A stretch of 64,000 nucleotides of DNA, from positions 1-64,000 of the forward strand of contig CALVUQ010000004.1 of assembly GCA_944363615.1 (NCBI GenBank). Reading direction: 5' to 3'. The notes under the pieces were generated by a model. It worked only from the letters and a program-made list of their open reading frames with translations, had not been told where the DNA came from and did no database searches. This document shows positions 1 to 64,000 of the stretch, one piece after another. This DNA is from an uncultured Clostridia bacterium (GTDB lineage Bacteria; Bacillota; Clostridia; Christensenellales; Pumilibacteraceae). Within the stretch, counting starts at the first letter, position 1. Each line of letters starts with the position of its first letter. The position numbers and the translations under genes are program-made.

Positions 1-213
1 CTCAAAGACAGTGACAAAAAATCGTTCGATTACGTCCTCGTTTACAAGCTTGACCGATTCTCCCGCAACAAATACGAAATGGCGATCCACCGCAAGCACT
101 TAAAGGATAACGGCGTGAAAATCCTCTCCGCCATGGAAAATATCCCGGAAACTCCCGAAGGCGTTTTGCTTGAGTCGCTCCTCGAAGGGTATGAGCACTC
201 AAATGGACAATAA
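1..213 (+). pseudogene. Serine site-specific recombinase, truncated fragment
   Basis: The reading frame is open from the first base of the window, so the 5' end lies outside. The 70 visible residues match the second half of the resolvase/invertase catalytic domain: YKLDRFSRNKYE is the conserved region after the active-site helix, and the segment ending LLESLLEG is the long dimer helix. In full-length large serine recombinases this helix continues into EGMAEYYS and several hundred residues of DNA-binding domain. Here it ends in YEHSNGQ and a stop, and the +1 frame does not restore the family sequence. I read it as a remnant of an integrated element cut by deletion. No att site or cargo is visible. 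Confidence 0.75.
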
Positions 214-252
214 AAAATTAAAGACGAATTGAAACGGTTTACATTCGGTGTA

Positions 253-298
253 AATCAAAAGCGGAGTTCGTGTAATGAACGGATTCCGCCTTTTGATT
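253..298. terminator. Hairpin, possible bidirectional terminator
   Basis: AATCAAAA followed by GCGGA pairs with TCCGCC followed by TTTTGATT, leaving a loop near 271-276. The A-rich left arm and T-rich right arm could end transcription from either side, although the U-tract outside the stem is weak. Confidence 0.45.
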
Positions 299-382
299 AT
301 ACTTTTTAATATGTTGCCTTGCACCAAAAACAGCAATAAGAAATAGACCTTCTATGCATTATCGTCCGATCTTTAAAACACG

Positions 383-419
383 AAGCGGAACGGCTTTTAA
401 AGTCGTTCCGCTTTTTTTG
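383..419 (+). terminator. Intrinsic terminator
   Basis: The arms AAGCGGAACG (383-392) and CGTTCCGCTT (404-413) form a perfect 10-bp stem followed by a T-run. It is the first strong terminator after the recombinase remnant. Confidence 0.7.
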
Positions 420-623
420 TTCTTTTTATAGAAAAACCTGCCCTGCTTCCGCTGCGGAAATATCAACTAAACGTACATTTGTGATAAAATCAGCTTTCTC
501 CCGATAATCGGCTTTAAATTATACAGATTTTATTATATAACTTACGCGCTTGTCGGTTTTTTGCATTACAAGCTTGTAGGTTTTTTCGCGTTATCCCAAA
601 ATAATAAGTTTTAGTAATTACGG

Positions 624-725
624 CTTTTCAGGTTTAATTTTAACCTTACAAAGAAGTTTTCGGAAGGCGAAATTGTCGCGAAAATATGATTTTTCAGGTT
701 CTGTTTCAACCTTTCAAAGAAGTAT
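624..725. repeat. Two imperfect 36-base direct repeats
   Basis: Units at 624-659 and 690-725 share TTTTCAGGTT, then AACCTT or AACCTTT, then CAAAGAAGT. Each unit contains its own small inverted repeat, AGGTT with AACCT. The origin is unknown. Confidence 0.5.
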
Positions 726-811
726 TTAAATTTAAATTACGGTTTATTGAATACGACTGCGATTGGTTATACGGAAACAAAACTCTTTTTGCCGAAAATC
801 TGCGGACAAAA

Positions 812-1810
812 CTATTCGTCCGTATGACGTTCGTCTAAGTAACCGCCCTCAAGCGCCTCTTCCATGTCGTTTGCGGCTGAAAGCGACGCCAACGAAAAAT
901 CGGGCATTTTTTCACCGTACACTTTTTTACCGAAAGCGTGCAGATGTCTTTTTGCCTTTACGCGCTGTTTACGGTCAAGCTTAAGACTGCGTATCTGAGT
1001 GCGCGTATTGACTTTTTTCTCCGTCTTAATATAGTCGTAAAGAGCTGTCTCGTTATGGCGGGAAGCCTCAACCATAAATTCGTAAACCGCGTCGCGCATA
1101 GCCGAGGCGTTTGCCTTGACGGAAAGGTTTTCCTCGGGATAAACGGGCTTACCCACTTTAATCGTTGCGCGCGGCTTAAGATATTTTTTAAACGGGCCTT
1201 TGGGCTTTCTGAAAACGACGCAGACGGGCACGGCGGGCACGTTGTTCTTTGCGGCATAGGAAAACGAGGTGGACGAAAAGGGCCTTATCCCCGTATAATA
1301 CGGCCAGATGTGCGCCTCGGGCATGACTACGAGAGTACGGCCTTTTTTCAGGTTATTGTCCACGGCTTTGGTAAAGTTTTTAAAAGCCGCAAAGTCGTCA
1401 GGCACGGGAAGCGCGCCCAGCATTTTTACTATGTGGCGAACGACGGGCATATGAACAGCGTCCGGATTGCAAACGATATAACACCTTCTCGGGGCTGCGG
1501 CGCACACAAGCGCAAAAGCGCAGTCAAGCGTATGCACGTGGTTGCTGTAAATCACGCATCCGCCCTTGACGGAACGCAGGTTTTTCCTACCCTTCACCCT
1601 GATTCCGTTCGCAAACAGGCATATAATCCAAAGGACGGGGACGGCAATAAGGTAATAAAGGACAAAACTGAAAAAGCGGAAAAACGGATTTCTGCTTTCG
1701 TAGCGGTACGTCTTGTCCACGGGGCGGTCAAGGGGCGCTTTATAATCAGTGAAATCGTCGTTTCGCTCGTCGTTATAGTATAACTTTTGTCCGTATACCA
1801 CCTTTTTCAT
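812..1810 (-). CDS. Lysophospholipid acyltransferase (PlsC-like)
   Basis: This 332-residue protein has the acyltransferase block I motif HX4D (HVHTLD, residues 91-96). It is preceded by a hydrophobic segment at about 46-68 that would hold it at the membrane face. Family members transfer an acyl chain to 1-acyl-glycerol-3-phosphate or a related lysolipid. A later PEAHIWP stretch fits the block III position. The start codon overlaps the stop of the upstream glycosyltransferase as ATGA, so the two are translationally coupled and probably cooperate in making a membrane glycolipid or modifying phospholipids. The acceptor cannot be told from sequence. Confidence 0.82.
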   Translation of the reverse strand: MKKVVYGQKLYYNDERNDDFTDYKAPLDRPVDKTYRYESRNPFFRFFSFVLYYLIAVPVLWIICLFANGIRVKGRKNLRSVKGGCVIYSNHVHTLDCAFALVCAAAPRRCYIVCNPDAVHMPVVRHIVKMLGALPVPDDFAAFKNFTKAVDNNLKKGRTLVVMPEAHIWPYYTGIRPFSSTSFSYAAKNNVPAVPVCVVFRKPKGPFKKYLKPRATIKVGKPVYPEENLSVKANASAMRDAVYEFMVEASRHNETALYDYIKTEKKVNTRTQIRSLKLDRKQRVKAKRHLHAFGKKVYGEKMPDFSLASLSAANDMEEALEGGYLDERHTDE

Positions 1811-2937
1811 TTTCTGCCGTCGGCAACTGCCTCTTTAAACATGATTTCCATCATATCGATACTGTTGTCCAGTTTGAATTTTTTCGCGTACTCGATATAT
1901 TTCGCGGACGCCTCGGCCTTTTCCTCGGGGTGTTCGATCCAATAATCGATTTTTTCCGCCAGCGAACGCGGAGTCCCGTCGAACAGGCTTCTTTCGTCCA
2001 GTGCAAAAAAGCGCGTGGCGGAACGCGGACTGTTGTTGATTACGGGGACAAGCCCGCAGGTTATGGCCTCAAGCGCGGCGATCGCCTCGATTTCCACGTC
2101 GGCGGGATGGACGTAAAGGTCGCAATAGTTGATAACCTCGTTAAGCTGCTCGGGCGGGAAAAAGCGAATTACGGGCGGGCTGACTTTAAGTTTTTTTGCA
2201 AGCGCCATGGTTTTTTCCTGCTTGGGCCCCTTCCCGGCGCATATTATCTGAATTTTGTCGCGATAACGTGAAGCCGCTACGCCCTTTACAAGAAGGTCGT
2301 GGCGCTTTTCCCCCGCAAACCTGCCGGTGAAAAGTATCAGAATTTTTCCCTCGTATTCCTTTGGCCTTACGGAGTCTGTTTTTTTATAGCAAGGCGCCAC
2401 CCCGTTGCTTATGACGTGAAGCGCAGATTTGTATTTATGGGCGGTAAGTTCGCTTGCGATATACTCGCTGGGGCAATGAATGTGATCGACGTGCTTATAA
2501 AGAACACGGCGGAATCTGTTGTAAAGATAATCGTTGACCAGTTTTACGTCTTTAAGAAATATGTGGCTGGAAAAATTTTCGGGCTGGCAATGAAAAGCCG
2601 CCGTACACGGCACATGAAGTTTTTTGGCAATTTTAAGCGCGGCGCGTCCCAATTTAAAAGGCATCATTATGTGCACGAGATCGCTGCCCGAAATAGCCTT
2701 GGTCAATACTTCCTTGTCGGGTTTTGCAAGTTCCACTCCGTTTTTGGAAATATAGTTGTTGAAGCAGTAAAAATTGCGCTTGGGTACGGTATAATAACCT
2801 TCTTTGTCGCAAGCATAAGGGGAAACAATTCTCACTTCATACCCCCTGTCGGTCAATGATTCGATTAGTCTTTGCGCCGTGATAGCCGTACCGTTGTTCT
2901 GCTTGCCGTACACGTCCGCTATTATGGTAATGATCAT
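1807..2937 (-). CDS. Glycosyltransferase family 4 (GT-B fold)
   Basis: A 376-residue GT-B enzyme. The N-terminal half opens MIITIIADVYG with a Gly/Thr-rich region (NNGTAITAQ). The C-terminal half has the nucleotide-sugar site with FTGRFAGEKRHDLL and an acidic EX7E-like region (VEIEAIAALEA) before CGLVPVI. I chose the ATG at 2937 because GGGAG lies five bases upstream; a longer reading frame adds nine residues without a site. Relatives include diacylglycerol glucosyltransferases and mannosyltransferases. The coupled acyltransferase downstream favours a lipid acceptor, which is inference. Confidence 0.82.
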   Translation of the reverse strand: MIITIIADVYGKQNNGTAITAQRLIESLTDRGYEVRIVSPYACDKEGYYTVPKRNFYCFNNYISKNGVELAKPDKEVLTKAISGSDLVHIMMPFKLGRAALKIAKKLHVPCTAAFHCQPENFSSHIFLKDVKLVNDYLYNRFRRVLYKHVDHIHCPSEYIASELTAHKYKSALHVISNGVAPCYKKTDSVRPKEYEGKILILFTGRFAGEKRHDLLVKGVAASRYRDKIQIICAGKGPKQEKTMALAKKLKVSPPVIRFFPPEQLNEVINYCDLYVHPADVEIEAIAALEAITCGLVPVINNSPRSATRFFALDERSLFDGTPRSLAEKIDYWIEHPEEKAEASAKYIEYAKKFKLDNSIDMMEIMFKEAVADGRK

Positions 2938-3051
2938 ATATCTCCCGTAAGCGTATATAATCAATATGCCCTGTTAAACGGGCATATTAAAACACACTTT
3001 CATCGTTGAATTTTATCAAAGCGCAACCGATAAGAAATACGCTTTACATAT

Positions 3052-3080
3052 ACTATACTTTTTTAAACGAGAAAAGTCAA
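3052..3080 (-). promoter_or_regulatory. Sigma-A promoter of the glycosyltransferase operon
   Basis: On the minus strand TTGACT (3075-3080) and TATAGT (3052-3057) are 17 bp apart, about 115 bp before the glycosyltransferase start. Confidence 0.7.
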
Positions 3081-3198
3081 ATATTAAACGCTTAAATTAT
3101 GATTAAAAAACGGTTAAAACGGCGCGCGGCACATTCCCGTCTTTAAATCAGGCGTTTTTTTGCAATATTTTATCGGAAACCTTGCCCGAAAAGAAAAT

Positions 3199-3747
3199 TC
3201 AGAGCAAGGGAATGGTTTCGAGGAATATGATGTCGCCGCGTTTAGCCGCGTCGCCCTCGGCAAGCACGGTGGCTTTTACGGTAATGATGCCGCCGGCTTT
3301 TTCGACAAGCGCCTCAAGCCCCCTCAAAGAGCCGCCCGTAGAGATGACGTCGTCCACTATTCCCACGCGTTTGCCTTTAAGAAGCTGAGCGTCGTGCGCC
3401 GACAGATACAAAGTCTGCTCCCCTCCCGTGGTGATGGACTTGACGGTGGCGCTGATGCCGTCCTGCATGTAAAGTTTGACGGATTTTCTGGCGACTGCGT
3501 AAAACTTCTGATTCAGTTCTCTTGCGACGACGTGCGTAAGCTGAAGCCCTTTGCTTTCCGCGGTGATAAGCACCTCGACGTCGGGCGCGTATTTTTTGAT
3601 GCGCTCGGCTAACTTCTTACCGCAGTACTCGGTAAGATCCTGATTGCCGTGAAGATTGAAAAACGCAATCTTTACGCCCGAAGGAAGGGCAAGCACGGGC
3701 AACTTTTCTTCGCGACCGACAATATTGATTGTATAAAATTCAGCCAT
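3199..3747 (-). CDS. Purine-type phosphoribosyltransferase
   Basis: A 182-residue type I phosphoribosyltransferase. The PRPP loop VGIVDDVISTGGS (128-140) has the paired acidic residues and the TGG turn. Members of the apt/xpt group join a purine base to PRPP for salvage. The ATG at 3747 has AAGGAG seven bases upstream and is preferred over an 11-residue longer form. The gene is monocistronic with its own consensus promoter. I cannot tell adenine from xanthine or hypoxanthine specificity, so no symbol is given. Confidence 0.82.
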   Translation of the reverse strand: MAEFYTINIVGREEKLPVLALPSGVKIAFFNLHGNQDLTEYCGKKLAERIKKYAPDVEVLITAESKGLQLTHVVARELNQKFYAVARKSVKLYMQDGISATVKSITTGGEQTLYLSAHDAQLLKGKRVGIVDDVISTGGSLRGLEALVEKAGGIITVKATVLAEGDAAKRGDIIFLETIPLL

Positions 3748-3785
3748 AATTTTCTCCTTGGCGACAAACCTACGTCCCAAAGAGT

Positions 3786-3814
3786 ATTATATAATTTTTT
3801 TGCGTTTTAGTCAA
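3786..3814 (-). promoter_or_regulatory. Sigma-A promoter of the phosphoribosyltransferase gene
   Basis: TTGACT (3809-3814) and TATAAT (3786-3791) on the minus strand are separated by 17 bp, about 40 bp upstream of the start codon. Confidence 0.75.
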
Positions 3815-3868
3815 TACATAACGCCGCCATTACCGAAATTTATATGCTTTATTATTTTATCCATTGCG

Positions 3869-3897
3869 TTGACATATAAAGCGAAAGAGGTTATAAT
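3869..3897 (+). promoter_or_regulatory. Full-consensus sigma-A promoter of the marR-cysE-cysS group
   Basis: TTGACA (3869-3874), a 17-bp spacer and TATAAT (3892-3897) match the consensus exactly. The next gene starts 63 bp downstream. Confidence 0.8.
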
Positions 3898-3960
3898 AGT
3901 ATACAAACAATAACTAACTTGCTTTATTTCATAAAGAAATTGCAGTACGGAGGTCGCTTG

Positions 3961-4392
3961 TTGTACGAGCTGGCGGAAAAAATCATCGAACTGAGGTTGG
4001 CCACCCGCCGCGCCTGTATGTGCGAAGGTAAAGGCCGATCGAAAAAAAACACTTTGTCGCTTAAGACCAAAGTGCTGTTTCTGATCGGCAAAAAATACTC
4101 TCCCAAAGAAATTATCGCCTCTCTTCTGATTGCCAAAACTAACCTTGCTTTGCTTACCAAAGACATGGCTCAGGAAGGGCTTATAGTAAAGGAAAAGGGC
4201 GCGCTTGACAAACGCGAAGTTTGTTACACCCTGACCGAAAACGGTAAAAACTATCTTGACGAACGGCTTAAAGCAATCGACGAAAACCTGTCGCAGGTCT
4301 TCCCCGACGAAGCCAACGTTAACGAGGCAATTGCGCTTATCGACAAAACCATAGCCTTACTGGACGGGCAGGATCCCTCCGACAGGGCTTAA
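3961..4392 (+). CDS. MarR-family winged-helix transcriptional regulator
   Basis: A 143-residue protein with a winged helix over about residues 30-115. The recognition-helix part is SLLIAKTNLALLTKDMAQEGL, and the wing has the family pattern DKREVCYTLTENG, which in MarR proteins follows the recognition helix. The start is the TTG at 3961, because GGAGG sits seven bases upstream (3949-3953); the longer frame from 3919 lacks a site. It lies ahead of cysE with a 66-bp gap holding a perfect inverted repeat, so it may regulate itself or the cysteine genes. The ligand is unknown. Confidence 0.75.
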   Translation: MYELAEKIIELRLATRRACMCEGKGRSKKNTLSLKTKVLFLIGKKYSPKEIIASLLIAKTNLALLTKDMAQEGLIVKEKGALDKREVCYTLTENGKNYLDERLKAIDENLSQVFPDEANVNEAIALIDKTIALLDGQDPSDRA

Positions 4393-4404
4393 CGGCACGG
4401 CTTT

Positions 4405-4424
4405 GTCATATAATAATATATGAC
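4405..4424. promoter_or_regulatory. Perfect 7-bp inverted repeat, possible operator
   Basis: GTCATAT (4405-4411) and ATATGAC (4418-4424) flank six bases between the MarR-like gene and cysE. The symmetry and size fit a winged-helix dimer site. It could also be a weak RNA hairpin, but no T-run follows. Confidence 0.4.
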
Positions 4425-4458
4425 GGCGCTTTAATCAAAGAGGTATTCCGATAAAAAA

Positions 4459-5136
4459 ATGTTTTCACGTTTAAAAAAAGATCTCGATTCGGTAATGAAG
4501 CACGACCCCGCGGCACGAAACCGCTTTGAAGTGGTGCTTACTTACAGCGGCTTTCACGCGCTTGTAATGTACCGCTTCGCGCATTTTATGTATGTGCACG
4601 GATACAAGCTTATTGCAAGAATCGTGTCCCAGTTTGCCAAATTCCTTACGGGAATAGAAATTCATCCCGGCGCGAAAATAGGCTCGGGCGTGTTTATCGA
4701 CCACGGCGAAGGCGTCGTAATCGGCGAAACGGCAGTTGTCGGCAACAACGTGGTTATTTATCAGGGCGTTACGCTGGGCGGCACGGGCAAAGACAAGGGC
4801 AAACGTCACCCCACCATCGAGGATAACGTCATGATAAGCGCGGGCGCCAAAATTCTGGGACCGTTCACCGTGGGCAGAAATGCCAAAATCGGCGCGGGCT
4901 CCATCGTGCTTAAGGAAGTACCCCCCAACGCCACGGTGGTAGGCGTCCCCGGCAAAGTCGTAAAACTCAACGGCATACGCGTCGACGACCTTGACCAGAC
5001 CCTTCCCGACCCCGTCTCCGACGAGATTAACAAAATCAACCGCCGCATTGACGAGCTTTACGCTTTGATGGGCAAAAAATGCAAACAAATCTGCGACGAC
5101 GAGGACTTATCCGCGGACGCAGACCCGGAAAATTAG
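4459..5136 (+). CDS. cysE: Serine O-acetyltransferase
   Basis: A 225-residue CysE. It transfers acetyl from acetyl-CoA to L-serine, giving O-acetylserine for cysteine synthesis. The left-handed beta-helix hexapeptide repeats run over about residues 65-165, including HPGAKIGSGVFIDH (active-site His region), IGETAVVG, YQGVTLGGTG and GVPGKVV. The N-terminal helical SATase domain (FEVVLTYSGFHALVMYRFAH) is shorter than in enterobacteria, as is usual in Firmicutes. AAAGAGG lies 15 bases upstream. It is followed 26 bp later by cysS, a common Firmicute pairing that joins cysteine supply to cysteine charging. Confidence 0.95.
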   Translation: MFSRLKKDLDSVMKHDPAARNRFEVVLTYSGFHALVMYRFAHFMYVHGYKLIARIVSQFAKFLTGIEIHPGAKIGSGVFIDHGEGVVIGETAVVGNNVVIYQGVTLGGTGKDKGKRHPTIEDNVMISAGAKILGPFTVGRNAKIGAGSIVLKEVPPNATVVGVPGKVVKLNGIRVDDLDQTLPDPVSDEINKINRRIDELYALMGKKCKQICDDEDLSADADPEN

Positions 5137-5162
5137 CTTTTTCTTTATTAAAGAGGATATTT

Positions 5163-6548
5163 ATGCTTAAACTTTACAACACTTTAACACGCCGAAAAGA
5201 AGAATTCCAACCCGTGGGAAAAGTGGTTACCATGTATTCCTGCGGCCCCACCGTCTACAACTACGCCCATATAGGCAATCTGCGCACTTACGTATTCATG
5301 GACCTTGTCAGAAGGACACTTAAATACGACGGCTACAAGATAAAGGGCGTCATGAACATTACGGACGTGGGGCACCTTTTGTCCGACGCCGACGAAGGCG
5401 AAGACAAAATGGAAGTTGCGGCAAAAAAACTGAAAAAGTCGCCTTATGAAATCGCCGCCTATTACACGGACGTGTTTTTTAAAGACATTGCCGCGCTTAA
5501 TATCGGAAAACCCGAAATAATCGCAAAGGCCACCGACCACATCGACGACATGATTAAATACGTTCAGGCGCTTTACGACAAGGGCTACGCTTACGAAACA
5601 AGCGACGGCATTTATTTCGATATTTCCAAATTCAAAGATTACGGCAAGCTGTCAAGGCTTAATCTCGAGGATCAGATTGCAGGCGCGCGCGTGGAAGTAA
5701 ACAGCGAAAAACGCCATCCCGCCGATTTCGCCCTGTGGAAAAAAGCGCCCAAAGAACATATTATGCAATGGCCGTCGCCCTGGGGCATGGGATATCCCGG
5801 CTGGCACATAGAATGTTCGGCGATGAGCAGAAAGTATCTCGGCCCGCTAATCGACATTCACAGCGGCGGCGTCGACCACATACCCGTACATCACGAAAAC
5901 GAGATCGCCCAGTCCGAAGCGCTTGAGGGGCATAAAACCGTCAACACCTGGCTGCACGGCGAATTCATGCTGGTGGACGGCGGAAAAATGAGCAAGTCCC
6001 TGGGCAACACCTATACCATTGCCCAGCTTGAAGAAATGGGATACCATCCCCTCGCCTTCAGATACTTCTGCCTTAACACGCATTACCGCAAAAAACTCAA
6101 CTTTACTTTCGAAGGGCTTAAAGCTGCAGAAACCGCTTATTCGAGATTGCTCAACCAGCTTTACGAACACAAGATTTCCGACAAAGCCACCGCTCCCGAA
6201 GTCATAGAAAAATACCGTGCGGAATTCGGCGCCGCCGTAGACGACGATATCAACATTCCTCTTGCGCTGGGCATACTGTGGACCATGCTTAAAGAGCCCG
6301 CTTCAAAGGATATTTACGCGCTTGCCCTTGACTTCGATAAGGTTTTGGGGCTGAGCCTTGACAAGGCCAAACCTGCAGAAAAGGAAAAAATCGAAGTCCC
6401 AGAAGAAGTCAGACAGATCGCAGAATCAAGGCTTGCGGCGCGCAAAGCAAAAAATTGGGCGGAAAGTGACAGGCTGCGCGATCAGATTGCAGAAATGGGC
6501 TACTCAATTATAGACTCAAAAGACGGCTACACCATAGAAAAGAAATAA
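5163..6548 (+). CDS. cysS: Cysteinyl-tRNA synthetase
   Basis: A 461-residue class I aminoacyl-tRNA synthetase that charges tRNA-Cys. The signature HIGN is at 36-39 and KMSKS at 275-279. Zinc ligands are visible as Cys27, Cys218 (in WHIECS) and the HHENE region near 243-247. I chose the ATG at 5163, preceded by AAAGAGG; the frame runs 28 codons further upstream but overlaps cysE without a site. Length matches the family. It shares the cysE transcript and is followed by a terminator at 6608. Confidence 0.96.
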   Translation: MLKLYNTLTRRKEEFQPVGKVVTMYSCGPTVYNYAHIGNLRTYVFMDLVRRTLKYDGYKIKGVMNITDVGHLLSDADEGEDKMEVAAKKLKKSPYEIAAYYTDVFFKDIAALNIGKPEIIAKATDHIDDMIKYVQALYDKGYAYETSDGIYFDISKFKDYGKLSRLNLEDQIAGARVEVNSEKRHPADFALWKKAPKEHIMQWPSPWGMGYPGWHIECSAMSRKYLGPLIDIHSGGVDHIPVHHENEIAQSEALEGHKTVNTWLHGEFMLVDGGKMSKSLGNTYTIAQLEEMGYHPLAFRYFCLNTHYRKKLNFTFEGLKAAETAYSRLLNQLYEHKISDKATAPEVIEKYRAEFGAAVDDDINIPLALGILWTMLKEPASKDIYALALDFDKVLGLSLDKAKPAEKEKIEVPEEVRQIAESRLAARKAKNWAESDRLRDQIAEMGYSIIDSKDGYTIEKK

Positions 6549-6607
6549 TACTGAGGTTTCTTAGGTTAAAAGGCTGTTTTTATCCTTAAATCGGAATCAT
6601 AAAAAAC

Positions 6608-6645
6608 AAAGCGGACGACGCCGTTAAAGGCTTTGCCCGCTTTTC
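6608..6645 (+). terminator. Intrinsic terminator after cysS
   Basis: AAAGCGG (6608-6614) pairs with CCGCTTT (6637-6643) across a 22-base loop, and a short T-rich stretch follows. Confidence 0.5.
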
Positions 6646-6769
6646 ATTTAAAAATTCAATTCAAAGATTTAAATAAAATATTTTTTTGCTTACCGCACAA
6701 TCGCAGCGAATAGGGGGATTACTTAAAAAGATTAAAAATAGTCTTCCGACGGAAAAGTTTTTTTATAAA

Positions 6770-6808
6770 GAGAAACGCGCGCCTTCATGAGAAAACACGC
6801 GCCCTTAC
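6770..6808. repeat. Tandem imperfect 19-base repeat
   Basis: Units at 6770-6788 and 6789-6808 both read GAGAAA, then a CGCGCGCC-like core, then CTT. The repeat is direct, not inverted, so it is not a terminator stem. Confidence 0.5.
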
Positions 6809-6849
6809 AGGAAGTATAATTATGGAAATAAAATCGTTTTGTTTTTTGG

Positions 6850-8199
6850 TCAGACCGTTACCGTAACGGATTGATCCTGACCGTCGCGGGTGATTTCCAG
6901 CGTTACCTGCGTACCCGCGTCCGCATAAAGCAAGGCGTCCGATACCTGATAAAGCCTTTTCACCTCGGTAGTTTTGCCTTTAACCGTGACGGATTTGATT
7001 ATATCGCCCTGCTGAAGCACTCCGTCGCTTGCTCCGCCCGAAGTAACCTCCCCCACCGCGACGGTCTGGATAATGGAGGTAAGATAGGTTTCCTCATCAT
7101 AAACGGCGGTACTGTCAGTAGTTTCCCACTTTACGCCCAAAGTGCGTTTGTCGAAAGTTCCGTCGTTGCGAATTACGTTTTCCGCAACGCCCACGGCTAC
7201 CGAAGAAGGAATCGCGTAAGAAATGTTTTCTATGGAGGAAGAGGACGTTTTGGCGTTTACTATTCCTATAAGATTGCCGCTTGAATCGAACAATCCGCCG
7301 CCGCTGTTACCGCTGTTGATGCTGGTATCTACGCGCATTACTCTGAAAGTAGTTGTTCCGCCGCTTAATCCGTCCATGGTAATATACTCCGAATCGACGC
7401 TTAAAGTGCCCGTCGTGGCGGAAAAACCGTCGCCCTCGGGATTGCCGATGGCTATTGCCTGCTGTCCCAGTTTAACGGAATCGGAATCGGCAACGGTTAC
7501 GGGGAAACAATCGCTGTTTTTATAGGTATCGGAACCGCTTATTTTTATAACTGCGATGTCGTTGTCCATAGAGCCGCCCAAAAATTCCGCTTTAACGGTC
7601 GAATTTTCAAGAACGGTTGCGTCGGAAGTATCGATTTGCGCGCTCATGCCGTAAAGGCAGACGCCGATGTATTCCGCAATACCGTCCTCGGCAACGGACG
7701 AACTTTCGTAAACAACGTGATAGTTTGTGATTATGTACGCGTCGCCGTTCTCTTTATCGTCCGACAAAATCACACCCGCGCCCGCAGAATGAGCGATTTT
7801 TGTCGTGTACCCGCCGAACGGCGAATAGGAGCGTACGGTATACCTTGAATAAATCGTAACGGCCGACATGATCGCCTTGCTGACGGCATAAGCGTTGGTA
7901 CTTACACCCAAGGACTTCATTACGGATTCGTAATCGGAAAGAAAATCCAGGAAACTGCCCTCATAACCGTCGTTTTTCGCCGAATTATACCAATCGGTAA
8001 GATAGTCGGTTACGCTTTCCCCGTCCTTACCGTCCTGGCCGACAAGACTTGCAAGCCATTCGTTTACGTCGCCCGTGTAACCGTTTTCCACTGCAAGATC
8101 GTATGCCGACTTGGCTTCGGAATCGGCACAACCCGCGGTTACGAAAGCCGCAATAACCACGCAAAGCAAGACGGCAAAAACTCTTACGAACTTTTTCAT
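6850..8199 (-). CDS. HtrA/DegP-like serine protease lipoprotein with PDZ domain
   Basis: A 449-residue secreted lipoprotein. A signal peptide ends in the lipobox VTAGC (Cys24). Two short repeat-like modules follow at about 31-95 (AYDLAVENGYTGDVNEWL and a related DYLTDWYNSAKNDGYEGSFLDFL). The trypsin-like domain has His161 (TNYHVV), Asp214 (DNDIAVI) and Ser299 (SGNSGGG). A C-terminal PDZ-like domain (about 365-449) contains LQQGDIIKSV. Related HtrA proteins degrade or refold damaged exported proteins. In most Firmicutes HtrA is held by a transmembrane helix, so lipid anchoring is a difference. GGAGG precedes the ATG. Confidence 0.88.
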   Translation of the reverse strand: MKKFVRVFAVLLCVVIAAFVTAGCADSEAKSAYDLAVENGYTGDVNEWLASLVGQDGKDGESVTDYLTDWYNSAKNDGYEGSFLDFLSDYESVMKSLGVSTNAYAVSKAIMSAVTIYSRYTVRSYSPFGGYTTKIAHSAGAGVILSDDKENGDAYIITNYHVVYESSSVAEDGIAEYIGVCLYGMSAQIDTSDATVLENSTVKAEFLGGSMDNDIAVIKISGSDTYKNSDCFPVTVADSDSVKLGQQAIAIGNPEGDGFSATTGTLSVDSEYITMDGLSGGTTTFRVMRVDTSINSGNSGGGLFDSSGNLIGIVNAKTSSSSIENISYAIPSSVAVGVAENVIRNDGTFDKRTLGVKWETTDSTAVYDEETYLTSIIQTVAVGEVTSGGASDGVLQQGDIIKSVTVKGKTTEVKRLYQVSDALLYADAGTQVTLEITRDGQDQSVTVTV

Positions 8200-8777
8200 A
8201 TTTTATCCTCCGTCACAATTCCTGAGTATATTGGTATTATAAATCCCGAATAAGAAGTACATTTGATGATATATTAAAGGAAAAATGAAAATTTCTTTCA
8301 CTTTACCGTAATAAATAAGATAAGGCCGCCGCAGCTTTCTTAAAAAATCGCTAACCTACAGAAAATCGGCCCGGAAAAACATAAGCCATACCGTTTTTTA
8401 TCAAAAAACTTCGCTGTCTTTTTGCGAAGAACTCTTATCAGAACTGCGGGAAAAGTATATTGCGTTTTCGTATATAAAAACAAAGATTGTTTTATACGGC
8501 AAAATTACAACCAAAAAATACGGCATGCCGTCAAAAACGTAGCCTGTATTTTTTAAACAAAAATAAAATTTCAACAGTTAAAATCTTCCGCATTTCGTAA
8601 AAACGCAAACAGAATTTTTACAATAAAACTAAAATCGCAACAGTTAAAAAAGCGTACTGATTCATTCGTAAAAACAATACGAATCCCCCCCCCAATAAAA
8701 TCAAACCGCAAAAAAGGCGCACCGCATTTTTGCGATACGCCTTATCAGAATTCATATTCTATTTTACAGTTTCAGGA
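8200..8777. other. AT-rich intergenic region with imperfect repeats
   Basis: No gene is supported here. Two related stretches beginning CAACAGTTAAAA (near 8572 and 8638) both lead into a TTCGTAAAAAC segment. A run of nine C residues sits at 8685-8693. The terminator of the next minus-strand gene is at 8710-8743. Confidence 0.5.
8710..8743 (-). terminator. Intrinsic terminator after the ABC ATPase gene
   Basis: On the minus strand AAGGCGTATCGCA pairs with TGCGGTGCGCCTT (two G-U pairs, one mismatch) around an AAAA loop. A run of six T follows, 35 bp beyond the stop codon. Confidence 0.8.
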
Positions 8778-10739
8778 TTACGCTTTTTTTACGCCGTCGG
8801 GCTTAATGACGAATTTGATTTTGTCGCCGATGTTAAGCTTGGGAGTACCTGCAACGATACCGGTAAAGTAAGGCTGCATTCCTTCCACGCTTGCGTAAAC
8901 GATGGTATTGTCACCGAGAACGTCGGCATCTTCGACAACGCCGGAGATGACAAGCTTGGGATTGGCCTGAACAGCTTCTTTGCCCGTTTCCATGTTCTTG
9001 TAATCGACGATAACGTCATATTCGCCTTCGTCGAACTTGCCGTCGTCGTTGGGAAGAACGAGTTTGCTTTTACCGAAGGAAACGACAGCGTACTTGTTGA
9101 CGATGGTCTCGGGTTCGGCCTGAGGTGCGCCTTCTGCCGCGGGAGCGGGTTTAACTTTGGTGACGACTTCCTTAAGGGCAACCTTGGCAAGAGTCTTGTT
9201 GTCGGATACCGCACGGAAAGCGATGATCTTTTCGCCGGAATAAAGGTCGAACAGCATGATCTTTTCGGGGTTGACGTAGTAAGTAAGTTTCTCCCCGTTC
9301 TTGACTTCGGCGTCAAGCGGATGTTTTGCGACCATGAAGGTGCTTTTGCCTTTGACGGCGGAATAAACAGCGGTAAATCTCGGGAAAGGCTCGGTAAAAT
9401 CGGCGGTAGCCTTGACGACGGCGTCTGCGTCGGAAGTAGGCTCGGTAGTCAAAGCTTCGGGCGGAATACCCAGTTTGACTTTGCCGCCCACGGCGCCGGG
9501 AGCCGTAAGTTTTGCGGCAACGGTCTCAGGAAGCACGATTTTGGTATCGCCGAAGGAAACGACAAGCGTATTTCCCTCGCCCACGTTAAGATCGGCGTCC
9601 ATCATGTTGTAACGCGGTACGCCCATAATGGTAAGCTCCGTCTTATTGTCGAAGAAATGCAGGTGATGAGCGTCGATTGCGAGTTTGACATTTTCGCCGG
9701 CTTTAACGGAAGTACGTGCGTCGATACGCGCAACGGTATAATCCTCTTTGCCGTCGACTTCCATATAAAGGAAAGTCTCGTTACCCAGTTTTTCCATAAC
9801 GTCGACGTGCGCGTTGATTACGGTGTTGGGCGAAGAAGAAATGAAGATTTCCTCGTCATGGATATCTTCGGGACGGACGCCCAAAGTAATCTCCTGTCCG
9901 ATATATGCTTCGTCGATAAGGCGTTTTGCCTTTTCTTCGGGAATTTCGATCTTGTTGCTGCCGAAAGAGGCGTACATCTTACCCTTCTCGCGGGAAAGAA
10001 CAGCATGCTCGAAGAAGTTCATCTGCGGGGAGCCCAGGAAAGAAGCGACAAACTTGTTTTCGGGGCTGTCGTAAAGGAACTGAGGAGTATCTACCTGCTG
10101 CACGATACCGTCTTTCATGACGACGATACGGGTGCCCATTGTCATAGCCTCGGTCTGGTCGTGAGTGACGTATATAAAAGTGGTGGCAAGTTTGTGGTGA
10201 AGCTTGGTAATCTCGGTACGCATCTGTACGCGCAGTTTTGCGTCGAGGTTGGAAAGAGGCTCGTCGAGAAGGAAGACCTTAGGCTCACGCACGATTGCGC
10301 GTCCCAAAGCCACACGCTGACGCTGACCGCCGGAAAGCGCTTTAGGCTTACGCGAAAGCAAAGGCGTGATACCGAGGATGGCTGCCGCCTCCTTTACCCT
10401 GTCGTCGATTTCCTGAGAAGCCATTTTCCTCAGGCGCAGACCGAACGCCATGTTTTCGTAAACGGTCATGTGCGGATAAAGAGCGTAGTTCTGGAACACC
10501 ATTGCGATATCCCTGTCCTTGGGTTCTACGTCGTTGACGAGTTTGCCGTCGATGTAAAGCTCACCGGCGGAGATTTCCTCAAGACCCGCAATCATACGCA
10601 AAGTGGTAGATTTGCCGCAGCCCGACGGACCTACGAATACTATAAACTCTTTATCGTCAATCTCCAGGTTGAAGTCGCTTACTGCCTTAACGTTACCCGG
10701 ATAAATTTTGTAGACGTGCCTGAGCGATAAACTTGCCAT
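8778..10739 (-). CDS. Sugar ABC transporter ATPase (MsmK/UgpC type), extended C-terminus
   Basis: A 653-residue ATPase of the carbohydrate importer class that couples ATP hydrolysis to uptake through separate permeases. Walker A GPSGCGKST is at 37-45, the Q-loop at 83, the signature LSGGQ at 135-139, Walker B VFLLDE at 155-160 and the H-loop at 193. The usual regulatory OB/TOBE region follows from about 235. Normal members end near 370 residues; this one adds about 280. The extra part repeats the same module: SFGSNKIEIPE (258-268), SFGDTKIVLPE (395-405) and SFGKSKLVLPN (554-564), with an Ala/Pro/Glu linker near 531-545. No permease or binding protein is adjacent, so it may serve several importers, as MsmX does. 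AAGGAG precedes the ATG. Confidence 0.88.
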   Translation of the reverse strand: MASLSLRHVYKIYPGNVKAVSDFNLEIDDKEFIVFVGPSGCGKSTTLRMIAGLEEISAGELYIDGKLVNDVEPKDRDIAMVFQNYALYPHMTVYENMAFGLRLRKMASQEIDDRVKEAAAILGITPLLSRKPKALSGGQRQRVALGRAIVREPKVFLLDEPLSNLDAKLRVQMRTEITKLHHKLATTFIYVTHDQTEAMTMGTRIVVMKDGIVQQVDTPQFLYDSPENKFVASFLGSPQMNFFEHAVLSREKGKMYASFGSNKIEIPEEKAKRLIDEAYIGQEITLGVRPEDIHDEEIFISSSPNTVINAHVDVMEKLGNETFLYMEVDGKEDYTVARIDARTSVKAGENVKLAIDAHHLHFFDNKTELTIMGVPRYNMMDADLNVGEGNTLVVSFGDTKIVLPETVAAKLTAPGAVGGKVKLGIPPEALTTEPTSDADAVVKATADFTEPFPRFTAVYSAVKGKSTFMVAKHPLDAEVKNGEKLTYYVNPEKIMLFDLYSGEKIIAFRAVSDNKTLAKVALKEVVTKVKPAPAAEGAPQAEPETIVNKYAVVSFGKSKLVLPNDDGKFDEGEYDVIVDYKNMETGKEAVQANPKLVISGVVEDADVLGDNTIVYASVEGMQPYFTGIVAGTPKLNIGDKIKFVIKPDGVKKA

Positions 10740-10778
10740 AATCCTCTCCTTATTTATAATTGATTGATTACCGTTAAT

Positions 10779-10808
10779 ATTGTACTACATTCGGCGAATA
10801 AATATCAA
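10779..10808 (-). promoter_or_regulatory. Sigma-A promoter of the ABC ATPase gene
   Basis: TTGATA (10803-10808) and TACAAT (10779-10784) on the minus strand have an 18-bp spacer and lie 40 bp before the start codon. Confidence 0.65.
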
Positions 10809-11001
10809 TAACATTTTGCATAAAATTTAGAAGAAATAATATATGATTTGCACAATCGAAAGCGCGTATTCGCAAAGGCTTCACACGATTTACACAAAAC
10901 CGTCAAACAGTTTTTTTCCGGCGCCCCTGCGCTTGACTAAAGACCGCGCTTTGCCGTATAATATAAGCAGTAAAAGTAAAACGCTTTATCAAGGGGCAGA
11001 A

Positions 11002-12195
11002 ATGGACTTAAAGAAAATCAAAGAGTTGTCGAACAAGTATTACATGAACGTTTTCCATCGGCAGAACATATGTTTTGTCCGCGGAAACGGCAATAAACTT
11101 TACGACACGACGGGCAAAGAATACACCGATTTCGTTTCGGGCATCGGCGTAAACTGTTTAGGCTACAATAATCCCGACCTTACCAAAGCCATTTCGGATC
11201 AGGCCGCAAAGCTCATTCACTCCAGTAATCTTTATTATAACGAAGAACAGGCCGCGCTTTGCGAAAAACTGATTAAGGGTACGATTTTCACCAAAATGTT
11301 CCTTGCCAACAGCGGCGCCGAAGCCAACGAATGTGCGATAAAGCTGGTCAGGAAACACTATAACCTGCGCGGTCAGCACCGTCCCGTCATTATAACGGCG
11401 AACGGCTCCTTTCACGGGCGTACGCTTGCCACGCTTACCGCTACGGGCCAGGAAAGCCATTACAAGATTTACGAACCCTTGCCGTCGGGATTCAGACACG
11501 TCCCTTACGGCGATCTTAACGCCCTTAAAAACGCGCTTACCGACGACGTCGGGGCCATAATGCTGGAAGTCATTCAAAGCCGCAGCGCGATAAGACCCGC
11601 GGACTACGACTACCTTGTGGGGGCATATGCGCTTTGCCGCTCCAAAGACGCGCTGTTCATTCTGGACGAGATTCAGACGGGCATGGGCAGAACGGGAAAA
11701 ATGTTCGCGTTTGAGCATCACGGGCTTCAGCCCGATATCGTAACCGTCGCCAAAGGACTGGGCGGAGGTTTGCCCATTTCCGCAGTACTTGCGCGCGGTG
11801 ACGTGGCTAACGCGTTTGCGATTGGCGATCACGGCTCTACCCTTTCGGGCAACCAGCTTGCCTGTGCGGCCGCAAGCGTAGTCGTGGACAAGCTTAAAAA
11901 CGGACTGCTGGAGGAAATCGCGCAGAAAGGCGAATATTTTTCGGGAAAGCTGGCGTACTTCAACAAATACAAATTCGTCAGCGGCATTAAGGGTCTGGGG
12001 CTGCTGCAAAGCGTGGAGCTGGGAAGCGCGCTTAACGGCAACTACGTCGCGGCGCAACTGCTTAACGCGGGCGTACTTGTAAACTGCACCAAGCAAAACG
12101 TAATAAGATTGCTTCCGCCCTACACGATAGAAAAATCCGAAATCGACGAGTTCTGCGAAAAACTGGACGATATTTTCAGAAACACCAATCTTTAA
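11002..12195 (+). CDS. Class III aminotransferase, acetylornithine aminotransferase-like
   Basis: A 397-residue PLP enzyme closest in layout to ArgD, which moves an amino group between N-acetylornithine and 2-oxoglutarate. The PLP lysine is Lys251 (TVAKGLGGG), the PLP-nitrogen aspartate is in LDEIQTGMGRTG (about 222), and the phosphate-binding NSGAEANE is near 103-110. An odd point: the family motif QGEGG reads QSRSA (192-196), so the glutamate that gates the active-site arginine in this family is gone. The real substrate may therefore differ. AAGGGGC precedes the chosen ATG; the longer frame from 10843 has no site. No other arginine genes are nearby. Confidence 0.8.
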   Translation: MDLKKIKELSNKYYMNVFHRQNICFVRGNGNKLYDTTGKEYTDFVSGIGVNCLGYNNPDLTKAISDQAAKLIHSSNLYYNEEQAALCEKLIKGTIFTKMFLANSGAEANECAIKLVRKHYNLRGQHRPVIITANGSFHGRTLATLTATGQESHYKIYEPLPSGFRHVPYGDLNALKNALTDDVGAIMLEVIQSRSAIRPADYDYLVGAYALCRSKDALFILDEIQTGMGRTGKMFAFEHHGLQPDIVTVAKGLGGGLPISAVLARGDVANAFAIGDHGSTLSGNQLACAAASVVVDKLKNGLLEEIAQKGEYFSGKLAYFNKYKFVSGIKGLGLLQSVELGSALNGNYVAAQLLNAGVLVNCTKQNVIRLLPPYTIEKSEIDEFCEKLDDIFRNTNL

Positions 12196-12242
12196 AACCC
12201 GATTTTTGTCCCGGCCCTGTCCCAATAAAACCCGATTTTTGT
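12194..12242. repeat. Exact 16-bp direct repeat at a stop codon
   Basis: AAAACCCGATTTTTGT occurs at 12194-12209 and again at 12227-12242. The first copy overlaps the aminotransferase stop codon. Confidence 0.75.
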
Positions 12243-12387
12243 AATGGCCCCGCCCGAATCTTTACTTAAGCACAATTATAATGCTTTTTCGCCTCTCAGC
12301 GAAAAGCGTTTTGCGATCAGCCGCCTTTTTCGCACTACAAAACAGCCGAAAGTCAAAGCAGAAAACAGCCGACAAAACGCAAATAAA

Positions 12388-12422
12388 AAACCCGTAAGCG
12401 CAAAAACGCGTTTACGGGTTTA
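12388..12422. terminator. Bidirectional intrinsic terminator
   Basis: AACCCGTAAGCG pairs with CGCGTTTACGGGTT around a short A-rich loop. A-rich sequence precedes the stem and T-rich sequence follows, so it can serve both the plus-strand aminotransferase and the minus-strand YfbR-like gene. Confidence 0.75.
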
Positions 12423-12447
12423 TCTTTAATTTAATATTGAAACAGTT

Positions 12448-13032
12448 TTACTTTTCTTCCGAAGTAAGCTCGTCAAGCGTAAGCTTATAGGCGGGCAGGA
12501 AGGTATCCAGAAAATAGTTTACCGACGGCGAGCCGAACGCGCGAAGCTCCTCCTCTATGGCGCGCTGAGCCTGCGTAAATTCCGTATTGTTGGAATTAAG
12601 CTCCTCCACGCACTTGATGTAGGCGGTAATCTTATCGGCGTATTTGACCAGTCTTTTTTCCTCCTGCGTGGGCTGCACAAGCGGCTGAAAATCGCAAAGA
12701 AGTTCGGGCGGAAGAGTGTTCAGGATTCGTTTTTCCGCAATCCTTTCCACCTTTTTGTATGCGGAATTTATCTCCGGACTGAAATATTTTATGGGCGTGG
12801 GCATATCGCCCGTAATCACCTCTCCCGTTTCGTGATATGCGCCCGCCATACCCACTTTGCACGCGTCGAAGTTACCGCCGAAAAATTTGTTTTCTATGAC
12901 GGCAAGCGCATGCGCCACCCAGGCAACCTGCAGGCTGTGCTCGGCGACGTTTTCGGGCACGGTGGAATGCATAAGACCCCAGCGGCCGATATATTTCATT
13001 CTCGACAAAAAAGCGAAAAAACGCGAATCCAA
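12448..13032 (-). CDS. YfbR-like HD-superfamily 5'-deoxynucleotidase
   Basis: A 194-residue protein that aligns well with E. coli YfbR (FFAFLSRMKYIGRWGLM, ENVAEHSLQVA, EVITGDMPTPIKYF). YfbR removes phosphate from deoxyribonucleoside 5'-monophosphates. Metal ligands are seen at His32 (AEHS) and His67, but the next residue, the D of the HD dyad, is Glu68 (YHETGE). Asp76 in TGDMPTP is kept. The start is TTG at 13032; the N-terminus matches YfbR and AGGAG lies 12 bases upstream. It is 22 bp after transketolase, so the two are probably co-transcribed. Confidence 0.85.
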   Translation of the reverse strand: MDSRFFAFLSRMKYIGRWGLMHSTVPENVAEHSLQVAWVAHALAVIENKFFGGNFDACKVGMAGAYHETGEVITGDMPTPIKYFSPEINSAYKKVERIAEKRILNTLPPELLCDFQPLVQPTQEEKRLVKYADKITAYIKCVEELNSNNTEFTQAQRAIEEELRAFGSPSVNYFLDTFLPAYKLTLDELTSEEK

Positions 13033-13054
13033 AATCGTAAAACGCTCCTGAAAA

Positions 13055-15031
13055 CTATTTTTTTAACACCGATTTTGCGGTTTCGGCAATATTGTCGGCA
13101 GTAAAGCCGTAATACTTCATGAGCACCGACGCGGGCGCGGAAGTACCGAAAGTATCTATGCCGACCACTTTGCCGTCCAGACCTACGTACTTATACCAAG
13201 TAGCCGTACACCCCGCTTCCACGGCGACGCGGGCGCGCACTTTGCCGGGAAGCACCGCCTCGCGATAACTGTCGGACTGCTCGTCAAACAGTTCACAACA
13301 AGGCATGGAAACCACGCGCACCTTTATTCCCTCTTTTTCAAGCAGAGCTTTCGCTTCCAGCGAAACGCCCACTTCGCTGCCCGTCGCTATTATGATGACG
13401 TCAGGAGTACCCGCGCAGTCTTCCGCTATATAACCGCCTTTAAGAGCGTCTTTTCCGCTGTTTTCAAGCTGAACGAGGTTCTGGCGCGAAAGCACTATGG
13501 ACGTGGGACACTTTGCGGTAAGCGCGCTTACGTATGCCGCAGCCGTTTCACGCAAATCGGCGGGACGGAATACCCGCATGTTCGGCATGGTTCTTAGCGC
13601 GGAAAGCTGCTCTATCGGCTGGTGAGTGGGTCCGTCCTCTCCTACGCCTATACTGTCGTGCGTCAAGATATACATTACGGGCAATTTCATGATTGCGCTC
13701 ATGCGCATGGCGTTTTTCATGTAATCGGAGAACACGAAGAAAGTGGAGCAAAACGCCTGCAATCCGCCGTGAAGCTGAATACCGTTGCTTATCGCGCTCA
13801 TTGCGTGCTCGCGTATTCCGAAATGGAGATTGCGTCCCGAGCGGTCAGTCGCCGAATAATCGCCGCAACCCTTGAGATAAGTCTTTGTAGAAGGCGCAAG
13901 ATCGGCCGCTCCGCCCACGATGTAGGGCACCGCCGCCGCAAGTTTGTTGAGAATAATTCCGCCCGAATTGCGGGTGGCGTCCGCCTTTTCCCCTTTCGCC
14001 CAAAGCGATTCGTCGTGAATGAGGTCGGGCAGTTCGTGCTTCAATGCGGACTCGAAAAGCTTGTAATCTTCGGGATATTTTGCCTTATATTCCTTAAGAG
14101 TGCGTTTCCACTTGCGCTCGTAGCCCGAGAAACGCCTCTGCATGGAACGGGTGTGCGCGTAAACTTCGTCCGGCACGGTGAACGGCGGATAATCGTACCC
14201 GAGGTCTTTTTTCATCTGCTCGGTGACGGCCGTACCCAAAGGCGCGCCGTGGCTGTCCGCGCTGCCCGCTTTAAGCGAGCCGTGACCTATAACCGTGTTG
14301 ACGATGATAAGTGAGGGCTTTGACGTCTCCTTTTTGGCGCGTTTTATCGCCTTGTTAAGCGCGTCCACGTCCTCTCCGTCGGTGACTTTTATGACCTGCC
14401 AGCCCTGAGCCTCGTGACGTTTGGCGACGTTTTCGGTAAAGGCGGTATCGGTATCGCCCTCTATCGTGATGTGATTGCTGTCGTAAATAACGATGAGTTT
14501 ACCGAGTTTCCAGGTGCCCGCCAAAGAGGCAGCCTCGCTTTCGATGCCCTCCATCATGCAGCCGTCGCCGCAAAGCGCGTAAGTGTAATGGTCCACTATT
14601 TTGCAGTCGTCCTTGTTAAAGCGCGCCGCAAGCATGGTTTCCGCCGCCGCAAAACCCACGGCGTTGGCAACGCCCTGTCCCAAGGGGCCCGTGGAAGTCT
14701 CCACCCCCAGGGTATGGCCGTACTCGGGATGACCGGGCGTACGGGAACCGAACTGGCGGAAGTTTTTTATATCCTCCATCGTTAAGCCGTAGCCGAAAAG
14801 ATGCAAAAGCGAATACAGCAGCATGGAGCCGTGTCCAGCACTTAACACAAAGCGGTCGCGGTTGAAGAACGCGGGATCTTTGGGGTTATGGCGAAGATTG
14901 TCCGCAAAAAGCGTGTAACCTATGGTCGCACAGCCCAACGGAAGTCCGGGATGTCCGCTGTTAGCCTTGTCAATCGCCTCGGCGGACAGCACTCGTATCG
15001 CGTTAACGGTCAACTGTTGAATTTCCTTCAT
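13055..15031 (-). CDS. tkt: Transketolase
   Basis: A 658-residue full-length transketolase. It moves two-carbon units between sugar phosphates in the non-oxidative pentose phosphate pathway and so supplies erythrose 4-phosphate for aromatic synthesis. Visible signatures are NSGHPGLPLG and SAGHGSMLLYSLLHL near the N-terminus, the ThDP-binding GDGCMMEGIESE, the central-domain GIREHAMSAISNG, and VVSMPC in the C-terminal domain. AAGGAG lies eight bases before the ATG. Its own terminator is not clear; the downstream YfbR-like gene follows after 22 bp. Confidence 0.95.
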   Translation of the reverse strand: MKEIQQLTVNAIRVLSAEAIDKANSGHPGLPLGCATIGYTLFADNLRHNPKDPAFFNRDRFVLSAGHGSMLLYSLLHLFGYGLTMEDIKNFRQFGSRTPGHPEYGHTLGVETSTGPLGQGVANAVGFAAAETMLAARFNKDDCKIVDHYTYALCGDGCMMEGIESEAASLAGTWKLGKLIVIYDSNHITIEGDTDTAFTENVAKRHEAQGWQVIKVTDGEDVDALNKAIKRAKKETSKPSLIIVNTVIGHGSLKAGSADSHGAPLGTAVTEQMKKDLGYDYPPFTVPDEVYAHTRSMQRRFSGYERKWKRTLKEYKAKYPEDYKLFESALKHELPDLIHDESLWAKGEKADATRNSGGIILNKLAAAVPYIVGGAADLAPSTKTYLKGCGDYSATDRSGRNLHFGIREHAMSAISNGIQLHGGLQAFCSTFFVFSDYMKNAMRMSAIMKLPVMYILTHDSIGVGEDGPTHQPIEQLSALRTMPNMRVFRPADLRETAAAYVSALTAKCPTSIVLSRQNLVQLENSGKDALKGGYIAEDCAGTPDVIIIATGSEVGVSLEAKALLEKEGIKVRVVSMPCCELFDEQSDSYREAVLPGKVRARVAVEAGCTATWYKYVGLDGKVVGIDTFGTSAPASVLMKYYGFTADNIAETAKSVLKK

Positions 15032-15078
15032 TATTATTCTCCTTGTAAAAATTTTACCTTTTTTGCGCTTTGTCCTTT

Positions 15079-15112
15079 AAAAAACCGAATTCCGCAAGAT
15101 GAAATCCGGTCT
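15079..15112 (-). terminator. Intrinsic terminator after the 568-residue lipoprotein gene
   Basis: On the minus strand ACCGGATTTC pairs with GGAATTCGGT (two G-U pairs) over a seven-base loop and is followed by a T-run. It separates the lipoprotein gene from transketolase. Confidence 0.65.
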
Positions 15113-15149
15113 TTTAAATTTTTACGTTGTCTGATATTCTTTCATTCCG

Positions 15150-16856
15150 TCAGGCTGCAGGCCAGGGCGCGATGTAGATATACACGACATAACCGTTACC
15201 GAATAAATCCGCCTCCCCGTACACGGTAAGCATGTAACCTTTTCCCTCGTTGACGTAAACGTAACGGTCGTTGTTGGAGGAGTAAAGATTCCAACCCGTA
15301 TCGCCGAAGCCCACGATATCGCTTCTGTAACTGCTTATGTCGAACGATGCGTCGCTTTCGGAAGCGTAAGTGATGTCTATTTCGAATTGGTCGCTGAAAG
15401 AGCCGAAATACGTGAATTCGCCGTCTTCGGTGTTATAGAAAGGAATATCCTCGTCCATATTGCCCGCGGGGAACATTTCGTTGAATCCGTTGATTCCGTT
15501 GCCGTCGGCGTTCACCCCCGACCACGAGGAAGCAAAGGGACTGTAAGGAACGTAATCGGTTTCAAGATCGTATCCGAGCTGCGTCGTGCCGATTTCGGTA
15601 ATGACTACGGTTACGGTATTCGTCCTGCCCAAGAAATACATGCCGTAGGAATACGTGATTTCGGACACGTCGGAAGCCACGGTAAATTTAACGGTTTCGG
15701 GTCTTGCGTAAACGTAAGACAGATTACTCATGGAGTCGGGCAAAAGTTCCGCAAGGTCGTAAGAACCTTTGCTCAAAACGAAGGCGTCGTCTTCAATGCG
15801 GAAGAGGTCTACGCTGAAATCGTAAGAGGGGAACTTATCGTCCGCAAGAGTCATGTCTTCCCAATAATTGGCGGTGCCGTTAAGTTTACCGGCAGAAGCC
15901 ACCACCTCGGCAAGATAACCGTTTACAGGGTCTTTGACGAAGCCCACGTTTGTGTTTTGCTTAAGGTCGTTGTAAAGCGTGGCGTCAGGGGTAACCACGG
16001 CATGCGCGACGTGATTTTCGCCCTCTGCATAAGCGGAACTGTAAAGATCAAAGGTAAAATTGTTGTTTTTCAAAGCGGTGAACGCCGCGGTAAGAAGCGT
16101 TTTGTCGCCGCTTGCGGGATAGGGATAAACGGGAATGTCCAGCGTGTTTTTATCCGTGAACACCGCTTCAATCGAATAGTCTATAGTAGTTTCGCCTTCG
16201 ACGTCATTCAGGGAAGCCGCAAACGAAACGGGTTGATATTCGTCGTTAAGCGTAACCGTAATTTCGCTTAAAGGCAAGGGCATCATCGTAATAAGAAAAC
16301 CTAAAGTTTCGCCTACCGTAGACTCGCCCAATGCGCCGGAAACGTCAATTTTAACGGTTTTGTCGGTTCTGGTAAAGTCGGAAGTTTCGACGTATTTGAA
16401 GGGATTTACGAAAACTTCATCATAAGTCTGAGACTGGAATTGCGTGGATTCGGTCTCTATGACCGTGTTGGTTTTATCGACCGTCTTTTCGACAATCTTG
16501 CCTTCGTCGCTTTTAAAGTACTGAACCGTATCCGTGGATACGCCGTTTTCGATTATGTTGAGATAATATTCTTCAGCGCCGACGAAAGTTTCGGTGTTTG
16601 CGCTGAAAGTTTCGGTCTCAGGATCACTTCCGGGTGTTGTCGCCGTATAGTTTATGTTGGCGGTAAAGGCAAAATCCTTTTTCAGCGCCTCCAAAAGCGC
16701 CTGTGCGTCGTATTCCGCGGTCTGAGTTGTATTGTTATTGTTTTCACCATTCTCGTTCGTTTGAGAAGTGGTCTCGCCGGGAGCACATCCCCAAAGAGAA
16801 ATCGCGCAAAGACATATAACAAGCAAAACAGAAACAAATAAACTTTTCTTCCTCAT
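15150..16856 (-). CDS. Lipoprotein of unknown function
   Basis: A 568-residue protein with a signal peptide ending in the lipobox LWGC (Cys24) and an Asn/Thr-rich linker after it (about 33-48). The rest is rich in Thr, Asp and Tyr and looks like beta-structured extracellular domains. Two halves have a similar plan, each beginning with an ALLEALKKDFAFTANI-like or TAAFTALKNNNFTFDL-like segment (about 53 and 256), so an internal duplication is likely. I recognise no enzyme motif. It has its own promoter and terminator and is monocistronic. Confidence 0.8.
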   Translation of the reverse strand: MRKKSLFVSVLLVICLCAISLWGCAPGETTSQTNENGENNNNTTQTAEYDAQALLEALKKDFAFTANINYTATTPGSDPETETFSANTETFVGAEEYYLNIIENGVSTDTVQYFKSDEGKIVEKTVDKTNTVIETESTQFQSQTYDEVFVNPFKYVETSDFTRTDKTVKIDVSGALGESTVGETLGFLITMMPLPLSEITVTLNDEYQPVSFAASLNDVEGETTIDYSIEAVFTDKNTLDIPVYPYPASGDKTLLTAAFTALKNNNFTFDLYSSAYAEGENHVAHAVVTPDATLYNDLKQNTNVGFVKDPVNGYLAEVVASAGKLNGTANYWEDMTLADDKFPSYDFSVDLFRIEDDAFVLSKGSYDLAELLPDSMSNLSYVYARPETVKFTVASDVSEITYSYGMYFLGRTNTVTVVITEIGTTQLGYDLETDYVPYSPFASSWSGVNADGNGINGFNEMFPAGNMDEDIPFYNTEDGEFTYFGSFSDQFEIDITYASESDASFDISSYRSDIVGFGDTGWNLYSSNNDRYVYVNEGKGYMLTVYGEADLFGNGYVVYIYIAPWPAA

Positions 16857-16890
16857 TTGTTGTTATCTCCTTATAAAAATATTTTGTAAA

Positions 16891-16920
16891 ATTGTAACGC
16901 TTTTCTTCGTTGCTTGTCAA
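16891..16920 (-). promoter_or_regulatory. Sigma-A promoter of the lipoprotein gene
   Basis: TTGACA (16915-16920) and TACAAT (16891-16896) on the minus strand are 18 bp apart, 35 bp before the start codon. Confidence 0.7.
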
Positions 16921-17008
16921 GAAAAAAGGCTGATTTGCGACAAAAACGCAAATTTTTATGCGCTATTGCCGTTTTTTTTGTAGCCGCTATGCCCCAAAGG
17001 AAGACAGT

Positions 17009-18478
17009 TTACAGATTTTTCAGGTCCAGTCCGTCGAACGCCTTGAGATACTCCCTTAAAATCGCGGCAATCGCTTCCGCGCCGCCCTCGACGTCCGACT
17101 CTATGTTTACGGGCATTATGGGGTCGTGGACGCTCATGCGCACCAGAAACCAGCCTTTAAGCCGAGGGACGGAAACACGCGCGCCCTCGTAGTTGTCGGG
17201 CGCAACGACAAGCCGCGGGTCTTTCAGTTTTTTCAGGTTTTCTATGATGAAATTGCCCAGTTCCTTCCAGTTTTCCGTTTTGAAAGACAGGCGGACTTCC
17301 TTTTCCTCCCGCGCGGATTTCAATCCGTCGATAAGCGAAAGCAAGGGCTTGCCTTCCCGTCTTAATTTTACGGCTTCGATAATTATTCGGGTGACGAGAT
17401 AAGCGCCGTCGTCGAGAAAGTAATTTTCCTTAAGCGCGGCGTGTCCGCTGGTTTCTATCGCAAGCGGAGCGTTTACCCCTTCGTTGCAAAGGCGAATCGC
17501 CTCGTCGATTACGTTTTTGTATCCGCGTTTAAAGCGGTGATGCACCCCGCCCCTGCTTTCAATGAACTCCTTGAGTCCGTCGCTGGTCACGCTGTCGGTG
17601 ACTATCGTAGCGCCGGGCTGCTGCTTTAAAATTATTGCCGAAATAAGCGCGATAAGCGTATTGCGGTTGATTTCCTTTCCGCTTGAATCCACGATAGCCG
17701 CGCGGTCCACGTCGGTATCGAAAATTATGCCGAGGTCGGCTTTTGCATTCAGCGTGGCCCGGGCTATCGACGCCATGGCGTCGCGGTTTTCGGGGTTAGG
17801 GATATGATTGGGAAAATTGCCGTCGGGTTCAATGAACTGACTGCCCGCAGTATCCGCGCCCAGGGGGTCAAGCACGCGCTCGACGTAAAATGCGCCTGCG
17901 CCGTTTCCAGCGTCCACCACAATTTTCATGCCTTCTAACGGCTTTTCTTCGCCGCATTCGCGCTGTACCAGTCCCGTCAGAAACTCGCAGTAATGCGCCA
18001 TGTAGTCGCCTTTCTTTATTTCGCCTTTCTGTTGCGCGTTAAGCTTTTCGCCGCGGGAAGCAAGCGCCAGAATTTCCTCTATCTGGCTGCCCTCCAGCCC
18101 GCCGGAAGGCAGGAAAAACTTAAGGCCGTTTTTGTCGCACGGGTGGTGCGAAGCGGTTACCATTATCGAAGCCGACGCCTTGGTGGAAGCAAATTGCGTC
18201 ATCATGAACATGGAAGGCGTGGAACACAATCCGCAATCGAGCACGGTATAGCCCGCGTCCGACAGCGAATTTGCCGCAATCGATTTTATTGCGGGCGAAG
18301 AAAGGCGCGAATCGCACCCCACAGCCACGGTTTTACCCGATACTCTTCCCTGCAGCCAGAATCCGAACGCGTCTACGATGGCGCGCACCGCCTCCTTTGT
18401 AAGATTGACCTCGCTTCCGTATCCGCCCAGCGCTGTGCCGCGCACGTCGGTGCCGCTTTTAAGTTGTTTTAAATCCAT
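17009..18478 (-). CDS. Phosphohexomutase (phosphoglucomutase/phosphomannomutase family)
   Basis: A 489-residue alpha-D-phosphohexomutase, an enzyme class that shifts phosphate between C1 and C6 of hexoses. The catalytic phosphoserine loop is TASHHP (Ser110), the metal loop DTDVDRA is near 254-260, and the sugar-binding ETSGHAAL is near 348. The C-terminal phosphate-binding loop may be RLKGWFLVRMSVHDP. The start has AGAGGGA upstream. It sits 18 bp after aroK and ends the aromatic operon, an uncommon addition that does not feed the shikimate pathway directly. Glucose versus mannose preference is not decidable here. Confidence 0.88.
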   Translation of the reverse strand: MDLKQLKSGTDVRGTALGGYGSEVNLTKEAVRAIVDAFGFWLQGRVSGKTVAVGCDSRLSSPAIKSIAANSLSDAGYTVLDCGLCSTPSMFMMTQFASTKASASIMVTASHHPCDKNGLKFFLPSGGLEGSQIEEILALASRGEKLNAQQKGEIKKGDYMAHYCEFLTGLVQRECGEEKPLEGMKIVVDAGNGAGAFYVERVLDPLGADTAGSQFIEPDGNFPNHIPNPENRDAMASIARATLNAKADLGIIFDTDVDRAAIVDSSGKEINRNTLIALISAIILKQQPGATIVTDSVTSDGLKEFIESRGGVHHRFKRGYKNVIDEAIRLCNEGVNAPLAIETSGHAALKENYFLDDGAYLVTRIIIEAVKLRREGKPLLSLIDGLKSAREEKEVRLSFKTENWKELGNFIIENLKKLKDPRLVVAPDNYEGARVSVPRLKGWFLVRMSVHDPIMPVNIESDVEGGAEAIAAILREYLKAFDGLDLKNL

Positions 18479-18496
18479 GGAAAGTCCCTCTTTAAG

Positions 18497-19015
18497 TTAA
18501 CTGAATTTCTGAAGCTTTGTAAAAAGAGCGATTATGAGATCCGCGCATTTTGCCGGCCCCATACGCGTATTGTCCACGCGGAAGTCTGCGTATTTGTCGT
18601 AAAGGGGCGCGCGCTCCGTCATTATGGCTTCGACTTTTTCCTTGCCGCCCTCGCGCACCAGCGGACGGTTTTCGTTTCGGCTTACCCTTGCCCAGATTGC
18701 TTCGGGCGAGGCGGTAAGAAGTCCCACTATTCCGTTTTTCTTAAGCGCTGTCATGTTGTCGGGATTAAGCACCGCGCCGCCGCCGCAGGCGATAACCGCG
18801 CCGTCAAGCCCGCCCAGAATTTTATAAACCTCGGCCTCTCTACGGCGGAATTCTGCCTCCCCGAACTTTTCAAAGGTTTCGGATATTTTTTCCTTGTACA
18901 GCGATACGTACACTTCGTCGCCGTCGAAAAAAGGACGATTCAGCTTTTTGGCTATTATTTTGCCCGTCGTGGTCTTTGCCGAGCCCATCATTCCGATAAG
19001 AACCAGATTTTTCAT
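18497..19015 (-). CDS. aroK: Shikimate kinase
   Basis: A 172-residue kinase that phosphorylates shikimate at the 3-OH with ATP. The P-loop is GMMGSAKTTTG (8-18), with alanine where nearly all kinases have the glycine just before Lys14. Substrate-site residues are seen in FFDGDEVY (two Asp), EFRRREAEV (Arg) and CGGGAV. The lid region is RNENRPLV. The gene starts six bases after the aroQ stop, which fits coupled translation in the operon. Confidence 0.92.
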   Translation of the reverse strand: MKNLVLIGMMGSAKTTTGKIIAKKLNRPFFDGDEVYVSLYKEKISETFEKFGEAEFRRREAEVYKILGGLDGAVIACGGGAVLNPDNMTALKKNGIVGLLTASPEAIWARVSRNENRPLVREGGKEKVEAIMTERAPLYDKYADFRVDNTRMGPAKCADLIIALFTKLQKFS

Positions 19016-19021
19016 TTACGA

Positions 19022-19447
19022 TCAGACGCCTTTTTTCCTCAGAAGCGCCTCCGCCGCAAGGACGTAGCTGTCCGCGCCGAAGCCGCACACGGAACCCGCG
19101 CAAGCCGCCGCTATAACCGATTTGTGACGGTATTCCTCGCGCTTGTATATGTTGGACAAATGCACCTCCACAACGGGTGCGGAAATACATTTTATGGCGT
19201 CGTGTATGGCGTAAGAGTAATGCGTATAGGCGCCGGCGTTAAGCACTATTCCATCCGCGTCGGAGGAATGTATCTTGTCGATTATTCCGCCTTCGGAGTT
19301 GGACTGAAAGAACTCCAGCGTCGCCCTGTCCCCCACGTAAGATGCCAGTTTTTCGTTAATCCGCGCAAGCGTTTCGGTGCCGTAAACGTCGGGCTCGCGC
19401 ACGCCCAGCATGTTGAGATTGGGTCCGTTTATCACAAGAATTTTCAT
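19022..19447 (-). CDS. aroQ: 3-Dehydroquinate dehydratase, type II
   Basis: A 141-residue type II dehydroquinase that converts 3-dehydroquinate to 3-dehydroshikimate. The family start NGPNLNMLGVREPDVYG carries the catalytic Tyr and a loop Arg. HYSYAIHDAI, VEVHLSNIYKREEYR and HKS give the catalytic His and substrate-binding Arg. The ATG at 19447 has AAAGGAG seven bases upstream. An unrelated type I-like protein lies elsewhere in this window (55586-56374), so this is the likely biosynthetic enzyme. Confidence 0.94.
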   Translation of the reverse strand: MKILVINGPNLNMLGVREPDVYGTETLARINEKLASYVGDRATLEFFQSNSEGGIIDKIHSSDADGIVLNAGAYTHYSYAIHDAIKCISAPVVEVHLSNIYKREEYRHKSVIAAACAGSVCGFGADSYVLAAEALLRKKGV

Positions 19448-19514
19448 TGCGTTCTCCTTTAACCGTTGTTTGTCAGTTGTCAAACCGCTTTGATTTATAC
19501 TGAAATTTCACAAA

Positions 19515-20345
19515 TTAAACATTACTCGCGATTTTTGAACTTAATTTATCCATAAGCTCGTTGTAAATTTCGCGCTCCAGCATTTCGTCTATGTCGAAGC
19601 CGCACATTATCCGGTCGGATTCTATCGCCTGAAGTATAAGCATTCCCAACCCGTTTGCGGTCTTGGAAGCGCGGTTACAGTACAGAAAATCCGTCTGCGG
19701 CGGCGAATAAATCGTGTCGTAGGCCCACTTTACGTGGTGCCTGTCCAAAAGATTCCTTACCGTGCCGTCGTCGTCCGCGCCCACAAGCGGGTTTTCGCCT
19801 TTTCTGAAGCCGCAACTGGTGCAATTTACCACAAGGTCGGGTTTAATGTCCTGAAGCCGCGTGAATTTAACCCCGAACTCCTCGCACAGTTTTTCGGCTT
19901 TGTCGCGGGTGCGGTTCCACACGTACACGTTAAAGCCCTGATTTTTAAGCTCCTCGATGATAACGCGCGCCACTCCGCCCGCGCCGAGAATAAGCGCGTC
20001 GCCGCCGATTTTACCTATATCGCCGAAGCGGATTTTAAGGTCCTTGGTAAAGCCGTATCCGTCGGTGGAAAAGCCGTACATTTTTCCGTTTTCGATGCGT
20101 ACGGTGTTTACGCTTTTGGGCGGATTTCCGTCAAGAAAAGGTATGATGTTTTCCTTGTGCGGCTTGGTAACGTTGAAGCCGTCGTAATCGCGCCTTAATC
20201 TTTCCGCAAGCAAAGGAAGCTCCTGCATGTCGACGGAAATAAGCTCGTAAGAGGCGTCAAGCCCCATTTTTCTATATATCTCGCCGTGAATCATGGGCGA
20301 AAGCGAATATGATATGTTGTGACCGATAAGCGCAAACTTTTTCAC
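19515..20345 (-). CDS. aroE: Shikimate dehydrogenase
   Basis: A 276-residue NADPH-linked enzyme that reduces dehydroshikimate to shikimate. The substrate domain has HNISYSLSP (4-fold Ser/Ile loop) and the catalytic lysine in NVTKPHK. Asp and Tyr are in FSTDGYGF. The nucleotide fold has LGAGGVAR, and the NADPH-type loop is NRTRDKAE. The start is GTG at 20345 with GGAG eight bases upstream. It follows aroA after four bases. Confidence 0.93.
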   Translation of the reverse strand: MKKFALIGHNISYSLSPMIHGEIYRKMGLDASYELISVDMQELPLLAERLRRDYDGFNVTKPHKENIIPFLDGNPPKSVNTVRIENGKMYGFSTDGYGFTKDLKIRFGDIGKIGGDALILGAGGVARVIIEELKNQGFNVYVWNRTRDKAEKLCEEFGVKFTRLQDIKPDLVVNCTSCGFRKGENPLVGADDDGTVRNLLDRHHVKWAYDTIYSPPQTDFLYCNRASKTANGLGMLILQAIESDRIMCGFDIDEMLEREIYNELMDKLSSKIASNV

Positions 20346-20349
20346 TGTT

Positions 20350-21603
20350 TTACTCCGATATCAAATCGTAGAATCCCGGATAACTGACGAACGCGCATTC
20401 GGGATTCAGAATTTCGGCGCCGTCACGGGACAAAGCCGCCGCCACGGACAAAGCCATCGCAATGCGGTGGTCGCCTTTAGGGTCGATAACCGCGCCGCCC
20501 TTAAGCCCTTTTCCGCCGCGGATTATCATGCCGTCATCGGTTGCCTCTATATCCGCGCCCATCTGTTTAAGCGCACCCACGGTGGTGTCGATACGGTTGG
20601 TTTCCTTGACCTTAAGTTCCTCCGCGCCGCTTATGACGCTTGTGCCGTCGATAAAACACGCAAGCACCGCAAGCGCGGGAATCTCGTCTATCAGAAACGG
20701 CATTATCTCCCTGCCTATGCTGAACGGCTTAAGCCCCTGCGCATACTTTACGGTAATGTCCGCGCTTTTTTCGGCGTTGTTCTTTACCGAGGAAAAGGTT
20801 ATGTCCGCGCCGCACTCCTTCATCACGGTGATTATGCCCGCGCGCGTGGGGTTAATCCCCACGTTTTTAAGCGTGACAACTCCGCCCTCTTTGGCGGCGG
20901 CAAGCACCATGGCGTAAGCTGCTGACGAAATATCGCCGGGCACCTCCACGTTTACGGCGTTAAGCTTGCTTTTCATGACGGATACGGTATAATTTTCTAT
21001 CCATATCTTTGCGCCCATGGCTTTAAGCATAAGCTCGGTATGATTGCGCGAGCGGATTTTTTCGTGCACGCAGGTTATGCCCTCCGCCGAAAGCCCCGCA
21101 AGCAGAATCGCGCTTTTGACCTGAGCGGACGCAACGGGCATTTTGTAAGAAATACCGTGCAGTTTTCTGCCGTGAATACTGACGGGCGCCCGACCGCCTT
21201 CCGACCCGACAAGCTCCGCCCCCATCGCCGAAAGCGGCTCTATGACTCTTTTCATGGGACGCGACCTTATGGAAGAATCGCCGTCCAGCGTAAAATCGCC
21301 TTCTCTGCCCGCCAAAAGACCGCATAAAAGGCGGAAAGTGGTGCCCGAATTGCCCACGTCCAGCGAAGCGGAATCAAGCTTTTCCTTACCCTCTACCGTA
21401 ACGGTGTCGCCGTCCGTTTCTATATGCGCGCCCAGTCTTCGCATGCAGTCGATGGTGGATATGCAATCGTTTCCAAGAAGCGCGTTGCTAATCTTTGCTT
21501 TGCCCGCCGCAATCGAATTGAACATTATCGCGCGGTGAGTTATGCTTTTGTCGGGCGCGGGAACAACAGATTTAACGAAACTTTTCAAAGGCTTAATTTC
21601 CAA
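20350..21603 (-). CDS. aroA: 5-Enolpyruvylshikimate-3-phosphate synthase
   Basis: A 417-residue EPSP synthase that joins phosphoenolpyruvate to shikimate 3-phosphate. The N-terminal loop is PDKSITHRA with the conserved Lys and Arg. The signatures GNSGTTFRL and GDSSIRSRPM resemble class II enzymes. DEIPALAVLACF has the catalytic Asp, and ELKVKETNRI is the late conserved loop. The start is a TTG at 21603 with AAGGGGG eight bases upstream, inside the end of aroB (19-bp overlap). This gives tight coupling. Confidence 0.94.
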   Translation of the reverse strand: MEIKPLKSFVKSVVPAPDKSITHRAIMFNSIAAGKAKISNALLGNDCISTIDCMRRLGAHIETDGDTVTVEGKEKLDSASLDVGNSGTTFRLLCGLLAGREGDFTLDGDSSIRSRPMKRVIEPLSAMGAELVGSEGGRAPVSIHGRKLHGISYKMPVASAQVKSAILLAGLSAEGITCVHEKIRSRNHTELMLKAMGAKIWIENYTVSVMKSKLNAVNVEVPGDISSAAYAMVLAAAKEGGVVTLKNVGINPTRAGIITVMKECGADITFSSVKNNAEKSADITVKYAQGLKPFSIGREIMPFLIDEIPALAVLACFIDGTSVISGAEELKVKETNRIDTTVGALKQMGADIEATDDGMIIRGGKGLKGGAVIDPKGDHRIAMALSVAAALSRDGAEILNPECAFVSYPGFYDLISE

Positions 21604-22586
21604 AGCATTAACCCCCTTACCATTTCTTCATACGTAAGCCTTACCTCACGCGTGTTTTCGTAGTCCGCAAGCATGACGGATATCCTGCCGCCGCCGTTTT
21701 TCTTGTCCTTCATGCACGCTTTCGCCACGCTTTCGGGATCGAAATCGGGTACGGTGACTCTGCAACGCTCCGCCCAGGCGTTTATTTCTTCGTATCTTCC
21801 TGAAGGAAGCTGATCGCGTAAGATAAACGCTTCCGCCCTCAGCCCCATCAGCACATATTCCCCGTGGGAAAGCTTGTGATTGTCGACTTTTTCAAGAGCG
21901 TGCCCCACCGTGTGCCCGAGGTTAAGCGCTTTCCTGGGCCCCGATTCGTAAAAATCGCGGGAAACCACTTCGCGCTTATAAGCGATACATTCCTTTACGC
22001 ACTCCGATACCACGGCGTCGTCGCGCTCCAGAAGATTATCAAGGCTTCCGTCTAAGAGCGAATGAACTTTCTTGCTTAAAAACGCGGTCTTGACGATTTC
22101 GCCCACGCCGCAAATCCATTCGCGTTCGGGCAGCGTATAGAGAAAATGCGTGGAAATCAACACTTCGGCAGGCATGTGAAAAGCGCCCAGAATGTTTTTG
22201 TAATCCCCAAGATCCACAGCGGTCTTGCCGCCCACGCTGCTGTCCACCTGCGCCAGCAAAGTCGTAGGCACGTTTATCCATCTTACGCCGCGCATGTAAG
22301 TCGCCGCCGTAAATCCCGCAAGGTCGCCTACCACGCCGCCGCCGACGGCAATCACGGTGGAGGAACGGTTACAGCCCGCCTCCAGCATGGCGCGCGCGGC
22401 TTTTCCGTAATACTCCAGATTTTTGCTGCCTTCGCCCGCGGGTATAATGTAATGCGCCGCGTCCGAAAACAGCGAACCGTAAGTTATCGCGACATTGGAG
22501 TCGGATATTACAAACGAGTTCTTATCCTTTGTAAGCGCGGTTATTTTTCCGCTTAAATCAAAGCCCGAGATTATTTTGGAATCCAT
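21585..22586 (-). CDS. aroB: 3-Dehydroquinate synthase
   Basis: A 333-residue enzyme that closes DAHP into 3-dehydroquinate using NAD and a divalent metal. The nucleotide region AVGGGVVGDLAGF and the conserved TTLLAQVDSSVGGKTAVD are clear. Metal ligands fit GVGEIVKTA (Glu), NLGHTVGHALE (His) and SHGEYV (His). It overlaps aroC by 29 bp and aroA by 19 bp. A Shine-Dalgarno-like GAGGGAAG precedes the ATG. Confidence 0.94.
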   Translation of the reverse strand: MDSKIISGFDLSGKITALTKDKNSFVISDSNVAITYGSLFSDAAHYIIPAGEGSKNLEYYGKAARAMLEAGCNRSSTVIAVGGGVVGDLAGFTAATYMRGVRWINVPTTLLAQVDSSVGGKTAVDLGDYKNILGAFHMPAEVLISTHFLYTLPEREWICGVGEIVKTAFLSKKVHSLLDGSLDNLLERDDAVVSECVKECIAYKREVVSRDFYESGPRKALNLGHTVGHALEKVDNHKLSHGEYVLMGLRAEAFILRDQLPSGRYEEINAWAERCRVTVPDFDPESVAKACMKDKKNGGGRISVMLADYENTREVRLTYEEMVRGLMLWKLSL

Positions 22587-23724
22587 ATTCTTCCCTCTTC
22601 TTCATAAGCCTTTGTTTAACTTCGTCCATTCTGTCGCCGCCGACTGTTTCCAGAATTTTGTCCGCGATGACGAACGCCGCAACCGCCTCCAGCACCACGG
22701 CGGCCGCAGGCACCGCGCATACGTCGCTGCGTTCGGGCGCGGATTTAACCGCCTCTCCCGTGCGGATGTCCACCGTTTCCAGTCCTTTCATGACGGTGGG
22801 AATGGGCTTGAACGCCGCGCGTATAATTATATCCTCGCCGTTGGACATGCCGCCTTCTATTCCGCCCGCATTGTTGGTGCGGCGTACTATCAATCCGTTT
22901 TCGTTGTAAATCCTGTCGTGAACCTCACTGCCGAAAAGATCCGCGCAGTCCCTTCCGATCCCTATGGAAACGCTTTTGACGGACTGCACGCCCCCGATCG
23001 CGCCCATAAGAGCGTAATCCAGTTTGCGGTCGTACTGAGTATGCGAGCCTATTCCCGCGGGTACGCCCGAAACAACCACTTCGGCTTCTCCGCCCGCGGT
23101 GTCGCCTTTTTCGCGAGCCTCGTCAATGCGCTTCATCATCTTTTCCGCCGCGCCGGGATCCATACAGCGCACTTCGCTTAGGTCGGATTTTTCGATAAGC
23201 TGCGCCGCCGAATAGTTCCCGCAAGCGCATTTCACGCCGCCGATGTTGTAAACGTGCGAACCTACCGTAATTCCCAGTTCATTGAGAAACAGCTTTGCTA
23301 TCGCGCCCGCCGCCACTCTTGCGGCGGTTTCGCGGGCGGAAGCACGCTCCAGCACGTTGCGCGCGTCCGAAAAGCCGTATTTTATACAGCCCGTAAGATC
23401 CGCGTGACCCGGGCGCACGCCCGTCAGCACGCGCTTACTAAGGTCGCACTCGCCGTCGCCCATTATGCCCGCCCAGGATTCGTAATCCTTGTTCTTTACG
23501 ATAAACGCCAAAGGCGACGCAAGCGTAAAGCCGCCGCGCACGCCCGAAAGTATTTCGATTTTGTCGGTTTCGATTTTCATTCTGCCGCCGCGGCCGTAAC
23601 CGGACTGACGACGCTTAAGCTCGTTATTCACAAAATCCTTGTCTATTTTAAGCCCCGCGGGTAATCCGTCTATTATTCCCGCAAGCGCTTTTCCGTGCGA
23701 TTCGCCCGCGTCGAGATACCTCAT
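22558..23724 (-). CDS. aroC: Chorismate synthase
   Basis: A 388-residue FMN-dependent enzyme that removes phosphate from EPSP to give chorismate. Family marks are the start RYLDAGESHGKAL, RRQSGYGRGGRM, RPGHADLTGCIKYGF and the flavin-site RASARETAARVA. Length is normal. GGGAGG precedes the ATG. It lies second in the operon, 22 bp after tyrA. Confidence 0.95.
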   Translation of the reverse strand: MRYLDAGESHGKALAGIIDGLPAGLKIDKDFVNNELKRRQSGYGRGGRMKIETDKIEILSGVRGGFTLASPLAFIVKNKDYESWAGIMGDGECDLSKRVLTGVRPGHADLTGCIKYGFSDARNVLERASARETAARVAAGAIAKLFLNELGITVGSHVYNIGGVKCACGNYSAAQLIEKSDLSEVRCMDPGAAEKMMKRIDEAREKGDTAGGEAEVVVSGVPAGIGSHTQYDRKLDYALMGAIGGVQSVKSVSIGIGRDCADLFGSEVHDRIYNENGLIVRRTNNAGGIEGGMSNGEDIIIRAAFKPIPTVMKGLETVDIRTGEAVKSAPERSDVCAVPAAAVVLEAVAAFVIADKILETVGGDRMDEVKQRLMKKREEYGFQNNLGL

Positions 23725-23746
23725 GTTTTTTATACCTCCCGATAAG

Positions 23747-24769
23747 TTAACGCTTGTCCTTGATTCCCAGTAAAGAAATCGCCCTGTCGTAATCCGCCTC
23801 GGATTTTACGGATATTCTGAGTGCGCCGCCCACGCCTTCGCGCGAATGGATGATCTGTATGCCCGAAATGTTGATGTCGTTGTCCGCAAGCAGTTTGCTG
23901 ACTTTGGAAATGGCGCCCACTTCGTCCTTGACGTCGAGGTCCAGACAGTACTCGCTTAAAAATACGCGGCGATAAGTAAGCGCCTCGCGTTTAAGGCGCG
24001 CCGATTCAATCAGGTTTTTCAGTCTTTCCCTGTCGTCGTCGCAAATCGCTTCCCTGAATTTAAAGAACTCTTCGACGAATCCGTCCATGTCCCTGAGGAT
24101 ATTTTCGCGGTTAAGAAATGCCACGCTTGTCCAAAAATCTGCGTTTGACGCGGCGATACGCGTCGTGTCCATAAATCCCGTGCCCACGAAACCGTCCTCT
24201 TTAAGCGCGTATTCGCTGAGTGCGTAAGCCGCCATGTGCGGAAGATGACTGACTTTGGACGCGCGCGCGTCGTGCTCTTTTGCAGTCATGACCACGGGAT
24301 TGGCCTTAAACAGCCGCACAAGGTCTTTAACGTATTCGACGTCCGCGTCAAGCGTATCGTCGTACTTTACCACTGCGTAAAACGCGTTTTCGAACAAATG
24401 CGCCCTAGCCGCCTCTATCCCGCTTTTTTCGGTGCCCGCCATGGGGTGCCCGCCCACTATCCTGCCGCGCACGCCGTTTAAAATCCCCTTAACCGAAGCC
24501 ACGTCGGTGACAATCGTATCGTCACCCGCTGAGGCGACGACTTTTTCCACAGTTTCGCGCGTGCACGATACCGGAACGCAGACAAAGACCGACTCGCATC
24601 CTTTAAGCGAGTCGATCCGTGCGGAAGAATCTATTATATTGTTTTTCAAAGCGAACGAGAGGGAATCGGCGTCCGTTTCGACGCCGACGACGTAAAAGCC
24701 GTTTGCCTTAAGCGACAGGGCTATCGAGCCGCCGATAAGCCCCAGTCCGACCACACCGATTTTTCTCAT
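23747..24769 (-). CDS. tyrA: Prephenate dehydrogenase with C-terminal ACT domain
   Basis: A 340-residue enzyme that oxidises prephenate to 4-hydroxyphenylpyruvate on the tyrosine branch. The NAD-binding GLGLIGGS is at 7-14, the substrate-site GGHPMAGTEKSG near 110, and SHLPHMAAYAL carries the catalytic His. Residues from about 268 form an ACT domain (DVKDEVGAISKVSKLLADN), the usual place for feedback by tyrosine. It is the first gene of the operon, with AAGGAAAG before the ATG. No chorismate mutase or prephenate dehydratase is in this window. Confidence 0.92.
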   Translation of the reverse strand: MRKIGVVGLGLIGGSIALSLKANGFYVVGVETDADSLSFALKNNIIDSSARIDSLKGCESVFVCVPVSCTRETVEKVVASAGDDTIVTDVASVKGILNGVRGRIVGGHPMAGTEKSGIEAARAHLFENAFYAVVKYDDTLDADVEYVKDLVRLFKANPVVMTAKEHDARASKVSHLPHMAAYALSEYALKEDGFVGTGFMDTTRIAASNADFWTSVAFLNRENILRDMDGFVEEFFKFREAICDDDRERLKNLIESARLKREALTYRRVFLSEYCLDLDVKDEVGAISKVSKLLADNDINISGIQIIHSREGVGGALRISVKSEADYDRAISLLGIKDKR

Positions 24770-24800
24770 GCGCTTTCCTTAAAACAGATCTTGTACCAAG

Positions 24801-24820
24801 AAAAGTCTTACCCGACTTTT
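24801..24820 (-). promoter_or_regulatory. Hairpin in the 5' leader of the aromatic operon
   Basis: In the roughly 75-base leader before tyrA, AAAAGTC pairs with GACTTTT around GGGTAA. No T-run follows, so it is not a normal terminator. A role in leader control is possible but unproven. Confidence 0.3.
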
Positions 24821-24849
24821 ACGGGCGCACTTTATCGCGATACATTACA

Positions 24850-24878
24850 ATTATATAATAATTTGCATGAAATTGCAA
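24850..24878 (-). promoter_or_regulatory. Sigma-A promoter of the tyrA-aro operon
   Basis: TTGCAA (24873-24878) and TATAAT (24850-24855) on the minus strand are 17 bp apart. The -35 box is part of a perfect inverted repeat. Confidence 0.6.
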
Positions 24879-24887
24879 CGGTTGCAA
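24873..24887. promoter_or_regulatory. Perfect 15-bp inverted repeat over the aro promoter
   Basis: TTGCAAC, one base, then GTTGCAA forms a perfect dyad that covers the -35 hexamer. Its place suits a repressor operator. I do not recognise the cognate regulator. Confidence 0.5.
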
Positions 24888-24915
24888 GGCGCGCAAGCGG
24901 CGTTTTTTTGATTAT

Positions 24916-25626
24916 TCAGGAGTGAATATGTTCGCTTTGTCCGCCCAAAAGCGAGTGAATTGCCGAAAACAGAGTGTAAGCCACCTTTTCCTGGTAAACC
25001 GCGGTAACCAGCAGTTTTTCCTCTTCGGGGTTGGAAAGAAACCCGCATTCCACCAGTACGGAGGGATATTCGGTACAATTCAGAATGTAATAGTCGCCCG
25101 TTTTTGCCACTCTGTCCCCTTCAAGCGCCGAATTAAGCGTACCCTGCACGCTTTCGGCTATTGCCTTTGACTCCTCGCTGTCGGCGGAATAAAACACCTG
25201 CGCGCCGCGTACCGAGCTGAGCGGATAAAAATTCTGGTGAACGGAAACCACAAGGTCGGGCTGAGCGTCGGAAATTATGTCCCTGCGCGCTTCCATGTCG
25301 CGCAGTTTTTTGTTTTTGGTGCTTAGTCCGTAAAGCCCGTCGTTGTTTTCCCGCGTCATCACGACGTCGTAACCGTTGCGCACGAGAAAATGTCTGAGGC
25401 TTTTGGCTATCGCAAGATTGATTTCCGACTCCTTTACTCCCGTGTTGACGCCCGACACTCCGCCGTCCACGCCGCCGTGCCCCGCGTCTATCACCACGGT
25501 TTTGCCGATTTTGGGCACGGACGAGACTTCGGCCGAGGCATAGGACAGCATTACGCAGCTTAAGATGACGGCTAAAACCAGTATCAGACAGATTATTACG
25601 GATTTTTTTCGAAATACTACAAACAT
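24916..25626 (-). CDS. cwlD: N-acetylmuramoyl-L-alanine amidase, CwlD type
   Basis: A 236-residue amidase_3 protein, the same size as B. subtilis CwlD. That enzyme strips the stem peptide from muramic acid so that muramic lactam can form in the spore cortex. An N-terminal signal-anchor covers about 9-31. The zinc site is seen as His50 (DAGHGG), Glu66 (KESEIN) and His in VSVHQNF; the catalytic Glu is in LVECGFLSN. GGAGA precedes the ATG. It lies 49 bp after the M1 peptidase gene. The CwlD name rests on length and layout; a vegetative amidase is possible. Confidence 0.82.
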   Translation of the reverse strand: MFVVFRKKSVIICLILVLAVILSCVMLSYASAEVSSVPKIGKTVVIDAGHGGVDGGVSGVNTGVKESEINLAIAKSLRHFLVRNGYDVVMTRENNDGLYGLSTKNKKLRDMEARRDIISDAQPDLVVSVHQNFYPLSSVRGAQVFYSADSEESKAIAESVQGTLNSALEGDRVAKTGDYYILNCTEYPSVLVECGFLSNPEEEKLLVTAVYQEKVAYTLFSAIHSLLGGQSEHIHS

Positions 25627-25675
25627 TTTTTTCTCCGAAGCTTCTTGATTCAGGTATTTTTTGGCTATGACGAAT

Positions 25676-27160
25676 TTAGCCGTTCATGCCGCCGTACATG
25701 CCCACTTTACCTTCAAGCCAACTGTCGAAAAAGCTTTTAAGCTGTCTTCCCGAAGCTTTCTCGAAGCAGCCTATCATGTCGTCGGGTCTGGCGTTTTTAA
25801 ACTTGTATTCCTCGTAATAGGTTTTGAGTCCGCCGAAGAAATTTTCGTCGCCCAGCGCGTTTCTCAGCGCCTCGAACATGAGTTCCCCTTTGACGTAATT
25901 CATGTATGTGTACTCGAATCCGTCGCTGTATTCGCTTACCTTACGGGTCATGGACGTATCCTTATTGATGTGCTTAAAGGAGTCGTAATAGAGAATGTAC
26001 GCGCTTAACGCGACAGCCATGCGCTTATCGTAGTCTACGTTGTAAGAAGGATTGTTCTCGTAGAAAAGCGAAGTGGAAAACTCGGTAAGCCCCTCGTCCA
26101 TCCAGGCATGAGTCACCTCGTTGTTGCCGACGGCGGCATACCACCATTGATGAGCCGTTTCGTGAATTATGACTTCGGTGTAAAGGTCGCCGTTGACAAG
26201 GTCGGATATCATCGTAAGCCCGGGATACTCCATTCCACCGTGCAGAAAGGAAGTTTCCACCGCGGAATAGGATTCGTAAGGATATTTGCCGAAAAGATTG
26301 CCGAACGTCTTTATGCTGTCCGCAGCCGCCGTAAGCGAAGTTTCGGGAGAAGCGTCGTTTACGTAATAATAGTTGACGTCGATGCCGTCCACTTCGGTGC
26401 CCAGCATTTTGAATTCGCCAATCACCGCGGCGAAATCGCGCACGTTTTCAGCCGCAATAGAATAGGTCTTTTTGCCCTCGTTTGCGGAAACGGTCGCGCT
26501 GCCGGTGCTTGCCACGGTAAGCCTTTCGGGCACCGTCAGATTGACCTCGTAATCGGCGCAGTCGGAGTAAAACGGGTCGCCGTTTGCGTAATACGGGTCG
26601 GTCACGAAATTACCGTCCTCGAACACGCAGGCGACGGGATACCAGTTGCCGAGGTTAACGGTGCTGCCCGTGTATCCGAAACGGTGTCTTACGCAAGGGA
26701 TTTCAAGCGTGAACCCCACGCCTATTTCCGCCTTTTCGCCGGGGTAAAGCTTGCCGTCTTCGGGCAGAGCTACTACAAGAATGTCCTCGTCCTCGCCGGC
26801 GATTTCCACGGTCTGATTCTGTCCCGCAAGCGTGACGTAATTAACCGCTATGCCGCCGAAAGACATGCCCTCGGGATATGCCGTCGAAACCATGTCTGTG
26901 GGTACGGGCGAAAAGCGCGCGCCCTCCCTGAACGCCGCAGGATAAAGGTGAAAACACACTTCGTCGAGTATGGCGTCCGTCCCGTTGACGTAAGAAAGCG
27001 TCATTTCCGCAGACACCGTCTTGTTCTCCTCGTCGTAAACGGCGTTAATGGTGTATTTACTCAGCTCCTCTTCTTTTTTGCCGTTGCCGCAAGCGGTAAA
27101 TACCGCGAAAACCAGCGCGGCACACAACAATACGGCAATCGCCTTAAATTTCTTTTTCAT
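25676..27160 (-). CDS. M1-family metallopeptidase lipoprotein
   Basis: A 494-residue exported peptidase. The signal peptide ends in the lipobox VFTACG (Cys24). A beta-rich N-terminal domain is followed by GMEYPG (309-314), the substrate-binding motif that replaces GAMEN, and the zinc motif HETAHQWW (333-340) with the third ligand Glu356 in WMDEGLTEF. Family members remove N-terminal residues from peptides. The C-terminal ARM-like domain of large aminopeptidases is missing. ATG at 27160 is preferred over a GTG three codons upstream, because AAGGTG lies seven bases before it. Confidence 0.88.
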   Translation of the reverse strand: MKKKFKAIAVLLCAALVFAVFTACGNGKKEEELSKYTINAVYDEENKTVSAEMTLSYVNGTDAILDEVCFHLYPAAFREGARFSPVPTDMVSTAYPEGMSFGGIAVNYVTLAGQNQTVEIAGEDEDILVVALPEDGKLYPGEKAEIGVGFTLEIPCVRHRFGYTGSTVNLGNWYPVACVFEDGNFVTDPYYANGDPFYSDCADYEVNLTVPERLTVASTGSATVSANEGKKTYSIAAENVRDFAAVIGEFKMLGTEVDGIDVNYYYVNDASPETSLTAAADSIKTFGNLFGKYPYESYSAVETSFLHGGMEYPGLTMISDLVNGDLYTEVIIHETAHQWWYAAVGNNEVTHAWMDEGLTEFSTSLFYENNPSYNVDYDKRMAVALSAYILYYDSFKHINKDTSMTRKVSEYSDGFEYTYMNYVKGELMFEALRNALGDENFFGGLKTYYEEYKFKNARPDDMIGCFEKASGRQLKSFFDSWLEGKVGMYGGMNG

Positions 27161-27644
27161 TGCAAACACCTTTTTCTTTTTTGTCTTATCCGCATTTCTC
27201 GTCGCGGATATAATATCGTATGCCGAAGATTTTTCCGATATGACTTATACCGCCAATCCCGTAACGCTTATCCTGTTAAAGTACGCTTGCCGCGCCGCCG
27301 CGGTTTTTTTGTGCGACCCGTAAAGCTGTCTTATCCCGACCGTAACAAAGACAAAAGACTTTAGAAAAAACATGCGCGCAGCGTTTTTACTTAAATTAAG
27401 CAAAAAAAACAACGCCCGTAAAAAGCGTTGTCCGTGTTTTTATATTGATTTATATCGGTTTTATGCCTGCCCGTTTTTTTGGCCGCGTTGAATATTTCCG
27501 CGCATTTTCACAAAACTCTTTGTCCGATATGTGCGTCTTCAAGCAGCTATGAGACTTATTTTTCAGCCTGAATGTTTCCGCTGAAACCTTAAATTTTACC
27601 GCAGAATAGGTTTTAATTACATCATGCCGAGGAAAAACGTTTTT
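27161..27644. other. Intergenic region
   Basis: This gap between two minus-strand genes contains a terminator at 27401-27431. I see no gene or strong promoter in the rest. Confidence 0.5.
27401..27431 (-). terminator. Intrinsic terminator after the ABC-F gene
   Basis: On the minus strand ACAACGC pairs with GCGTTGT around a nine-base loop, and a run of T follows. It lies about 215 bp past the ABC-F stop codon. Confidence 0.7.
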
Positions 27645-29195
27645 CTATACGCTTTCCTTACAGGTAAAGACGTCGTCGCAGACAGCCTCGGCAAACTGTT
27701 TTTCGTGGCTTACCAGAAGCAATGCGCCCTCATACTTTTTGAGCGCGGAAAGCAGCACGTCTTTGGCGCGCACGTCCAGGTGGTTAGTGGGCTCGTCCAG
27801 AATTAGGATGTTGGAAGTGACGTTCATGATCGTAAGCAGTCTTATCCTCACCTGTTCACCGCCGCTTAAGTCGGAAATATGGCGCAATGCCATTTCGCCG
27901 CGTATACCCACGCGGCTGAGCTGAGTGCGTATTTCCTTGGCGCCGTAACGCGGAAAGCAGTCCGAAATATAGTCGAAAGGCGTTTGCGAAGTGTTTCGGA
28001 AAGACAGATCCTGCTCTAAATACGCGGGTTTTGCGGCGATATGAAAGCGGAAGTCGCCGCCTTTTTTGGGGATAATGCCCATCAGCGTTTTTAAAAGCGT
28101 GCTTTTGCCTATGCCGTTGGTGCCGCGCACCCACAGCTTCGTTTCGCCGCGCATACTGAAATTTACGGGCGGAAGCAACACTTTGTCGTAGCCGATAAGC
28201 AAGTCGTTTACGACAAGCATGTCTTTAGTGTTGAGCATTACGCAGGGAAAATCGAAATGAGCGTCTAAAACGGTGGCGGGTTTTTCCATTACCTCGATAC
28301 GGTCAAGCATTTTTTTACGGCTGTTTGCCATGCCCGCCGTGGCGGCACGCGCCTTGTTGCGGTTTATGTAATCTTCCATTCGCTTGATTTCCGCCTGCTG
28401 ACGGGCGTAATCTTCTTCATACTGCTTCACCGCCATTTCGTGCTGAACCAGAAACTGCGAATAGTTGCCCGTGTACTTACGGATGCTTCCGTTTTCGATG
28501 CTGACGATGTACTTACAGACGCCGTCCAGAAAATCGGTGTCGTGGGAAATGACCATAAAGGTTTTTTCCCAGCCGTTAAGGAATTTTATCAGCCAGTCGA
28601 TATGTTCGACGTCCAGAAAGTTGGTGGGCTCGTCAAGAAGCATGACGTCGGGCTGCTCCAGAATCAGTTTGGCAAGCATCAGCTTGGCTCGCTGTCCGCC
28701 CGAAAGCGTGGCGATAACCGTGTCGTAGCCGAAAACGTGTACCCCGAGTCCGTTGGCGACTTTTTTTATCTGCGCCTCTATGTCGTAAAAATGCTCCCGC
28801 GTCAGAGTGTCCAGCATGCGGTTGGACTTTTCTATCATGCGGTCAAGCTGTTTTTCGTCCGTGACGGAGCCCATATCCTCGTAAAGGCGCTGAAGTTTTG
28901 CGTCCAGTTCGTATAGATGCGCGAAAGAGGACTGAAGGTATTCCATTACCGTAAGACTGCGATCGATATCCGCGTGCTGGTCAAGGTAGCCGTAACGTAT
29001 GCCGTTAAGCCAGATAACCTCCCCTTCGTCCTGGGAAATATTGTGCGCAATTATGTTTATAAAGGTGCTTTTGCCCGCGCCGTTAAGCCCGACTATTCCG
29101 ACGTGCTCGCCGTTGTTGATGGTAAGGTCCGCGTTTTTGAAAAGCACTTTCTGGTCGTAGACGTGACTTAATCCGTTGATTTTAAGTATGCTCAT
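27645..29195 (-). CDS. ABC-F family ATPase
   Basis: A 516-residue protein with two ATP-binding cassettes and no membrane part. The first has GLNGAGKST (36-44), LSGGQRAKL and DEPTNFLDV. The second has GTNGIGKST, LSGGEQVRI and DEPTNHLDV. A charged linker between them (about 240-300, KQYEEDYARQQAEIKRMEDYI) is the P-site tRNA-interaction motif region of the family. ABC-F proteins act on the ribosome as translation factors, and some give antibiotic resistance. This one looks like a housekeeping YbiT/EttA-like member rather than a resistance determinant, but that is inference. Confidence 0.9.
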   Translation of the reverse strand: MSILKINGLSHVYDQKVLFKNADLTINNGEHVGIVGLNGAGKSTFINIIAHNISQDEGEVIWLNGIRYGYLDQHADIDRSLTVMEYLQSSFAHLYELDAKLQRLYEDMGSVTDEKQLDRMIEKSNRMLDTLTREHFYDIEAQIKKVANGLGVHVFGYDTVIATLSGGQRAKLMLAKLILEQPDVMLLDEPTNFLDVEHIDWLIKFLNGWEKTFMVISHDTDFLDGVCKYIVSIENGSIRKYTGNYSQFLVQHEMAVKQYEEDYARQQAEIKRMEDYINRNKARAATAGMANSRKKMLDRIEVMEKPATVLDAHFDFPCVMLNTKDMLVVNDLLIGYDKVLLPPVNFSMRGETKLWVRGTNGIGKSTLLKTLMGIIPKKGGDFRFHIAAKPAYLEQDLSFRNTSQTPFDYISDCFPRYGAKEIRTQLSRVGIRGEMALRHISDLSGGEQVRIRLLTIMNVTSNILILDEPTNHLDVRAKDVLLSALKKYEGALLLVSHEKQFAEAVCDDVFTCKESV

Positions 29196-29294
29196 TTTAA
29201 TTTCCGTTCATAAGGAAACGCGGTTTTCGCCGCGTCCCCGAAAAATAATTTTTATTGTTTCCGCTTTGTCTTTCCCGGCATTTTACGCCGCTGT

Positions 29295-31733
29295 TTAACC
29301 GTTTACGAATTCCGAATTGTAGACGTAAACCGCCGTTACGGCGACTTTGCCTTTGACCAGCGCGCGGCCGCCGTGGGCGCGTCCCTCGATTCTCAAGTCC
29401 TCGGTGGAGAATACCGACAGATAATCGTCGCCCACCTGAAGCACGATTTTATACGGCTCGGTCACATAGCCCGCAAACACCAGGTTTTTGCCGCTGTTGC
29501 CCTTAAGGTCGATAATCTTGACGCCCTTGCGGTAGCGCGCCATGATGTCAAGGTCCACCACCAGCACGCGCTTTGCGTAGCCCTTGTCGGTCACCAGCAC
29601 TATTTCCCCGCCGTCCTGAACCTGACGCGTGAATATGCATTTGTCGCCGTCGCTTAAGTTGATTCCCTTGACGCCGCCCGAAATCCTGCCCTGAAGCGGA
29701 ATGTCGCTCATGTCGGCGTTAAGACTCATGCCGCTTTGCGTGACGAACACAAGCGAACACTCTTTTTTCTCGGTTTCCATGCCGATGACTTTGTCGCCGT
29801 CTTTGAGTTTAATCGCCTGAAAAGAGGATTTAAGCACGCCGTATTCCGCCCAGTCGGTCTTTTTGACCATGCCGCTTTCGGTGTAGAAAAGAAGGTTTCC
29901 TTTAGGAAGTTTTTCCGTAAGCGGAATCATATAGACGATTTTTTCGCCGTCGAGCGCAGCGGGGCACACGCTTTTAAGCGGAGCGCCCTTCTCCTTCCAC
30001 TTGCCTTCGGGAAGCTCTTCAATATCCAGCTTGTAGCAGTTGCCCATATCCGTAAAGCACATTATGCGTTCCGCCCCCGAGCAGTCGATTATGGAGGAGC
30101 AAAGCTCGTTTAGCGTGGAATTGTCCGTAAAGTCGCGCGTCGCCATGTTGAAGCTTTTCTTGGGCATGCGCTTTATATTGCCGCGCGCGGTGTAGCAAAC
30201 CACGCTGTCGTCCACAACTCTCGGCGCGCTCTCGTCGGGGACCTCATACTCCTTCTCCGACTTTAAGATGACGCTTTTCCTCGGGGTCTTGTAGTTCTTT
30301 TTGATGGCAAGCATCTCGTTTTTTACCACTTCCATCTGCAGCTTTTTGGACCCCAGTATGGCTGTAAGCTTTGCTATTCTTTCGCGCAGTTCCTTCAGCT
30401 CCTGCTCAAGTTTGAACACCTCGAGATGAGTAAGACGCGCAAGGCGAAGGTCGAGTATCGCGTCCGCCTGTCTTTCGCTTAACTTGAATCTTACGCGCAG
30501 TTTGTCGCGCGCCTCGGACGTGGACTGACTGCTTTTGATTATCGCGACCACTTCGTCGATGTTCCTGACGGCTATTACCAGGCCTTCCAGGATATGCTCT
30601 CTTTTACGGCAGTTTTCAAGCTCGCACTTAGTGCGCTTGACTATGAACTCGCGCTGATAGTTGACGTAATAGGAGATTATCTCCATAAGCCCCAGCGTCT
30701 TGGGCTTGCCGTCGGCGATGGCAACCATGTTTACGCCGAAAGAAGTGGAAAGGTTTGTGGACTTGAACAAAACGTTGAGTATGGCTTTGGGGTCGCTGTC
30801 CTTTTTGACCTTTATTACGGCGCGGATTCCGCTGCGGTCGGACTCGTCCGCGATGTCGCTGATGCCCATAAGAACGCCCTTCTTTTCCTCGCGAAGCTTT
30901 AAAATGCTTTCTAAAAGCGCGGACTTGTTGACCTGATAAGGCAGCTCGTCAATTACTATAAGGCGCTTTTCTCCCTCCGCCTCTATATGCGTTTTGGCAC
31001 GGAGAATAAGCTTGCCCCTGCCCGTTTCGTAGGCCTTTTTAAGTTCCTCGTCGGCGATTATAAATCCGCCCGTGGGAAAATCCGGGCCTTTTATAATCTT
31101 CATCATCTCGCTCAGTTTAATGCGCGGATTGTCGATGTACGCCACCGCGCCGTCTATGGTTTCGCCGAGATTGTGCGTGGGAATGTTGGTGGCAAGACCT
31201 ACCGCGATACCGGACGCGCCGTTTACAAGCAGATTGGGAAAACGCCCCGGAAGAATCTCCGGCTCCTTAAGCGTGTCGTCGAAGTTGCAGCCCCAGCGCA
31301 CGATTTCGTCGTCCGGCGAACCCATGTCCTTTAAAAGCTCCATGGCGAGCGGCGTAAGGCGGCACTCGGTATAACGCATGGCGGCGGCGCCGTTGCCGTC
31401 GATGTCGCCGAAGTTGCCCTGCCCGTCCACAAGCGTCGCGCTCATGTTGAACGGCTGAGCCATTCTTACCAGCGCGCCGTAAACCGAGCTGTCCCCGTGC
31501 GGATGATATTTACCAAGACAGTCGCCCACTACGCGCGCGCACTTTTTGTACGGTCGGTCGGGGTAAAGGCCAAGCTCCATCATGTCGAAAAGTATGCGCC
31601 GCTGAACGGGCTTAAGACCGTCTTCCACCCTTGGAAGCGCACGGTCCAGGATAACGCACTCGGAGTACGGTATCATGGATTCGTGCATCACGTCTTCCAT
31701 GTTTTTTAAGATTATTCCGTTGTTTTCTTCCAT
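29295..31733 (-). CDS. parC: DNA topoisomerase IV subunit A
   Basis: An 812-residue type IIA topoisomerase subunit that cuts and rejoins DNA. The active-site tyrosine is Tyr121 ([10 protein letters not shown]). The quinolone-region motif is [19 protein letters not shown] (75-93). A coiled tower (about 420-470) and a six-bladed C-terminal pinwheel follow. The GyrA-box QRRGGKG is absent ([14 protein letters not shown] lies in its place), so I call ParC rather than GyrA. It follows parE by 16 bp with GAGG before its ATG. Confidence 0.85.
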
Positions 31734-31749
31734 TTTTACCTCGCGTGGG

Positions 31750-33705
31750 TTATCCTATGTTTTCGATAAAAGAATCTTCTTTGTTGAAGTCTGCGTGCTC
31801 CACTATATAATTGCGGCGGGGCTCTATCGCGTCGCCCATAAGCACGCTTACCAGCTTGTCCGCAAGGGCGGCGTCCTCAATTGTGACCCTTACCAGCTTG
31901 CGCTTTTTGGGGTCCATCGTGGTGTTCCAAAGCTGGTCGGCGTTCATTTCTCCCAGCCCCTTGTAGCGCTGTATCTCCACGCCCCTGCCCATCTTCTTTT
32001 TAAGTTCCTCCAACGCGTCGTCGTCATAAGCGTATTCCACCTGACCGCGTTTTTCCACCTTGTAAAGCGGCGGCAGACCGATGTAAACGTGTCCTTCGTT
32101 GATAAGCTCGCGCATATAGCGGAAGAAGAAAGTAAGCAGAATCGCGCGGATATGCAGTCCGTCCTGGTCCGCATCGGACAGAATCACGACTTTGTGATAT
32201 TTTAAGTTTGCAAGGTCGAAGTCCTCTCCCAGCCCCGCGCCCAGTGCGGATATGAGAGTGCGTATCTCCTCGTTGGCAAGCACCTGGTCAAGGCGCTTTT
32301 TCTCGGCGTTAAGCGGCTTTCCGCGAAGGGGAAGTATCGCCTGGAAGGAGCGGTTGCGCGCCTGAGAGCAAGTGCCGCCCGCGCTGTCGCCCTCCACGAT
32401 AAACAGCTCGTTAAGCTCGGGTTTCTTGCCCGTGCAGCTTTTCAGTTTGCCCACGGTGTGAAAGTTGTCTATACTGTTTTTGGCGCGGGTAAGCTCCTTT
32501 TCCTTGCGCGCCGCCTCCCTGACTTTTGCGGCAAGCAGGCCTTTTTTGACGGCTATTTCCGCAATAGACTGATTTTTCTCGAAAAACGCGTTAAGCTCGG
32601 AAGTGATTATCGCTTCAAGCGCGGACTTTGCCTCCGTGTTACCCAGTTTCGTCTTGGTCTGACCTTCGAACTGAATGTTCTGCATCTTTACCGACAGAAC
32701 GGCGGTAAGCCCCTCGCGATAATCGTCGCCGATAAGGTTTGCGTCCTTTTCCTTTAAGAGATTTAGCTTTCTCGCCCAGTCGTTCATGACCTTGGTAAGT
32801 CCGACTTTAAAGCCCGTTTCGTGCGTGCCGCCCTCGGTCGTGGGAATGTTGTTGACGTAAGAAAATATATTTTCAGTATAGGCGTCCGTGTACTGAAAAG
32901 CTATTTCCGCCTCTATGTTGCTGTTTACGCCCGAAAGATATACGGGATCGGGAAAAGCGGGAGCCTTTGTTTCGTTAAGGTCGCGCACAAAATCGATAAG
33001 TCCGCCTTCGTAATAGAACTCCTTGCGCAGAAATCCCTCTCCGAAAGTCACCCTCTCGTCGGTAAGATATATGTGGACGCCCTTGTTGAGAAAAGCAAGC
33101 TCCTTAAGTCTGCGCGAAATCGTCTCGATATTGAAGCGCACCGTTTCGAAAATTCTGTCGTCGGGCATAAATGTGACCAGCGTGCCGTGCTTGTCGGTCT
33201 TCTCGCCCGTGTCCACAAGATGATCGACCACGACGCCGCCCTTGACTTTTCCGTTTTCCTCACGGCTTTCAAAGCTCATGCGGTAAGTCGTACCGTTTTT
33301 ATACACCTCGACTTTAAGCCAGCGCGAAAGAGCGTTCGTGACCGACGCGCCCACGCCGTGAAGGCCGCCCGAATGAGCGTAGTTGTCGTTGCCGAATTTA
33401 CCGCCCGCGTGCAGTTGGGTAAACACCACCTCCACACCGCTGACCTTCATGACGGGATGAATGTCCACGGGAATGCCGCGGCCGTTGTCCTCAACAGACA
33501 CGGAGCCGTCTGCGTGTACGGTAACCCTTATAGTGTCACCGTAACCGTTTGCCACCTCGTCCATGCCGTTGTCGACGATTTCCCACAATATGTGATGAAG
33601 TCCCCTTGTGCCCGTAGAGCCGATATACATACCGGGGCGTATGCGAACCGCGTCCAACCCCTCAAGTATCTGAATGTCTTTTGCGTTGTAATCCTTTGCC
33701 GACAT
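31750..33705 (-). CDS. parE: DNA topoisomerase IV subunit B
   Basis: A 651-residue GHKL ATPase subunit. It has EIVDNGMDE (ATP/Mg), [11 protein letters not shown], the ATP lid [14 protein letters not shown], and in the TOPRIM domain VEGDSAGG with the metal-binding DADQDG. The two subunits relax and unlink DNA, chiefly decatenating daughter chromosomes. The ATG at 33705 has GGAGG upstream; the longer frame lacks a site. The assignment as ParE follows from its partner; GyrB is the alternative. Confidence 0.86.
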
Positions 33706-33789
33706 TTTTTTCCTCCGTAACCGCCCCGAACCGCAAAAGCCTTTGGTAATTATCGTCAAGCGGCGGGCGTGTTTTCGTCTTACCTTTTG

Positions 33790-33818
33790 ATTATACCATA
33801 AAACGCGCTTTTTTTCAA
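33790..33818 (-). promoter_or_regulatory. Sigma-A promoter of parE-parC
   Basis: TTGAAA (33813-33818) and TATAAT (33790-33795) on the minus strand are 17 bp apart, with a TG just before the -10 box. Confidence 0.75.
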
Positions 33819-33997
33819 TCGTTTTACGTTGAATTTTTATTCAGAAAAACCTCTTTATTCCACGACAGTTTACGTCGCGACGACGAAAATGTATTATTAT
33901 ACGTTTATAATGCATAAATATAAATATTTTCGCATATAAGCGAAACGGGACCCTTTATCTCAATGATAAAAAGCCCCGTCGAAAATATTAAAATTCA

Positions 33998-34021
33998 TGA
34001 AAAACGGCTTAAAGTAAAGCC
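33998..34021 (-). terminator. Intrinsic terminator after the hydrolase gene
   Basis: GGCTT pairs with AAGCC around a short loop on the minus strand, followed by GTTTTT. It lies 31 bp after the stop codon. Confidence 0.6.
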
Positions 34022-34051
34022 ATGCCTTTTCCGGGTAAAGAAGGCGCGCGG

Positions 34052-34954
34052 CTATTTTTTTGCCGTTACCGAATCGAAAAAGCTTACCGCGTCCGCATAA
34101 GTCTGCGCTTTGTCAAGCTCGTTAAGAATTTCGTGCCGGGCGCCGGGATACAGTTTCATCACGGGTTTAAGCCCCAGACTTTCGTAATGCCTTTTAAGTT
34201 TTAAGACAAGTTTTCCGCGATTTCCCACCATGTCTTCCGCACCCGAAATAATGAGCAACGGAAAAGAGGGCTGCAACTTTTCGTGAGGTGAAGACGCTAT
34301 CGCCTTAAGCCCTTTGAAAAAATAATAGTAAAACCCGTTGCTGCAAGTAAAACCGCAAAGGGGGTCGACGTTGTATTCACCCACCGCTTTTACGTCGCGG
34401 TTAAGCCAGCCGCCCACCCCCTCGCCGAATTTTTTGTCATACTTTTCGAACGTGAGCGAGGCGAACAAGTTGCCGGGTTTGTCGGCTTTGTTTTTCAATC
34501 TTCCCTTAGCGATGCGATATCCGAAATTTACCGCCGCGCCTTTCATAAACGCGCTGCCGCAAAGCACGGCGCCCGAAAGCGGATCGGGGTCAATGGAAAG
34601 ATACCTTTGCGTCAGAAAGGAGCCGTAACTATGGCCGAAAATGATTACGGGCAGTTTGTATTCTTCCTTAAGTTTAACGGTAATGTCCTTAAGGTCCTGC
34701 ACGGTTTTTTCGAAAAGGTCGCCCTCTCCCTTAAGGCCCAAAGCGTCCTTATCGGTAAGTCCGTGCGCGCGGTGGTCGTCGCCCGCGACAATGTAACCGC
34801 GGGAATTGAGAAATCGGGCGAAGTCGTCGTAACGCGCGATATGTTCCGCCATGCCGTGGACAAGCTGAATTACTCCGCGCGGGGAATCCGCCTTGTCCCA
34901 AACCGCAAGACTTATTTTTTTGCCGTCGCGCGCGGTAAACCATCGTCTTTCCAT
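34052..34954 (-). CDS. Alpha/beta hydrolase, lysophospholipase/monoacylglycerol lipase-like
   Basis: A 300-residue serine hydrolase. The oxyanion region is VHGMAEHIARYDDFA, the nucleophile elbow GHSYGS is near 117, the acid is Asp in SGAEDMVG and the His is in GARHEIL. The pattern of VHGMAEHIARYD and DDHRAHGLT is that of the PldB/monoglyceride lipase group, which cleaves an acyl chain from lysolipids or monoacylglycerol. It is probably cytosolic, with no signal peptide. A strong AAGGGGAAGG precedes the ATG. It is transcribed divergently from murG. Confidence 0.85.
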   Translation of the reverse strand: MERRWFTARDGKKISLAVWDKADSPRGVIQLVHGMAEHIARYDDFARFLNSRGYIVAGDDHRAHGLTDKDALGLKGEGDLFEKTVQDLKDITVKLKEEYKLPVIIFGHSYGSFLTQRYLSIDPDPLSGAVLCGSAFMKGAAVNFGYRIAKGRLKNKADKPGNLFASLTFEKYDKKFGEGVGGWLNRDVKAVGEYNVDPLCGFTCSNGFYYYFFKGLKAIASSPHEKLQPSFPLLIISGAEDMVGNRGKLVLKLKRHYESLGLKPVMKLYPGARHEILNELDKAQTYADAVSFFDSVTAKK

Positions 34955-35126
34955 ATTTTCCTTCCCCTTATCAAGGTATTTTGCAAATCCGTGCGTACTT
35001 AGGTTGATTGTTGCCGCTTGCCGAAAAGAAGCGCAAACGCCGATTAAGCCCGAAAGCCGTCAGACGCCGATTAAAACGGATTGCAATGCATATATTAGAT
35101 TATACAGGAGGCATAAAAATAAGTCA

Positions 35127-36167
35127 ATGAAAAAAATCGTTCTCACGGGCGGCGGAACGGCGGGTCACGTCATGCCCAATCTTGCGCTTATTCCCCGCCT
35201 TACGGCGTTTGACGAAATACACTATATAGGCTCGGTAGGCGGCATGGAGGAAGGCCTTGTGCGCGATAACGCGCCCGAAGTGATTTATCACAGCATTCCC
35301 TGCGTGAAGTTTGTGCGCTCGATGTCGCTGAAAAACCTTGCCATTCCCTTCGGACTTATGAAAAGCGTAGGCGCGGCGAAAAAAATCCTGAAAGAGACAG
35401 CCCCCGACGTAATCTTCTCAAAGGGCGGATACGTGGGACTTCCCGTCTGTCTTGCCGCAAAGCGTATCCCCGTGGTATTACACGAAAGCGACCTGAAACT
35501 TGGGCTTGCAAACAAACTTGCGCTTAACAAATGCGACAAAATTCTCACCTCGTTTGAAACTAATCTTGATAAGGCGATAAGGACGGGCGCCCCGATAAGG
35601 GAGGAAATCTATCGCGGAAACCGTATTAAAGCGCTTAACGAGTGCCGTCTTTATGCGCCGCTTCCCTACCTTCTCGTAACGGGCGGATCGAAGGGCGCCA
35701 AAGCGATTAACGAAAAGGTCTTTGAGGCTGTTGACGCGCTTACCGAAAAATTCAACGTAATTCACCTGGTGGGAAAGGGCAACGCCAACGGGCTGAAAAA
35801 GCCCAATTACTACCAGAAGGAATTCGCCTCCGACATGGCGGACTGGCTGGCGCTTTGCGATTTTGCCCTGTGCCGCGGCGGCGCCAACACGCTTTTCGAG
35901 CTTGCCGCCCTAGGATTACCCGCGCTTATAGTCCCGCTGCCCAAAACCGTATCGCGCGGCGACCAGATAGACAACGCGCTTTACTTCAGCCGCCATTACA
36001 AGGATAAAATTCTGCTTCAGGAAGACATGACCGCACAAACCCTGATTGACGCGCTTAATGAGCTTGTTGCGGACGCGGCGGAAATCAAATCCGCCTTAAG
36101 GCGCGCCGAAGGCATTGACGGCACGCGCGTAATTGCGGAAATTCTTACGGATTACGTCGAAAAATAA
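35127..36167 (+). CDS. murG: UDP-GlcNAc:lipid I N-acetylglucosaminyltransferase
   Basis: A 346-residue GT-B enzyme that turns lipid I into lipid II at the inner face of the membrane. The N-terminal GGGTAGHVMPNLAL is the lipid-binding glycine loop. KGGYVGLPV and LHESDLKLGLANK follow, and the UDP-GlcNAc site has VTGGSKGAKAIN and CRGGANTLFELAALGLP. The ATG is fixed by the conserved start; the only Shine-Dalgarno (GGAGG, 35107-35111) is 15 bases away, so translation may be modest. It stands alone rather than in the usual mur cluster, which some clostridia also show. Confidence 0.9.
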   Translation: MKKIVLTGGGTAGHVMPNLALIPRLTAFDEIHYIGSVGGMEEGLVRDNAPEVIYHSIPCVKFVRSMSLKNLAIPFGLMKSVGAAKKILKETAPDVIFSKGGYVGLPVCLAAKRIPVVLHESDLKLGLANKLALNKCDKILTSFETNLDKAIRTGAPIREEIYRGNRIKALNECRLYAPLPYLLVTGGSKGAKAINEKVFEAVDALTEKFNVIHLVGKGNANGLKKPNYYQKEFASDMADWLALCDFALCRGGANTLFELAALGLPALIVPLPKTVSRGDQIDNALYFSRHYKDKILLQEDMTAQTLIDALNELVADAAEIKSALRRAEGIDGTRVIAEILTDYVEK

Positions 36168-36244
36168 AATTAAAGCGCGAGTTTTGCCTTAGCGTATCCC
36201 GTAAACCCCGACAGTGCTAAAATAGTCGTTGAGGTGAATACGAT

Positions 36245-37591
36245 ATGAAGTTACAAAAAGCGCAGTTAAGGCTTATAATACTTTTGAACGCCGTTCTCGT
36301 CGTGCTGGTTGCGGCAATCGCCTTAGAGTGCATACTGGGCAACAGGACGATTACGGGGCCCGGCGCCGAAGCGGAAACTCCCGTCGTTAACGACACTCCG
36401 AAGCCCGAATACAGTCTTGTGCGAAAGGCGCGGCTGTCGCTTTCCGACGCCCTTGACCTGGAAATCAATATCGGCGGCAGCGGCGACGAAACTCTTGTTG
36501 AGGCTTACGCTTACGACGGGAAGCTTTACATATTCGGAAACACGACGTCTTCCGACTACGACATGACGGACGCGCAAGGCAGAGCTTTTATGTGCGTAAC
36601 AGATCAGGAGCTTACCACCGAACGCTTTTCCTTTTTGGGAAACGGCGAAAAGCTGGAGCGGGTTATTTTCGGCGAGGGCGGATTTTTGACCGTCTTTTCG
36701 CTTGACGGCAAACTGACGTTAAGGCTTATCGGCTTTGACGGGATCTTAGTCGCTTCCGCGCCCGCGGATACGGTGACCGACGCCGAATTCTGCGACCTGA
36801 AACTTTTCGACGGCAAATACGCGCTGATTTCTTCGCTGAAAAGCAACGCCATAGAAAAAAACAAACTGCTTTTGCAGATTTTCGATTTTAACCTCAGCCT
36901 TACTTACGAAAGGATAATCTCGTCCGCGTACTCGCTTTCCTACATAGACTGCTTCGATCTTTCAGGCGCGTACAAGGTGTTCTTCAACGCCTCTTCGGAC
37001 CTTGGGCGTCATGCGGGAATCGCGGACTGCACTTCGGCCGCCCAACCCGTCCTTACTTACGTAGACAAGGGCGAGGATTACCGTGCGGACGCCGTTGCGC
37101 CTTATTCGGGCGGCTGGGCGATGGCCGTGGTTTACCGCGACGAGGGCGGAATCATGCTTCTTAACGGCAGCTTTAAAAAGCAATCCGTCGTCTATTGCGA
37201 AACCCCTTCCCCCGACCGCGCGGAAATCATGTTTGCCGACGGACTTTATTACGCGACTTTCTTTACGGCCGACGGCAGCGATACATACGCATACGACCCC
37301 TTATTCTCCGCCGCAAGAGACCTGCCCTCCTTCGACGGACTAAGCGCGCTGTTCGACTGCGTTTCGGGTAACGGCTATGCCCTGTTCCTCGGCAAAAGCG
37401 AAACGGGACTTGCCGCAATAGGCAGCGCAGAAACCTATTACAGGGAATTTGCGGGCACCGAAGCGGATAACGCGATACTCGTAAAAAGCGGCGACAACAT
37501 TTTCGTCGCGGCTGTAGTGAAAGGAGTAAACTCGGACGTGACCGACAACTTCGGCGGCGCGGACGTATGGCTTGCGAGGCTTAGAACGTAA
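36245..37591 (+). CDS. Membrane-anchored protein of unknown function, possible beta-propeller
   Basis: A 448-residue protein with one N-terminal transmembrane helix (about 9-30), a Pro/Thr linker and an extracytoplasmic part. The outer part has repeated blade-like strands such as DGKLYIFGN, GGFLTVFSLDGKLTLRL, SGGWAMAVVY and ADGLYYATFF, spaced roughly 45-60 residues, which suggests a beta-propeller. No catalytic motif is recognised. GAGGTG precedes the ATG. It follows murG on the same strand after 77 bp and ends at a bidirectional terminator, so co-transcription with murG is possible. Confidence 0.75.
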   Translation: MKLQKAQLRLIILLNAVLVVLVAAIALECILGNRTITGPGAEAETPVVNDTPKPEYSLVRKARLSLSDALDLEINIGGSGDETLVEAYAYDGKLYIFGNTTSSDYDMTDAQGRAFMCVTDQELTTERFSFLGNGEKLERVIFGEGGFLTVFSLDGKLTLRLIGFDGILVASAPADTVTDAEFCDLKLFDGKYALISSLKSNAIEKNKLLLQIFDFNLSLTYERIISSAYSLSYIDCFDLSGAYKVFFNASSDLGRHAGIADCTSAAQPVLTYVDKGEDYRADAVAPYSGGWAMAVVYRDEGGIMLLNGSFKKQSVVYCETPSPDRAEIMFADGLYYATFFTADGSDTYAYDPLFSAARDLPSFDGLSALFDCVSGNGYALFLGKSETGLAAIGSAETYYREFAGTEADNAILVKSGDNIFVAAVVKGVNSDVTDNFGGADVWLARLRT

Positions 37592-37692
37592 CGCTGCGAT
37601 TCAATCTCTTTTAAAATCGGCCCGCAATAAGAATTCGCAAGTTTTCTTGCCGCCTTTACGCGCGCAAATATCGTGAAAAATTAAAACAAATA

Positions 37693-37731
37693 AAAAAGCC
37701 GCGCAAGTATTTTTATAGCGCGGCTATTTTT
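37693..37731. terminator. Bidirectional intrinsic terminator
   Basis: AGCCGCGC (37697-37704) pairs perfectly with GCGCGGCT (37718-37725). A-rich sequence precedes and T-rich sequence follows. It lies between the plus-strand unknown gene and the minus-strand microprotein. Confidence 0.8.
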
Positions 37732-37874
37732 AACTCCTTTTCGGGATTGCGTTTAGGACCGAATCGGCAAACCGACCGTCATGTAACGCTTAAACTCAAG
37801 TAATTGATTATTTTTACGGGTAAACTTAAGAGTAAACGGACTTTTTACAGTCGCCGTAAAACCTGACCCGCAAT

Positions 37875-37943
37875 TCAGCGGTTGTTTTTTGCTACGGCAA
37901 GAAAGAAAAAAATTATTCCCAGTACGACCAATACACCTATCAT
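37875..37943 (-). CDS. 22-residue predicted membrane microprotein
   Basis: A very short frame starts MIGVLVVLG, continues as an unbroken hydrophobic stretch and ends with KNNR. The whole product is one transmembrane helix with a positively charged tail. AAAGGAG lies ten bases before the ATG. The frame sits about 160 bp after the SGNH hydrolase gene on the same strand and ends before the terminator at 37693-37731, so it could be read from the hydrolase promoter. I know no family match. Small single-helix proteins of this type are often regulators of membrane complexes or type I toxins. That is inference. Confidence 0.55.
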   Translation of the reverse strand: MIGVLVVLGIIFFFLAVAKNNR

Positions 37944-38100
37944 TTGCGCATTTCTCCTTTTTTTGGGAAATCAAAATAAAACAATCTTATTCGATTTATT
38001 TCCGATAAATTAAATACGGATATTGCGGATTCAGGCTGAAAGCGTTTCAGTCGGAAAAATCAGTCGCGATGCTTTTTGCCGTTTTCCCGTCTGCCCGGAC

Positions 38101-38721
38101 TCAGTATATGCTTAATCTCTTGATTATTTCTTCCGCGATAAGCGAGCTGCCGTATTCGTTGGGATGCACGCCGTCGGCCGAAAGCGATATTTCGGGATGG
38201 GCTACTTCAAACGCCGCCATTATTCCGTCCAAAGGCACGTATTCCACTCCTTCTTCGCGGCAGGCTTTGCGAAGCAGCAGAATTTTAGGCATAAGATCTT
38301 CGTAATAGCAGTATTTTGCGGGATCGTCCTTGGTAAGGAAAGGCTCCAGCACCATCATTTCGGCGCCCAGCTTCCTGACGCCCGAAATTACTTTTTTGAC
38401 GTTTTCGTAATACGTCTCAGCCGCCGTCGGATCGTTGGAATCGTATCTGCGCCAGGTATCGTTGATTCCTATAAGCATGATTACGTTGTCGGGCTTAAGC
38501 GAAACTACGAACTCTTCGAATTTCTCTACAAGGTCGGCGGAACGGTATCCGCTTATTCCGCGGTTGAAAACCTCCGCATTTTTAAACAAGAACGTGTTGT
38601 TTATGTAACTTTCCACCTTTTTGGAAAACGTGGAAAGCGAATGCACGTCGTTGCGGTCACGCCCCGCGTCCGTAATGGAATCCCCTATGAAAACTATTCT
38701 TGCATTGTCCTTGATTTTCAT
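38101..38721 (-). CDS. SGNH/GDSL-type esterase or deacetylase
   Basis: A 206-residue SGNH hydrolase. Block I is FIGDSITDAG (nucleophile Ser15), block II has the Gly in NRGISGYRS, block III is GINDTWR (Asn) and block V is DGVHPNEYG (Asp and His). Such enzymes remove acetyl or acyl groups from carbohydrates or lipids. No signal peptide is visible, so it acts in the cytosol, perhaps on acetylated sugars taken up by the cell. GGAGA precedes the ATG, and a full-consensus promoter lies about 100 bp upstream. Confidence 0.88.
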   Translation of the reverse strand: MKIKDNARIVFIGDSITDAGRDRNDVHSLSTFSKKVESYINNTFLFKNAEVFNRGISGYRSADLVEKFEEFVVSLKPDNVIMLIGINDTWRRYDSNDPTAAETYYENVKKVISGVRKLGAEMMVLEPFLTKDDPAKYCYYEDLMPKILLLRKACREEGVEYVPLDGIMAAFEVAHPEISLSADGVHPNEYGSSLIAEEIIKRLSIY

Positions 38722-38818
38722 CTTTAATTGTCTCCTGCGAGTTTGTTTAATCCGCCCGAATATGCGCGGTGCAGAATTGAACTGCCCTATGTCTACTTCA
38801 GAACTCCTTATAAGTCAT

Positions 38819-38847
38819 ATTATAATAATGAAAATTCATCTTGTCAA
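38819..38847 (-). promoter_or_regulatory. Full-consensus sigma-A promoter of the SGNH hydrolase gene
   Basis: TTGACA (38842-38847) and TATAAT (38819-38824) on the minus strand are exactly 17 bp apart. Confidence 0.8.
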
Positions 38848-39005
38848 CAAAAATACACAACCGCAAAAGCTATAACAATATAAATTTCGCAGCATGTCCC
38901 AATACCTCAAAGTTATACAACAACAATTACTGAAACACTTAAAACACCCGGATAATTTTTATAAAAAAAATTATTATGTCAAATCAGTTTTCTTTTCCAA
39001 TACTC

Positions 39006-39034
39006 TTGACTTTTGGCTTAAACCGTAATATAAT
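39006..39034 (+). promoter_or_regulatory. Sigma-A promoter of a small RNA
   Basis: TTGACT (39006-39011), 17 bp and TATAAT (39029-39034) point to transcription starting near 39041, where no reading frame follows. Confidence 0.75.
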
Positions 39035-39040
39035 ATTTAT

Positions 39041-39133
39041 TAAGGTAGGCGCGACTCGTATCGAGGTTGTAAGGGACATTTTGTCGACTTGCAAGCGCAA
39101 CAAAGAGTAACGGTTGTTACTCTTTATTTTTTT
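39041..39133 (+). ncRNA. Candidate stand-alone small RNA, about 90 nt
   Basis: A promoter, a compact fold and a perfect terminator bound this segment. GCGC near the 5' end can pair with GCGC before the terminator and enclose two hairpins: CGACUCG with CGAGGUUG, and UUGUAAG with CUUGCAA holding GACA/UGUC inside. The terminator is AAAGAGTAAC with GTTACTCTTT and seven T. There is no open frame with a ribosome site. I cannot match it to 6S, SRP RNA, RNase P RNA, tmRNA or a riboswitch class from memory. Confidence 0.65.
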
Positions 39134-39388
39134 GTCCTTTAATTTGTTTCCGTGCTGCTGCCAAATCCCGAGCTTTACTTGATTTAAATTTTTTTTCGTT
39201 CAAGAGACCTTTATATTCCGCAAAACCCAAAAAATTCAACCGATGTGCAATTTTTTAAGCTTTAATTTATATTTCTTCGTCCGACTTTATTACAACATAG
39301 TAAGTTTGTCGCAAATTTATTTCTTTTTTTATTGCTACTCAATCATAATATTAAAAATAGTTCTTGCCCATTTAACTATAACCGGCTA
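39134..39388. other. AT-rich spacer between two small RNA candidates
   Basis: I see no gene, strong promoter or terminator in this stretch of very AT-rich sequence. Confidence 0.4.
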
Positions 39389-39417
39389 TTGACAATTTTC
39401 GGTTGCTGTGATAATAT
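39389..39417 (+). promoter_or_regulatory. Sigma-A promoter of a second small RNA
   Basis: TTGACA (39389-39394), 17 bp and TAATAT (39412-39417) predict a start near 39424. Confidence 0.7.
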
Positions 39418-39423
39418 GATATT

Positions 39424-39541
39424 GACCGCCAGCCCCTGTAAGGGGAAGCAACGGGATTTCCGCGTTGACAGAGAAGAACGTTTGGTCTTCGTGCGTAGAC
39501 TTCTCACTTAACCGTCTGAAAAAACAGGCGGTTATTTTTTT
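39424..39541 (+). ncRNA. Candidate stand-alone small RNA, about 118 nt
   Basis: Three hairpins precede a terminator. CCCC-UGUAA-GGGG comes first, then CAACG with CGUUG closed over GGA/UCC, then a longer stem GAGAAG with CUUCUC. The terminator pairs AACCGTCTG with CAGGCGGTT (39510-39533) and is followed by seven T. No plausible frame with a ribosome site lies inside, and the next gene is on the other strand, so this is not a leader. I do not recognise the RNA family. Confidence 0.65.
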
Positions 39542-39580
39542 ATTTAAAAAACCGATCTTAACACCGTCGGTTTTTTAAAT
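39542..39580. terminator. Bidirectional intrinsic terminator
   Basis: A perfect 14-bp stem, ATTTAAAAAACCGA with TCGGTTTTTTAAAT, stands directly after the second small RNA. On the minus strand it could stop the beta-galactosidase transcript. Confidence 0.7.
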
Positions 39581-39795
39581 ATTTTTTTATTATTATAAAA
39601 CAAAGATTTATAAATAAAGTTTATTTTAAATTGCGAAAAAATTTTTTTTCGCAGGCTTTTATTCACGCGCTAAAAAACGACTATCCGCCCGTATAACTGC
39701 TTAAAAATAAGACAAGACTTCAAACGCACCCGAAAAAGCAAAAACGAAAAAATGAGTTAATAACATTCGGAGCGGCAAAATTCCGCACGAAAGGC

Positions 39796-41670
39796 TTATC
39801 GCTTGTCTAAAGTCGGTTGACTTGTCACCGCGTTGTCCGAAAAATCCGAGTCCCCGAACGGAGAACGAAATTTGCCCTTCCCCGTAAGCTGCTGACGGTC
39901 GGTAAGAAAAACGCTTTTGTCCGTGCCGCCGCGGCAATCCGTGACGACGATTTCGTTTCTGCCGATTTTTATTAGCGGCGAAGGGAGATATACGGTTTTA
40001 TGCGGGCCGCACGCAAAATATCTGCCGAGGTTAAATCCGTTAATAAATATGCTTCCTCGCGTAAATCCTTTCAGACTGACGAAAGTTTCGCCTTTTTCGT
40101 CGGCGTAGAATTCGCCTTTATAAAGGGTGTGACCGTCTTTTATGACTGCGCCGTCCAAAGGCTTGAACACCGCGTCGGGAATATGATCGAAAGTAACGCA
40201 ATAGACGTCGAAGTCGTAGAGCACACGATTGCCCTGATAAAGCACGTTGCCGATTATACCTTTTTTGTCGTAAAGCACGTTGCCGTGATTGCACCTGCCG
40301 AGATTTTCGACCACGATGTCTACGCGGGTATCGGGCGCCGACGCGTCAACCTTGACAACGGTTTCTTTTTCGCCGTCGCGCACTATTTCGCCTGCGGGCT
40401 TACCGTTGACGTAAACGGTTGCAATGTCGCGCACGTTTTCTATCCCGAGGCTTATCGGGCTTAAAGAGGGCTTGGCGATACGCGTAGAGTATACAATCGT
40501 ACCGTATCCCTGCCCTGCCTCCTCCATGGAAATCGGTTTATAGCAGAAAGTTTTTTTGTCCTTGAGCAAGTCGAGATTGTCCGCAACGGAGGCAAAAGAC
40601 GTAAGCTTAACCTCCCCGTATTCCACTGTTTTAACGGGGGAAACGGAAAGCTTAGGAAGTTTTTTACCGAGGTGCTTGTAAATGACTTCGCGCTCGGCAA
40701 GATATTTATCGGTTATTTCGCCGTACTCGTTTAGCGGTGCGTCCGCGTCGTAAGAGGAACTTTGAACCAAAAACGTGCTTTTGCCGTCGACTTGTTCGTA
40801 AACGGCGCCGTTCATGTAGCCGAAATTGCTTCCGCCGTGCGCCATGTAAAGATTGACCGACGCACCCTCGTTTAATATAGTGTCGAGGTGAGAGGCGATT
40901 ACTTTTGCGGAGCGGTGCGAATAATCCATATTGTATTTTACGCTTCTGCCGTTCCAGAATTCTGTAATCATGACGGGAAAATCGGGGCGCAGGCGCTTTA
41001 TCATGTCTATGCTGTCTTTTGCTTCGTAACCGCGGAAATTGCCCGTTGCTAACAGCGAAGGTACAGACCCGCTTTCAAACATGAATTCGTCGGATTTCCA
41101 TGCGCCGTCTGAGGTGAACAACAAGCAGTTTAACCCCTCGTTTACAAGGTGATTTTTTACCGTTTCGAGATGCTCGGGGCAAACGGTGAAACCGCCGTAC
41201 TCGTTTTCCGCCTGAACTGCGATAATGCAGCCGCCGTTTTCGGCAAGACGGGGTCTTAAGATTTCCGCGACTCGGCTTAAATACCTCAGTGCGTATTTAA
41301 GATATTCCGGGTCATTGCTGCGAAGCGCGCAGTTTTTATTCAGCAGCCACCACGGAAGCCCGCCCAGGTCGCATTCCGAACATATATAAGGGCCGGGACG
41401 GACAATCACGTTAAAGCCCAGTTTCCCGCATAAATCGATATAGGCGCCTGCGTCCAGCATTCCCGAAAAATCGAATTTTCCCTCCTCTTTTTCGTGATAA
41501 TGCCACGCCATATAAGTTTCGACGGTGTTAAGCCCCATTTCCTTAAGCTTTTTAAGTCTTGTTTCCCATTGCTCGGGCAAAACGCGGAAATAGTGCATTG
41601 CTCCGCTTATAATCCTAAACGGCTGCCCGTTTAACAAAAATTCCCCTTTTGTGACGGTTAACGCGCTCAT
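39796..41670 (-). CDS. Glycoside hydrolase family 35 beta-galactosidase
   Basis: A 624-residue GH35 enzyme that releases terminal beta-galactose. The N-terminal barrel starts FRIISGAMHYFRVLP. The acid/base is Glu157 in VQAENEYG and the nucleophile is Glu237 in ITEFWNG; HGGSNFGYMNGA is also typical. C-terminal beta-sandwich domains include the GFNLGRYF motif seen in the family. No signal peptide is visible, so it is probably cytosolic and acts on imported oligosaccharides. I use the ATG at 41670, nine bases after GAGG; a TTG three codons upstream directly abuts the site. Confidence 0.92.
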   Translation of the reverse strand: MSALTVTKGEFLLNGQPFRIISGAMHYFRVLPEQWETRLKKLKEMGLNTVETYMAWHYHEKEEGKFDFSGMLDAGAYIDLCGKLGFNVIVRPGPYICSECDLGGLPWWLLNKNCALRSNDPEYLKYALRYLSRVAEILRPRLAENGGCIIAVQAENEYGGFTVCPEHLETVKNHLVNEGLNCLLFTSDGAWKSDEFMFESGSVPSLLATGNFRGYEAKDSIDMIKRLRPDFPVMITEFWNGRSVKYNMDYSHRSAKVIASHLDTILNEGASVNLYMAHGGSNFGYMNGAVYEQVDGKSTFLVQSSSYDADAPLNEYGEITDKYLAEREVIYKHLGKKLPKLSVSPVKTVEYGEVKLTSFASVADNLDLLKDKKTFCYKPISMEEAGQGYGTIVYSTRIAKPSLSPISLGIENVRDIATVYVNGKPAGEIVRDGEKETVVKVDASAPDTRVDIVVENLGRCNHGNVLYDKKGIIGNVLYQGNRVLYDFDVYCVTFDHIPDAVFKPLDGAVIKDGHTLYKGEFYADEKGETFVSLKGFTRGSIFINGFNLGRYFACGPHKTVYLPSPLIKIGRNEIVVTDCRGGTDKSVFLTDRQQLTGKGKFRSPFGDSDFSDNAVTSQPTLDKR

Positions 41671-41707
41671 TCCATTCAACCTCTTTCAAACTAAAATATG
41701 TAGAACA

Positions 41708-41736
41708 AGTATATCCTAAAGGGAGAAAATTGACAA
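41708..41736 (-). promoter_or_regulatory. Sigma-A promoter of the beta-galactosidase gene
   Basis: TTGTCA (41731-41736) and TATACT (41708-41713) on the minus strand are 17 bp apart, about 38 bp before the start codon. Confidence 0.6.
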
Positions 41737-41797
41737 CTCGTTTTTTAGCCTGACAATGTCGTTTTTTCGCTTGCGACATCATTAGAAAAAGTAATGC

Positions 41798-42382
41798 TCA
41801 GAAAAACACGCCCTCAATGAAAATTTTAAGGCCTATCGCGACGAGTATTATTCCGCCGATAAGTTCCGCTTTGTCCGCAAGCACCGCGCCGAATTTCTTG
41901 CCGATAAACACCGCCGCAAGGCTTATTATAAACGTGCAGGCGGCAATCAGGGCGCACGCGGCGAAAATATTTATCTTCAGAGCGCCGCTTTCGCTTAACG
42001 CAAGCAGACTTATCCCGACCGCAAGCGCGTCTATCGAGGTCACAATCGCCTGAACGGTAAGCGCGCTTACGCTAAGGTTTTTATCGGCGGGCTCTTCCTC
42101 TTCCTGCTTCTTTTTAAGCGCCTCGTATATCATTCTGCCGCCTATAAAGCCCAGAAGAACAAACGCAACGTACGGCGCAACAGAGGCTACCGCTTCGGCA
42201 AACAGCGTCCCAGCAAAATAACCGATAAGCGGCATTACGCCCTGAAAAACCCCGAAAAACAACGCTATAAGCAACACTTTCCATATCCGCATTTTAGGTT
42301 CGTTAAGCCCGTTTGTCATGCTGACCGCCGCCGCGTCCATGGAAAGCCCCACTCCCGTTAGCAAAACCTCCAATATCCCCAT
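41798..42382 (-). CDS. mntP: Manganese efflux pump MntP
   Basis: A 194-residue membrane protein with six predicted helices and two related halves. The family marks are GLSMDAAAVSMTNG in the first half and TSIDALAVGISL in the second, each placing an Asp in a helix that lines the ion path. An acidic/basic loop (KKKQEEEEPADK) joins the halves. MntP exports Mn(II) when it is in excess. The gene is preceded by a manganese-type riboswitch and its own promoter, which fits metal-induced expression. AAAGGAGAGG precedes the ATG. Confidence 0.95.
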   Translation of the reverse strand: MGILEVLLTGVGLSMDAAAVSMTNGLNEPKMRIWKVLLIALFFGVFQGVMPLIGYFAGTLFAEAVASVAPYVAFVLLGFIGGRMIYEALKKKQEEEEPADKNLSVSALTVQAIVTSIDALAVGISLLALSESGALKINIFAACALIAACTFIISLAAVFIGKKFGAVLADKAELIGGIILVAIGLKIFIEGVFF

Positions 42383-42453
42383 AAATAAAACCTCTCCTTT
42401 ATCCTTATTTGAAAGCGGAAGAAATTATACTTGAACGGACACAGGCACGGAAA

Positions 42454-42496
42454 TAAAAAAACGAGACCATGCACTTTACCCGTGCATAAGTCTCGT
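42454..42496 (-). terminator. Riboswitch-controlled terminator before mntP
   Basis: ACGAGAC and GTCTCGT close a stem with inner ATGCAC/GTGCAT, followed by seven T. The first arm is also part of the aptamer's 3' strand, so Mn binding and termination can exclude each other. Confidence 0.75.
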
Positions 42497-42572
42497 CAAT
42501 TACTATTAAACCCGGACAAAAGTCCATTGTGTGGATTTAACAACTTCAGGTGAAGCCGACTACTCCCTTATG
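42489..42572 (-). promoter_or_regulatory. yybP-ykoY manganese riboswitch
   Basis: On the minus strand the leader begins AAGGGAGTAGTCGG, matching the conserved GGGGAGUAG entry of this class. A long arm with UUAAAUCC/GGGUUUAA and GGAC-UUUU-GUCC follows, then ACGAGAC near the 3' end. The expression platform is an intrinsic terminator that uses the same GAGAC strand. The downstream gene is mntP, a known partner of this riboswitch. Confidence 0.85.
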
Positions 42573-42580
42573 ATAATATT

Positions 42581-42609
42581 ATATTATCAAATCGCCTTGC
42601 GGTTGTCAA
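42581..42609 (-). promoter_or_regulatory. Sigma-A promoter of the mntP transcript
   Basis: TTGACA (42604-42609) and TAATAT (42581-42586) on the minus strand are 17 bp apart, just upstream of the aptamer. Confidence 0.75.
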
Positions 42610-42732
42610 CTTAATTTTCGCAATTGCGGACAAGTTGTCTTTAAGGAACTCACTTAAGTTCATTCGGCTTTAAATTCCTCCACGTCGCCGTAAGTTTCAG
42701 CCGCCCTTCCGCAACGGACTACAGCGAATCGG

Positions 42733-44748
42733 TCAGAAAGTAAATTCGGTGCGGCGGATAATATGGTCCTGGTAACAGGTATCCAGCTCCCTGAAATAAC
42801 CGCTCCAGCCCCAGACGCGGACAATCAGATTGGGATATTTTTCGGGATGTTTCTGCGCGTCGATAAGTCTGTCGCGGTTGACGGCGTTTATCTGTATCTG
42901 ATGCCCCCCAAGGTCTATGAAAGTCTTTATCAGCGCCGCCGTTTTCTTCTCTCCCTCGGAGTTGCGGAAAACCGTGTCGTGAATCTCTATCGTAAACGGG
43001 CCGCCGTTGCATACCTTTTTAAGGTCGGCTTTGGTAAACGACTGCACGGCGGAAAGCGGCCCTTGGATTACCGCGTCAAGCGACGGCGAAAAACTGGACC
43101 CGTATGCCTGGCCCGCGCGTCTTCCGTCCGCGGTAGCGCCCACTTTAGCCGCGCTTAAAACGTATTCCATGGCGCTTCCGGTACCCGCGCGGTATATTCC
43201 GCCGCGGTTATTGGGCCTTTTGTTGAGAAAAAGCGCGAATTTATCTATCAGAAACGTCCCCAGTTCATCTACGTAATCGTCGTTGTTGCCCATCTTGGGG
43301 CACTCAAGCAACTTGCGCCTGAGTTCGCCGTATCCGTTAAAATCCGCGTCAAGAGCGGCAATAAGCTGCGCGCAGGACAGTTCCTTTTTCTCAAAAATCA
43401 GCTTTTTTATCGCGGCAAGCGCGTCTGCGGCGTTGGATATCCCCGCGCCATGAACGCCGAAATTGTTGTATTCGGCGCCGCCTTGCGATACGTCCCTGCC
43501 TTTTTCGATACAATGCAGAATAAACCCCGAAGTAAACACCGAATAAGGCGTGCGGAATTTGTTGCAATCCTCTATAATGCTGTCGCATTCGTCGGCTATT
43601 TCACGTCCGACATAAGCAAGGAATTCGTCGAAATTCGCCGAAGAAGCAAGATGCTTTCTTACCGCGCGGTCTACGACAAGCGGGAAATTCATTACTCCTA
43701 TGTTGGGTATGTCCGCGCCGCAACGCGGGACTATGAATTCCCAGCACGCCGCAACGGTGTAATTGCGCGCGTCCTTAAGATCGTACCCCCAGTCAACCAG
43801 TGCGTCGATAACCACATCGTCGTTTGAATACTGGGGAAAGCCCAAGCCCTGTTTGGTAAGGCGGGTTCCGCGCTCGTAGACCGAAAGCGGAGTGTTTTTG
43901 TTTACCCTCAGGTTAATCTTGGGATCGATTATTTTAAGCTCTTCGGACGCAGTCAGGCACATTTCGCTGAGCTCATTGAACGACGGGTTGCCCTCTTCGT
44001 CGCAGCCGCCAAGCACCATGCTTTGTCCGTTGTCGCCCTGCTGCATGCCGGTATACAAATCCGTGTCGAAATTAAGCGAGATGAAAAACAGTTCCGTAAG
44101 TTCAAGCAGTTCTTCGCGGCTTGCTCCGTTTTTTACCGACGCGAGGTAATACGGATACATATACTGGTCGAATCTTCCGATAGTGACGTGATTTACATTG
44201 TTAAGCCTTAAAGCGTACTGCAGAAAATGAACGGTTACAAGCGCCTCGTAATAGTCGCGGGCGCCGTGCAAAGGCACCGCGGAAAGCGCGTTGTACAGCT
44301 TTTCGCAGCCCGCTTTTTGCGCCGCGGTACGGTATTTTTCCACAATGCGTGCGCAGGCGTCGAAAGTAACGAAAAGCGCGTCGTAAAACCTTTTTGCCTC
44401 TTCGTCGGCGCCCTCGTACTTTTGTTGCGCAAGCTTTTTCAAGCCCTCGATACCTGTTTCAAGCACCGTTTCGTAATCCACCGTAATGTTGCCCATCTCG
44501 AAAATATAGGGCGCGTTAAGCGTGTCGTCTACGGGCAGTAGACGGTTAAAACGGTTAAAGCCGAAAAGGTCCTCGCCGTACAAAACGGGTTCTTCGGCGT
44601 CAAGAGCCGCCTTAAACAGTTGTGCGCTGCGCATTGCGGGATTAAATTCGTTTAACGCGCTTGTAAGATTTACTCCGCCATCGGCGCGCGTTTTGCGATA
44701 GCCGCCGTCGAGAAGAAACTCCAGTCTGTTTTTTACTTTTTCAGTCAT
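42733..44748 (-). CDS. Glycyl-radical enzyme of unknown substrate
   Basis: A 671-residue member of the pyruvate formate-lyase/diol dehydratase superfamily. The thiyl cysteine is Cys335 in AACWEF, followed by Trp and Glu337, the CxE pattern of dehydratases and C-N/C-S lyases rather than the Cys-Cys pair of true formate lyase. The glycyl radical site is RVWGWSG with Gly647; most relatives have RVxGY. Most known members have about 750-850 residues, so this is a short form. It needs the activase encoded 230 bp upstream. Candidate reactions are a dehydration or elimination on a small polar substrate, which is inference. Oxygen would destroy the radical, so strict anaerobiosis is implied. Confidence 0.85.
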   Translation of the reverse strand: MTEKVKNRLEFLLDGGYRKTRADGGVNLTSALNEFNPAMRSAQLFKAALDAEEPVLYGEDLFGFNRFNRLLPVDDTLNAPYIFEMGNITVDYETVLETGIEGLKKLAQQKYEGADEEAKRFYDALFVTFDACARIVEKYRTAAQKAGCEKLYNALSAVPLHGARDYYEALVTVHFLQYALRLNNVNHVTIGRFDQYMYPYYLASVKNGASREELLELTELFFISLNFDTDLYTGMQQGDNGQSMVLGGCDEEGNPSFNELSEMCLTASEELKIIDPKINLRVNKNTPLSVYERGTRLTKQGLGFPQYSNDDVVIDALVDWGYDLKDARNYTVAACWEFIVPRCGADIPNIGVMNFPLVVDRAVRKHLASSANFDEFLAYVGREIADECDSIIEDCNKFRTPYSVFTSGFILHCIEKGRDVSQGGAEYNNFGVHGAGISNAADALAAIKKLIFEKKELSCAQLIAALDADFNGYGELRRKLLECPKMGNNDDYVDELGTFLIDKFALFLNKRPNNRGGIYRAGTGSAMEYVLSAAKVGATADGRRAGQAYGSSFSPSLDAVIQGPLSAVQSFTKADLKKVCNGGPFTIEIHDTVFRNSEGEKKTAALIKTFIDLGGHQIQINAVNRDRLIDAQKHPEKYPNLIVRVWGWSGYFRELDTCYQDHIIRRTEFTF

Positions 44749-44978
44749 TTTTTTAATAACTCCTTTTTGCCTTTAAGGTCCGTAACGGCGTTTTGCGGCC
44801 GTGGGCATTTAATTTAATAAGACGTTAATGCGCGACGATTTTTTGTCTTTTTCGTTGTTAATTGTCGGGTTTTTATCTTACGGCGCTTTTCGGGCGGTCC
44901 CCATTACGCGGCCGCAAAGCGGTTTACCTTTTCCGCAAATACCTTAAAGCGTAAATATGAATTTAACGCGCTTTTTCG

Positions 44979-45824
44979 TTACATTTTACGCGCCGTAACG
45001 CCCATGCTTGCAAAAAGCTTTTCGCCCGTGTTTACGGGCCTGCTTTCGTCGAAACCGGGGTGATACTCCTTAAGCACAAGCGCGTATTTACTGCCCGCCA
45101 GCTTGTTATAAGGCAGAGTTTCGACATAATTCACGTTGTTTTCCTTAACGAAGGAGGCAATTGCGGTCAGGTTTTCCACAGTGTCGGTAACGGTGGGAAT
45201 AAGCGGAATTCTCGTGACGAACGGCACCTTGCTTTTTGCAAGCGTCCTGTAGTTGTTAAGAATCAGCGCGTTGTCCGCGCCGCAGTATTTTTTGTGATCG
45301 GAAGGATTCATGATCTTAAGGTCGTACAAAAAGTAGTCGGCAAGCTCAAGCACCCTTTGGAAGTTTTTTTCGGGCGCAAACCCGCTGGTCTGAACGGCGA
45401 CATGCACTTTGCCTTTCAGAAGCTTTATGCACTCGCATAGAAAATCCGTGTCGAAAAGCGGCTCTCCTCCCGAAAACGTGACTCCCCCGCCGTTAAGGTT
45501 GAGGACGGCGGCGTTTTTCATTATCTTATCCGTCAATTCACGCGGCGAATAGTCAATCCCGCATTTCCTTACCAGATTGCGCGGGCAGGCGTTTACGCTG
45601 TCGGCGGTAAGCTTGACTCCGTCGGCGGTCTTTATCCCCGCGCGCTCGCACGCGCCGCATTTTAAGCACCCGTTCGGACTGCGGACGTATTCCGTCAGCG
45701 GAGATTTCCCCTCGGGGTTGTGGCACCAAACGCAATCAAGCGGGCATCCTTTAAGAAAAACCGTCATTCTTATGCCCGGCCCGTCAAACGTTGCAAATTC
45801 TTCTATGGAAAAAACTTTACTCAT
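44979..45824 (-). CDS. Glycyl-radical enzyme activating enzyme (radical SAM)
   Basis: A 281-residue activase. The radical SAM cluster motif is CPLDCVWC (CX3CX2C, residues 28-35), and the following HNPEGKSP is the usual next element. A short insert CLKCGAC (about 53-59) with a later Cys near 80 and 87 would hold an extra iron-sulfur cluster, as in dehydratase activases. The SAM-binding GGG is in VTFSGGEPL. It uses SAM to place the radical on its partner's glycine. The best Shine-Dalgarno (GGGAG) is 16 bases from the ATG. It is transcribed divergently from the AraC gene. Confidence 0.93.
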   Translation of the reverse strand: MSKVFSIEEFATFDGPGIRMTVFLKGCPLDCVWCHNPEGKSPLTEYVRSPNGCLKCGACERAGIKTADGVKLTADSVNACPRNLVRKCGIDYSPRELTDKIMKNAAVLNLNGGGVTFSGGEPLFDTDFLCECIKLLKGKVHVAVQTSGFAPEKNFQRVLELADYFLYDLKIMNPSDHKKYCGADNALILNNYRTLAKSKVPFVTRIPLIPTVTDTVENLTAIASFVKENNVNYVETLPYNKLAGSKYALVLKEYHPGFDESRPVNTGEKLFASMGVTARKM

Positions 45825-45884
45825 GATATGGACGAATTTACTCCCGATATAACCGCATTACAATCAAATTATACGTCCGTATGC

Positions 45885-45913
45885 TTTACAATACAAGAAA
45901 AATGTTGTAAACT
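45885..45913 (+). promoter_or_regulatory. Promoter of the first AraC gene with overlapping dyad
   Basis: TTTACA (45885-45890) and TAAACT (45908-45913) are 17 bp apart. TTTACA and TGTAAA (45906-45911) also form an inverted repeat across the spacer, a possible site for autoregulation. Confidence 0.5.
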
Positions 45914-45946
45914 TATAGCCATAATTTTACCTAACAGAGGACTTTT

Positions 45947-46786
45947 ATGTTTTTCCATCAGGTTCACAATTCTATCGGCGGGGAAATTTTCAACGCATTC
46001 GTTTACCGCGACATAAAATGGTTTACCCACCTCCACCGAGGGTTCGAGATTTGCCTTAACCTGTCGGGAAAGATAAAGGCCGCGGCGGGCGACAAAGAAT
46101 ATATTTTAAACAGCGGCGACTTTCTTTTGCTTACGCCTTATCAGTTGCACTCCTACGAATCGGAAGGGCCGTCCCTGGCTTACGTAGTGGTTTTTTCGGG
46201 AGGATTTGCGGACTCTTTTAACAGCGTCGTCACGGGAAAAGAAGCGGCAAACGCTTTAATGACGCCGTCGGAAGAAACGAGGTCCTTTTTCGTAAAAAAT
46301 ATGCTGAACGGCTTTGACCCAGCCCTTAGCGGAAAAACGGACCGGGAAGCGATTGCGGTGAACAAGCCCCCTTTGTTTACCGTAAAAGCCTGCCTTTACG
46401 CCGTGTTTGCCGAGTATTCCGAATCCACCGAATTTATCGACAAGCCGCTGTGCAACAAGCTGATTTTCGACATACTTGACTATATAGAAAAAAATTACGC
46501 CTCCGACATAAGTTTATATAAAATGGCGGACGCTTTGGGATACGATTACAGATACATATCGCGCATATTCGGAAAAACTTTCGGCATAAACTTCAAAACG
46601 CTGGTAAACCAGTACCGCTGCGACTACGCCAAAAGCCTTATACGCTCCACCGACGACACGCTGTCCGACATAGCCATGAACAGCGGCTTTCAAAGTCTGC
46701 GCTCCTTTAACCGCGTTTTTCTCAGCCTTACGGGTTACGCGCCGTCGGAACTGAGAAAGCAAAACGCCGATTCCCGCAGGCTTTGA
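45947..46786 (+). CDS. AraC-family transcriptional regulator
   Basis: A 279-residue regulator. The N-terminal cupin-like sensor (about 1-130) has a HRGFEICLNLSG strand pair and SGDFLLLTPYQLHSY. The C-terminal pair of helix-turn-helix motifs (about 180-279) includes LYKMADALGYDYRYISRIF and DIAMNSGFQSLRSFNRVF, followed by TGYAPSELR, the AraC end signature. It faces the activase gene with 122 bp between the starts, so it probably activates the glycyl-radical cluster in response to the enzyme's substrate. AGAGGA precedes the ATG. Confidence 0.92.
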   Translation: MFFHQVHNSIGGEIFNAFVYRDIKWFTHLHRGFEICLNLSGKIKAAAGDKEYILNSGDFLLLTPYQLHSYESEGPSLAYVVVFSGGFADSFNSVVTGKEAANALMTPSEETRSFFVKNMLNGFDPALSGKTDREAIAVNKPPLFTVKACLYAVFAEYSESTEFIDKPLCNKLIFDILDYIEKNYASDISLYKMADALGYDYRYISRIFGKTFGINFKTLVNQYRCDYAKSLIRSTDDTLSDIAMNSGFQSLRSFNRVFLSLTGYAPSELRKQNADSRRL

Positions 46787-46815
46787 AAGCCCGAAACGCC
46801 TTTGCGGGGTTTTCT
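46785..46815 (+). terminator. Intrinsic terminator after the first AraC gene
   Basis: GAAAGCCCG pairs with CGGGGTTTTC with one irregular position. The stem begins on the AraC stop codon. Confidence 0.45.
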
Positions 46816-46976
46816 GCAATTTAAGTTTATTTAAACGCCGCCTTTTCGACAAACGCTTAACTCCTTTTATATTTTCACTTGCTTTGATAAAATTGCCGGA
46901 TATAACATAAAACCGATTTATCGCGCGGGTAAAGGCGAAACCGAATAAAAAATACTTACTCCCCCGCGCAAAATAA

Positions 46977-47005
46977 TTGACAAACGCGCTTAAATTTAGT
47001 AAACT
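46977..47005 (+). promoter_or_regulatory. Promoter of the tRNA-Leu gene
   Basis: TTGACA (46977-46982), 17 bp and TAAACT (47000-47005) end 12 bp before the tRNA. Confidence 0.6.
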
Positions 47006-47017
47006 GTAATAGCTTTT

Positions 47018-47103
47018 GCGGAGGTGGCGGAACTGGCAGACGCGCTGGTCTCAGACGCCAGTGGTTAATTCTCGTGTGGGTTCGAATCCCATCTTCCGCA
47101 CCA
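47018..47103 (+). tRNA. tRNA-Leu, anticodon CAG
   Basis: The acceptor stem GCGGAGG pairs with CTTCCGC. The anticodon loop CTCAGAC holds CAG, which reads the leucine codon CUG. A long variable arm follows, as expected of tRNA-Leu. The T-loop is TTCGAAT, and CCA is encoded. The total length is 86 bases. Confidence 0.97.
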
Positions 47104-47405
47104 AGACAAGAAAGACAGTCCGTTTTGACGGGCTGTTTTTTTGTACGCTTGTTTTCCCTTATCCTTTTGACGGCGCAATTTTCATAGTCAGCCGAAAACG
47201 TCGTCTTTTTTTAACTGTCAGAAAGTTTCAGTTGCGATAATGCTTTTCGATTATGGATAAACTGCTACAAAACCGCCATGAACAAAATGCGTAACAAAAC
47301 ACGGCATTATAGGGATAGTAAACCCGGATTAAAAAACGCGGCGAAACAGCGGCGGCGGTTACATAACGGGCGGCGTATAAAGCAATTATGGAATGTAAGC
47401 TATAA
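47104..47405. other. Intergenic sequence with probable gene decay
   Basis: After the tRNA terminator I see no intact gene. The frame used by the remnant at 47406-47585 can be followed upstream through at least two stop codons, which suggests that a longer gene once lay here. Confidence 0.35.
47115..47142 (+). terminator. Intrinsic terminator after tRNA-Leu
   Basis: ACAGTCCG (47115-47122) pairs with CGGGCTGT (47129-47136) around TTTTGA, followed by a T-run. Confidence 0.8.
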
Positions 47406-47585
47406 AATAAGACGGCCGACGCGGCGGGCACTTTTCCCAAAAGACATACGCTTGAATTTCATTTGGCGGCGGAGCTTATTCAAGACCGCCCGGTGCTTTT
47501 AAGTCGGCTTAATGCCGTTTGTTTCAACCCGGACATGTCGGGCGAAATTTACAAAATCCTAGGCTGCAAAGACGATTATCTTTGA
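47406..47585 (+). pseudogene. Possible remnant of a decayed gene
   Basis: This open frame of 59 codons lacks an early start codon and a ribosome site. It reads with protein-like composition (HTLEFHLAAELIQDRP, then VLLSRLNAVCF, then GEIYKILGCKDDYL). In the same frame upstream, two stop codons interrupt similar-looking sequence. The purA promoter overlaps its last three bases. I do not recognise the family. Confidence 0.3.
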
Positions 47586-47610
47586 CAACCGAGCGATAAA
47601 AGGTTATAAT
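47582..47610 (+). promoter_or_regulatory. Full-consensus sigma-A promoter of purA
   Basis: TTGACA (47582-47587), 17 bp and TATAAT (47605-47610) match the consensus exactly, 34 bp before the start codon. Confidence 0.8.
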
Positions 47611-47644
47611 TAGACGTAAAACGTTTTGCGGAGGAATTTTTTAA

Positions 47645-48916
47645 ATGTCGGCAATCGCATTGGTGGGCGCTCAATGGGGCGACGAAGGCAAAGGAAAGAC
47701 AATAGACATTCTGGCAAGCAAAGCCGATATGGTGGTAAGGGCTCAGGGCGGCAGCAACGCGGGGCACACCGTGGTGGTGGGTGACGTCACATACAAACTT
47801 CATCTTATCCCCAGCGGAATACTCTACCCCGATACCGTATGCGTCATAGGCAACGGCACGGTTATTTCCCCGGGAGTAATCCTTAAAGAAATGGAAACTT
47901 TAACGGAAAGGGGAATTTCGCTGAAAAACCTGAAAATCGACGCGCGCGCGCACGTCATTCTTCCCTACCACGTGGAAATCGACAAACTGAGCGAGCTTAT
48001 GCGCGGCAAAGGCGATATAGGCACTACCAAAAACGGCATAGGCCCCTGCTACATGGACAAAGCGGAACGCACGGGAATCCGCATGTGCGATTTCATAAAT
48101 CCCGAAGTTTTTCGTGAAAAGCTTAAATTCAATCTTGAAATAAAAAACAAAATTATAACCGCGGTTTACGGCGGTACGGCGCTTGACTTCGACGCCGTTT
48201 ACAAAGAGTACTGCGATTACGCCGCACGCCTTGCGCCCTTTGTGTGCGACACTTCCGTACTTGTTTACGAGGCGATCAAAGCTGACAAAGACGTATTGTT
48301 CGAGGGGGCTCAGGGTGCGCTTTTAGACCTTGACGTGGGCACTTATCCTTACGTCACCAGTTCTCACCCCACGGCAGGAGGCTTCTGCGTGGGCGCGGGC
48401 ATAGGCCCCACCCTTATCAAAGACGTGCTGGGCGTGGGCAAAGCCTACACTACAAGAGTGGGTAAAGGTCCCTTCCCCACCGAGCTTGACGACGAAACGG
48501 GCGAGCGCATAAGGACCGTGGGGGCGGAATTCGGTACCACCACGGGAAGGCCGCGCCGTTGCGGATGGCTGGATATCCTTATACTTAAATTTGCGGTGCG
48601 CGTAAACGGACTTACCGCTCTTGCGATCAACAAACTGGATACTCTTACCGGCATAGAAAAACTGAAAATTTGCGTGGCGTACGAAAAGAACGGGCAAAGA
48701 ATCCATGACTTCCCCACCGATATTTCGGAACTTGAAGGTTGTAAACCCGTTTATATTGAGCTGGACGGCTGGAAAGAAGACATAACGGGCGTAAAATCGT
48801 TTGACGAATTGCCTGCCGCGGCGAAAGCCTACATCGAGTGCATAGAAAAGGAATCGGGTTGCCCCGTTAAAATGGTGGGCGTAGGTCCCGACCGCGAACA
48901 GAATCTGTTCAGATAA
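47645..48916 (+). CDS. purA: Adenylosuccinate synthetase
   Basis: A 423-residue enzyme that joins IMP and aspartate with GTP, the first step from IMP to AMP. The P-loop is GDEGKGK (12-18) with the catalytic Asp13, and SNAGHT gives His41. The IMP loop TTKNGIGPCYMDK, the GTP region and the late motif TTTGRPRRCGWLD are all present. Length is typical. GGAGG lies 11 bases before the ATG. It is monocistronic, with a strong promoter and a terminator at 49025-49053. Confidence 0.97.
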   Translation: MSAIALVGAQWGDEGKGKTIDILASKADMVVRAQGGSNAGHTVVVGDVTYKLHLIPSGILYPDTVCVIGNGTVISPGVILKEMETLTERGISLKNLKIDARAHVILPYHVEIDKLSELMRGKGDIGTTKNGIGPCYMDKAERTGIRMCDFINPEVFREKLKFNLEIKNKIITAVYGGTALDFDAVYKEYCDYAARLAPFVCDTSVLVYEAIKADKDVLFEGAQGALLDLDVGTYPYVTSSHPTAGGFCVGAGIGPTLIKDVLGVGKAYTTRVGKGPFPTELDDETGERIRTVGAEFGTTTGRPRRCGWLDILILKFAVRVNGLTALAINKLDTLTGIEKLKICVAYEKNGQRIHDFPTDISELEGCKPVYIELDGWKEDITGVKSFDELPAAAKAYIECIEKESGCPVKMVGVGPDREQNLFR

Positions 48917-49024
48917 ACCGAAAAAATTTATTTATAAGGCTTTTTACCGATAACAGACCGGTTATACAAATAAAAAAAATCGCGCCTGCCTTTTGCAAGC
49001 GCGGACATGAACCGTTTTTTACGG

Positions 49025-49053
49025 CGCGTCGCTTTTGCGGCGCGTCTTTTTTT
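49025..49053 (+). terminator. Intrinsic terminator after purA
   Basis: CGCGTCGC pairs with GCGGCGCG (one G-U pair) around TTTT and is followed by seven T. The rest of the 48917-49252 gap holds only the opposing terminator at 49180-49218. Confidence 0.75.
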
Positions 49054-49179
49054 GCTTTAGTCGATATGTGTTTTAAATTTATTTCGTAATTCGCTTTAGT
49101 TTCCGTGCTTTGATTCGATATCCGTGATTTGATATAATTAAACGGTTGCACAGAATTTGCGGCTATTCTGCCTTTTAAC

Positions 49180-49218
49180 AAAGCAAAAGGAGCCCGCGCA
49201 TTTACTGCCAAGCTCCTT
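49180..49218 (-). terminator. Intrinsic terminator after the NCS2 permease gene
   Basis: On the minus strand AAGGAGC pairs with GCTCCTT across an 18-base loop, with TTGCTTTG after it. It lies 35 bp past the stop codon. Confidence 0.55.
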
Positions 49219-49252
49219 AAGCCGATATTTAATCTGAAAAGATTAAGCGAAA

Positions 49253-50848
49253 TTAAAACGTGGTGGGCACAAAGAAGTAGATAACGAAGAGCACCGCAAC
49301 GACGATGGTGACGACGTGTAAATCCCAAACGGGCTTTTCAGCGCCTTTCTTCTTGTTGGCCGCATATTTGATAGCGTCAACGATGTAGACGATAAGGTCG
49401 ATGATGACGTAAGAAAGAAGACCGAAGCCGATGCCGTCCGTAATGGAGTAAGCAAGGGGCATCATAGCGATGGTAAGGAACGCGGGAATAGCGTTTTTAA
49501 CGGTGTCGATCTTAATGTTTTTGATGCCCTTAAGCATGAGGCAACCGACGTAAAGAAGAGCCGAAGACGCAGCCGCGCCGGGAATGGACGCAAACACGGG
49601 CAGCAGGAAGATGGAAAGCAGGAACAGGATAGCCGTGGTAAGCGCGGTAAGACCGGTTCTGCCGCCGGCGGCAATGCCGGAGCCGGACTCAACGAACGTG
49701 GTGACGGTAGAAGTACCGAGCATAGCGCCCGTGCAGGTCGCGACGGAGTCGGAAATCATAATTCCGTTATAGTGGAAAGGCTTACCCTTTTCATCGGCAA
49801 GACCGACGGGAACGCAGCAGCCCACAACCGTACCCATGGTATCGAACATATCGATCATGCAGAAGGTGATTACGGTCATGATAGCAGGCATGATGGCCTT
49901 TGCGCCTGCTTCCCAGGTAAAGCCTTCGGTGAATGCGGAGAAGAAAATGCCGCCTTCAGCCGAGTTGAAGCTGAAGAACTTCTGGAAATACTCCCAGAAC
50001 TTCCAGGTATAATCGGACCATTTGGTCACGCCGAGAGGAATACCTATGAGTGTGGCGATGATAACGCCGAAGATGACGGCGCCTTTAACCCTGAAATGCT
50101 CAAGCACGGCAATGGCGATAAGGCCGATAAGGCAAACTACCGCGCCCGCCGCGGCATAAGCGCCCGCGCCGTAAGCGTTGAATGCTACAAGGTCGACAAG
50201 CGTGCCGGGGATACCGAAAAGGAATACTCCGCCGTCGCCCGTAACGGGAACATAGGTGGAAACGATAATTCCGGCGTTCTGCATACCGATGAACGCGATG
50301 AACAGGCCGATGCCGACCGCAATCGCGCCGCGAACGCATTCGGGGATTCCGTCGAAAATCTTTTCGCGGATGGATACGCCGCCGATATTGACAACCGACA
50401 ACAAAAGGAACAGAATACCGCTGATAAGGACAAGCAGCATAACGTTACCGTAGGAAACCGCAAACCCGAGCGAGCCGCCCAAGATCGCGCCGACGGTATA
50501 GTTAAGTCCCATGCCCGAAGCCTGCGCAAGGGGCATCTTTGCCACGAAAGCCATTAAAACGGTGCCTATCACCGCGCCAAAAGCAGTTGCAAGGAACACC
50601 GAAGACCATTCGGTCGCAGCGGCGTTGTTGCTTAAAATAGCATTGGGGTTAACAACGAGTATGTACGCCATCGCAAGGAAGGTGACAATACCCGCGACGA
50701 TTTCGGTACCGATGGAGCTTCCCGCTTTACTGATGCCGAAATAGCCGTCCAGCTTTTTCCCGAAAGTCTTCTTTTCCTTTACGGGCGGTTGTTCAGGCTC
50801 TTGAGTCTGAACATCGGGCTGAACGTTGTTGTTCGTTTCTTCACTCAT
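49253..50848 (-). CDS. NCS2-family purine permease (PbuG-like)
   Basis: A 531-residue membrane transporter with about 12-14 hydrophobic helices. It starts with a Gln/Pro-rich cytosolic tail and KLDGYFGISKAGSSIGTEI. Family marks are GMGLNYTVG in an early helix, the DMFDTMGTVVG motif (acidic substrate-site region) and GTSTVTTFVESGSGIAAGGRTGLT. The AzgA/PbuG branch imports hypoxanthine, guanine or adenine with protons. The guanine riboswitch in its leader fits uptake of guanine-type bases. I chose the ATG at 50848, with AGGAGAGG upstream, over a longer frame that runs into the leader. Confidence 0.92.
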   Translation of the reverse strand: MSEETNNNVQPDVQTQEPEQPPVKEKKTFGKKLDGYFGISKAGSSIGTEIVAGIVTFLAMAYILVVNPNAILSNNAAATEWSSVFLATAFGAVIGTVLMAFVAKMPLAQASGMGLNYTVGAILGGSLGFAVSYGNVMLLVLISGILFLLLSVVNIGGVSIREKIFDGIPECVRGAIAVGIGLFIAFIGMQNAGIIVSTYVPVTGDGGVFLFGIPGTLVDLVAFNAYGAGAYAAAGAVVCLIGLIAIAVLEHFRVKGAVIFGVIIATLIGIPLGVTKWSDYTWKFWEYFQKFFSFNSAEGGIFFSAFTEGFTWEAGAKAIMPAIMTVITFCMIDMFDTMGTVVGCCVPVGLADEKGKPFHYNGIMISDSVATCTGAMLGTSTVTTFVESGSGIAAGGRTGLTALTTAILFLLSIFLLPVFASIPGAAASSALLYVGCLMLKGIKNIKIDTVKNAIPAFLTIAMMPLAYSITDGIGFGLLSYVIIDLIVYIVDAIKYAANKKKGAEKPVWDLHVVTIVVAVLFVIYFFVPTTF

Positions 50849-50910
50849 AAAAAAACCTCTCCTAATATGTTTTTTAATACTGCGGACTGCTTGTCCGAAC
50901 GTATCCGAAA

Positions 50911-50935
50911 TAAAAAAACGCCGTGGCGTGCGGCG
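50911..50935 (-). terminator. Riboswitch-controlled terminator before the permease gene
   Basis: CGCCG and CGGCG enclose a seven-base loop and are followed by seven T, 60 bp before the permease start. Confidence 0.8.
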
Positions 50936-51019
50936 AAACAACATTCGGTACAAGGAATTTTGACTTACGGAAAACGGCAAACTCCCCCGATTTTGCGCTT
51001 TGCAAAAACAGGAGAACGC

Positions 51020-51087
51020 CGCCGATAGTCAAACATCAGGCTGTTTGGTAGAAACTACGAAACCTTGTACTTCGTATTATATCGGCG
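51020..51087 (-). promoter_or_regulatory. Guanine-class purine riboswitch aptamer
   Basis: On the minus strand an 8-bp P1 (CGCCGATA with TATCGGCG) encloses the conserved TAATA entry, the P2 arm, the J2/3 core GTTTCTACC, the P3 arm AAACA/TGTTT and J3/1 GAC. The base before the P1 3' strand is C, which pairs with guanine-type ligands; adenine sensors have U. Loop GG and CC residues for the loop-loop contact are present. Confidence 0.9.
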
Positions 51088-51112
51088 CTTGCGAATAAGC
51101 TGTTGTGATTGT

Positions 51113-51142
51113 ATTTTAACACTATTTACACAAGTCTGTCAA
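51113..51142 (-). promoter_or_regulatory. Sigma-A promoter of the NCS2 permease leader
   Basis: TTGACA (51137-51142) and TAAAAT (51113-51118) on the minus strand are 18 bp apart, upstream of the aptamer. Confidence 0.65.
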
Positions 51143-51274
51143 ATATAAAACTCTTTATTTCGACAAATTTTGCAAGAAATTATTTCCTGTCGGGAAACAA
51201 ATCGTCTTAACATATGTTTTTTTAAGCTTTTTTCGCCTGTCCCCTTCCCGCCCGTTTTTTGAAAACGCAAACAC

Positions 51275-51303
51275 TTGATAATTTTGTCGCTATAATATAT
51301 AAT
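51275..51303 (+). promoter_or_regulatory. Sigma-A promoter of the phosphatase-kinase pair
   Basis: TTGATA (51275-51280), 17 bp and TATAAT (51298-51303), 34 bp before the phosphatase start. Confidence 0.65.
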
Positions 51304-51337
51304 AATCTTATAAGAAAGTAATTTACAGGGGCAAAAC

Positions 51338-52369
51338 GTGTATTTCGACATTGCAAAAATAACCGATAAGGGCGGCAGACCGTTCAATCAGGACTACGCG
51401 GACTTCGCGACAGAGGACGGGTTTGCCTGCGTTGCCGTCGCCGACGGGCTGGGCGCATACGAAGGCAGCGAAATCGCGGGCGAAACCGCGGTGAAAAGCG
51501 TGCTGCGCGGATTTATCAAAGCGGTCAGAAAAGAGGAAGAAATATTTTCGGGCGCCATGATGAACAAATTGTTCAAGCACGCGCACAACGCCATTCATAA
51601 AAGGAAAAACGACTTTCCGGAAATGCGCAACGGCTGCACCACTCTTTCGGTGGCGATAACCGACGGAAAAAATCTTGTAGCCGCGCACGCAGGCGACACG
51701 CGCATCTATTATTTTAAGTCTGACGTGCTGGAATTTTATTCCAAAGACCATTCCCTGGCGCGGCTGGCGGCCGAACGCGGCGAAATAGAATACTCCGAAA
51801 TACGCACGCACAAGGACCAGAACAAACTGACGCGGGTATTGGGATCGGATTACTTTATTCAGCCGGACTTCAAAGTTTACCGTGAGTGCGGCGCGCAGGA
51901 TGCTTTAATCGTTTGTACAGACGGCTTCTGGGAATATGTTTACGAACGCGACATGGAAAAAGCTTTACACGAAACTTCGGATGCGCAAAGCGCGCTTAAA
52001 ATGTTTGAAGGCCTAATAGGCAGCCGTGCGCAAAAGGGCAACGACAATTTTTCGGCGATTGTATTGCGCTTTAGAAAAACCGAGCCCGAAAAGCAGTCAG
52101 CCCCTGCGCCCGACATTAATGCCGAAAACAGCTTAAATAAAGACGGCGAAGAAAGAAGTAATAAAACCGACGGAGAAAAAGAAGACGTCAGCGGCGATTT
52201 TTCAGGCGCGGAAGATAAGAACGAAAGCGGCGCGGACAGCGATTCGTCCGACGAAACCGCTTCCGACGAAACCGCTTCCGCCGCCATGTCGTCCCGCGAC
52301 TCTTCTTCCGACTCTTCCGTCGAAAACCATACCTATAGCGAAACGGGCGAAATCGACAAAAGCCTTTGA
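51338..52369 (+). CDS. PP2C-family Ser/Thr protein phosphatase with acidic tail
   Basis: A 343-residue protein. The metal-dependent phosphatase domain (about 1-245) shows NQDYADF, VADGLGAYEGSEIA (metal Asp36/Gly37), AAHAGDTRIYY, KDHSLA, CTDGFWEYV and the last metal motif GNDNFSAIVL. The remaining 95 residues are a low-complexity acidic and Ser-rich tail without hydrophobic segments, including a DETAS repeat. The start is GTG at 51338 after AGGGG. The kinase gene follows after 25 bp, so the two are a reversible phosphorylation pair, presumably in the cytosol. Confidence 0.92.
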   Translation: MYFDIAKITDKGGRPFNQDYADFATEDGFACVAVADGLGAYEGSEIAGETAVKSVLRGFIKAVRKEEEIFSGAMMNKLFKHAHNAIHKRKNDFPEMRNGCTTLSVAITDGKNLVAAHAGDTRIYYFKSDVLEFYSKDHSLARLAAERGEIEYSEIRTHKDQNKLTRVLGSDYFIQPDFKVYRECGAQDALIVCTDGFWEYVYERDMEKALHETSDAQSALKMFEGLIGSRAQKGNDNFSAIVLRFRKTEPEKQSAPAPDINAENSLNKDGEERSNKTDGEKEDVSGDFSGAEDKNESGADSDSSDETASDETASAAMSSRDSSSDSSVENHTYSETGEIDKSL

Positions 52370-52394
52370 AAAGACAAACTGAATCGGTGAAAAA

Positions 52395-54128
52395 ATGCCA
52401 AAAATAAGGAACAACAGGAATATTTGTCTTTACTGTTTCGGCGATCTTGACGAGCGCCGCGTTTGTCGCGCCTGCGGAAAAAAAGCTAATGACGAGCCCA
52501 ATCTTCCCCACCAGCTTGCCAAGCGGTCGATGCTTCAGAAGCGATATCTGATCGACAAAGCGATAGGCGAAGGCGGATTCGGGATAACCTATGCGGCGTG
52601 GGACGTGGTGCGCGGAATCAAAGTCGCGATTAAGGAGTATTATCCCAGCGGTTACGTATCGCGCGACCCCAGATCCAACCGTATAATAATAAACGCCAAA
52701 CAGAATTACGCCGCGTCCAACCGCGGGCTTAAACGCTTTATCGACGAGGCGAAAAACCTTACCTCCATCAATAATCTTGCGGGAATAGTAAGCGTGTACG
52801 ACTTTTTTTCCGCAAACAACACCGCCTACATCGTCATGGAATATCTGGACGGGATTTCGCTTAAAAAATACGTAAGAAGAAAAGGCAAACTGGACATCGA
52901 CGCCACTTTAGCCATTTTAAAGCCTGTGATTCTGTCTTTGGGAGAAGTGCACGCGACGGGGCTTATTCACCGCGACATATCCCCCGATAACATTCTTATA
53001 ACCAAAAACAACGAGGTAAAACTTATCGACTTCGGCGCGTCCAAAGCGGCCAATCCCGACGGGCAGTCCGTATCGATAGTGCTTAAACAGGGCTTTGCCC
53101 CCGAAGAGCAGTACCGCCTTCACGGCGAGCAGGGTCCGTGGACGGATATTTATGCGCTGGGCGTAACCATTTATTACTGTATAACTGGCCAGCTTCCGCC
53201 CGAGAGCATACAGAGAATGTACGACGACACGATAATACCGCCCTCTCAGCTTAACGTGAAAATTCAGCCTTTCCGCGAAAAAGCGCTTATGAAAGCCTTG
53301 GCGGTGTTTGCAAAGGACAGATATCAGAACATCAAGGATTTTGCCGCGGACCTGTACAAGGGCGACGACGACGGCGATTTTCCCGACCTTAAGACGGTTC
53401 TTAGCAAAAGTAGCTACGTCCGCCCATCCGAAAGAAAGACGGAAGCAGCTGCGGCGGACGAAAACGCAACGAAGGCGCGCGCTTACCGAACGAACGGCAG
53501 TCACATAAGCCGCGAAATCCGGGACTTTGACGAAGACGCCGTCACTGACGATACCGTCACCGATAATACCGTCACCAATAATACCGTCACCGACGATACC
53601 GTCACGGAATCCGATTTTTCCGAGTTCGCCTCAAAGGACGACGCAACTTTTGACAGTCACGTAAAAAGCGGAATAAATCCAAGCCGCGGTTCAACGGTCG
53701 ACAGGCAAAGCGACTCCTCTTCCCGCGAAACGCTGGAAGTGACCGCCGCCTTAACCGCGGACGAAACGGGCGCTTACAGCGGAAACGCAAAAACCGTAAA
53801 CGCGGACGACATCGTAAGTTTTTACAACGAAGAAAAGACAGTGCGCCCCACTACGGTATTTGCATTGCGCAACACTGCGGCTGCGCACAAAATAACTCCG
53901 GACAAGCTTAAAAAGAAGTTTCTGAAAGACATGGGCGGTGAGGAAAAAACAGAAGCCGCCGTACCGCCTGAAACGGAAGAAACCGCTTTGGGCAAAGAAC
54001 TTTTCGGACAATCCGACGATGTAAAAGCCGTAAAAGAACGCGAGTTTAATCCGCGTACGGTTATCACCGACAGAAAGCACAGGGACTCGGCGGCGCGCCT
54101 TAAAAAACTGTTTGAAAAAAACGCATGA
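52395..54128 (+). CDS. Ser/Thr protein kinase with N-terminal zinc ribbon
   Basis: A 577-residue cytosolic kinase. Cys11/Cys14 and Cys24/Cys27 form an N-terminal zinc ribbon. The kinase domain has GEGGFG (58-63), Lys80 (VAIKEYYP), HRDISPDN (catalytic Asp194, Asn199) and DFG (Asp212). Residues after about 340 are low-complexity with no PASTA, FHA or transmembrane part. Four perfect-frame copies of a five-residue unit ending TVT (DDTVT, DNTVT, NNTVT, DDTVT) look like possible phosphorylation targets. Kinases with this ribbon often pair with a PP2C and a vWA protein in TerY-P-like modules; here no vWA gene is adjacent. The ribosome site is weak, so coupling to the phosphatase is likely. Confidence 0.92.
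   Translation: MPKIRNNRNICLYCFGDLDERRVCRACGKKANDEPNLPHQLAKRSMLQKRYLIDKAIGEGGFGITYAAWDVVRGIKVAIKEYYPSGYVSRDPRSNRIIINAKQNYAASNRGLKRFIDEAKNLTSINNLAGIVSVYDFFSANNTAYIVMEYLDGISLKKYVRRKGKLDIDATLAILKPVILSLGEVHATGLIHRDISPDNILITKNNEVKLIDFGASKAANPDGQSVSIVLKQGFAPEEQYRLHGEQGPWTDIYALGVTIYYCITGQLPPESIQRMYDDTIIPPSQLNVKIQPFREKALMKALAVFAKDRYQNIKDFAADLYKGDDDGDFPDLKTVLSKSSYVRPSERKTEAAAADENATKARAYRTNGSHISREIRDFDEDAVTDDTVTDNTVTNNTVTDDTVTESDFSEFASKDDATFDSHVKSGINPSRGSTVDRQSDSSSRETLEVTAALTADETGAYSGNAKTVNADDIVSFYNEEKTVRPTTVFALRNTAAAHKITPDKLKKKFLKDMGGEEKTEAAVPPETEETALGKELFGQSDDVKAVKEREFNPRTVITDRKHRDSAARLKKLFEKNA
53547..53606 (+). repeat. Four tandem 15-bp units inside the kinase gene
   Basis: Units read GACGATACCGTCACC with one to three changes. 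They keep frame and encode xxTVT repeats in the disordered tail, so they can expand or contract without a frameshift. Confidence 0.85.
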
Positions 54129-54216
54129 AAATATCGGGCTTGCCGTAAGCTTTTAAGAAAACCGAAATACGAAAATCGGGATTTTACAGACGCATAAAAA
54201 GCTTTTAAAAAAAACT

Positions 54217-54247
54217 CGGACGCAAAGAAACTTGCGTCCGTTTTTTT
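54217..54247. terminator. Bidirectional intrinsic terminator
   Basis: CGGACGCAA (54217-54225) pairs perfectly with TTGCGTCCG (54232-54240), with an A-tract before and seven T after. It serves the kinase gene and can serve the opposing oxidoreductase gene. Confidence 0.85.
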
Positions 54248-54373
54248 GAATATATAACCGCACAAAAGCCGCAGCCGTACTTATCTTGTTTTAATTGCGT
54301 CGTCCAAAAGACAAGTTTACCCGAAAAGCGCGTTTTTACTTGTATTTTTCAGTTAAAAGACAAATAAAAGAAA

Positions 54374-55333
54374 CTACAATTCAAGCAGAATTTTACCTAT
54401 GTTTTTATTTGCGCGCATTTGCGCATGGGCAGCGTTTGCGTCTTCAAACCCGAAGACGCCGTAAATCACCGGCTTTATTTTTCCGCTTTCCACAAGAGGG
54501 AACACGTCTTTCACAAGCCCTTTGATTATTCGGGCTTTTACTTGCGGAGAACGGCTTCTTAAAGTGCTGCCGATGATTTTTACGCCTTTTTTGTAAAGCT
54601 CCTTAAGGTTTACGACGGTATTGTCGCCGGCAAGCGTAGCAATCTGAATCCATCTGCCGCCGCGGTTTAAAAGCGCCATGCATCTGCCTGCATCCTCCCC
54701 GCCCACGCAGTCGATAACGAGATCCACTTTTTCATAAGCGAAAACCGAAGCCAAGTCCGTTGAAAGCGTATCCACGATAAGATCGGCGCCCAACCCCGAT
54801 ATCGCCGCTATTTTGCCTTGGCCGCGTAGCGTAACTATTACCCTTGCGCCGAAAGCCTTTGCAAGCTGCGTTACGGCAATGCCCACTCCGCTTGCGCCGG
54901 CGGTCACAAGTACGGTTTCGCCTTTTTTCATTTTTCCTTCCGCGAAAAGATTAAGCCAGGCAGTGGAATACACCTCAGGCAAACACGCCGCCTCCGCCAT
55001 GGTAATTCCATCAGGCACGGGCATAACGCTGCCTTCCTTGGCCGCCGCGTATTCGGCATATCCGCCGCCGGGCAAAAGCGCGCAGACTTTTTGTCCCACC
55101 CGCAATTTGTCCGAAACCTTTTTGCCCTTTGCTGCTATTATGCCCGAAACCTCCAGTCCCGGCCACGAGGGGGCACCCGGGGGCGGAGGATAGTCGCCGT
55201 CCGCCTGCATAACGTCCGCGCGGTTCAAAGCGGCGTACTGTACCTTTATCAGCACTTCGTCAGAAGCGGGTTCAGGATCGGGCACAATCGAAATTTTCAG
55301 TTTTTTGTCATCTGTTACGGTCAATGCTCTCAT
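54374..55333 (-). CDS. NAD(P)H quinone oxidoreductase, PIG3-type MDR
   Basis: A 319-residue medium-chain reductase without zinc ligands. The family start ALNRADVMQADGDYPPPPGAP and GLEVSGII are those of the TP53I3/QorA group. The NADPH fold has TAGASGVGIAVTQLAKAFGA and the late FGFEDANAAHAQM motif. Such enzymes reduce quinones or enones with NADPH. It is monocistronic; a GGAGA site precedes the ATG. The upstream 250-bp gap holds nothing I can name. Confidence 0.9.
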   Translation of the reverse strand: MRALTVTDDKKLKISIVPDPEPASDEVLIKVQYAALNRADVMQADGDYPPPPGAPSWPGLEVSGIIAAKGKKVSDKLRVGQKVCALLPGGGYAEYAAAKEGSVMPVPDGITMAEAACLPEVYSTAWLNLFAEGKMKKGETVLVTAGASGVGIAVTQLAKAFGARVIVTLRGQGKIAAISGLGADLIVDTLSTDLASVFAYEKVDLVIDCVGGEDAGRCMALLNRGGRWIQIATLAGDNTVVNLKELYKKGVKIIGSTLRSRSPQVKARIIKGLVKDVFPLVESGKIKPVIYGVFGFEDANAAHAQMRANKNIGKILLEL

Positions 55334-55585
55334 TTTTCTGTCTCCGATTTATTCTGTCTATTCAGGGCGGCAACGTAAATCCGATGCGGCAAGAAACAGC
55401 CTGTTGCCGAAAAAACTCATAATAAGCAGCCGTAATCTTTCCCTTGCGCCGTCCGTCGACGCGATTTTCGCTGCCCCTGTCCGCTTCCCCCGATTACCTT
55501 CTGAAACCCCAAAAGAAGCAAGTTAAAGTACAATTAAAGAAAACGGGAAAATGCGATTAAAATTTTACTTAATGACTTTTGTTTC

Positions 55586-56374
55586 TTAAACCTTCGGCCT
55601 AATGTTGGGCTTAATATCGACGTTTGCCTCCACGGCGGCGACGGCGCGCAAAAGCGGCTGATCCACAGTGCAGAACTTGTCGTAACGCTGTACGCACAGC
55701 CACATGCACGAGCCGAAATAAGGGCCGAAGACGCGATGCGGTTTACAATAAGGCCCTACCGATAAAAACAGGAAAGGAATTGACAGTTTTTCCTTGAGGA
55801 CAAGCGTGGTTTCAAGGTTTTTCATAAGTTCAATTTCCGACTCGGAAGCGGTGACGATTTTAGCGACGTCCGCGCCGCGCTCCTGCATTTCAAGCGCCAT
55901 GGAAAGAACCTCGTCCGCGGGCAAAAACCTGTAAACGTGCGACGACATAAGCGCTTCCCCGCCTTGGGCGTGAATGTTTTTTATAAATTCCCGCTGGCGA
56001 TTGATTACGGACTTATCCGTACTTAATTCCCTGTCCGCGGGCGGGCCGAACATATCGCCCGTAACGTCCAGCAAGGTAGCGCCGCATTCCAGCGCAGTCA
56101 TAAGGCCACGGGCGCGCTCCTCCTCGCTTAATCCGCTGTTTTCGTGGATTCGGTAATTGGTAACGTAAACGGGTTTATCCTCCGCAAAAGAGAAAATCTG
56201 CTTGAGATTTTCCTCGGTAAAATACTCCTTTTTTATTCTGCAAAGCTGAATCCCGAAAGCATCCGCCCCATCGTAAATCGAATTGCGGATGTATTCAATG
56301 CAATCCTGCGGCGTCTGCACCTGAATCATACTTACTTTTAAAGGTTTTACCGCGCTTCTGAATGACGGTCTCAT
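55586..56374 (-). CDS. Type I 3-dehydroquinase-like protein
   Basis: A 262-residue TIM-barrel protein related to AroD. The Schiff-base lysine is Lys172 (ADVAKI) and the catalytic His is His146 (MSSHVYRF). The late loop PHRVFGPYFGSCM carries the substrate-binding Arg214 in the normal place. The early strand that should read EWRVDFF instead reads GIQLCRI, so the usual Glu and Arg contacts for the dehydroquinate carboxylate and hydroxyls look lost. It lies 185 bp after a dehydrogenase gene in an AraC-controlled unit, and the aromatic operon already has aroQ, so a catabolic or changed role is likely. GGAGG precedes the ATG. Confidence 0.78.
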   Translation of the reverse strand: MRPSFRSAVKPLKVSMIQVQTPQDCIEYIRNSIYDGADAFGIQLCRIKKEYFTEENLKQIFSFAEDKPVYVTNYRIHENSGLSEEERARGLMTALECGATLLDVTGDMFGPPADRELSTDKSVINRQREFIKNIHAQGGEALMSSHVYRFLPADEVLSMALEMQERGADVAKIVTASESEIELMKNLETTLVLKEKLSIPFLFLSVGPYCKPHRVFGPYFGSCMWLCVQRYDKFCTVDQPLLRAVAAVEANVDIKPNIRPKV

Positions 56375-56559
56375 GTCTTTTTTTGCCTCCGGATTTTACC
56401 GCGCTTATCGATTGCGCCGAATCTGAAAAATTTTTTACAGCCGGAATCCCGACTTGTTTTTATCTTTATATCCTTTTCGTGGATTTTGCCGTGCTTAACG
56501 CTTAACGGCTTATACCTAACCCACCAAAGTTTTATTCCGTTTATCCGTGCCGATCACAG

Positions 56560-57297
56560 TCAGCCGTTCATCATAAGATGTCTGCCGCCGTCCATTAATA
56601 CGGTTTCGCCCGTGATAAACCCGCCCTTATCCGAGCAAAGATACAGCACCATGTCGACGATTTCCATGGGGTCGGCCGCCCGTCCCAAAGCGGTTTTCAT
56701 GTTTGCCATCGCGGGTCTTGTAAGCACGGGGCCCGGGGCGACGCAGTTTACCCTTACGCCGTATTTTGCGCCCAGCATGGCAAGCGACTTGTTAAGCCCG
56801 TTCATTATCGCGCTTTTGGATATGGCGTAATCCATGCCGCAGATATCCCCTTCAATACCCGTAATGGAACCGAAATTGATGATTACGCCGCTTTTTTGAG
56901 CTTTCATCTGCCGCATTGCCTCATGGCAGAAGTAAACCGTACCCATAAGGTTGACATCGATACCCCAGCGTATCTGTTCAATGGGCAGATCACAAAATTC
57001 CGCATGTCGGTTGAAAATCCGACAGGAATTGCCGCCTGCACAGTTAATAAGAAAGTCAAGACTTCCGAAGGACTTAACGGCGAAGTTTACCGTGGAGGCG
57101 ACTTCCTCGAAATTTCTGACGTCGCAAGGTACCCCTACGGCTTTTTTGCCGATCTCGCGTTCAGCGCTTTTCAGCGCGTCTCGGTCAACGTCCGCCAGCA
57201 CCACGTTTGCGCCTTCCTGCGTAAAACGCAAAGCCGTAGCCTTTCCCATACCCGAAGCGCCTCCTGTAACAATCGCCGTTTTTCCTTCAAAAATCAT
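56560..57297 (-). CDS. Short-chain dehydrogenase/reductase
   Basis: A 245-residue classical SDR. The cofactor loop is TGGASGMGKA, with Asp in ADVDRD favouring NAD. The stabilising NCAGG is near 86-90. The catalytic set is Ser in FGSITG, Tyr and Lys in YAISKSA. The late APGPVLT and GETVLMDGG are typical. It acts on a hydroxyl or keto group of a small molecule. The ATG at 57297 has AAAGGAG eight bases upstream; a GTG 19 codons before it lacks a site. The gene faces an AraC regulator and is followed by the dehydroquinase-like gene. Confidence 0.9.
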   Translation of the reverse strand: MIFEGKTAIVTGGASGMGKATALRFTQEGANVVLADVDRDALKSAEREIGKKAVGVPCDVRNFEEVASTVNFAVKSFGSLDFLINCAGGNSCRIFNRHAEFCDLPIEQIRWGIDVNLMGTVYFCHEAMRQMKAQKSGVIINFGSITGIEGDICGMDYAISKSAIMNGLNKSLAMLGAKYGVRVNCVAPGPVLTRPAMANMKTALGRAADPMEIVDMVLYLCSDKGGFITGETVLMDGGRHLMMNG

Positions 57298-57327
57298 AGT
57301 ATATACTCCTTTCCCCGAGATAATTTC

Positions 57328-57356
57328 ATTATAAACGATTGACCTTAATCCCACAA
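57328..57356 (-). promoter_or_regulatory. Promoter of the SDR gene
   Basis: TTGTGG and TATAAT on the minus strand are 17 bp apart. The -35 box is weak, which suits activation by AraC, and the site overlaps the divergent AraC promoter. Confidence 0.5.
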
Positions 57357-57367
57357 TGATGTATACT
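57339..57367 (+). promoter_or_regulatory. Promoter of the second AraC gene
   Basis: TTGACC (57339-57344), 17 bp and TATACT (57362-57367). The coding start follows only eight bases after the -10 box, so the mRNA may be leaderless. Confidence 0.6.
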
Positions 57368-57374
57368 GTCGAAT

Positions 57375-58214
57375 ATGAAACCTATTCTCTCACATTCGGA
57401 CAACAAAAGCATGATTTCGGCACGCAAGGAAAGTTTTTTTACCGCTATAAGAGCGGCAAAATATACCTTTATGCACAGAGAATACAACGATTTTCTGCAC
57501 AGTCCGCGGCCCGTGCACAATCTGGCGGTATTAACAAAAGGCAGTTGCGAAATTACAGTAAACGATACTGTCATTGACTTTAATTGCGGGGACGTATTGT
57601 TCATCCCCAAAGGCACCGTATACGCATCGGAGTGGACGGGCAATCCGCAAATAAGTTTTACTTCCCTTCATTTCGATTTTACCGCCGCCGCGAATCCGTT
57701 TTTATCTTGCGTGCCGTCACTGCAGGTAATAAAAACCGACGAAGAACGTTTTGTAAAGGAAAAACTGAGTGAAATACCGGAATTACGCGAACGCGGCACA
57801 GACTGCGATTTCCAGGTAATTGCCGCGGCTTATTCTATATTTGCAATCGTTTTTCCCAAGCTTAAGACGTCCATGATTAAGCACGGTTACGGGCTGATAC
57901 AACCCGCGATAACGCTGATTGAAAACCGCTTCAGAGAGGATATTAAGATAAAACAGCTTGCAGACCTTTGCTGCATGAGCGAATCCCGCTTCTTTGCATG
58001 GTTCAAAAAACTGACGGGAACGACGCCCGTAGAGTACAAAAACCGAATCGCGATAGGATTTGCTAAAGCCGAACTTATTTCCGAGCCCCACAAAAGCGTG
58101 GAACGGGTTGCGGAAGAATGCGGATTCGATTCCGCGATATATTTCAGACGGGTTTTCAGAAAAATAACGGGAAAAACTCCTTCCGAATACAGGAAAAACG
58201 AATCCGTCTTATAA
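57375..58214 (+). CDS. AraC-family transcriptional regulator
   Basis: A 279-residue regulator. The N-terminal cupin-like part (about 25-130) has NLAVLTKGSCEITVND and GDVLFIPKGTVY. The C-terminal DNA-binding part (about 175-279) has IKQLADLCCMSESRFFAWFKKLTG and VAEECGFDSAIYFRRVF, ending TGKTPSEYRK. It is transcribed away from the SDR gene, with 77 bp between the starts and overlapping promoters, so it probably controls that unit. No ribosome site is seen before the ATG; the promoter position suggests a leaderless message. The ligand is likely a sugar or polyol-like compound, by analogy only. Confidence 0.92.
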   Translation: MKPILSHSDNKSMISARKESFFTAIRAAKYTFMHREYNDFLHSPRPVHNLAVLTKGSCEITVNDTVIDFNCGDVLFIPKGTVYASEWTGNPQISFTSLHFDFTAAANPFLSCVPSLQVIKTDEERFVKEKLSEIPELRERGTDCDFQVIAAAYSIFAIVFPKLKTSMIKHGYGLIQPAITLIENRFREDIKIKQLADLCCMSESRFFAWFKKLTGTTPVEYKNRIAIGFAKAELISEPHKSVERVAEECGFDSAIYFRRVFRKITGKTPSEYRKNESVL

Positions 58215-58229
58215 AATCCGTCTTATAAA
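58202..58229 (+). repeat. 14-bp tandem duplication over a stop codon
   Basis: ATCCGTCTTATAAA occurs twice in a row (58202-58215 and 58216-58229). The first copy contains the AraC stop codon. Confidence 0.8.
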
Positions 58230-58413
58230 AGTCGGAGACTTAACGGTTAAACCAAGATGCGGCCGTAAAAAACACCGCCTTATAAAACAACGTCATAATA
58301 ATTACACCCGTTAAACGGCGCCTTTTCGCTGAAAGCCGTCTTGAAGAATCATACGGCAGCTTAAAAACCCGATAAGAAATTTAAAACCAATACGCCCGTA
58401 AAACGGATAAAAT

Positions 58414-58460
58414 AAAAAAGCCCCTACCCCGAAGCAGAGTTTCGGGATAAGAGCTTTTTT
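58414..58460. terminator. Bidirectional intrinsic terminator
   Basis: CCCGAA pairs with TTCGGG inside a longer stem closed by AAAAAAGC and GCTTTTTT. It can stop the AraC gene on one side and the phage-like cluster on the other. Confidence 0.8.
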
Positions 58461-58481
58461 GTCAGCCCGACTTAACGTCTT

Positions 58482-58985
58482 TTAATTGTCCGACGGCCCG
58501 TTTGCCGAAAAATTAACGGAAGAACCGGACTTTTCCTCCTGCGGGGCGGAATCCGTCGTTTCGGACCCGTCCGTGAGTGAGGAAGTTTCCTTTTCCTGTT
58601 TTTCGGGTACTGAAGCGGTCGAATTGTGCTTTGCGGCATAAGCTTCAAGCTGCTTTTTGACGCTTTCGTAAGTGGCTATCGCAAGCGCGCCGTAAAGGAC
58701 TGCGGACGTCGCCACCGCCGCGTAATCCACATTGAACACGTTGAACCGATTGAGAATCAATTCGGTAAACAGCTCAAGCACAAAGGCTACGGCGACGGGC
58801 AAAACGGTGATGTATTTTGTCACGATCGATTTGTCCAGCCCGCGGTCGGCAGCAAGACGCTCCGCCCTTTTGATAATAGGCTTTTTGATCAGATTGACGA
58901 TAATCACCGTTGCGATAACGATAGTCGCGGCCCTGAACCCGTAAGTACCGAACAGCTTACTGACCGAGTTTATGATACCTTCCAT
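58482..58985 (-). CDS. Small membrane protein, possibly holin-like
   Basis: A 167-residue protein with three predicted membrane helices (about 17-34, 58-78 and 85-104) and a hydrophilic Ser/Glu-rich C-terminal tail of about 55 residues. The plan of few helices plus a charged tail is that of phage holins, and its place as last gene after virion-like genes agrees. No endolysin gene is next to it. The ATG at 58985 follows GGGAGG; a longer frame from 59021 lacks a site. I do not recognise the family by sequence. Confidence 0.6.
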   Translation of the reverse strand: MEGIINSVSKLFGTYGFRAATIVIATVIIVNLIKKPIIKRAERLAADRGLDKSIVTKYITVLPVAVAFVLELFTELILNRFNVFNVDYAAVATSAVLYGALAIATYESVKKQLEAYAAKHNSTASVPEKQEKETSSLTDGSETTDSAPQEEKSGSSVNFSANGPSDN

Positions 58986-59039
58986 TCTATATCCTCCCGA
59001 TTGAAATTCCCGCCGTCCCACCCGTACGGAAAGAAAAGG

Positions 59040-59975
59040 TTATCTGGCGAACTCGTCGTACAGCTTATAGAAGTACGCGTCGGAAAGATAAGCGCGGTAA
59101 ATGCTGTTGTTTCTGACCTCGTTCTGCGCTTCCTGAGCGCTCATGGTAAGCAGTTTGTCCCTTAAAAGAGTATAGATCTGCTGATATCTTGAGTCCTGCT
59201 CCGCCACGCCGGGATTGTCGGTAAGGTCGCGCTCCGCCTTAGCCTGGGAAAGCGCTTCCGAATAGAGGTCGGATTCGGCTTTCTCGCGCTCGATACGTTC
59301 GTTTTCCTCTTTCTCGGCAAGCGTGTTGTTATACTTGATCGCCTCGTTTTTAAGCTCTTCGCGCTGCTCCTTAAGCTTGTTAATCTCCTCGGTCAGCTTT
59401 GCCGTATAGGAAATGTTGAATTCGTCCATAGCTTTTTGCCGCTCGACTTCCAATCCGTTTATTTTGCTTGTAAGGTCCGCGTCCTGGCGGTTGTACTCGG
59501 CGGCGGCAGCGGCGGCCTTGTCGGCTTTTTCGCTGTTAATCGCGGCCGTAGTGTTAAGCGCAATGGAAGAACGCGCAAGTCCGCGTTTAAGCGCGTCGTT
59601 GTTTGCCGCCTCTATCGCGCTTTGATAAGCGTCGTTAAGGCTTTTAAGCGTGCTTTCGTAAGCTGCGGTATTGACGTTTTTGTCCGAAGTGTATTTTTCA
59701 AGCAACGCCGCGATTTCGTTTTCTATGGACGAAACGCCTGCCTGCTCGTATTCCTTCAGAGAGTCCTGGGCGCGTTTTTCGATCTCCTCGTCGGAGGGGG
59801 CGTCGTATTCGATGCGGTCGTAAGTTATTCCGTCACCCAAATCGGGCTTTTCGGGAATCTGAGTCGTGGCGTTTATCTCGTTGATTTTATCGAGAATATC
59901 CGCGTAATCAGAGTTGTCATCCGCTTTCCCGCTTGCTTTTTGCACAAGACCGCGAATATATGTCGAAATGTTCAT
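59040..59975 (-). CDS. Coiled-coil protein, probable phage structural component
   Basis: A 311-residue protein that is almost entirely alpha-helical. Heptad-rich stretches cover about 65-240 (for example LTEEINKLKEQREELKNEAI), and there is an Ala-rich run near 150-160. No signal peptide or enzyme motif is visible. The length and helix content suit a scaffold, tail-needle or chaperone-like virion protein, but this is inference from its neighbours. AAGGAG lies seven bases before the ATG. Confidence 0.65.
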   Translation of the reverse strand: MNISTYIRGLVQKASGKADDNSDYADILDKINEINATTQIPEKPDLGDGITYDRIEYDAPSDEEIEKRAQDSLKEYEQAGVSSIENEIAALLEKYTSDKNVNTAAYESTLKSLNDAYQSAIEAANNDALKRGLARSSIALNTTAAINSEKADKAAAAAAEYNRQDADLTSKINGLEVERQKAMDEFNISYTAKLTEEINKLKEQREELKNEAIKYNNTLAEKEENERIEREKAESDLYSEALSQAKAERDLTDNPGVAEQDSRYQQIYTLLRDKLLTMSAQEAQNEVRNNSIYRAYLSDAYFYKLYDEFAR

Positions 59976-60058
59976 TGTCTTTATCTCCTTTTGAATTTTG
60001 TGAGTAATAATAGCACCTTCGTCTGTTTCGCGCCACCATGGCTTTAAGGCGCTTTAAT

Positions 60059-60304
60059 TCAATCGGGCACATAGGTAAAACCTCCTCTGCGTTCAAGCCT
60101 GCCTTGCGACAGTTTGAAGCAATCGTCGGCGTAGCTTATCGTCTGCGCGCCCGAAAAGAGCGGCTGACGGGAGCCTGCCGGGATTTTTTTGTACACAAGC
60201 GCGCCGCCCGTGTCGAGAATGAATCCCGTATCGCCGTTGTCCTCCCTTCTGGCGCTGCTGAGCCTGCCTTTACCCAGTATGACCGATGAAACCGAAAATC
60301 TCAT
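60059..60304 (-). CDS. Small conserved-looking protein of the phage-like cluster
   Basis: An 81-residue protein. It starts with GGAGGTG just upstream, and its ATG overlaps the previous stop codon as ATGA, so it is a real coupled gene. It is hydrophilic with several Gly and Arg residues (GFILDTGGALVYKK, LSQGRLERRGG). No domain is recognised. A joining or decoration role in a virion is possible. Confidence 0.6.
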   Translation of the reverse strand: MRFSVSSVILGKGRLSSARREDNGDTGFILDTGGALVYKKIPAGSRQPLFSGAQTISYADDCFKLSQGRLERRGGFTYVPD

Positions 60305-62163
60305 TGCTTTGCACCTCCGTAATCCAATGAAAACTCCGCGTCCACGGCAACGCCTCCCGCCATGGGGTCGTCCGCGACGACGGCTTCGTACGTTATCCCC
60401 GTATAGGGCTTTGAATACGGACAGAAAAGAACTTTACCGTATTCCACGGGATAAAAAGCCGTTACCGTGCCGTCCGCGTAAAGCAGCAAAATATAGTCGC
60501 CGAAAACGGTTTGCGACACGGGTCTGTCCGCCTGCCCGTCGAAAGGCAGCTCCCTGGCGACGCAAAGGCTTCCCGACCAGCCCGCTATCCTGCTTAGTTT
60601 GTCCCCTTTGTATATAATGGTATATTCACCGCAGAAACCGACCTCCTCCTCATTGTCGAGTTTGAATGTGGTGGAAGTTTCGCGTATGGCAAGCACGTGG
60701 GCATCGGTTAAGGCGTTTCTTAGCCTTATCCATCTTCCGCCTATTTCATAGACATGAAGGTGAGCGGTAGTCAGATAAAACTTAAGACGGTCTGCGTTGT
60801 TGGAATTGGTGCCGCTTACCCCGACGGACTTAAATAAGGCTTGGGATGCCGACCAATAGTCGATGAATTTGACGTCGTGCTTAATAAATCCGAAATCTTC
60901 GGGAAGCTGCAGAAGGGAGTCGACAACGGTGACTTCCCCCGCGGTATAATAGATAAGATAGAACGCGCCCGAGGAAATAAAAGCTATTTCGTAAGAGCCT
61001 GCTTCCTTTACGGCATAAACGCCTGTCACGTCCTTATAATCGGTAAATTCTTTTTTTACCGCTTCCTGTCCGTCCCAAAAGTAAGCCGTTAAAACTTCTC
61101 CGCCCGTGAACAGACTTCCGTCCGAACAGATATCCGACGCGGGGAAACTCCCCTTAACGGTGTAAAGAAATTCCGCACGGTTGTCTGAAAATTTGTAAAC
61201 GCTGATTTCCTTATCGTTTACGACCGCCGTAAACGCACCGGAAGGCTCGGTGATGAACCGCGAGTTTTTGGGCAGCTTAAAGGGAAACGGTTGCGGGCAG
61301 TCCTTTGTTACTCTGCTGACAAAAGGCAGGACGTAAACTTCCGCCACGGCCGTACCCTGATTTTTCACGTTGTAAATCTGCAGTATGTGACGATCGACAA
61401 TCTCTACGCTGGAATTATAGCGCAATGTGCCGGAAAGTGACTCGACATGCGCCGACAGGGAAAAGAATCCGCGAAGAACGGGCTTATCGTCCAGAATGAT
61501 AATAATTTCGTACGGAGAAGTCGTAAACCGCGCTTTCATTATAAGCTTATTATCTGAAGTGCTTGCGCCGGTATCGTATTTTTCCGTGAGTTCTGTGGCG
61601 GTACGCGGCATCACCGCGGTTTTGTGATAATTGGTCCCGTGCGCCATCTCGTACCTGTGGCCCGAAAAGGAGTTCATGCCCAGAAAGATTTCCGCCATCT
61701 TGTTTTTGCCGCTTACGAATCGAAGCTTGTCGGAAACAAGACTCAGTCTTACTTCCGCCCGAATGACTATATTTTCGCCTTTACGCTTCGTTACTCCTTC
61801 GAATGCGGCGTAGTTGACAAGCGGTTTTCCATTATCGAAAGGCGTTAAGCCCGCTTCCGACACAACCGTTCCTTCCGCGACGTCGTCGTCCGTAAGGATT
61901 ATCGAATATGCCGCAAACAACTCGCCTTGCGACGGATCGGAATTGTATTCGTCAAGCTGCGTTTCTTTACAAATCAAGAGATTACCCAGCCCGTTGTCGC
62001 TCAGCGCGTCGCCCGTGCCCGCGGCGATGTATTTTGCGTAATTGTTCCACGTATTAAGCGCCGCCGCAAGGTCCACGACCGTGTTGTGCGACACGCACGT
62101 TTTGCCCGAACCGGAAATCGTAAAAGAGTTGGTAAGCACTGCTTTTTGAATAAGTTCCTTCAT
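60301..62163 (-). CDS. Large beta-rich protein of the phage-like cluster
   Basis: A 620-residue protein without signal or membrane segment. The first 270 residues look like a lectin or jelly-roll unit (HNTVVDLAAALNTWNNYAKY, then FVSRVTKDC). The rest has repeated strand pairs such as SGAFTAVVNDKEISVYKF, GSLFTGGEVLTAYFW and SGAFYLIYYTAGEVTVV, in the manner of a propeller. It is probably a tail fibre, tail tube or receptor-binding component. AAGGAGG precedes the ATG, which overlaps the upstream stop by one base. Confidence 0.62.
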   Translation of the reverse strand: MKELIQKAVLTNSFTISGSGKTCVSHNTVVDLAAALNTWNNYAKYIAAGTGDALSDNGLGNLLICKETQLDEYNSDPSQGELFAAYSIILTDDDVAEGTVVSEAGLTPFDNGKPLVNYAAFEGVTKRKGENIVIRAEVRLSLVSDKLRFVSGKNKMAEIFLGMNSFSGHRYEMAHGTNYHKTAVMPRTATELTEKYDTGASTSDNKLIMKARFTTSPYEIIIILDDKPVLRGFFSLSAHVESLSGTLRYNSSVEIVDRHILQIYNVKNQGTAVAEVYVLPFVSRVTKDCPQPFPFKLPKNSRFITEPSGAFTAVVNDKEISVYKFSDNRAEFLYTVKGSFPASDICSDGSLFTGGEVLTAYFWDGQEAVKKEFTDYKDVTGVYAVKEAGSYEIAFISSGAFYLIYYTAGEVTVVDSLLQLPEDFGFIKHDVKFIDYWSASQALFKSVGVSGTNSNNADRLKFYLTTAHLHVYEIGGRWIRLRNALTDAHVLAIRETSTTFKLDNEEEVGFCGEYTIIYKGDKLSRIAGWSGSLCVARELPFDGQADRPVSQTVFGDYILLLYADGTVTAFYPVEYGKVLFCPYSKPYTGITYEAVVADDPMAGGVAVDAEFSLDYGGAKQ

Positions 62164-63146
62164 TAGGTACCTCCTTCTTCCGTCACCGGGGTGTAGCTTA
62201 TATCCGCATAGACGGTAATTCTGTCGCTGCCGCCGTATTCGGTTTCGCAGTTCTTCAGCAGATTGCGGTTAAGCGTGCTTATCGTCAAAACCGGAGGCAG
62301 CGCGTTTTTAACGAATCCCACGCCTTTAACTTCCTCCCCCACGTCCACCGCAAACGGCTGAGAGCAGCCGCCGTCGTAGACGTAACGGCAATACGCTTTG
62401 CCGGACAATAGCTCCGCCAGCGCGAAACCGTCGTTGTAACGGGTGATAGCCACCGCTTCCGCGCCGCTTCCCACGTACTGCTTGCTTTTTACAGTCATCG
62501 CGGTATCGGTAAAAGCGACGAAAGTGTTTCCGCAAACGTCGACGTAAGCCACCGCAAAACCGTCTTCCGTCGCGGTAACGTCGCAGCGGCTGCCCGTCCC
62601 GACGGTCACGGGAGAAGCGTCCGAAAAATCGGGTTCGGTAAAAGCGCAGGCGTAAACGTAATCGTCGCGCGAAAAGACAAGCGCCCACACGTTTCCGCAC
62701 TTGTCCGCCGAAGCGTCGCCGCCCGTGCGCGCTATGTCCGCGTCAGCGCCGCTTATCACTATCTGACAGGAAACCAACGTACAGTTAAGTTTATCTGCGC
62801 TTAAGGAAACGACGGCGGTTCCGTCGATCGATGCGGCGCATATTATGAAGCAGTCGCGCGTTTCGCCCTGAGCGGCGGAAAAAGCCGTATAGCCGGCTTT
62901 AAGGCCGTTGATCTTCACGCTTAATTCCGCGTCGGTAACGGATTCGTCCGCGCGGACGAAGGCGCGAAGAAAAATCGTCACGCCCCCGCCGGCACGAACG
63001 TCGGATATAAAACAGTCGCCTCTTCTAAAATCGAACATGGGGTTAACCGTAAAACTTCCGCACAATACGCGCTTTGAATCCGTCGACACGGCAAGTCTGT
63101 TTTCCAGCTCATCCACTTTGAGATATGCAATTTTGCCGTAATCCAT
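62163..63146 (-). CDS. Beta-rich protein of the phage-like cluster
   Basis: A 327-residue protein with many short strands and several Cys residues. Regularly spaced segments (KCGNVWALVFSRDDYVYACAF, EDGFAVAYVDVCGNTFVAF, YNDGFALAELLSGKAYCRYVY) suggest a propeller or sheet-rich fold. Its N-terminus (KIAYLKVDELENRLAVST) looks like a small attachment region. It has GGAGG before the ATG and sits between two other virion-like genes. No specific family is recognised. Confidence 0.6.
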   Translation of the reverse strand: MDYGKIAYLKVDELENRLAVSTDSKRVLCGSFTVNPMFDFRRGDCFISDVRAGGGVTIFLRAFVRADESVTDAELSVKINGLKAGYTAFSAAQGETRDCFIICAASIDGTAVVSLSADKLNCTLVSCQIVISGADADIARTGGDASADKCGNVWALVFSRDDYVYACAFTEPDFSDASPVTVGTGSRCDVTATEDGFAVAYVDVCGNTFVAFTDTAMTVKSKQYVGSGAEAVAITRYNDGFALAELLSGKAYCRYVYDGGCSQPFAVDVGEEVKGVGFVKNALPPVLTISTLNRNLLKNCETEYGGSDRITVYADISYTPVTEEGGT

Positions 63147-63161
63147 TTATAAATCCTCCCG

Positions 63162-64000
63162 TCAGTCGCCGCTTTTCGTGATTATGAGCGAAGGGCGCGA
63201 CACGCAGGCGGAAGCCTCCTCGGAAATTATGTCGAACCCTATACGCCTTCCCGGAAAAGCCACGCGTTTTTTCTGCACTTCCGCACCTCCTCCGAACTCA
63301 ACGGATTTTTCGCGCGTGTCGGAGCGCAGGACGATTCTGACGTCGCCTTCGCTGGCAAGGCAGATTTCACGCACGAACTTTTTCCTGACGTCGCCCAGAT
63401 CGGTTTTCGGGACGCGCCATTTTTTCAAAAGCGGAACGCCGAACAGCGCGCCGCACTTTTCCACTCTTCCCGCTTTTCCGTCGCCCGTAACGGCAATCGT
63501 CCTGCCTGAGTCGGGACGGCAGAAACAGGCGATGTCCACGCCTCGCGACAGCGAATAGTCGCCGCCGTTAAGGTCAAGGACAAGCAAAGCGTTGTTAACG
63601 TATTCGCCCGCCTCACATCCCACCGTGTCGGCGTCGGTAACGCGCCTGAAGGCAAGATAGTATTTCCCGTCGGCGTAAAACGCGCAGGAGTTTTCGCCGC
63701 TTTCGATAATTGCGTCCAGGCCTTTAAGCATTTTTTTCGTGGAAACGCCGTCAAACATGTAAAGGCCGTCGTCGGCAAGAAAGACCACCGCGTCGCCGCA
63801 TAAGGCAACCGAACCGGGAAAAATTCTGCCGCTGGAAACGAAAAGATTGCTTACCGAAAAATCCGTCTGAGCGCCGTAAGCCGTAATACGCGAAATTCCG
63901 TAATCGCGGAACACGTAAACGTAGTTAAGGTAGCTTATAACCTTGTTAAGCGCACCGCGCTCGTCCACCATCTGAATGAAGCCGCCGCCCGCAAGCGACG
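63162..64000 (-). CDS. Propeller-like virion protein, 5' end outside the window
   Basis: The frame is open to the window edge: residues LAGGGFIQ precede the first internal Met with no stop, and that Met has no ribosome site, so the gene starts beyond 64000. The visible 278 residues have strand repeats (NYVYVFRDYGISRITAYG, DAVVFLADDGLYMFDG, GKYYLAFRRV). They resemble packaged-DNA stabilisation or tail-accessory propeller proteins of tailed phages. That resemblance is from memory of the pattern and is not proven. The stop is followed 15 bases later by the next gene. Confidence 0.6.
   Translation of the reverse strand, partial: SLAGGGFIQMVDERGALNKVISYLNYVYVFRDYGISRITAYGAQTDFSVSNLFVSSGRIFPGSVALCGDAVVFLADDGLYMFDGVSTKKMLKGLDAIIESGENSCAFYADGKYYLAFRRVTDADTVGCEAGEYVNNALLVLDLNGGDYSLSRGVDIACFCRPDSGRTIAVTGDGKAGRVEKCGALFGVPLLKKWRVPKTDLGDVRKKFVREICLASEGDVRIVLRSDTREKSVEFGGGAEVQKKRVAFPGRRIGFDIISEEASACVSRPSLIITKSGD

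Follow-up and report, generated by a model that had tools for sequence, protein, structure and literature searches.

In the window, by which we mean the whole 64,000-nucleotide stretch of DNA analysed here, from a 1.8 Mb source genome that is 95% complete, a gene for a dehydroquinase-like (DHQL) protein lies between those of a classical SDR and a PIG3-family oxidoreductase, with an AraC-family regulator divergent from the three enzymes (Table 1). Judged by its sequence and predicted structure, DHQL is a type I dehydroquinase by fold and core chemistry, but not by substrate site. We tentatively propose, with a confidence that falls a little short of even, that it belongs to an undescribed family of the dehydroquinase superfamily which would use a lysine imine for a beta-elimination on some plant metabolite outside the shikimate pathway, as part of an oxidise-eliminate-reduce cassette widespread in gut Clostridia (SDR, DHQL and PIG3, commonly joined by MocA, MDR, extended SDR and a lactonase-like protein). 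An earlier reading of the same DNA from its sequence only had described the AraC, SDR and DHQL genes at 55586-58214, all of which are present, and the third enzyme, PIG3, lies outside that interval and was absent from it.

Table 1. Features of the DHQL locus and other parts of the window mentioned in the text.
Feature	Position	Strand	Remarks
DHQL gene	55586..56374	-	262 aa; type I dehydroquinase fold; relative to E. coli AroD, K172/H146 kept, E46->Q43, R48->C45, E86->N79
Classical SDR gene	56560..57297	-	245 aa; NAD-type (D36); Ser/Tyr catalytic residues; PF13561, 163 bits
PIG3-family NAD(P)H quinone/enone oxidoreductase gene	54374..55333	-	319 aa; TIGR02824, 348.1 bits (cut-off 296.8)
AraC-family regulator gene	57375..58214	+	cupin-like N-terminus; PF12833, 74 bits; divergent from enzymes
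Promoter-like site before araC	57339..57367	+	TTGACC-17-TATACT; consensus match only; such sites occur at chance-level number in the region
Possible promoter of the enzyme unit	57328..57356	-	TTGTGG-17-TATAAT; read by eye; TTGTGG hexamer under the promoter scanner's threshold; overlaps araC promoter
Terminator-like hairpin 3' of the PIG3 gene	54217..54240	-	consensus match only
aroQ	19043..19444	-
PP2C-type phosphatase and Ser/Thr kinase gene pair	51338..54128		by eye; adjoins the enzyme unit, facing it
Phage-like gene run	58482..64000	-	starts right past the AraC gene; continues to contig end (69727)

Co-transcription of the SDR, DHQL and PIG3 genes in the window is plausible, since a hairpin follows PIG3 and the consensus scan listed none on the minus strand inside the unit, but no more than plausible given intergenic gaps of 185 bp (SDR/DHQL) and 252 bp (DHQL/PIG3). 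On the far side of the regulator, the phage-like run gave weak holin and virion-structural matches, and portal- and capsid-like proteins were recognised by eye; it is probably a prophage.

The profile search placed DHQL within PF01487 (59.5 bits, for a gathering cut-off of 22.2) and far under the cut-off of the aroD equivalog TIGR01093 (34.7 vs 139.3 bits needed). The sequence-only reading had looked to structure prediction, and the AlphaFold2 model (pLDDT 96) has the (beta/alpha)8 fold of the dehydroquinase type: every one of the top solved structures that match it is a type I dehydroquinase (Z up to 27.1; rmsd 2.4 A across 236 residues), and another fold class comes in at Z 18. Identity to the bacterial type I dehydroquinase structures is 15-18%, and in a tree that includes two AroD rows only and has long branches, DHQL is separated from AroD by a long branch with full support.

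In type I dehydroquinase, R213 and Q236 grip the carboxylate of the substrate, whereas E46, R48, R82 and D114, the last via water, contact its C4/C5 hydroxyls (PMC9902378). We located the equivalent DHQL residues by MAFFT and hhalign rather than by residue-level superposition; the hhalign alignment spans residues 61-251, the equivalence of E46 and R48 was taken from MAFFT and the predicted end of strand 39-43, and that of E86 with N79 is an ungapped register counted from R75 (R82 in E. coli). Across 76 DHQL homologues, the Schiff-base lysine K172 (E. coli K170), the catalytic histidine H146 (H143), R214 (R213) and D103 (D114) are each invariant, and R75 and Q239 (Q236) are kept in 73/76 and 70/76, respectively. 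The GIQLCRI segment of DHQL aligns with LEWRVD of AroD, which puts Q43 at the E46 position (Gln in 66/76) and C45 at the R48 position, where homologues have Glu (32/76) or Cys (30/76; 62/76 together). The position of E86, which is near the catalytic histidine in AroD, is occupied by N79 (Asn in 59/76), and the family has further conserved features of its own in G106-D107 (73/76) and Q127 (76/76). The sequence-only reading was thus right about the lysine and histidine, while its claim that the early Glu/Arg contacts are lost holds for E46 and R48, and also for E86, but not for the equivalents of R82, R213, D114 and Q236. With R214 and Q239 kept and E46, R48 and E86 replaced, the carboxylate end of the site appears kept and the diol end refitted, and the kept clamp suggests a hydroxylated acid as substrate. 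The losses of R48 and E86 could weaken rather than redirect catalysis. That DHQL is a decayed AroD was considered and rejected, given that the invariance of the core residues argues against decay.

Shikimate synthesis does not appear to be the job of DHQL, as its score is far under the aroD cut-off and aroQ lies elsewhere in the window, just as the sequence-only reading had noted. A back-up shikimate enzyme was likewise rejected because aroQ is present. The source genome has no type I dehydroquinase besides DHQL, and in six further DHQL genomes the type I matches are DHQL proteins only; five of these six carry aroQ, the sixth genome being 72% complete. The altered substrate site and a catabolic rather than biosynthetic role, both put forward in the sequence-only reading, are supported.

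The family is patchily distributed. Counting the window's own genome each time, DHQL was found in 4/74 genomes of the taxonomic family, 9/396 of the order and 3/398 of the phylum; the single further genome of the genus that was examined does not have it, and some genomes have two or three paralogues. A profile scan of species genomes gave 112 relatives, the best 80 of which are from Clostridia, according to the records mostly from animal guts, among them those of deer, goats, sheep, yak and buffalo. Single-sequence scans of genome contigs and viral contigs returned no DHQL relatives, which the family-profile scan did find, and no DHQL matches were found in phages.

Since the loci were gathered by a search with DHQL alone, their neighbouring genes were not selected for. 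They are mostly metagenome-assembled, although L096 is from the cultured relative Neglectibacter timonensis; their ORFs were called by a simple script backed by homology, and some loci end at contig ends. Within 6 kb of DHQL, an SDR was found in 83, PIG3 in 61 and AraC in 70 of the 92 loci, and the SDR is on the same strand at 150 bp or less from DHQL in 75 of them. When the loci were grouped at 80% identity into 68 clusters, the corresponding numbers were 61 for SDR, 46 for PIG3, 44 for SDR and PIG3 together and 51 for AraC; the SDR pairing described in the sequence-only reading recurs widely, and its divergent AraC control is supported as well. PIG3 and DHQL share a strand in 57/57 cases, PIG3 most often being the immediate downstream gene, and no PIG3 occurs beyond 6 kb from DHQL in 262 kb of flank. 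The SDR is the immediate upstream neighbour in 65 loci, and the commonest arrangement has AraC divergent at step -2 (35 loci). Of eight further loci taken from whole genomes within the order (L127-L134), five have PIG3 in the cluster (L127-L131), and SDRs and a quinone oxidoreductase are found in a Mesorhizobium DHQL cluster too. PIG3 is not nearby in 22/68 clusters, in some of them because the contig ends, and there are loci in which DHQL lacks an SDR.

GFO/IDH/MocA oxidoreductases (24/92), MDR dehydrogenases or metallo-beta-lactamase-fold (lactonase-like) proteins are additional members in about a quarter of the loci, and extended SDRs in about a tenth. A larger cluster, of the form AraC | MocA - MDR - extended SDR - DHQL - PIG3 - lactonase-like, recurs in L058, L060, L066, L116, L130 and others, and its MDR seems by eye to be without the usual zinc-ligand motif. 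Glycyl radical enzymes of the dehydratase/lyase class, some with activases, occur near DHQL clusters in L132, L046, L057, L060, L069 and L089; in L132 the gene (9383-11542) immediately precedes SDR-DHQL, in the same orientation. In L020 and L021, a second and more divergent DHQL subfamily sits, by eye, beside an enolase-superfamily dehydratase and a DgoK-like kinase, neighbours that hint at sugar acids; L020 also has a class II aldolase-like gene close by.

As regards the partner enzymes, the SDR shows the classical GxxxGxG motif, NAD-type Asp and Ser/Tyr, and among DHQL-adjacent SDRs S144 and Y157 are present in 82/82 and D36 in 78/82, which fits a putative oxidising role. It is one of nine matches to PF13561 in the source genome and scores under every NCBIfam cut-off among the matches listed. 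The PIG3 protein is the only one over the TIGR02824 cut-off in that genome; its relatives include enone and enoyl reductases, and the substrate range of PIG3 proteins also covers quinones and other compounds.

From these findings, we consider the chances about equal that the locus is, or is not, an inducible catabolic cassette for oxidation, elimination and reduction, in what we infer to be that order. The substrate would be a hydroxylated ring or chain, probably with a carboxylate, and the SDR would oxidise one of its secondary alcohols to a ketone, with which K172 of DHQL, by the residues kept, would form an imine. With H146 as acid/base, whatever is bound beta to that ketone, a hydroxyl or perhaps an ether or ester oxygen, would then be eliminated to leave an enone, whose C=C would be reduced by the PIG3-type oxidoreductase. 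The diol side of the substrate would be read by Q43, C/E45, N79 and G106-D107, unlike the dehydroquinase set, and the AraC protein may sense the substrate or an intermediate and turn on the divergent unit. Together, the three enzymes would probably act on an acid of plant origin, ring-like or sugar-like, and take off a hydroxyl or another leaving group.

Four other explanations were weighed. DHQL might be a true dehydroquinate dehydratase in quinate/shikimate breakdown, the SDR producing 3-dehydroquinate, DHQL 3-dehydroshikimate and PIG3 reducing the enone, so that quinate serves as an electron sink. Quinate esters are common in herbivore guts, where most of the known hosts live, the carboxylate clamp, R75 and D103 are kept, and the product would be an enone that suits PIG3. 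We nevertheless regard this as unlikely, given the family-wide replacement of E46, R48 and E86, the score far under the aroD cut-off, and loci without a YdiB/AroE-type gene: a partial YdiB query (217 aa) had no phmmer match to a quinate/shikimate dehydrogenase of that type in all ORFs of 94 loci. The MocA, MDR, extended-SDR and lactonase-like genes of many loci would also be superfluous to such a route. DHQL might instead be a lyase that acts on 3-keto-glycosides through a lysine imine: once a dehydrogenase had oxidised the sugar at C3, DHQL would eliminate the aglycone, and further oxidoreductases would finish the sugar. The GFO/IDH/MocA genes and the common metallo-lactonase-like ones speak for it, and a Gfo oxidoreductase works in the known elimination route. 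However, the known eliminases are Mn-dependent barrels (PMC10628242), whereas the best fold matches of DHQL are dehydroquinases. The carboxylate clamp and the enone reductase would be left unexplained as well, and we find this explanation quite improbable.

A class I aldolase, for which the SDR would supply a keto acid and the lysine imine would promote breakage of a C-C bond in it, is similarly doubtful. Lysine-imine barrel chemistry serves aldolases and dehydratases alike, and the loss of E86 could favour an altered reaction, but the catalytic histidine and dehydroquinase layout are kept, and the presence of an enone reductase in locus after locus speaks for an alkene as intermediate. With PIG3 in the unit, the sequence-only proposal of a new aldolase/dehydratase reaction is best narrowed to elimination followed by enone reduction, with the aldolase disfavoured. 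Lastly, it is very improbable that DHQL is catalytically dead, or a binding or regulatory protein, even with three altered active-site positions and a precedent in the inactive type I domain of C. albicans Aro1, since in that case the histidine (and in some species the lysine) is lost (PMC9074039), whereas both are invariant in 76/76 divergent DHQL sequences.

The type I 3-dehydroquinate dehydratase label that DHQL proteins carry in the public records NZ_CP083953.1, NZ_CP031313.1 and NZ_CP100446.1 is probably, or even very probably, a mis-annotation; more distant members annotated in this way are found in Mesorhizobium and haloarchaea. A full-text search of open-licence papers found no description of the dehydroquinase-like family, of gut-bacterial quinate routes or of the PIG3 pairing. 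The three-enzyme set, with its own regulator, offers a direct handle on a catabolic reaction common in herbivore-gut Clostridia, and DHQL a handle on how a textbook active site is refitted for another substrate.

In regards to known systems, DHQL shares with type I AroD (PF01487/TIGR01093) the fold, the Schiff-base lysine, the catalytic histidine and the equivalents of Arg213, Gln236, Arg82 and Asp114, but differs in the E46 to Q, R48 to Cys/Glu and E86 to Asn replacements, the extra GD motif and Q127, and it forms a separate clade with a catabolic-type gene neighbourhood in a host that has aroQ. The window PIG3 passes the cut-off of the PIG3-family quinone oxidoreductases (TIGR02824, MDR superfamily) and is unlike other members in being a fixed neighbour of a dehydroquinase-like gene. 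Quinate/shikimate catabolic operons likewise combine a dehydrogenase with a dehydroquinase-type enzyme, although here the SDR is not of the YdiB/AroE type, PIG3 and other oxidoreductases are added and the dehydroquinase site is altered. The CGE/OGE glycoside routes (PMC10628242) follow the same logic as that proposed here, in which the substrate is oxidised, a group beta to the ketone is eliminated and further redox steps ensue, but their eliminases are Mn-dependent, whereas in the DHQL cassette one would expect a lysine imine together with an enone reductase.
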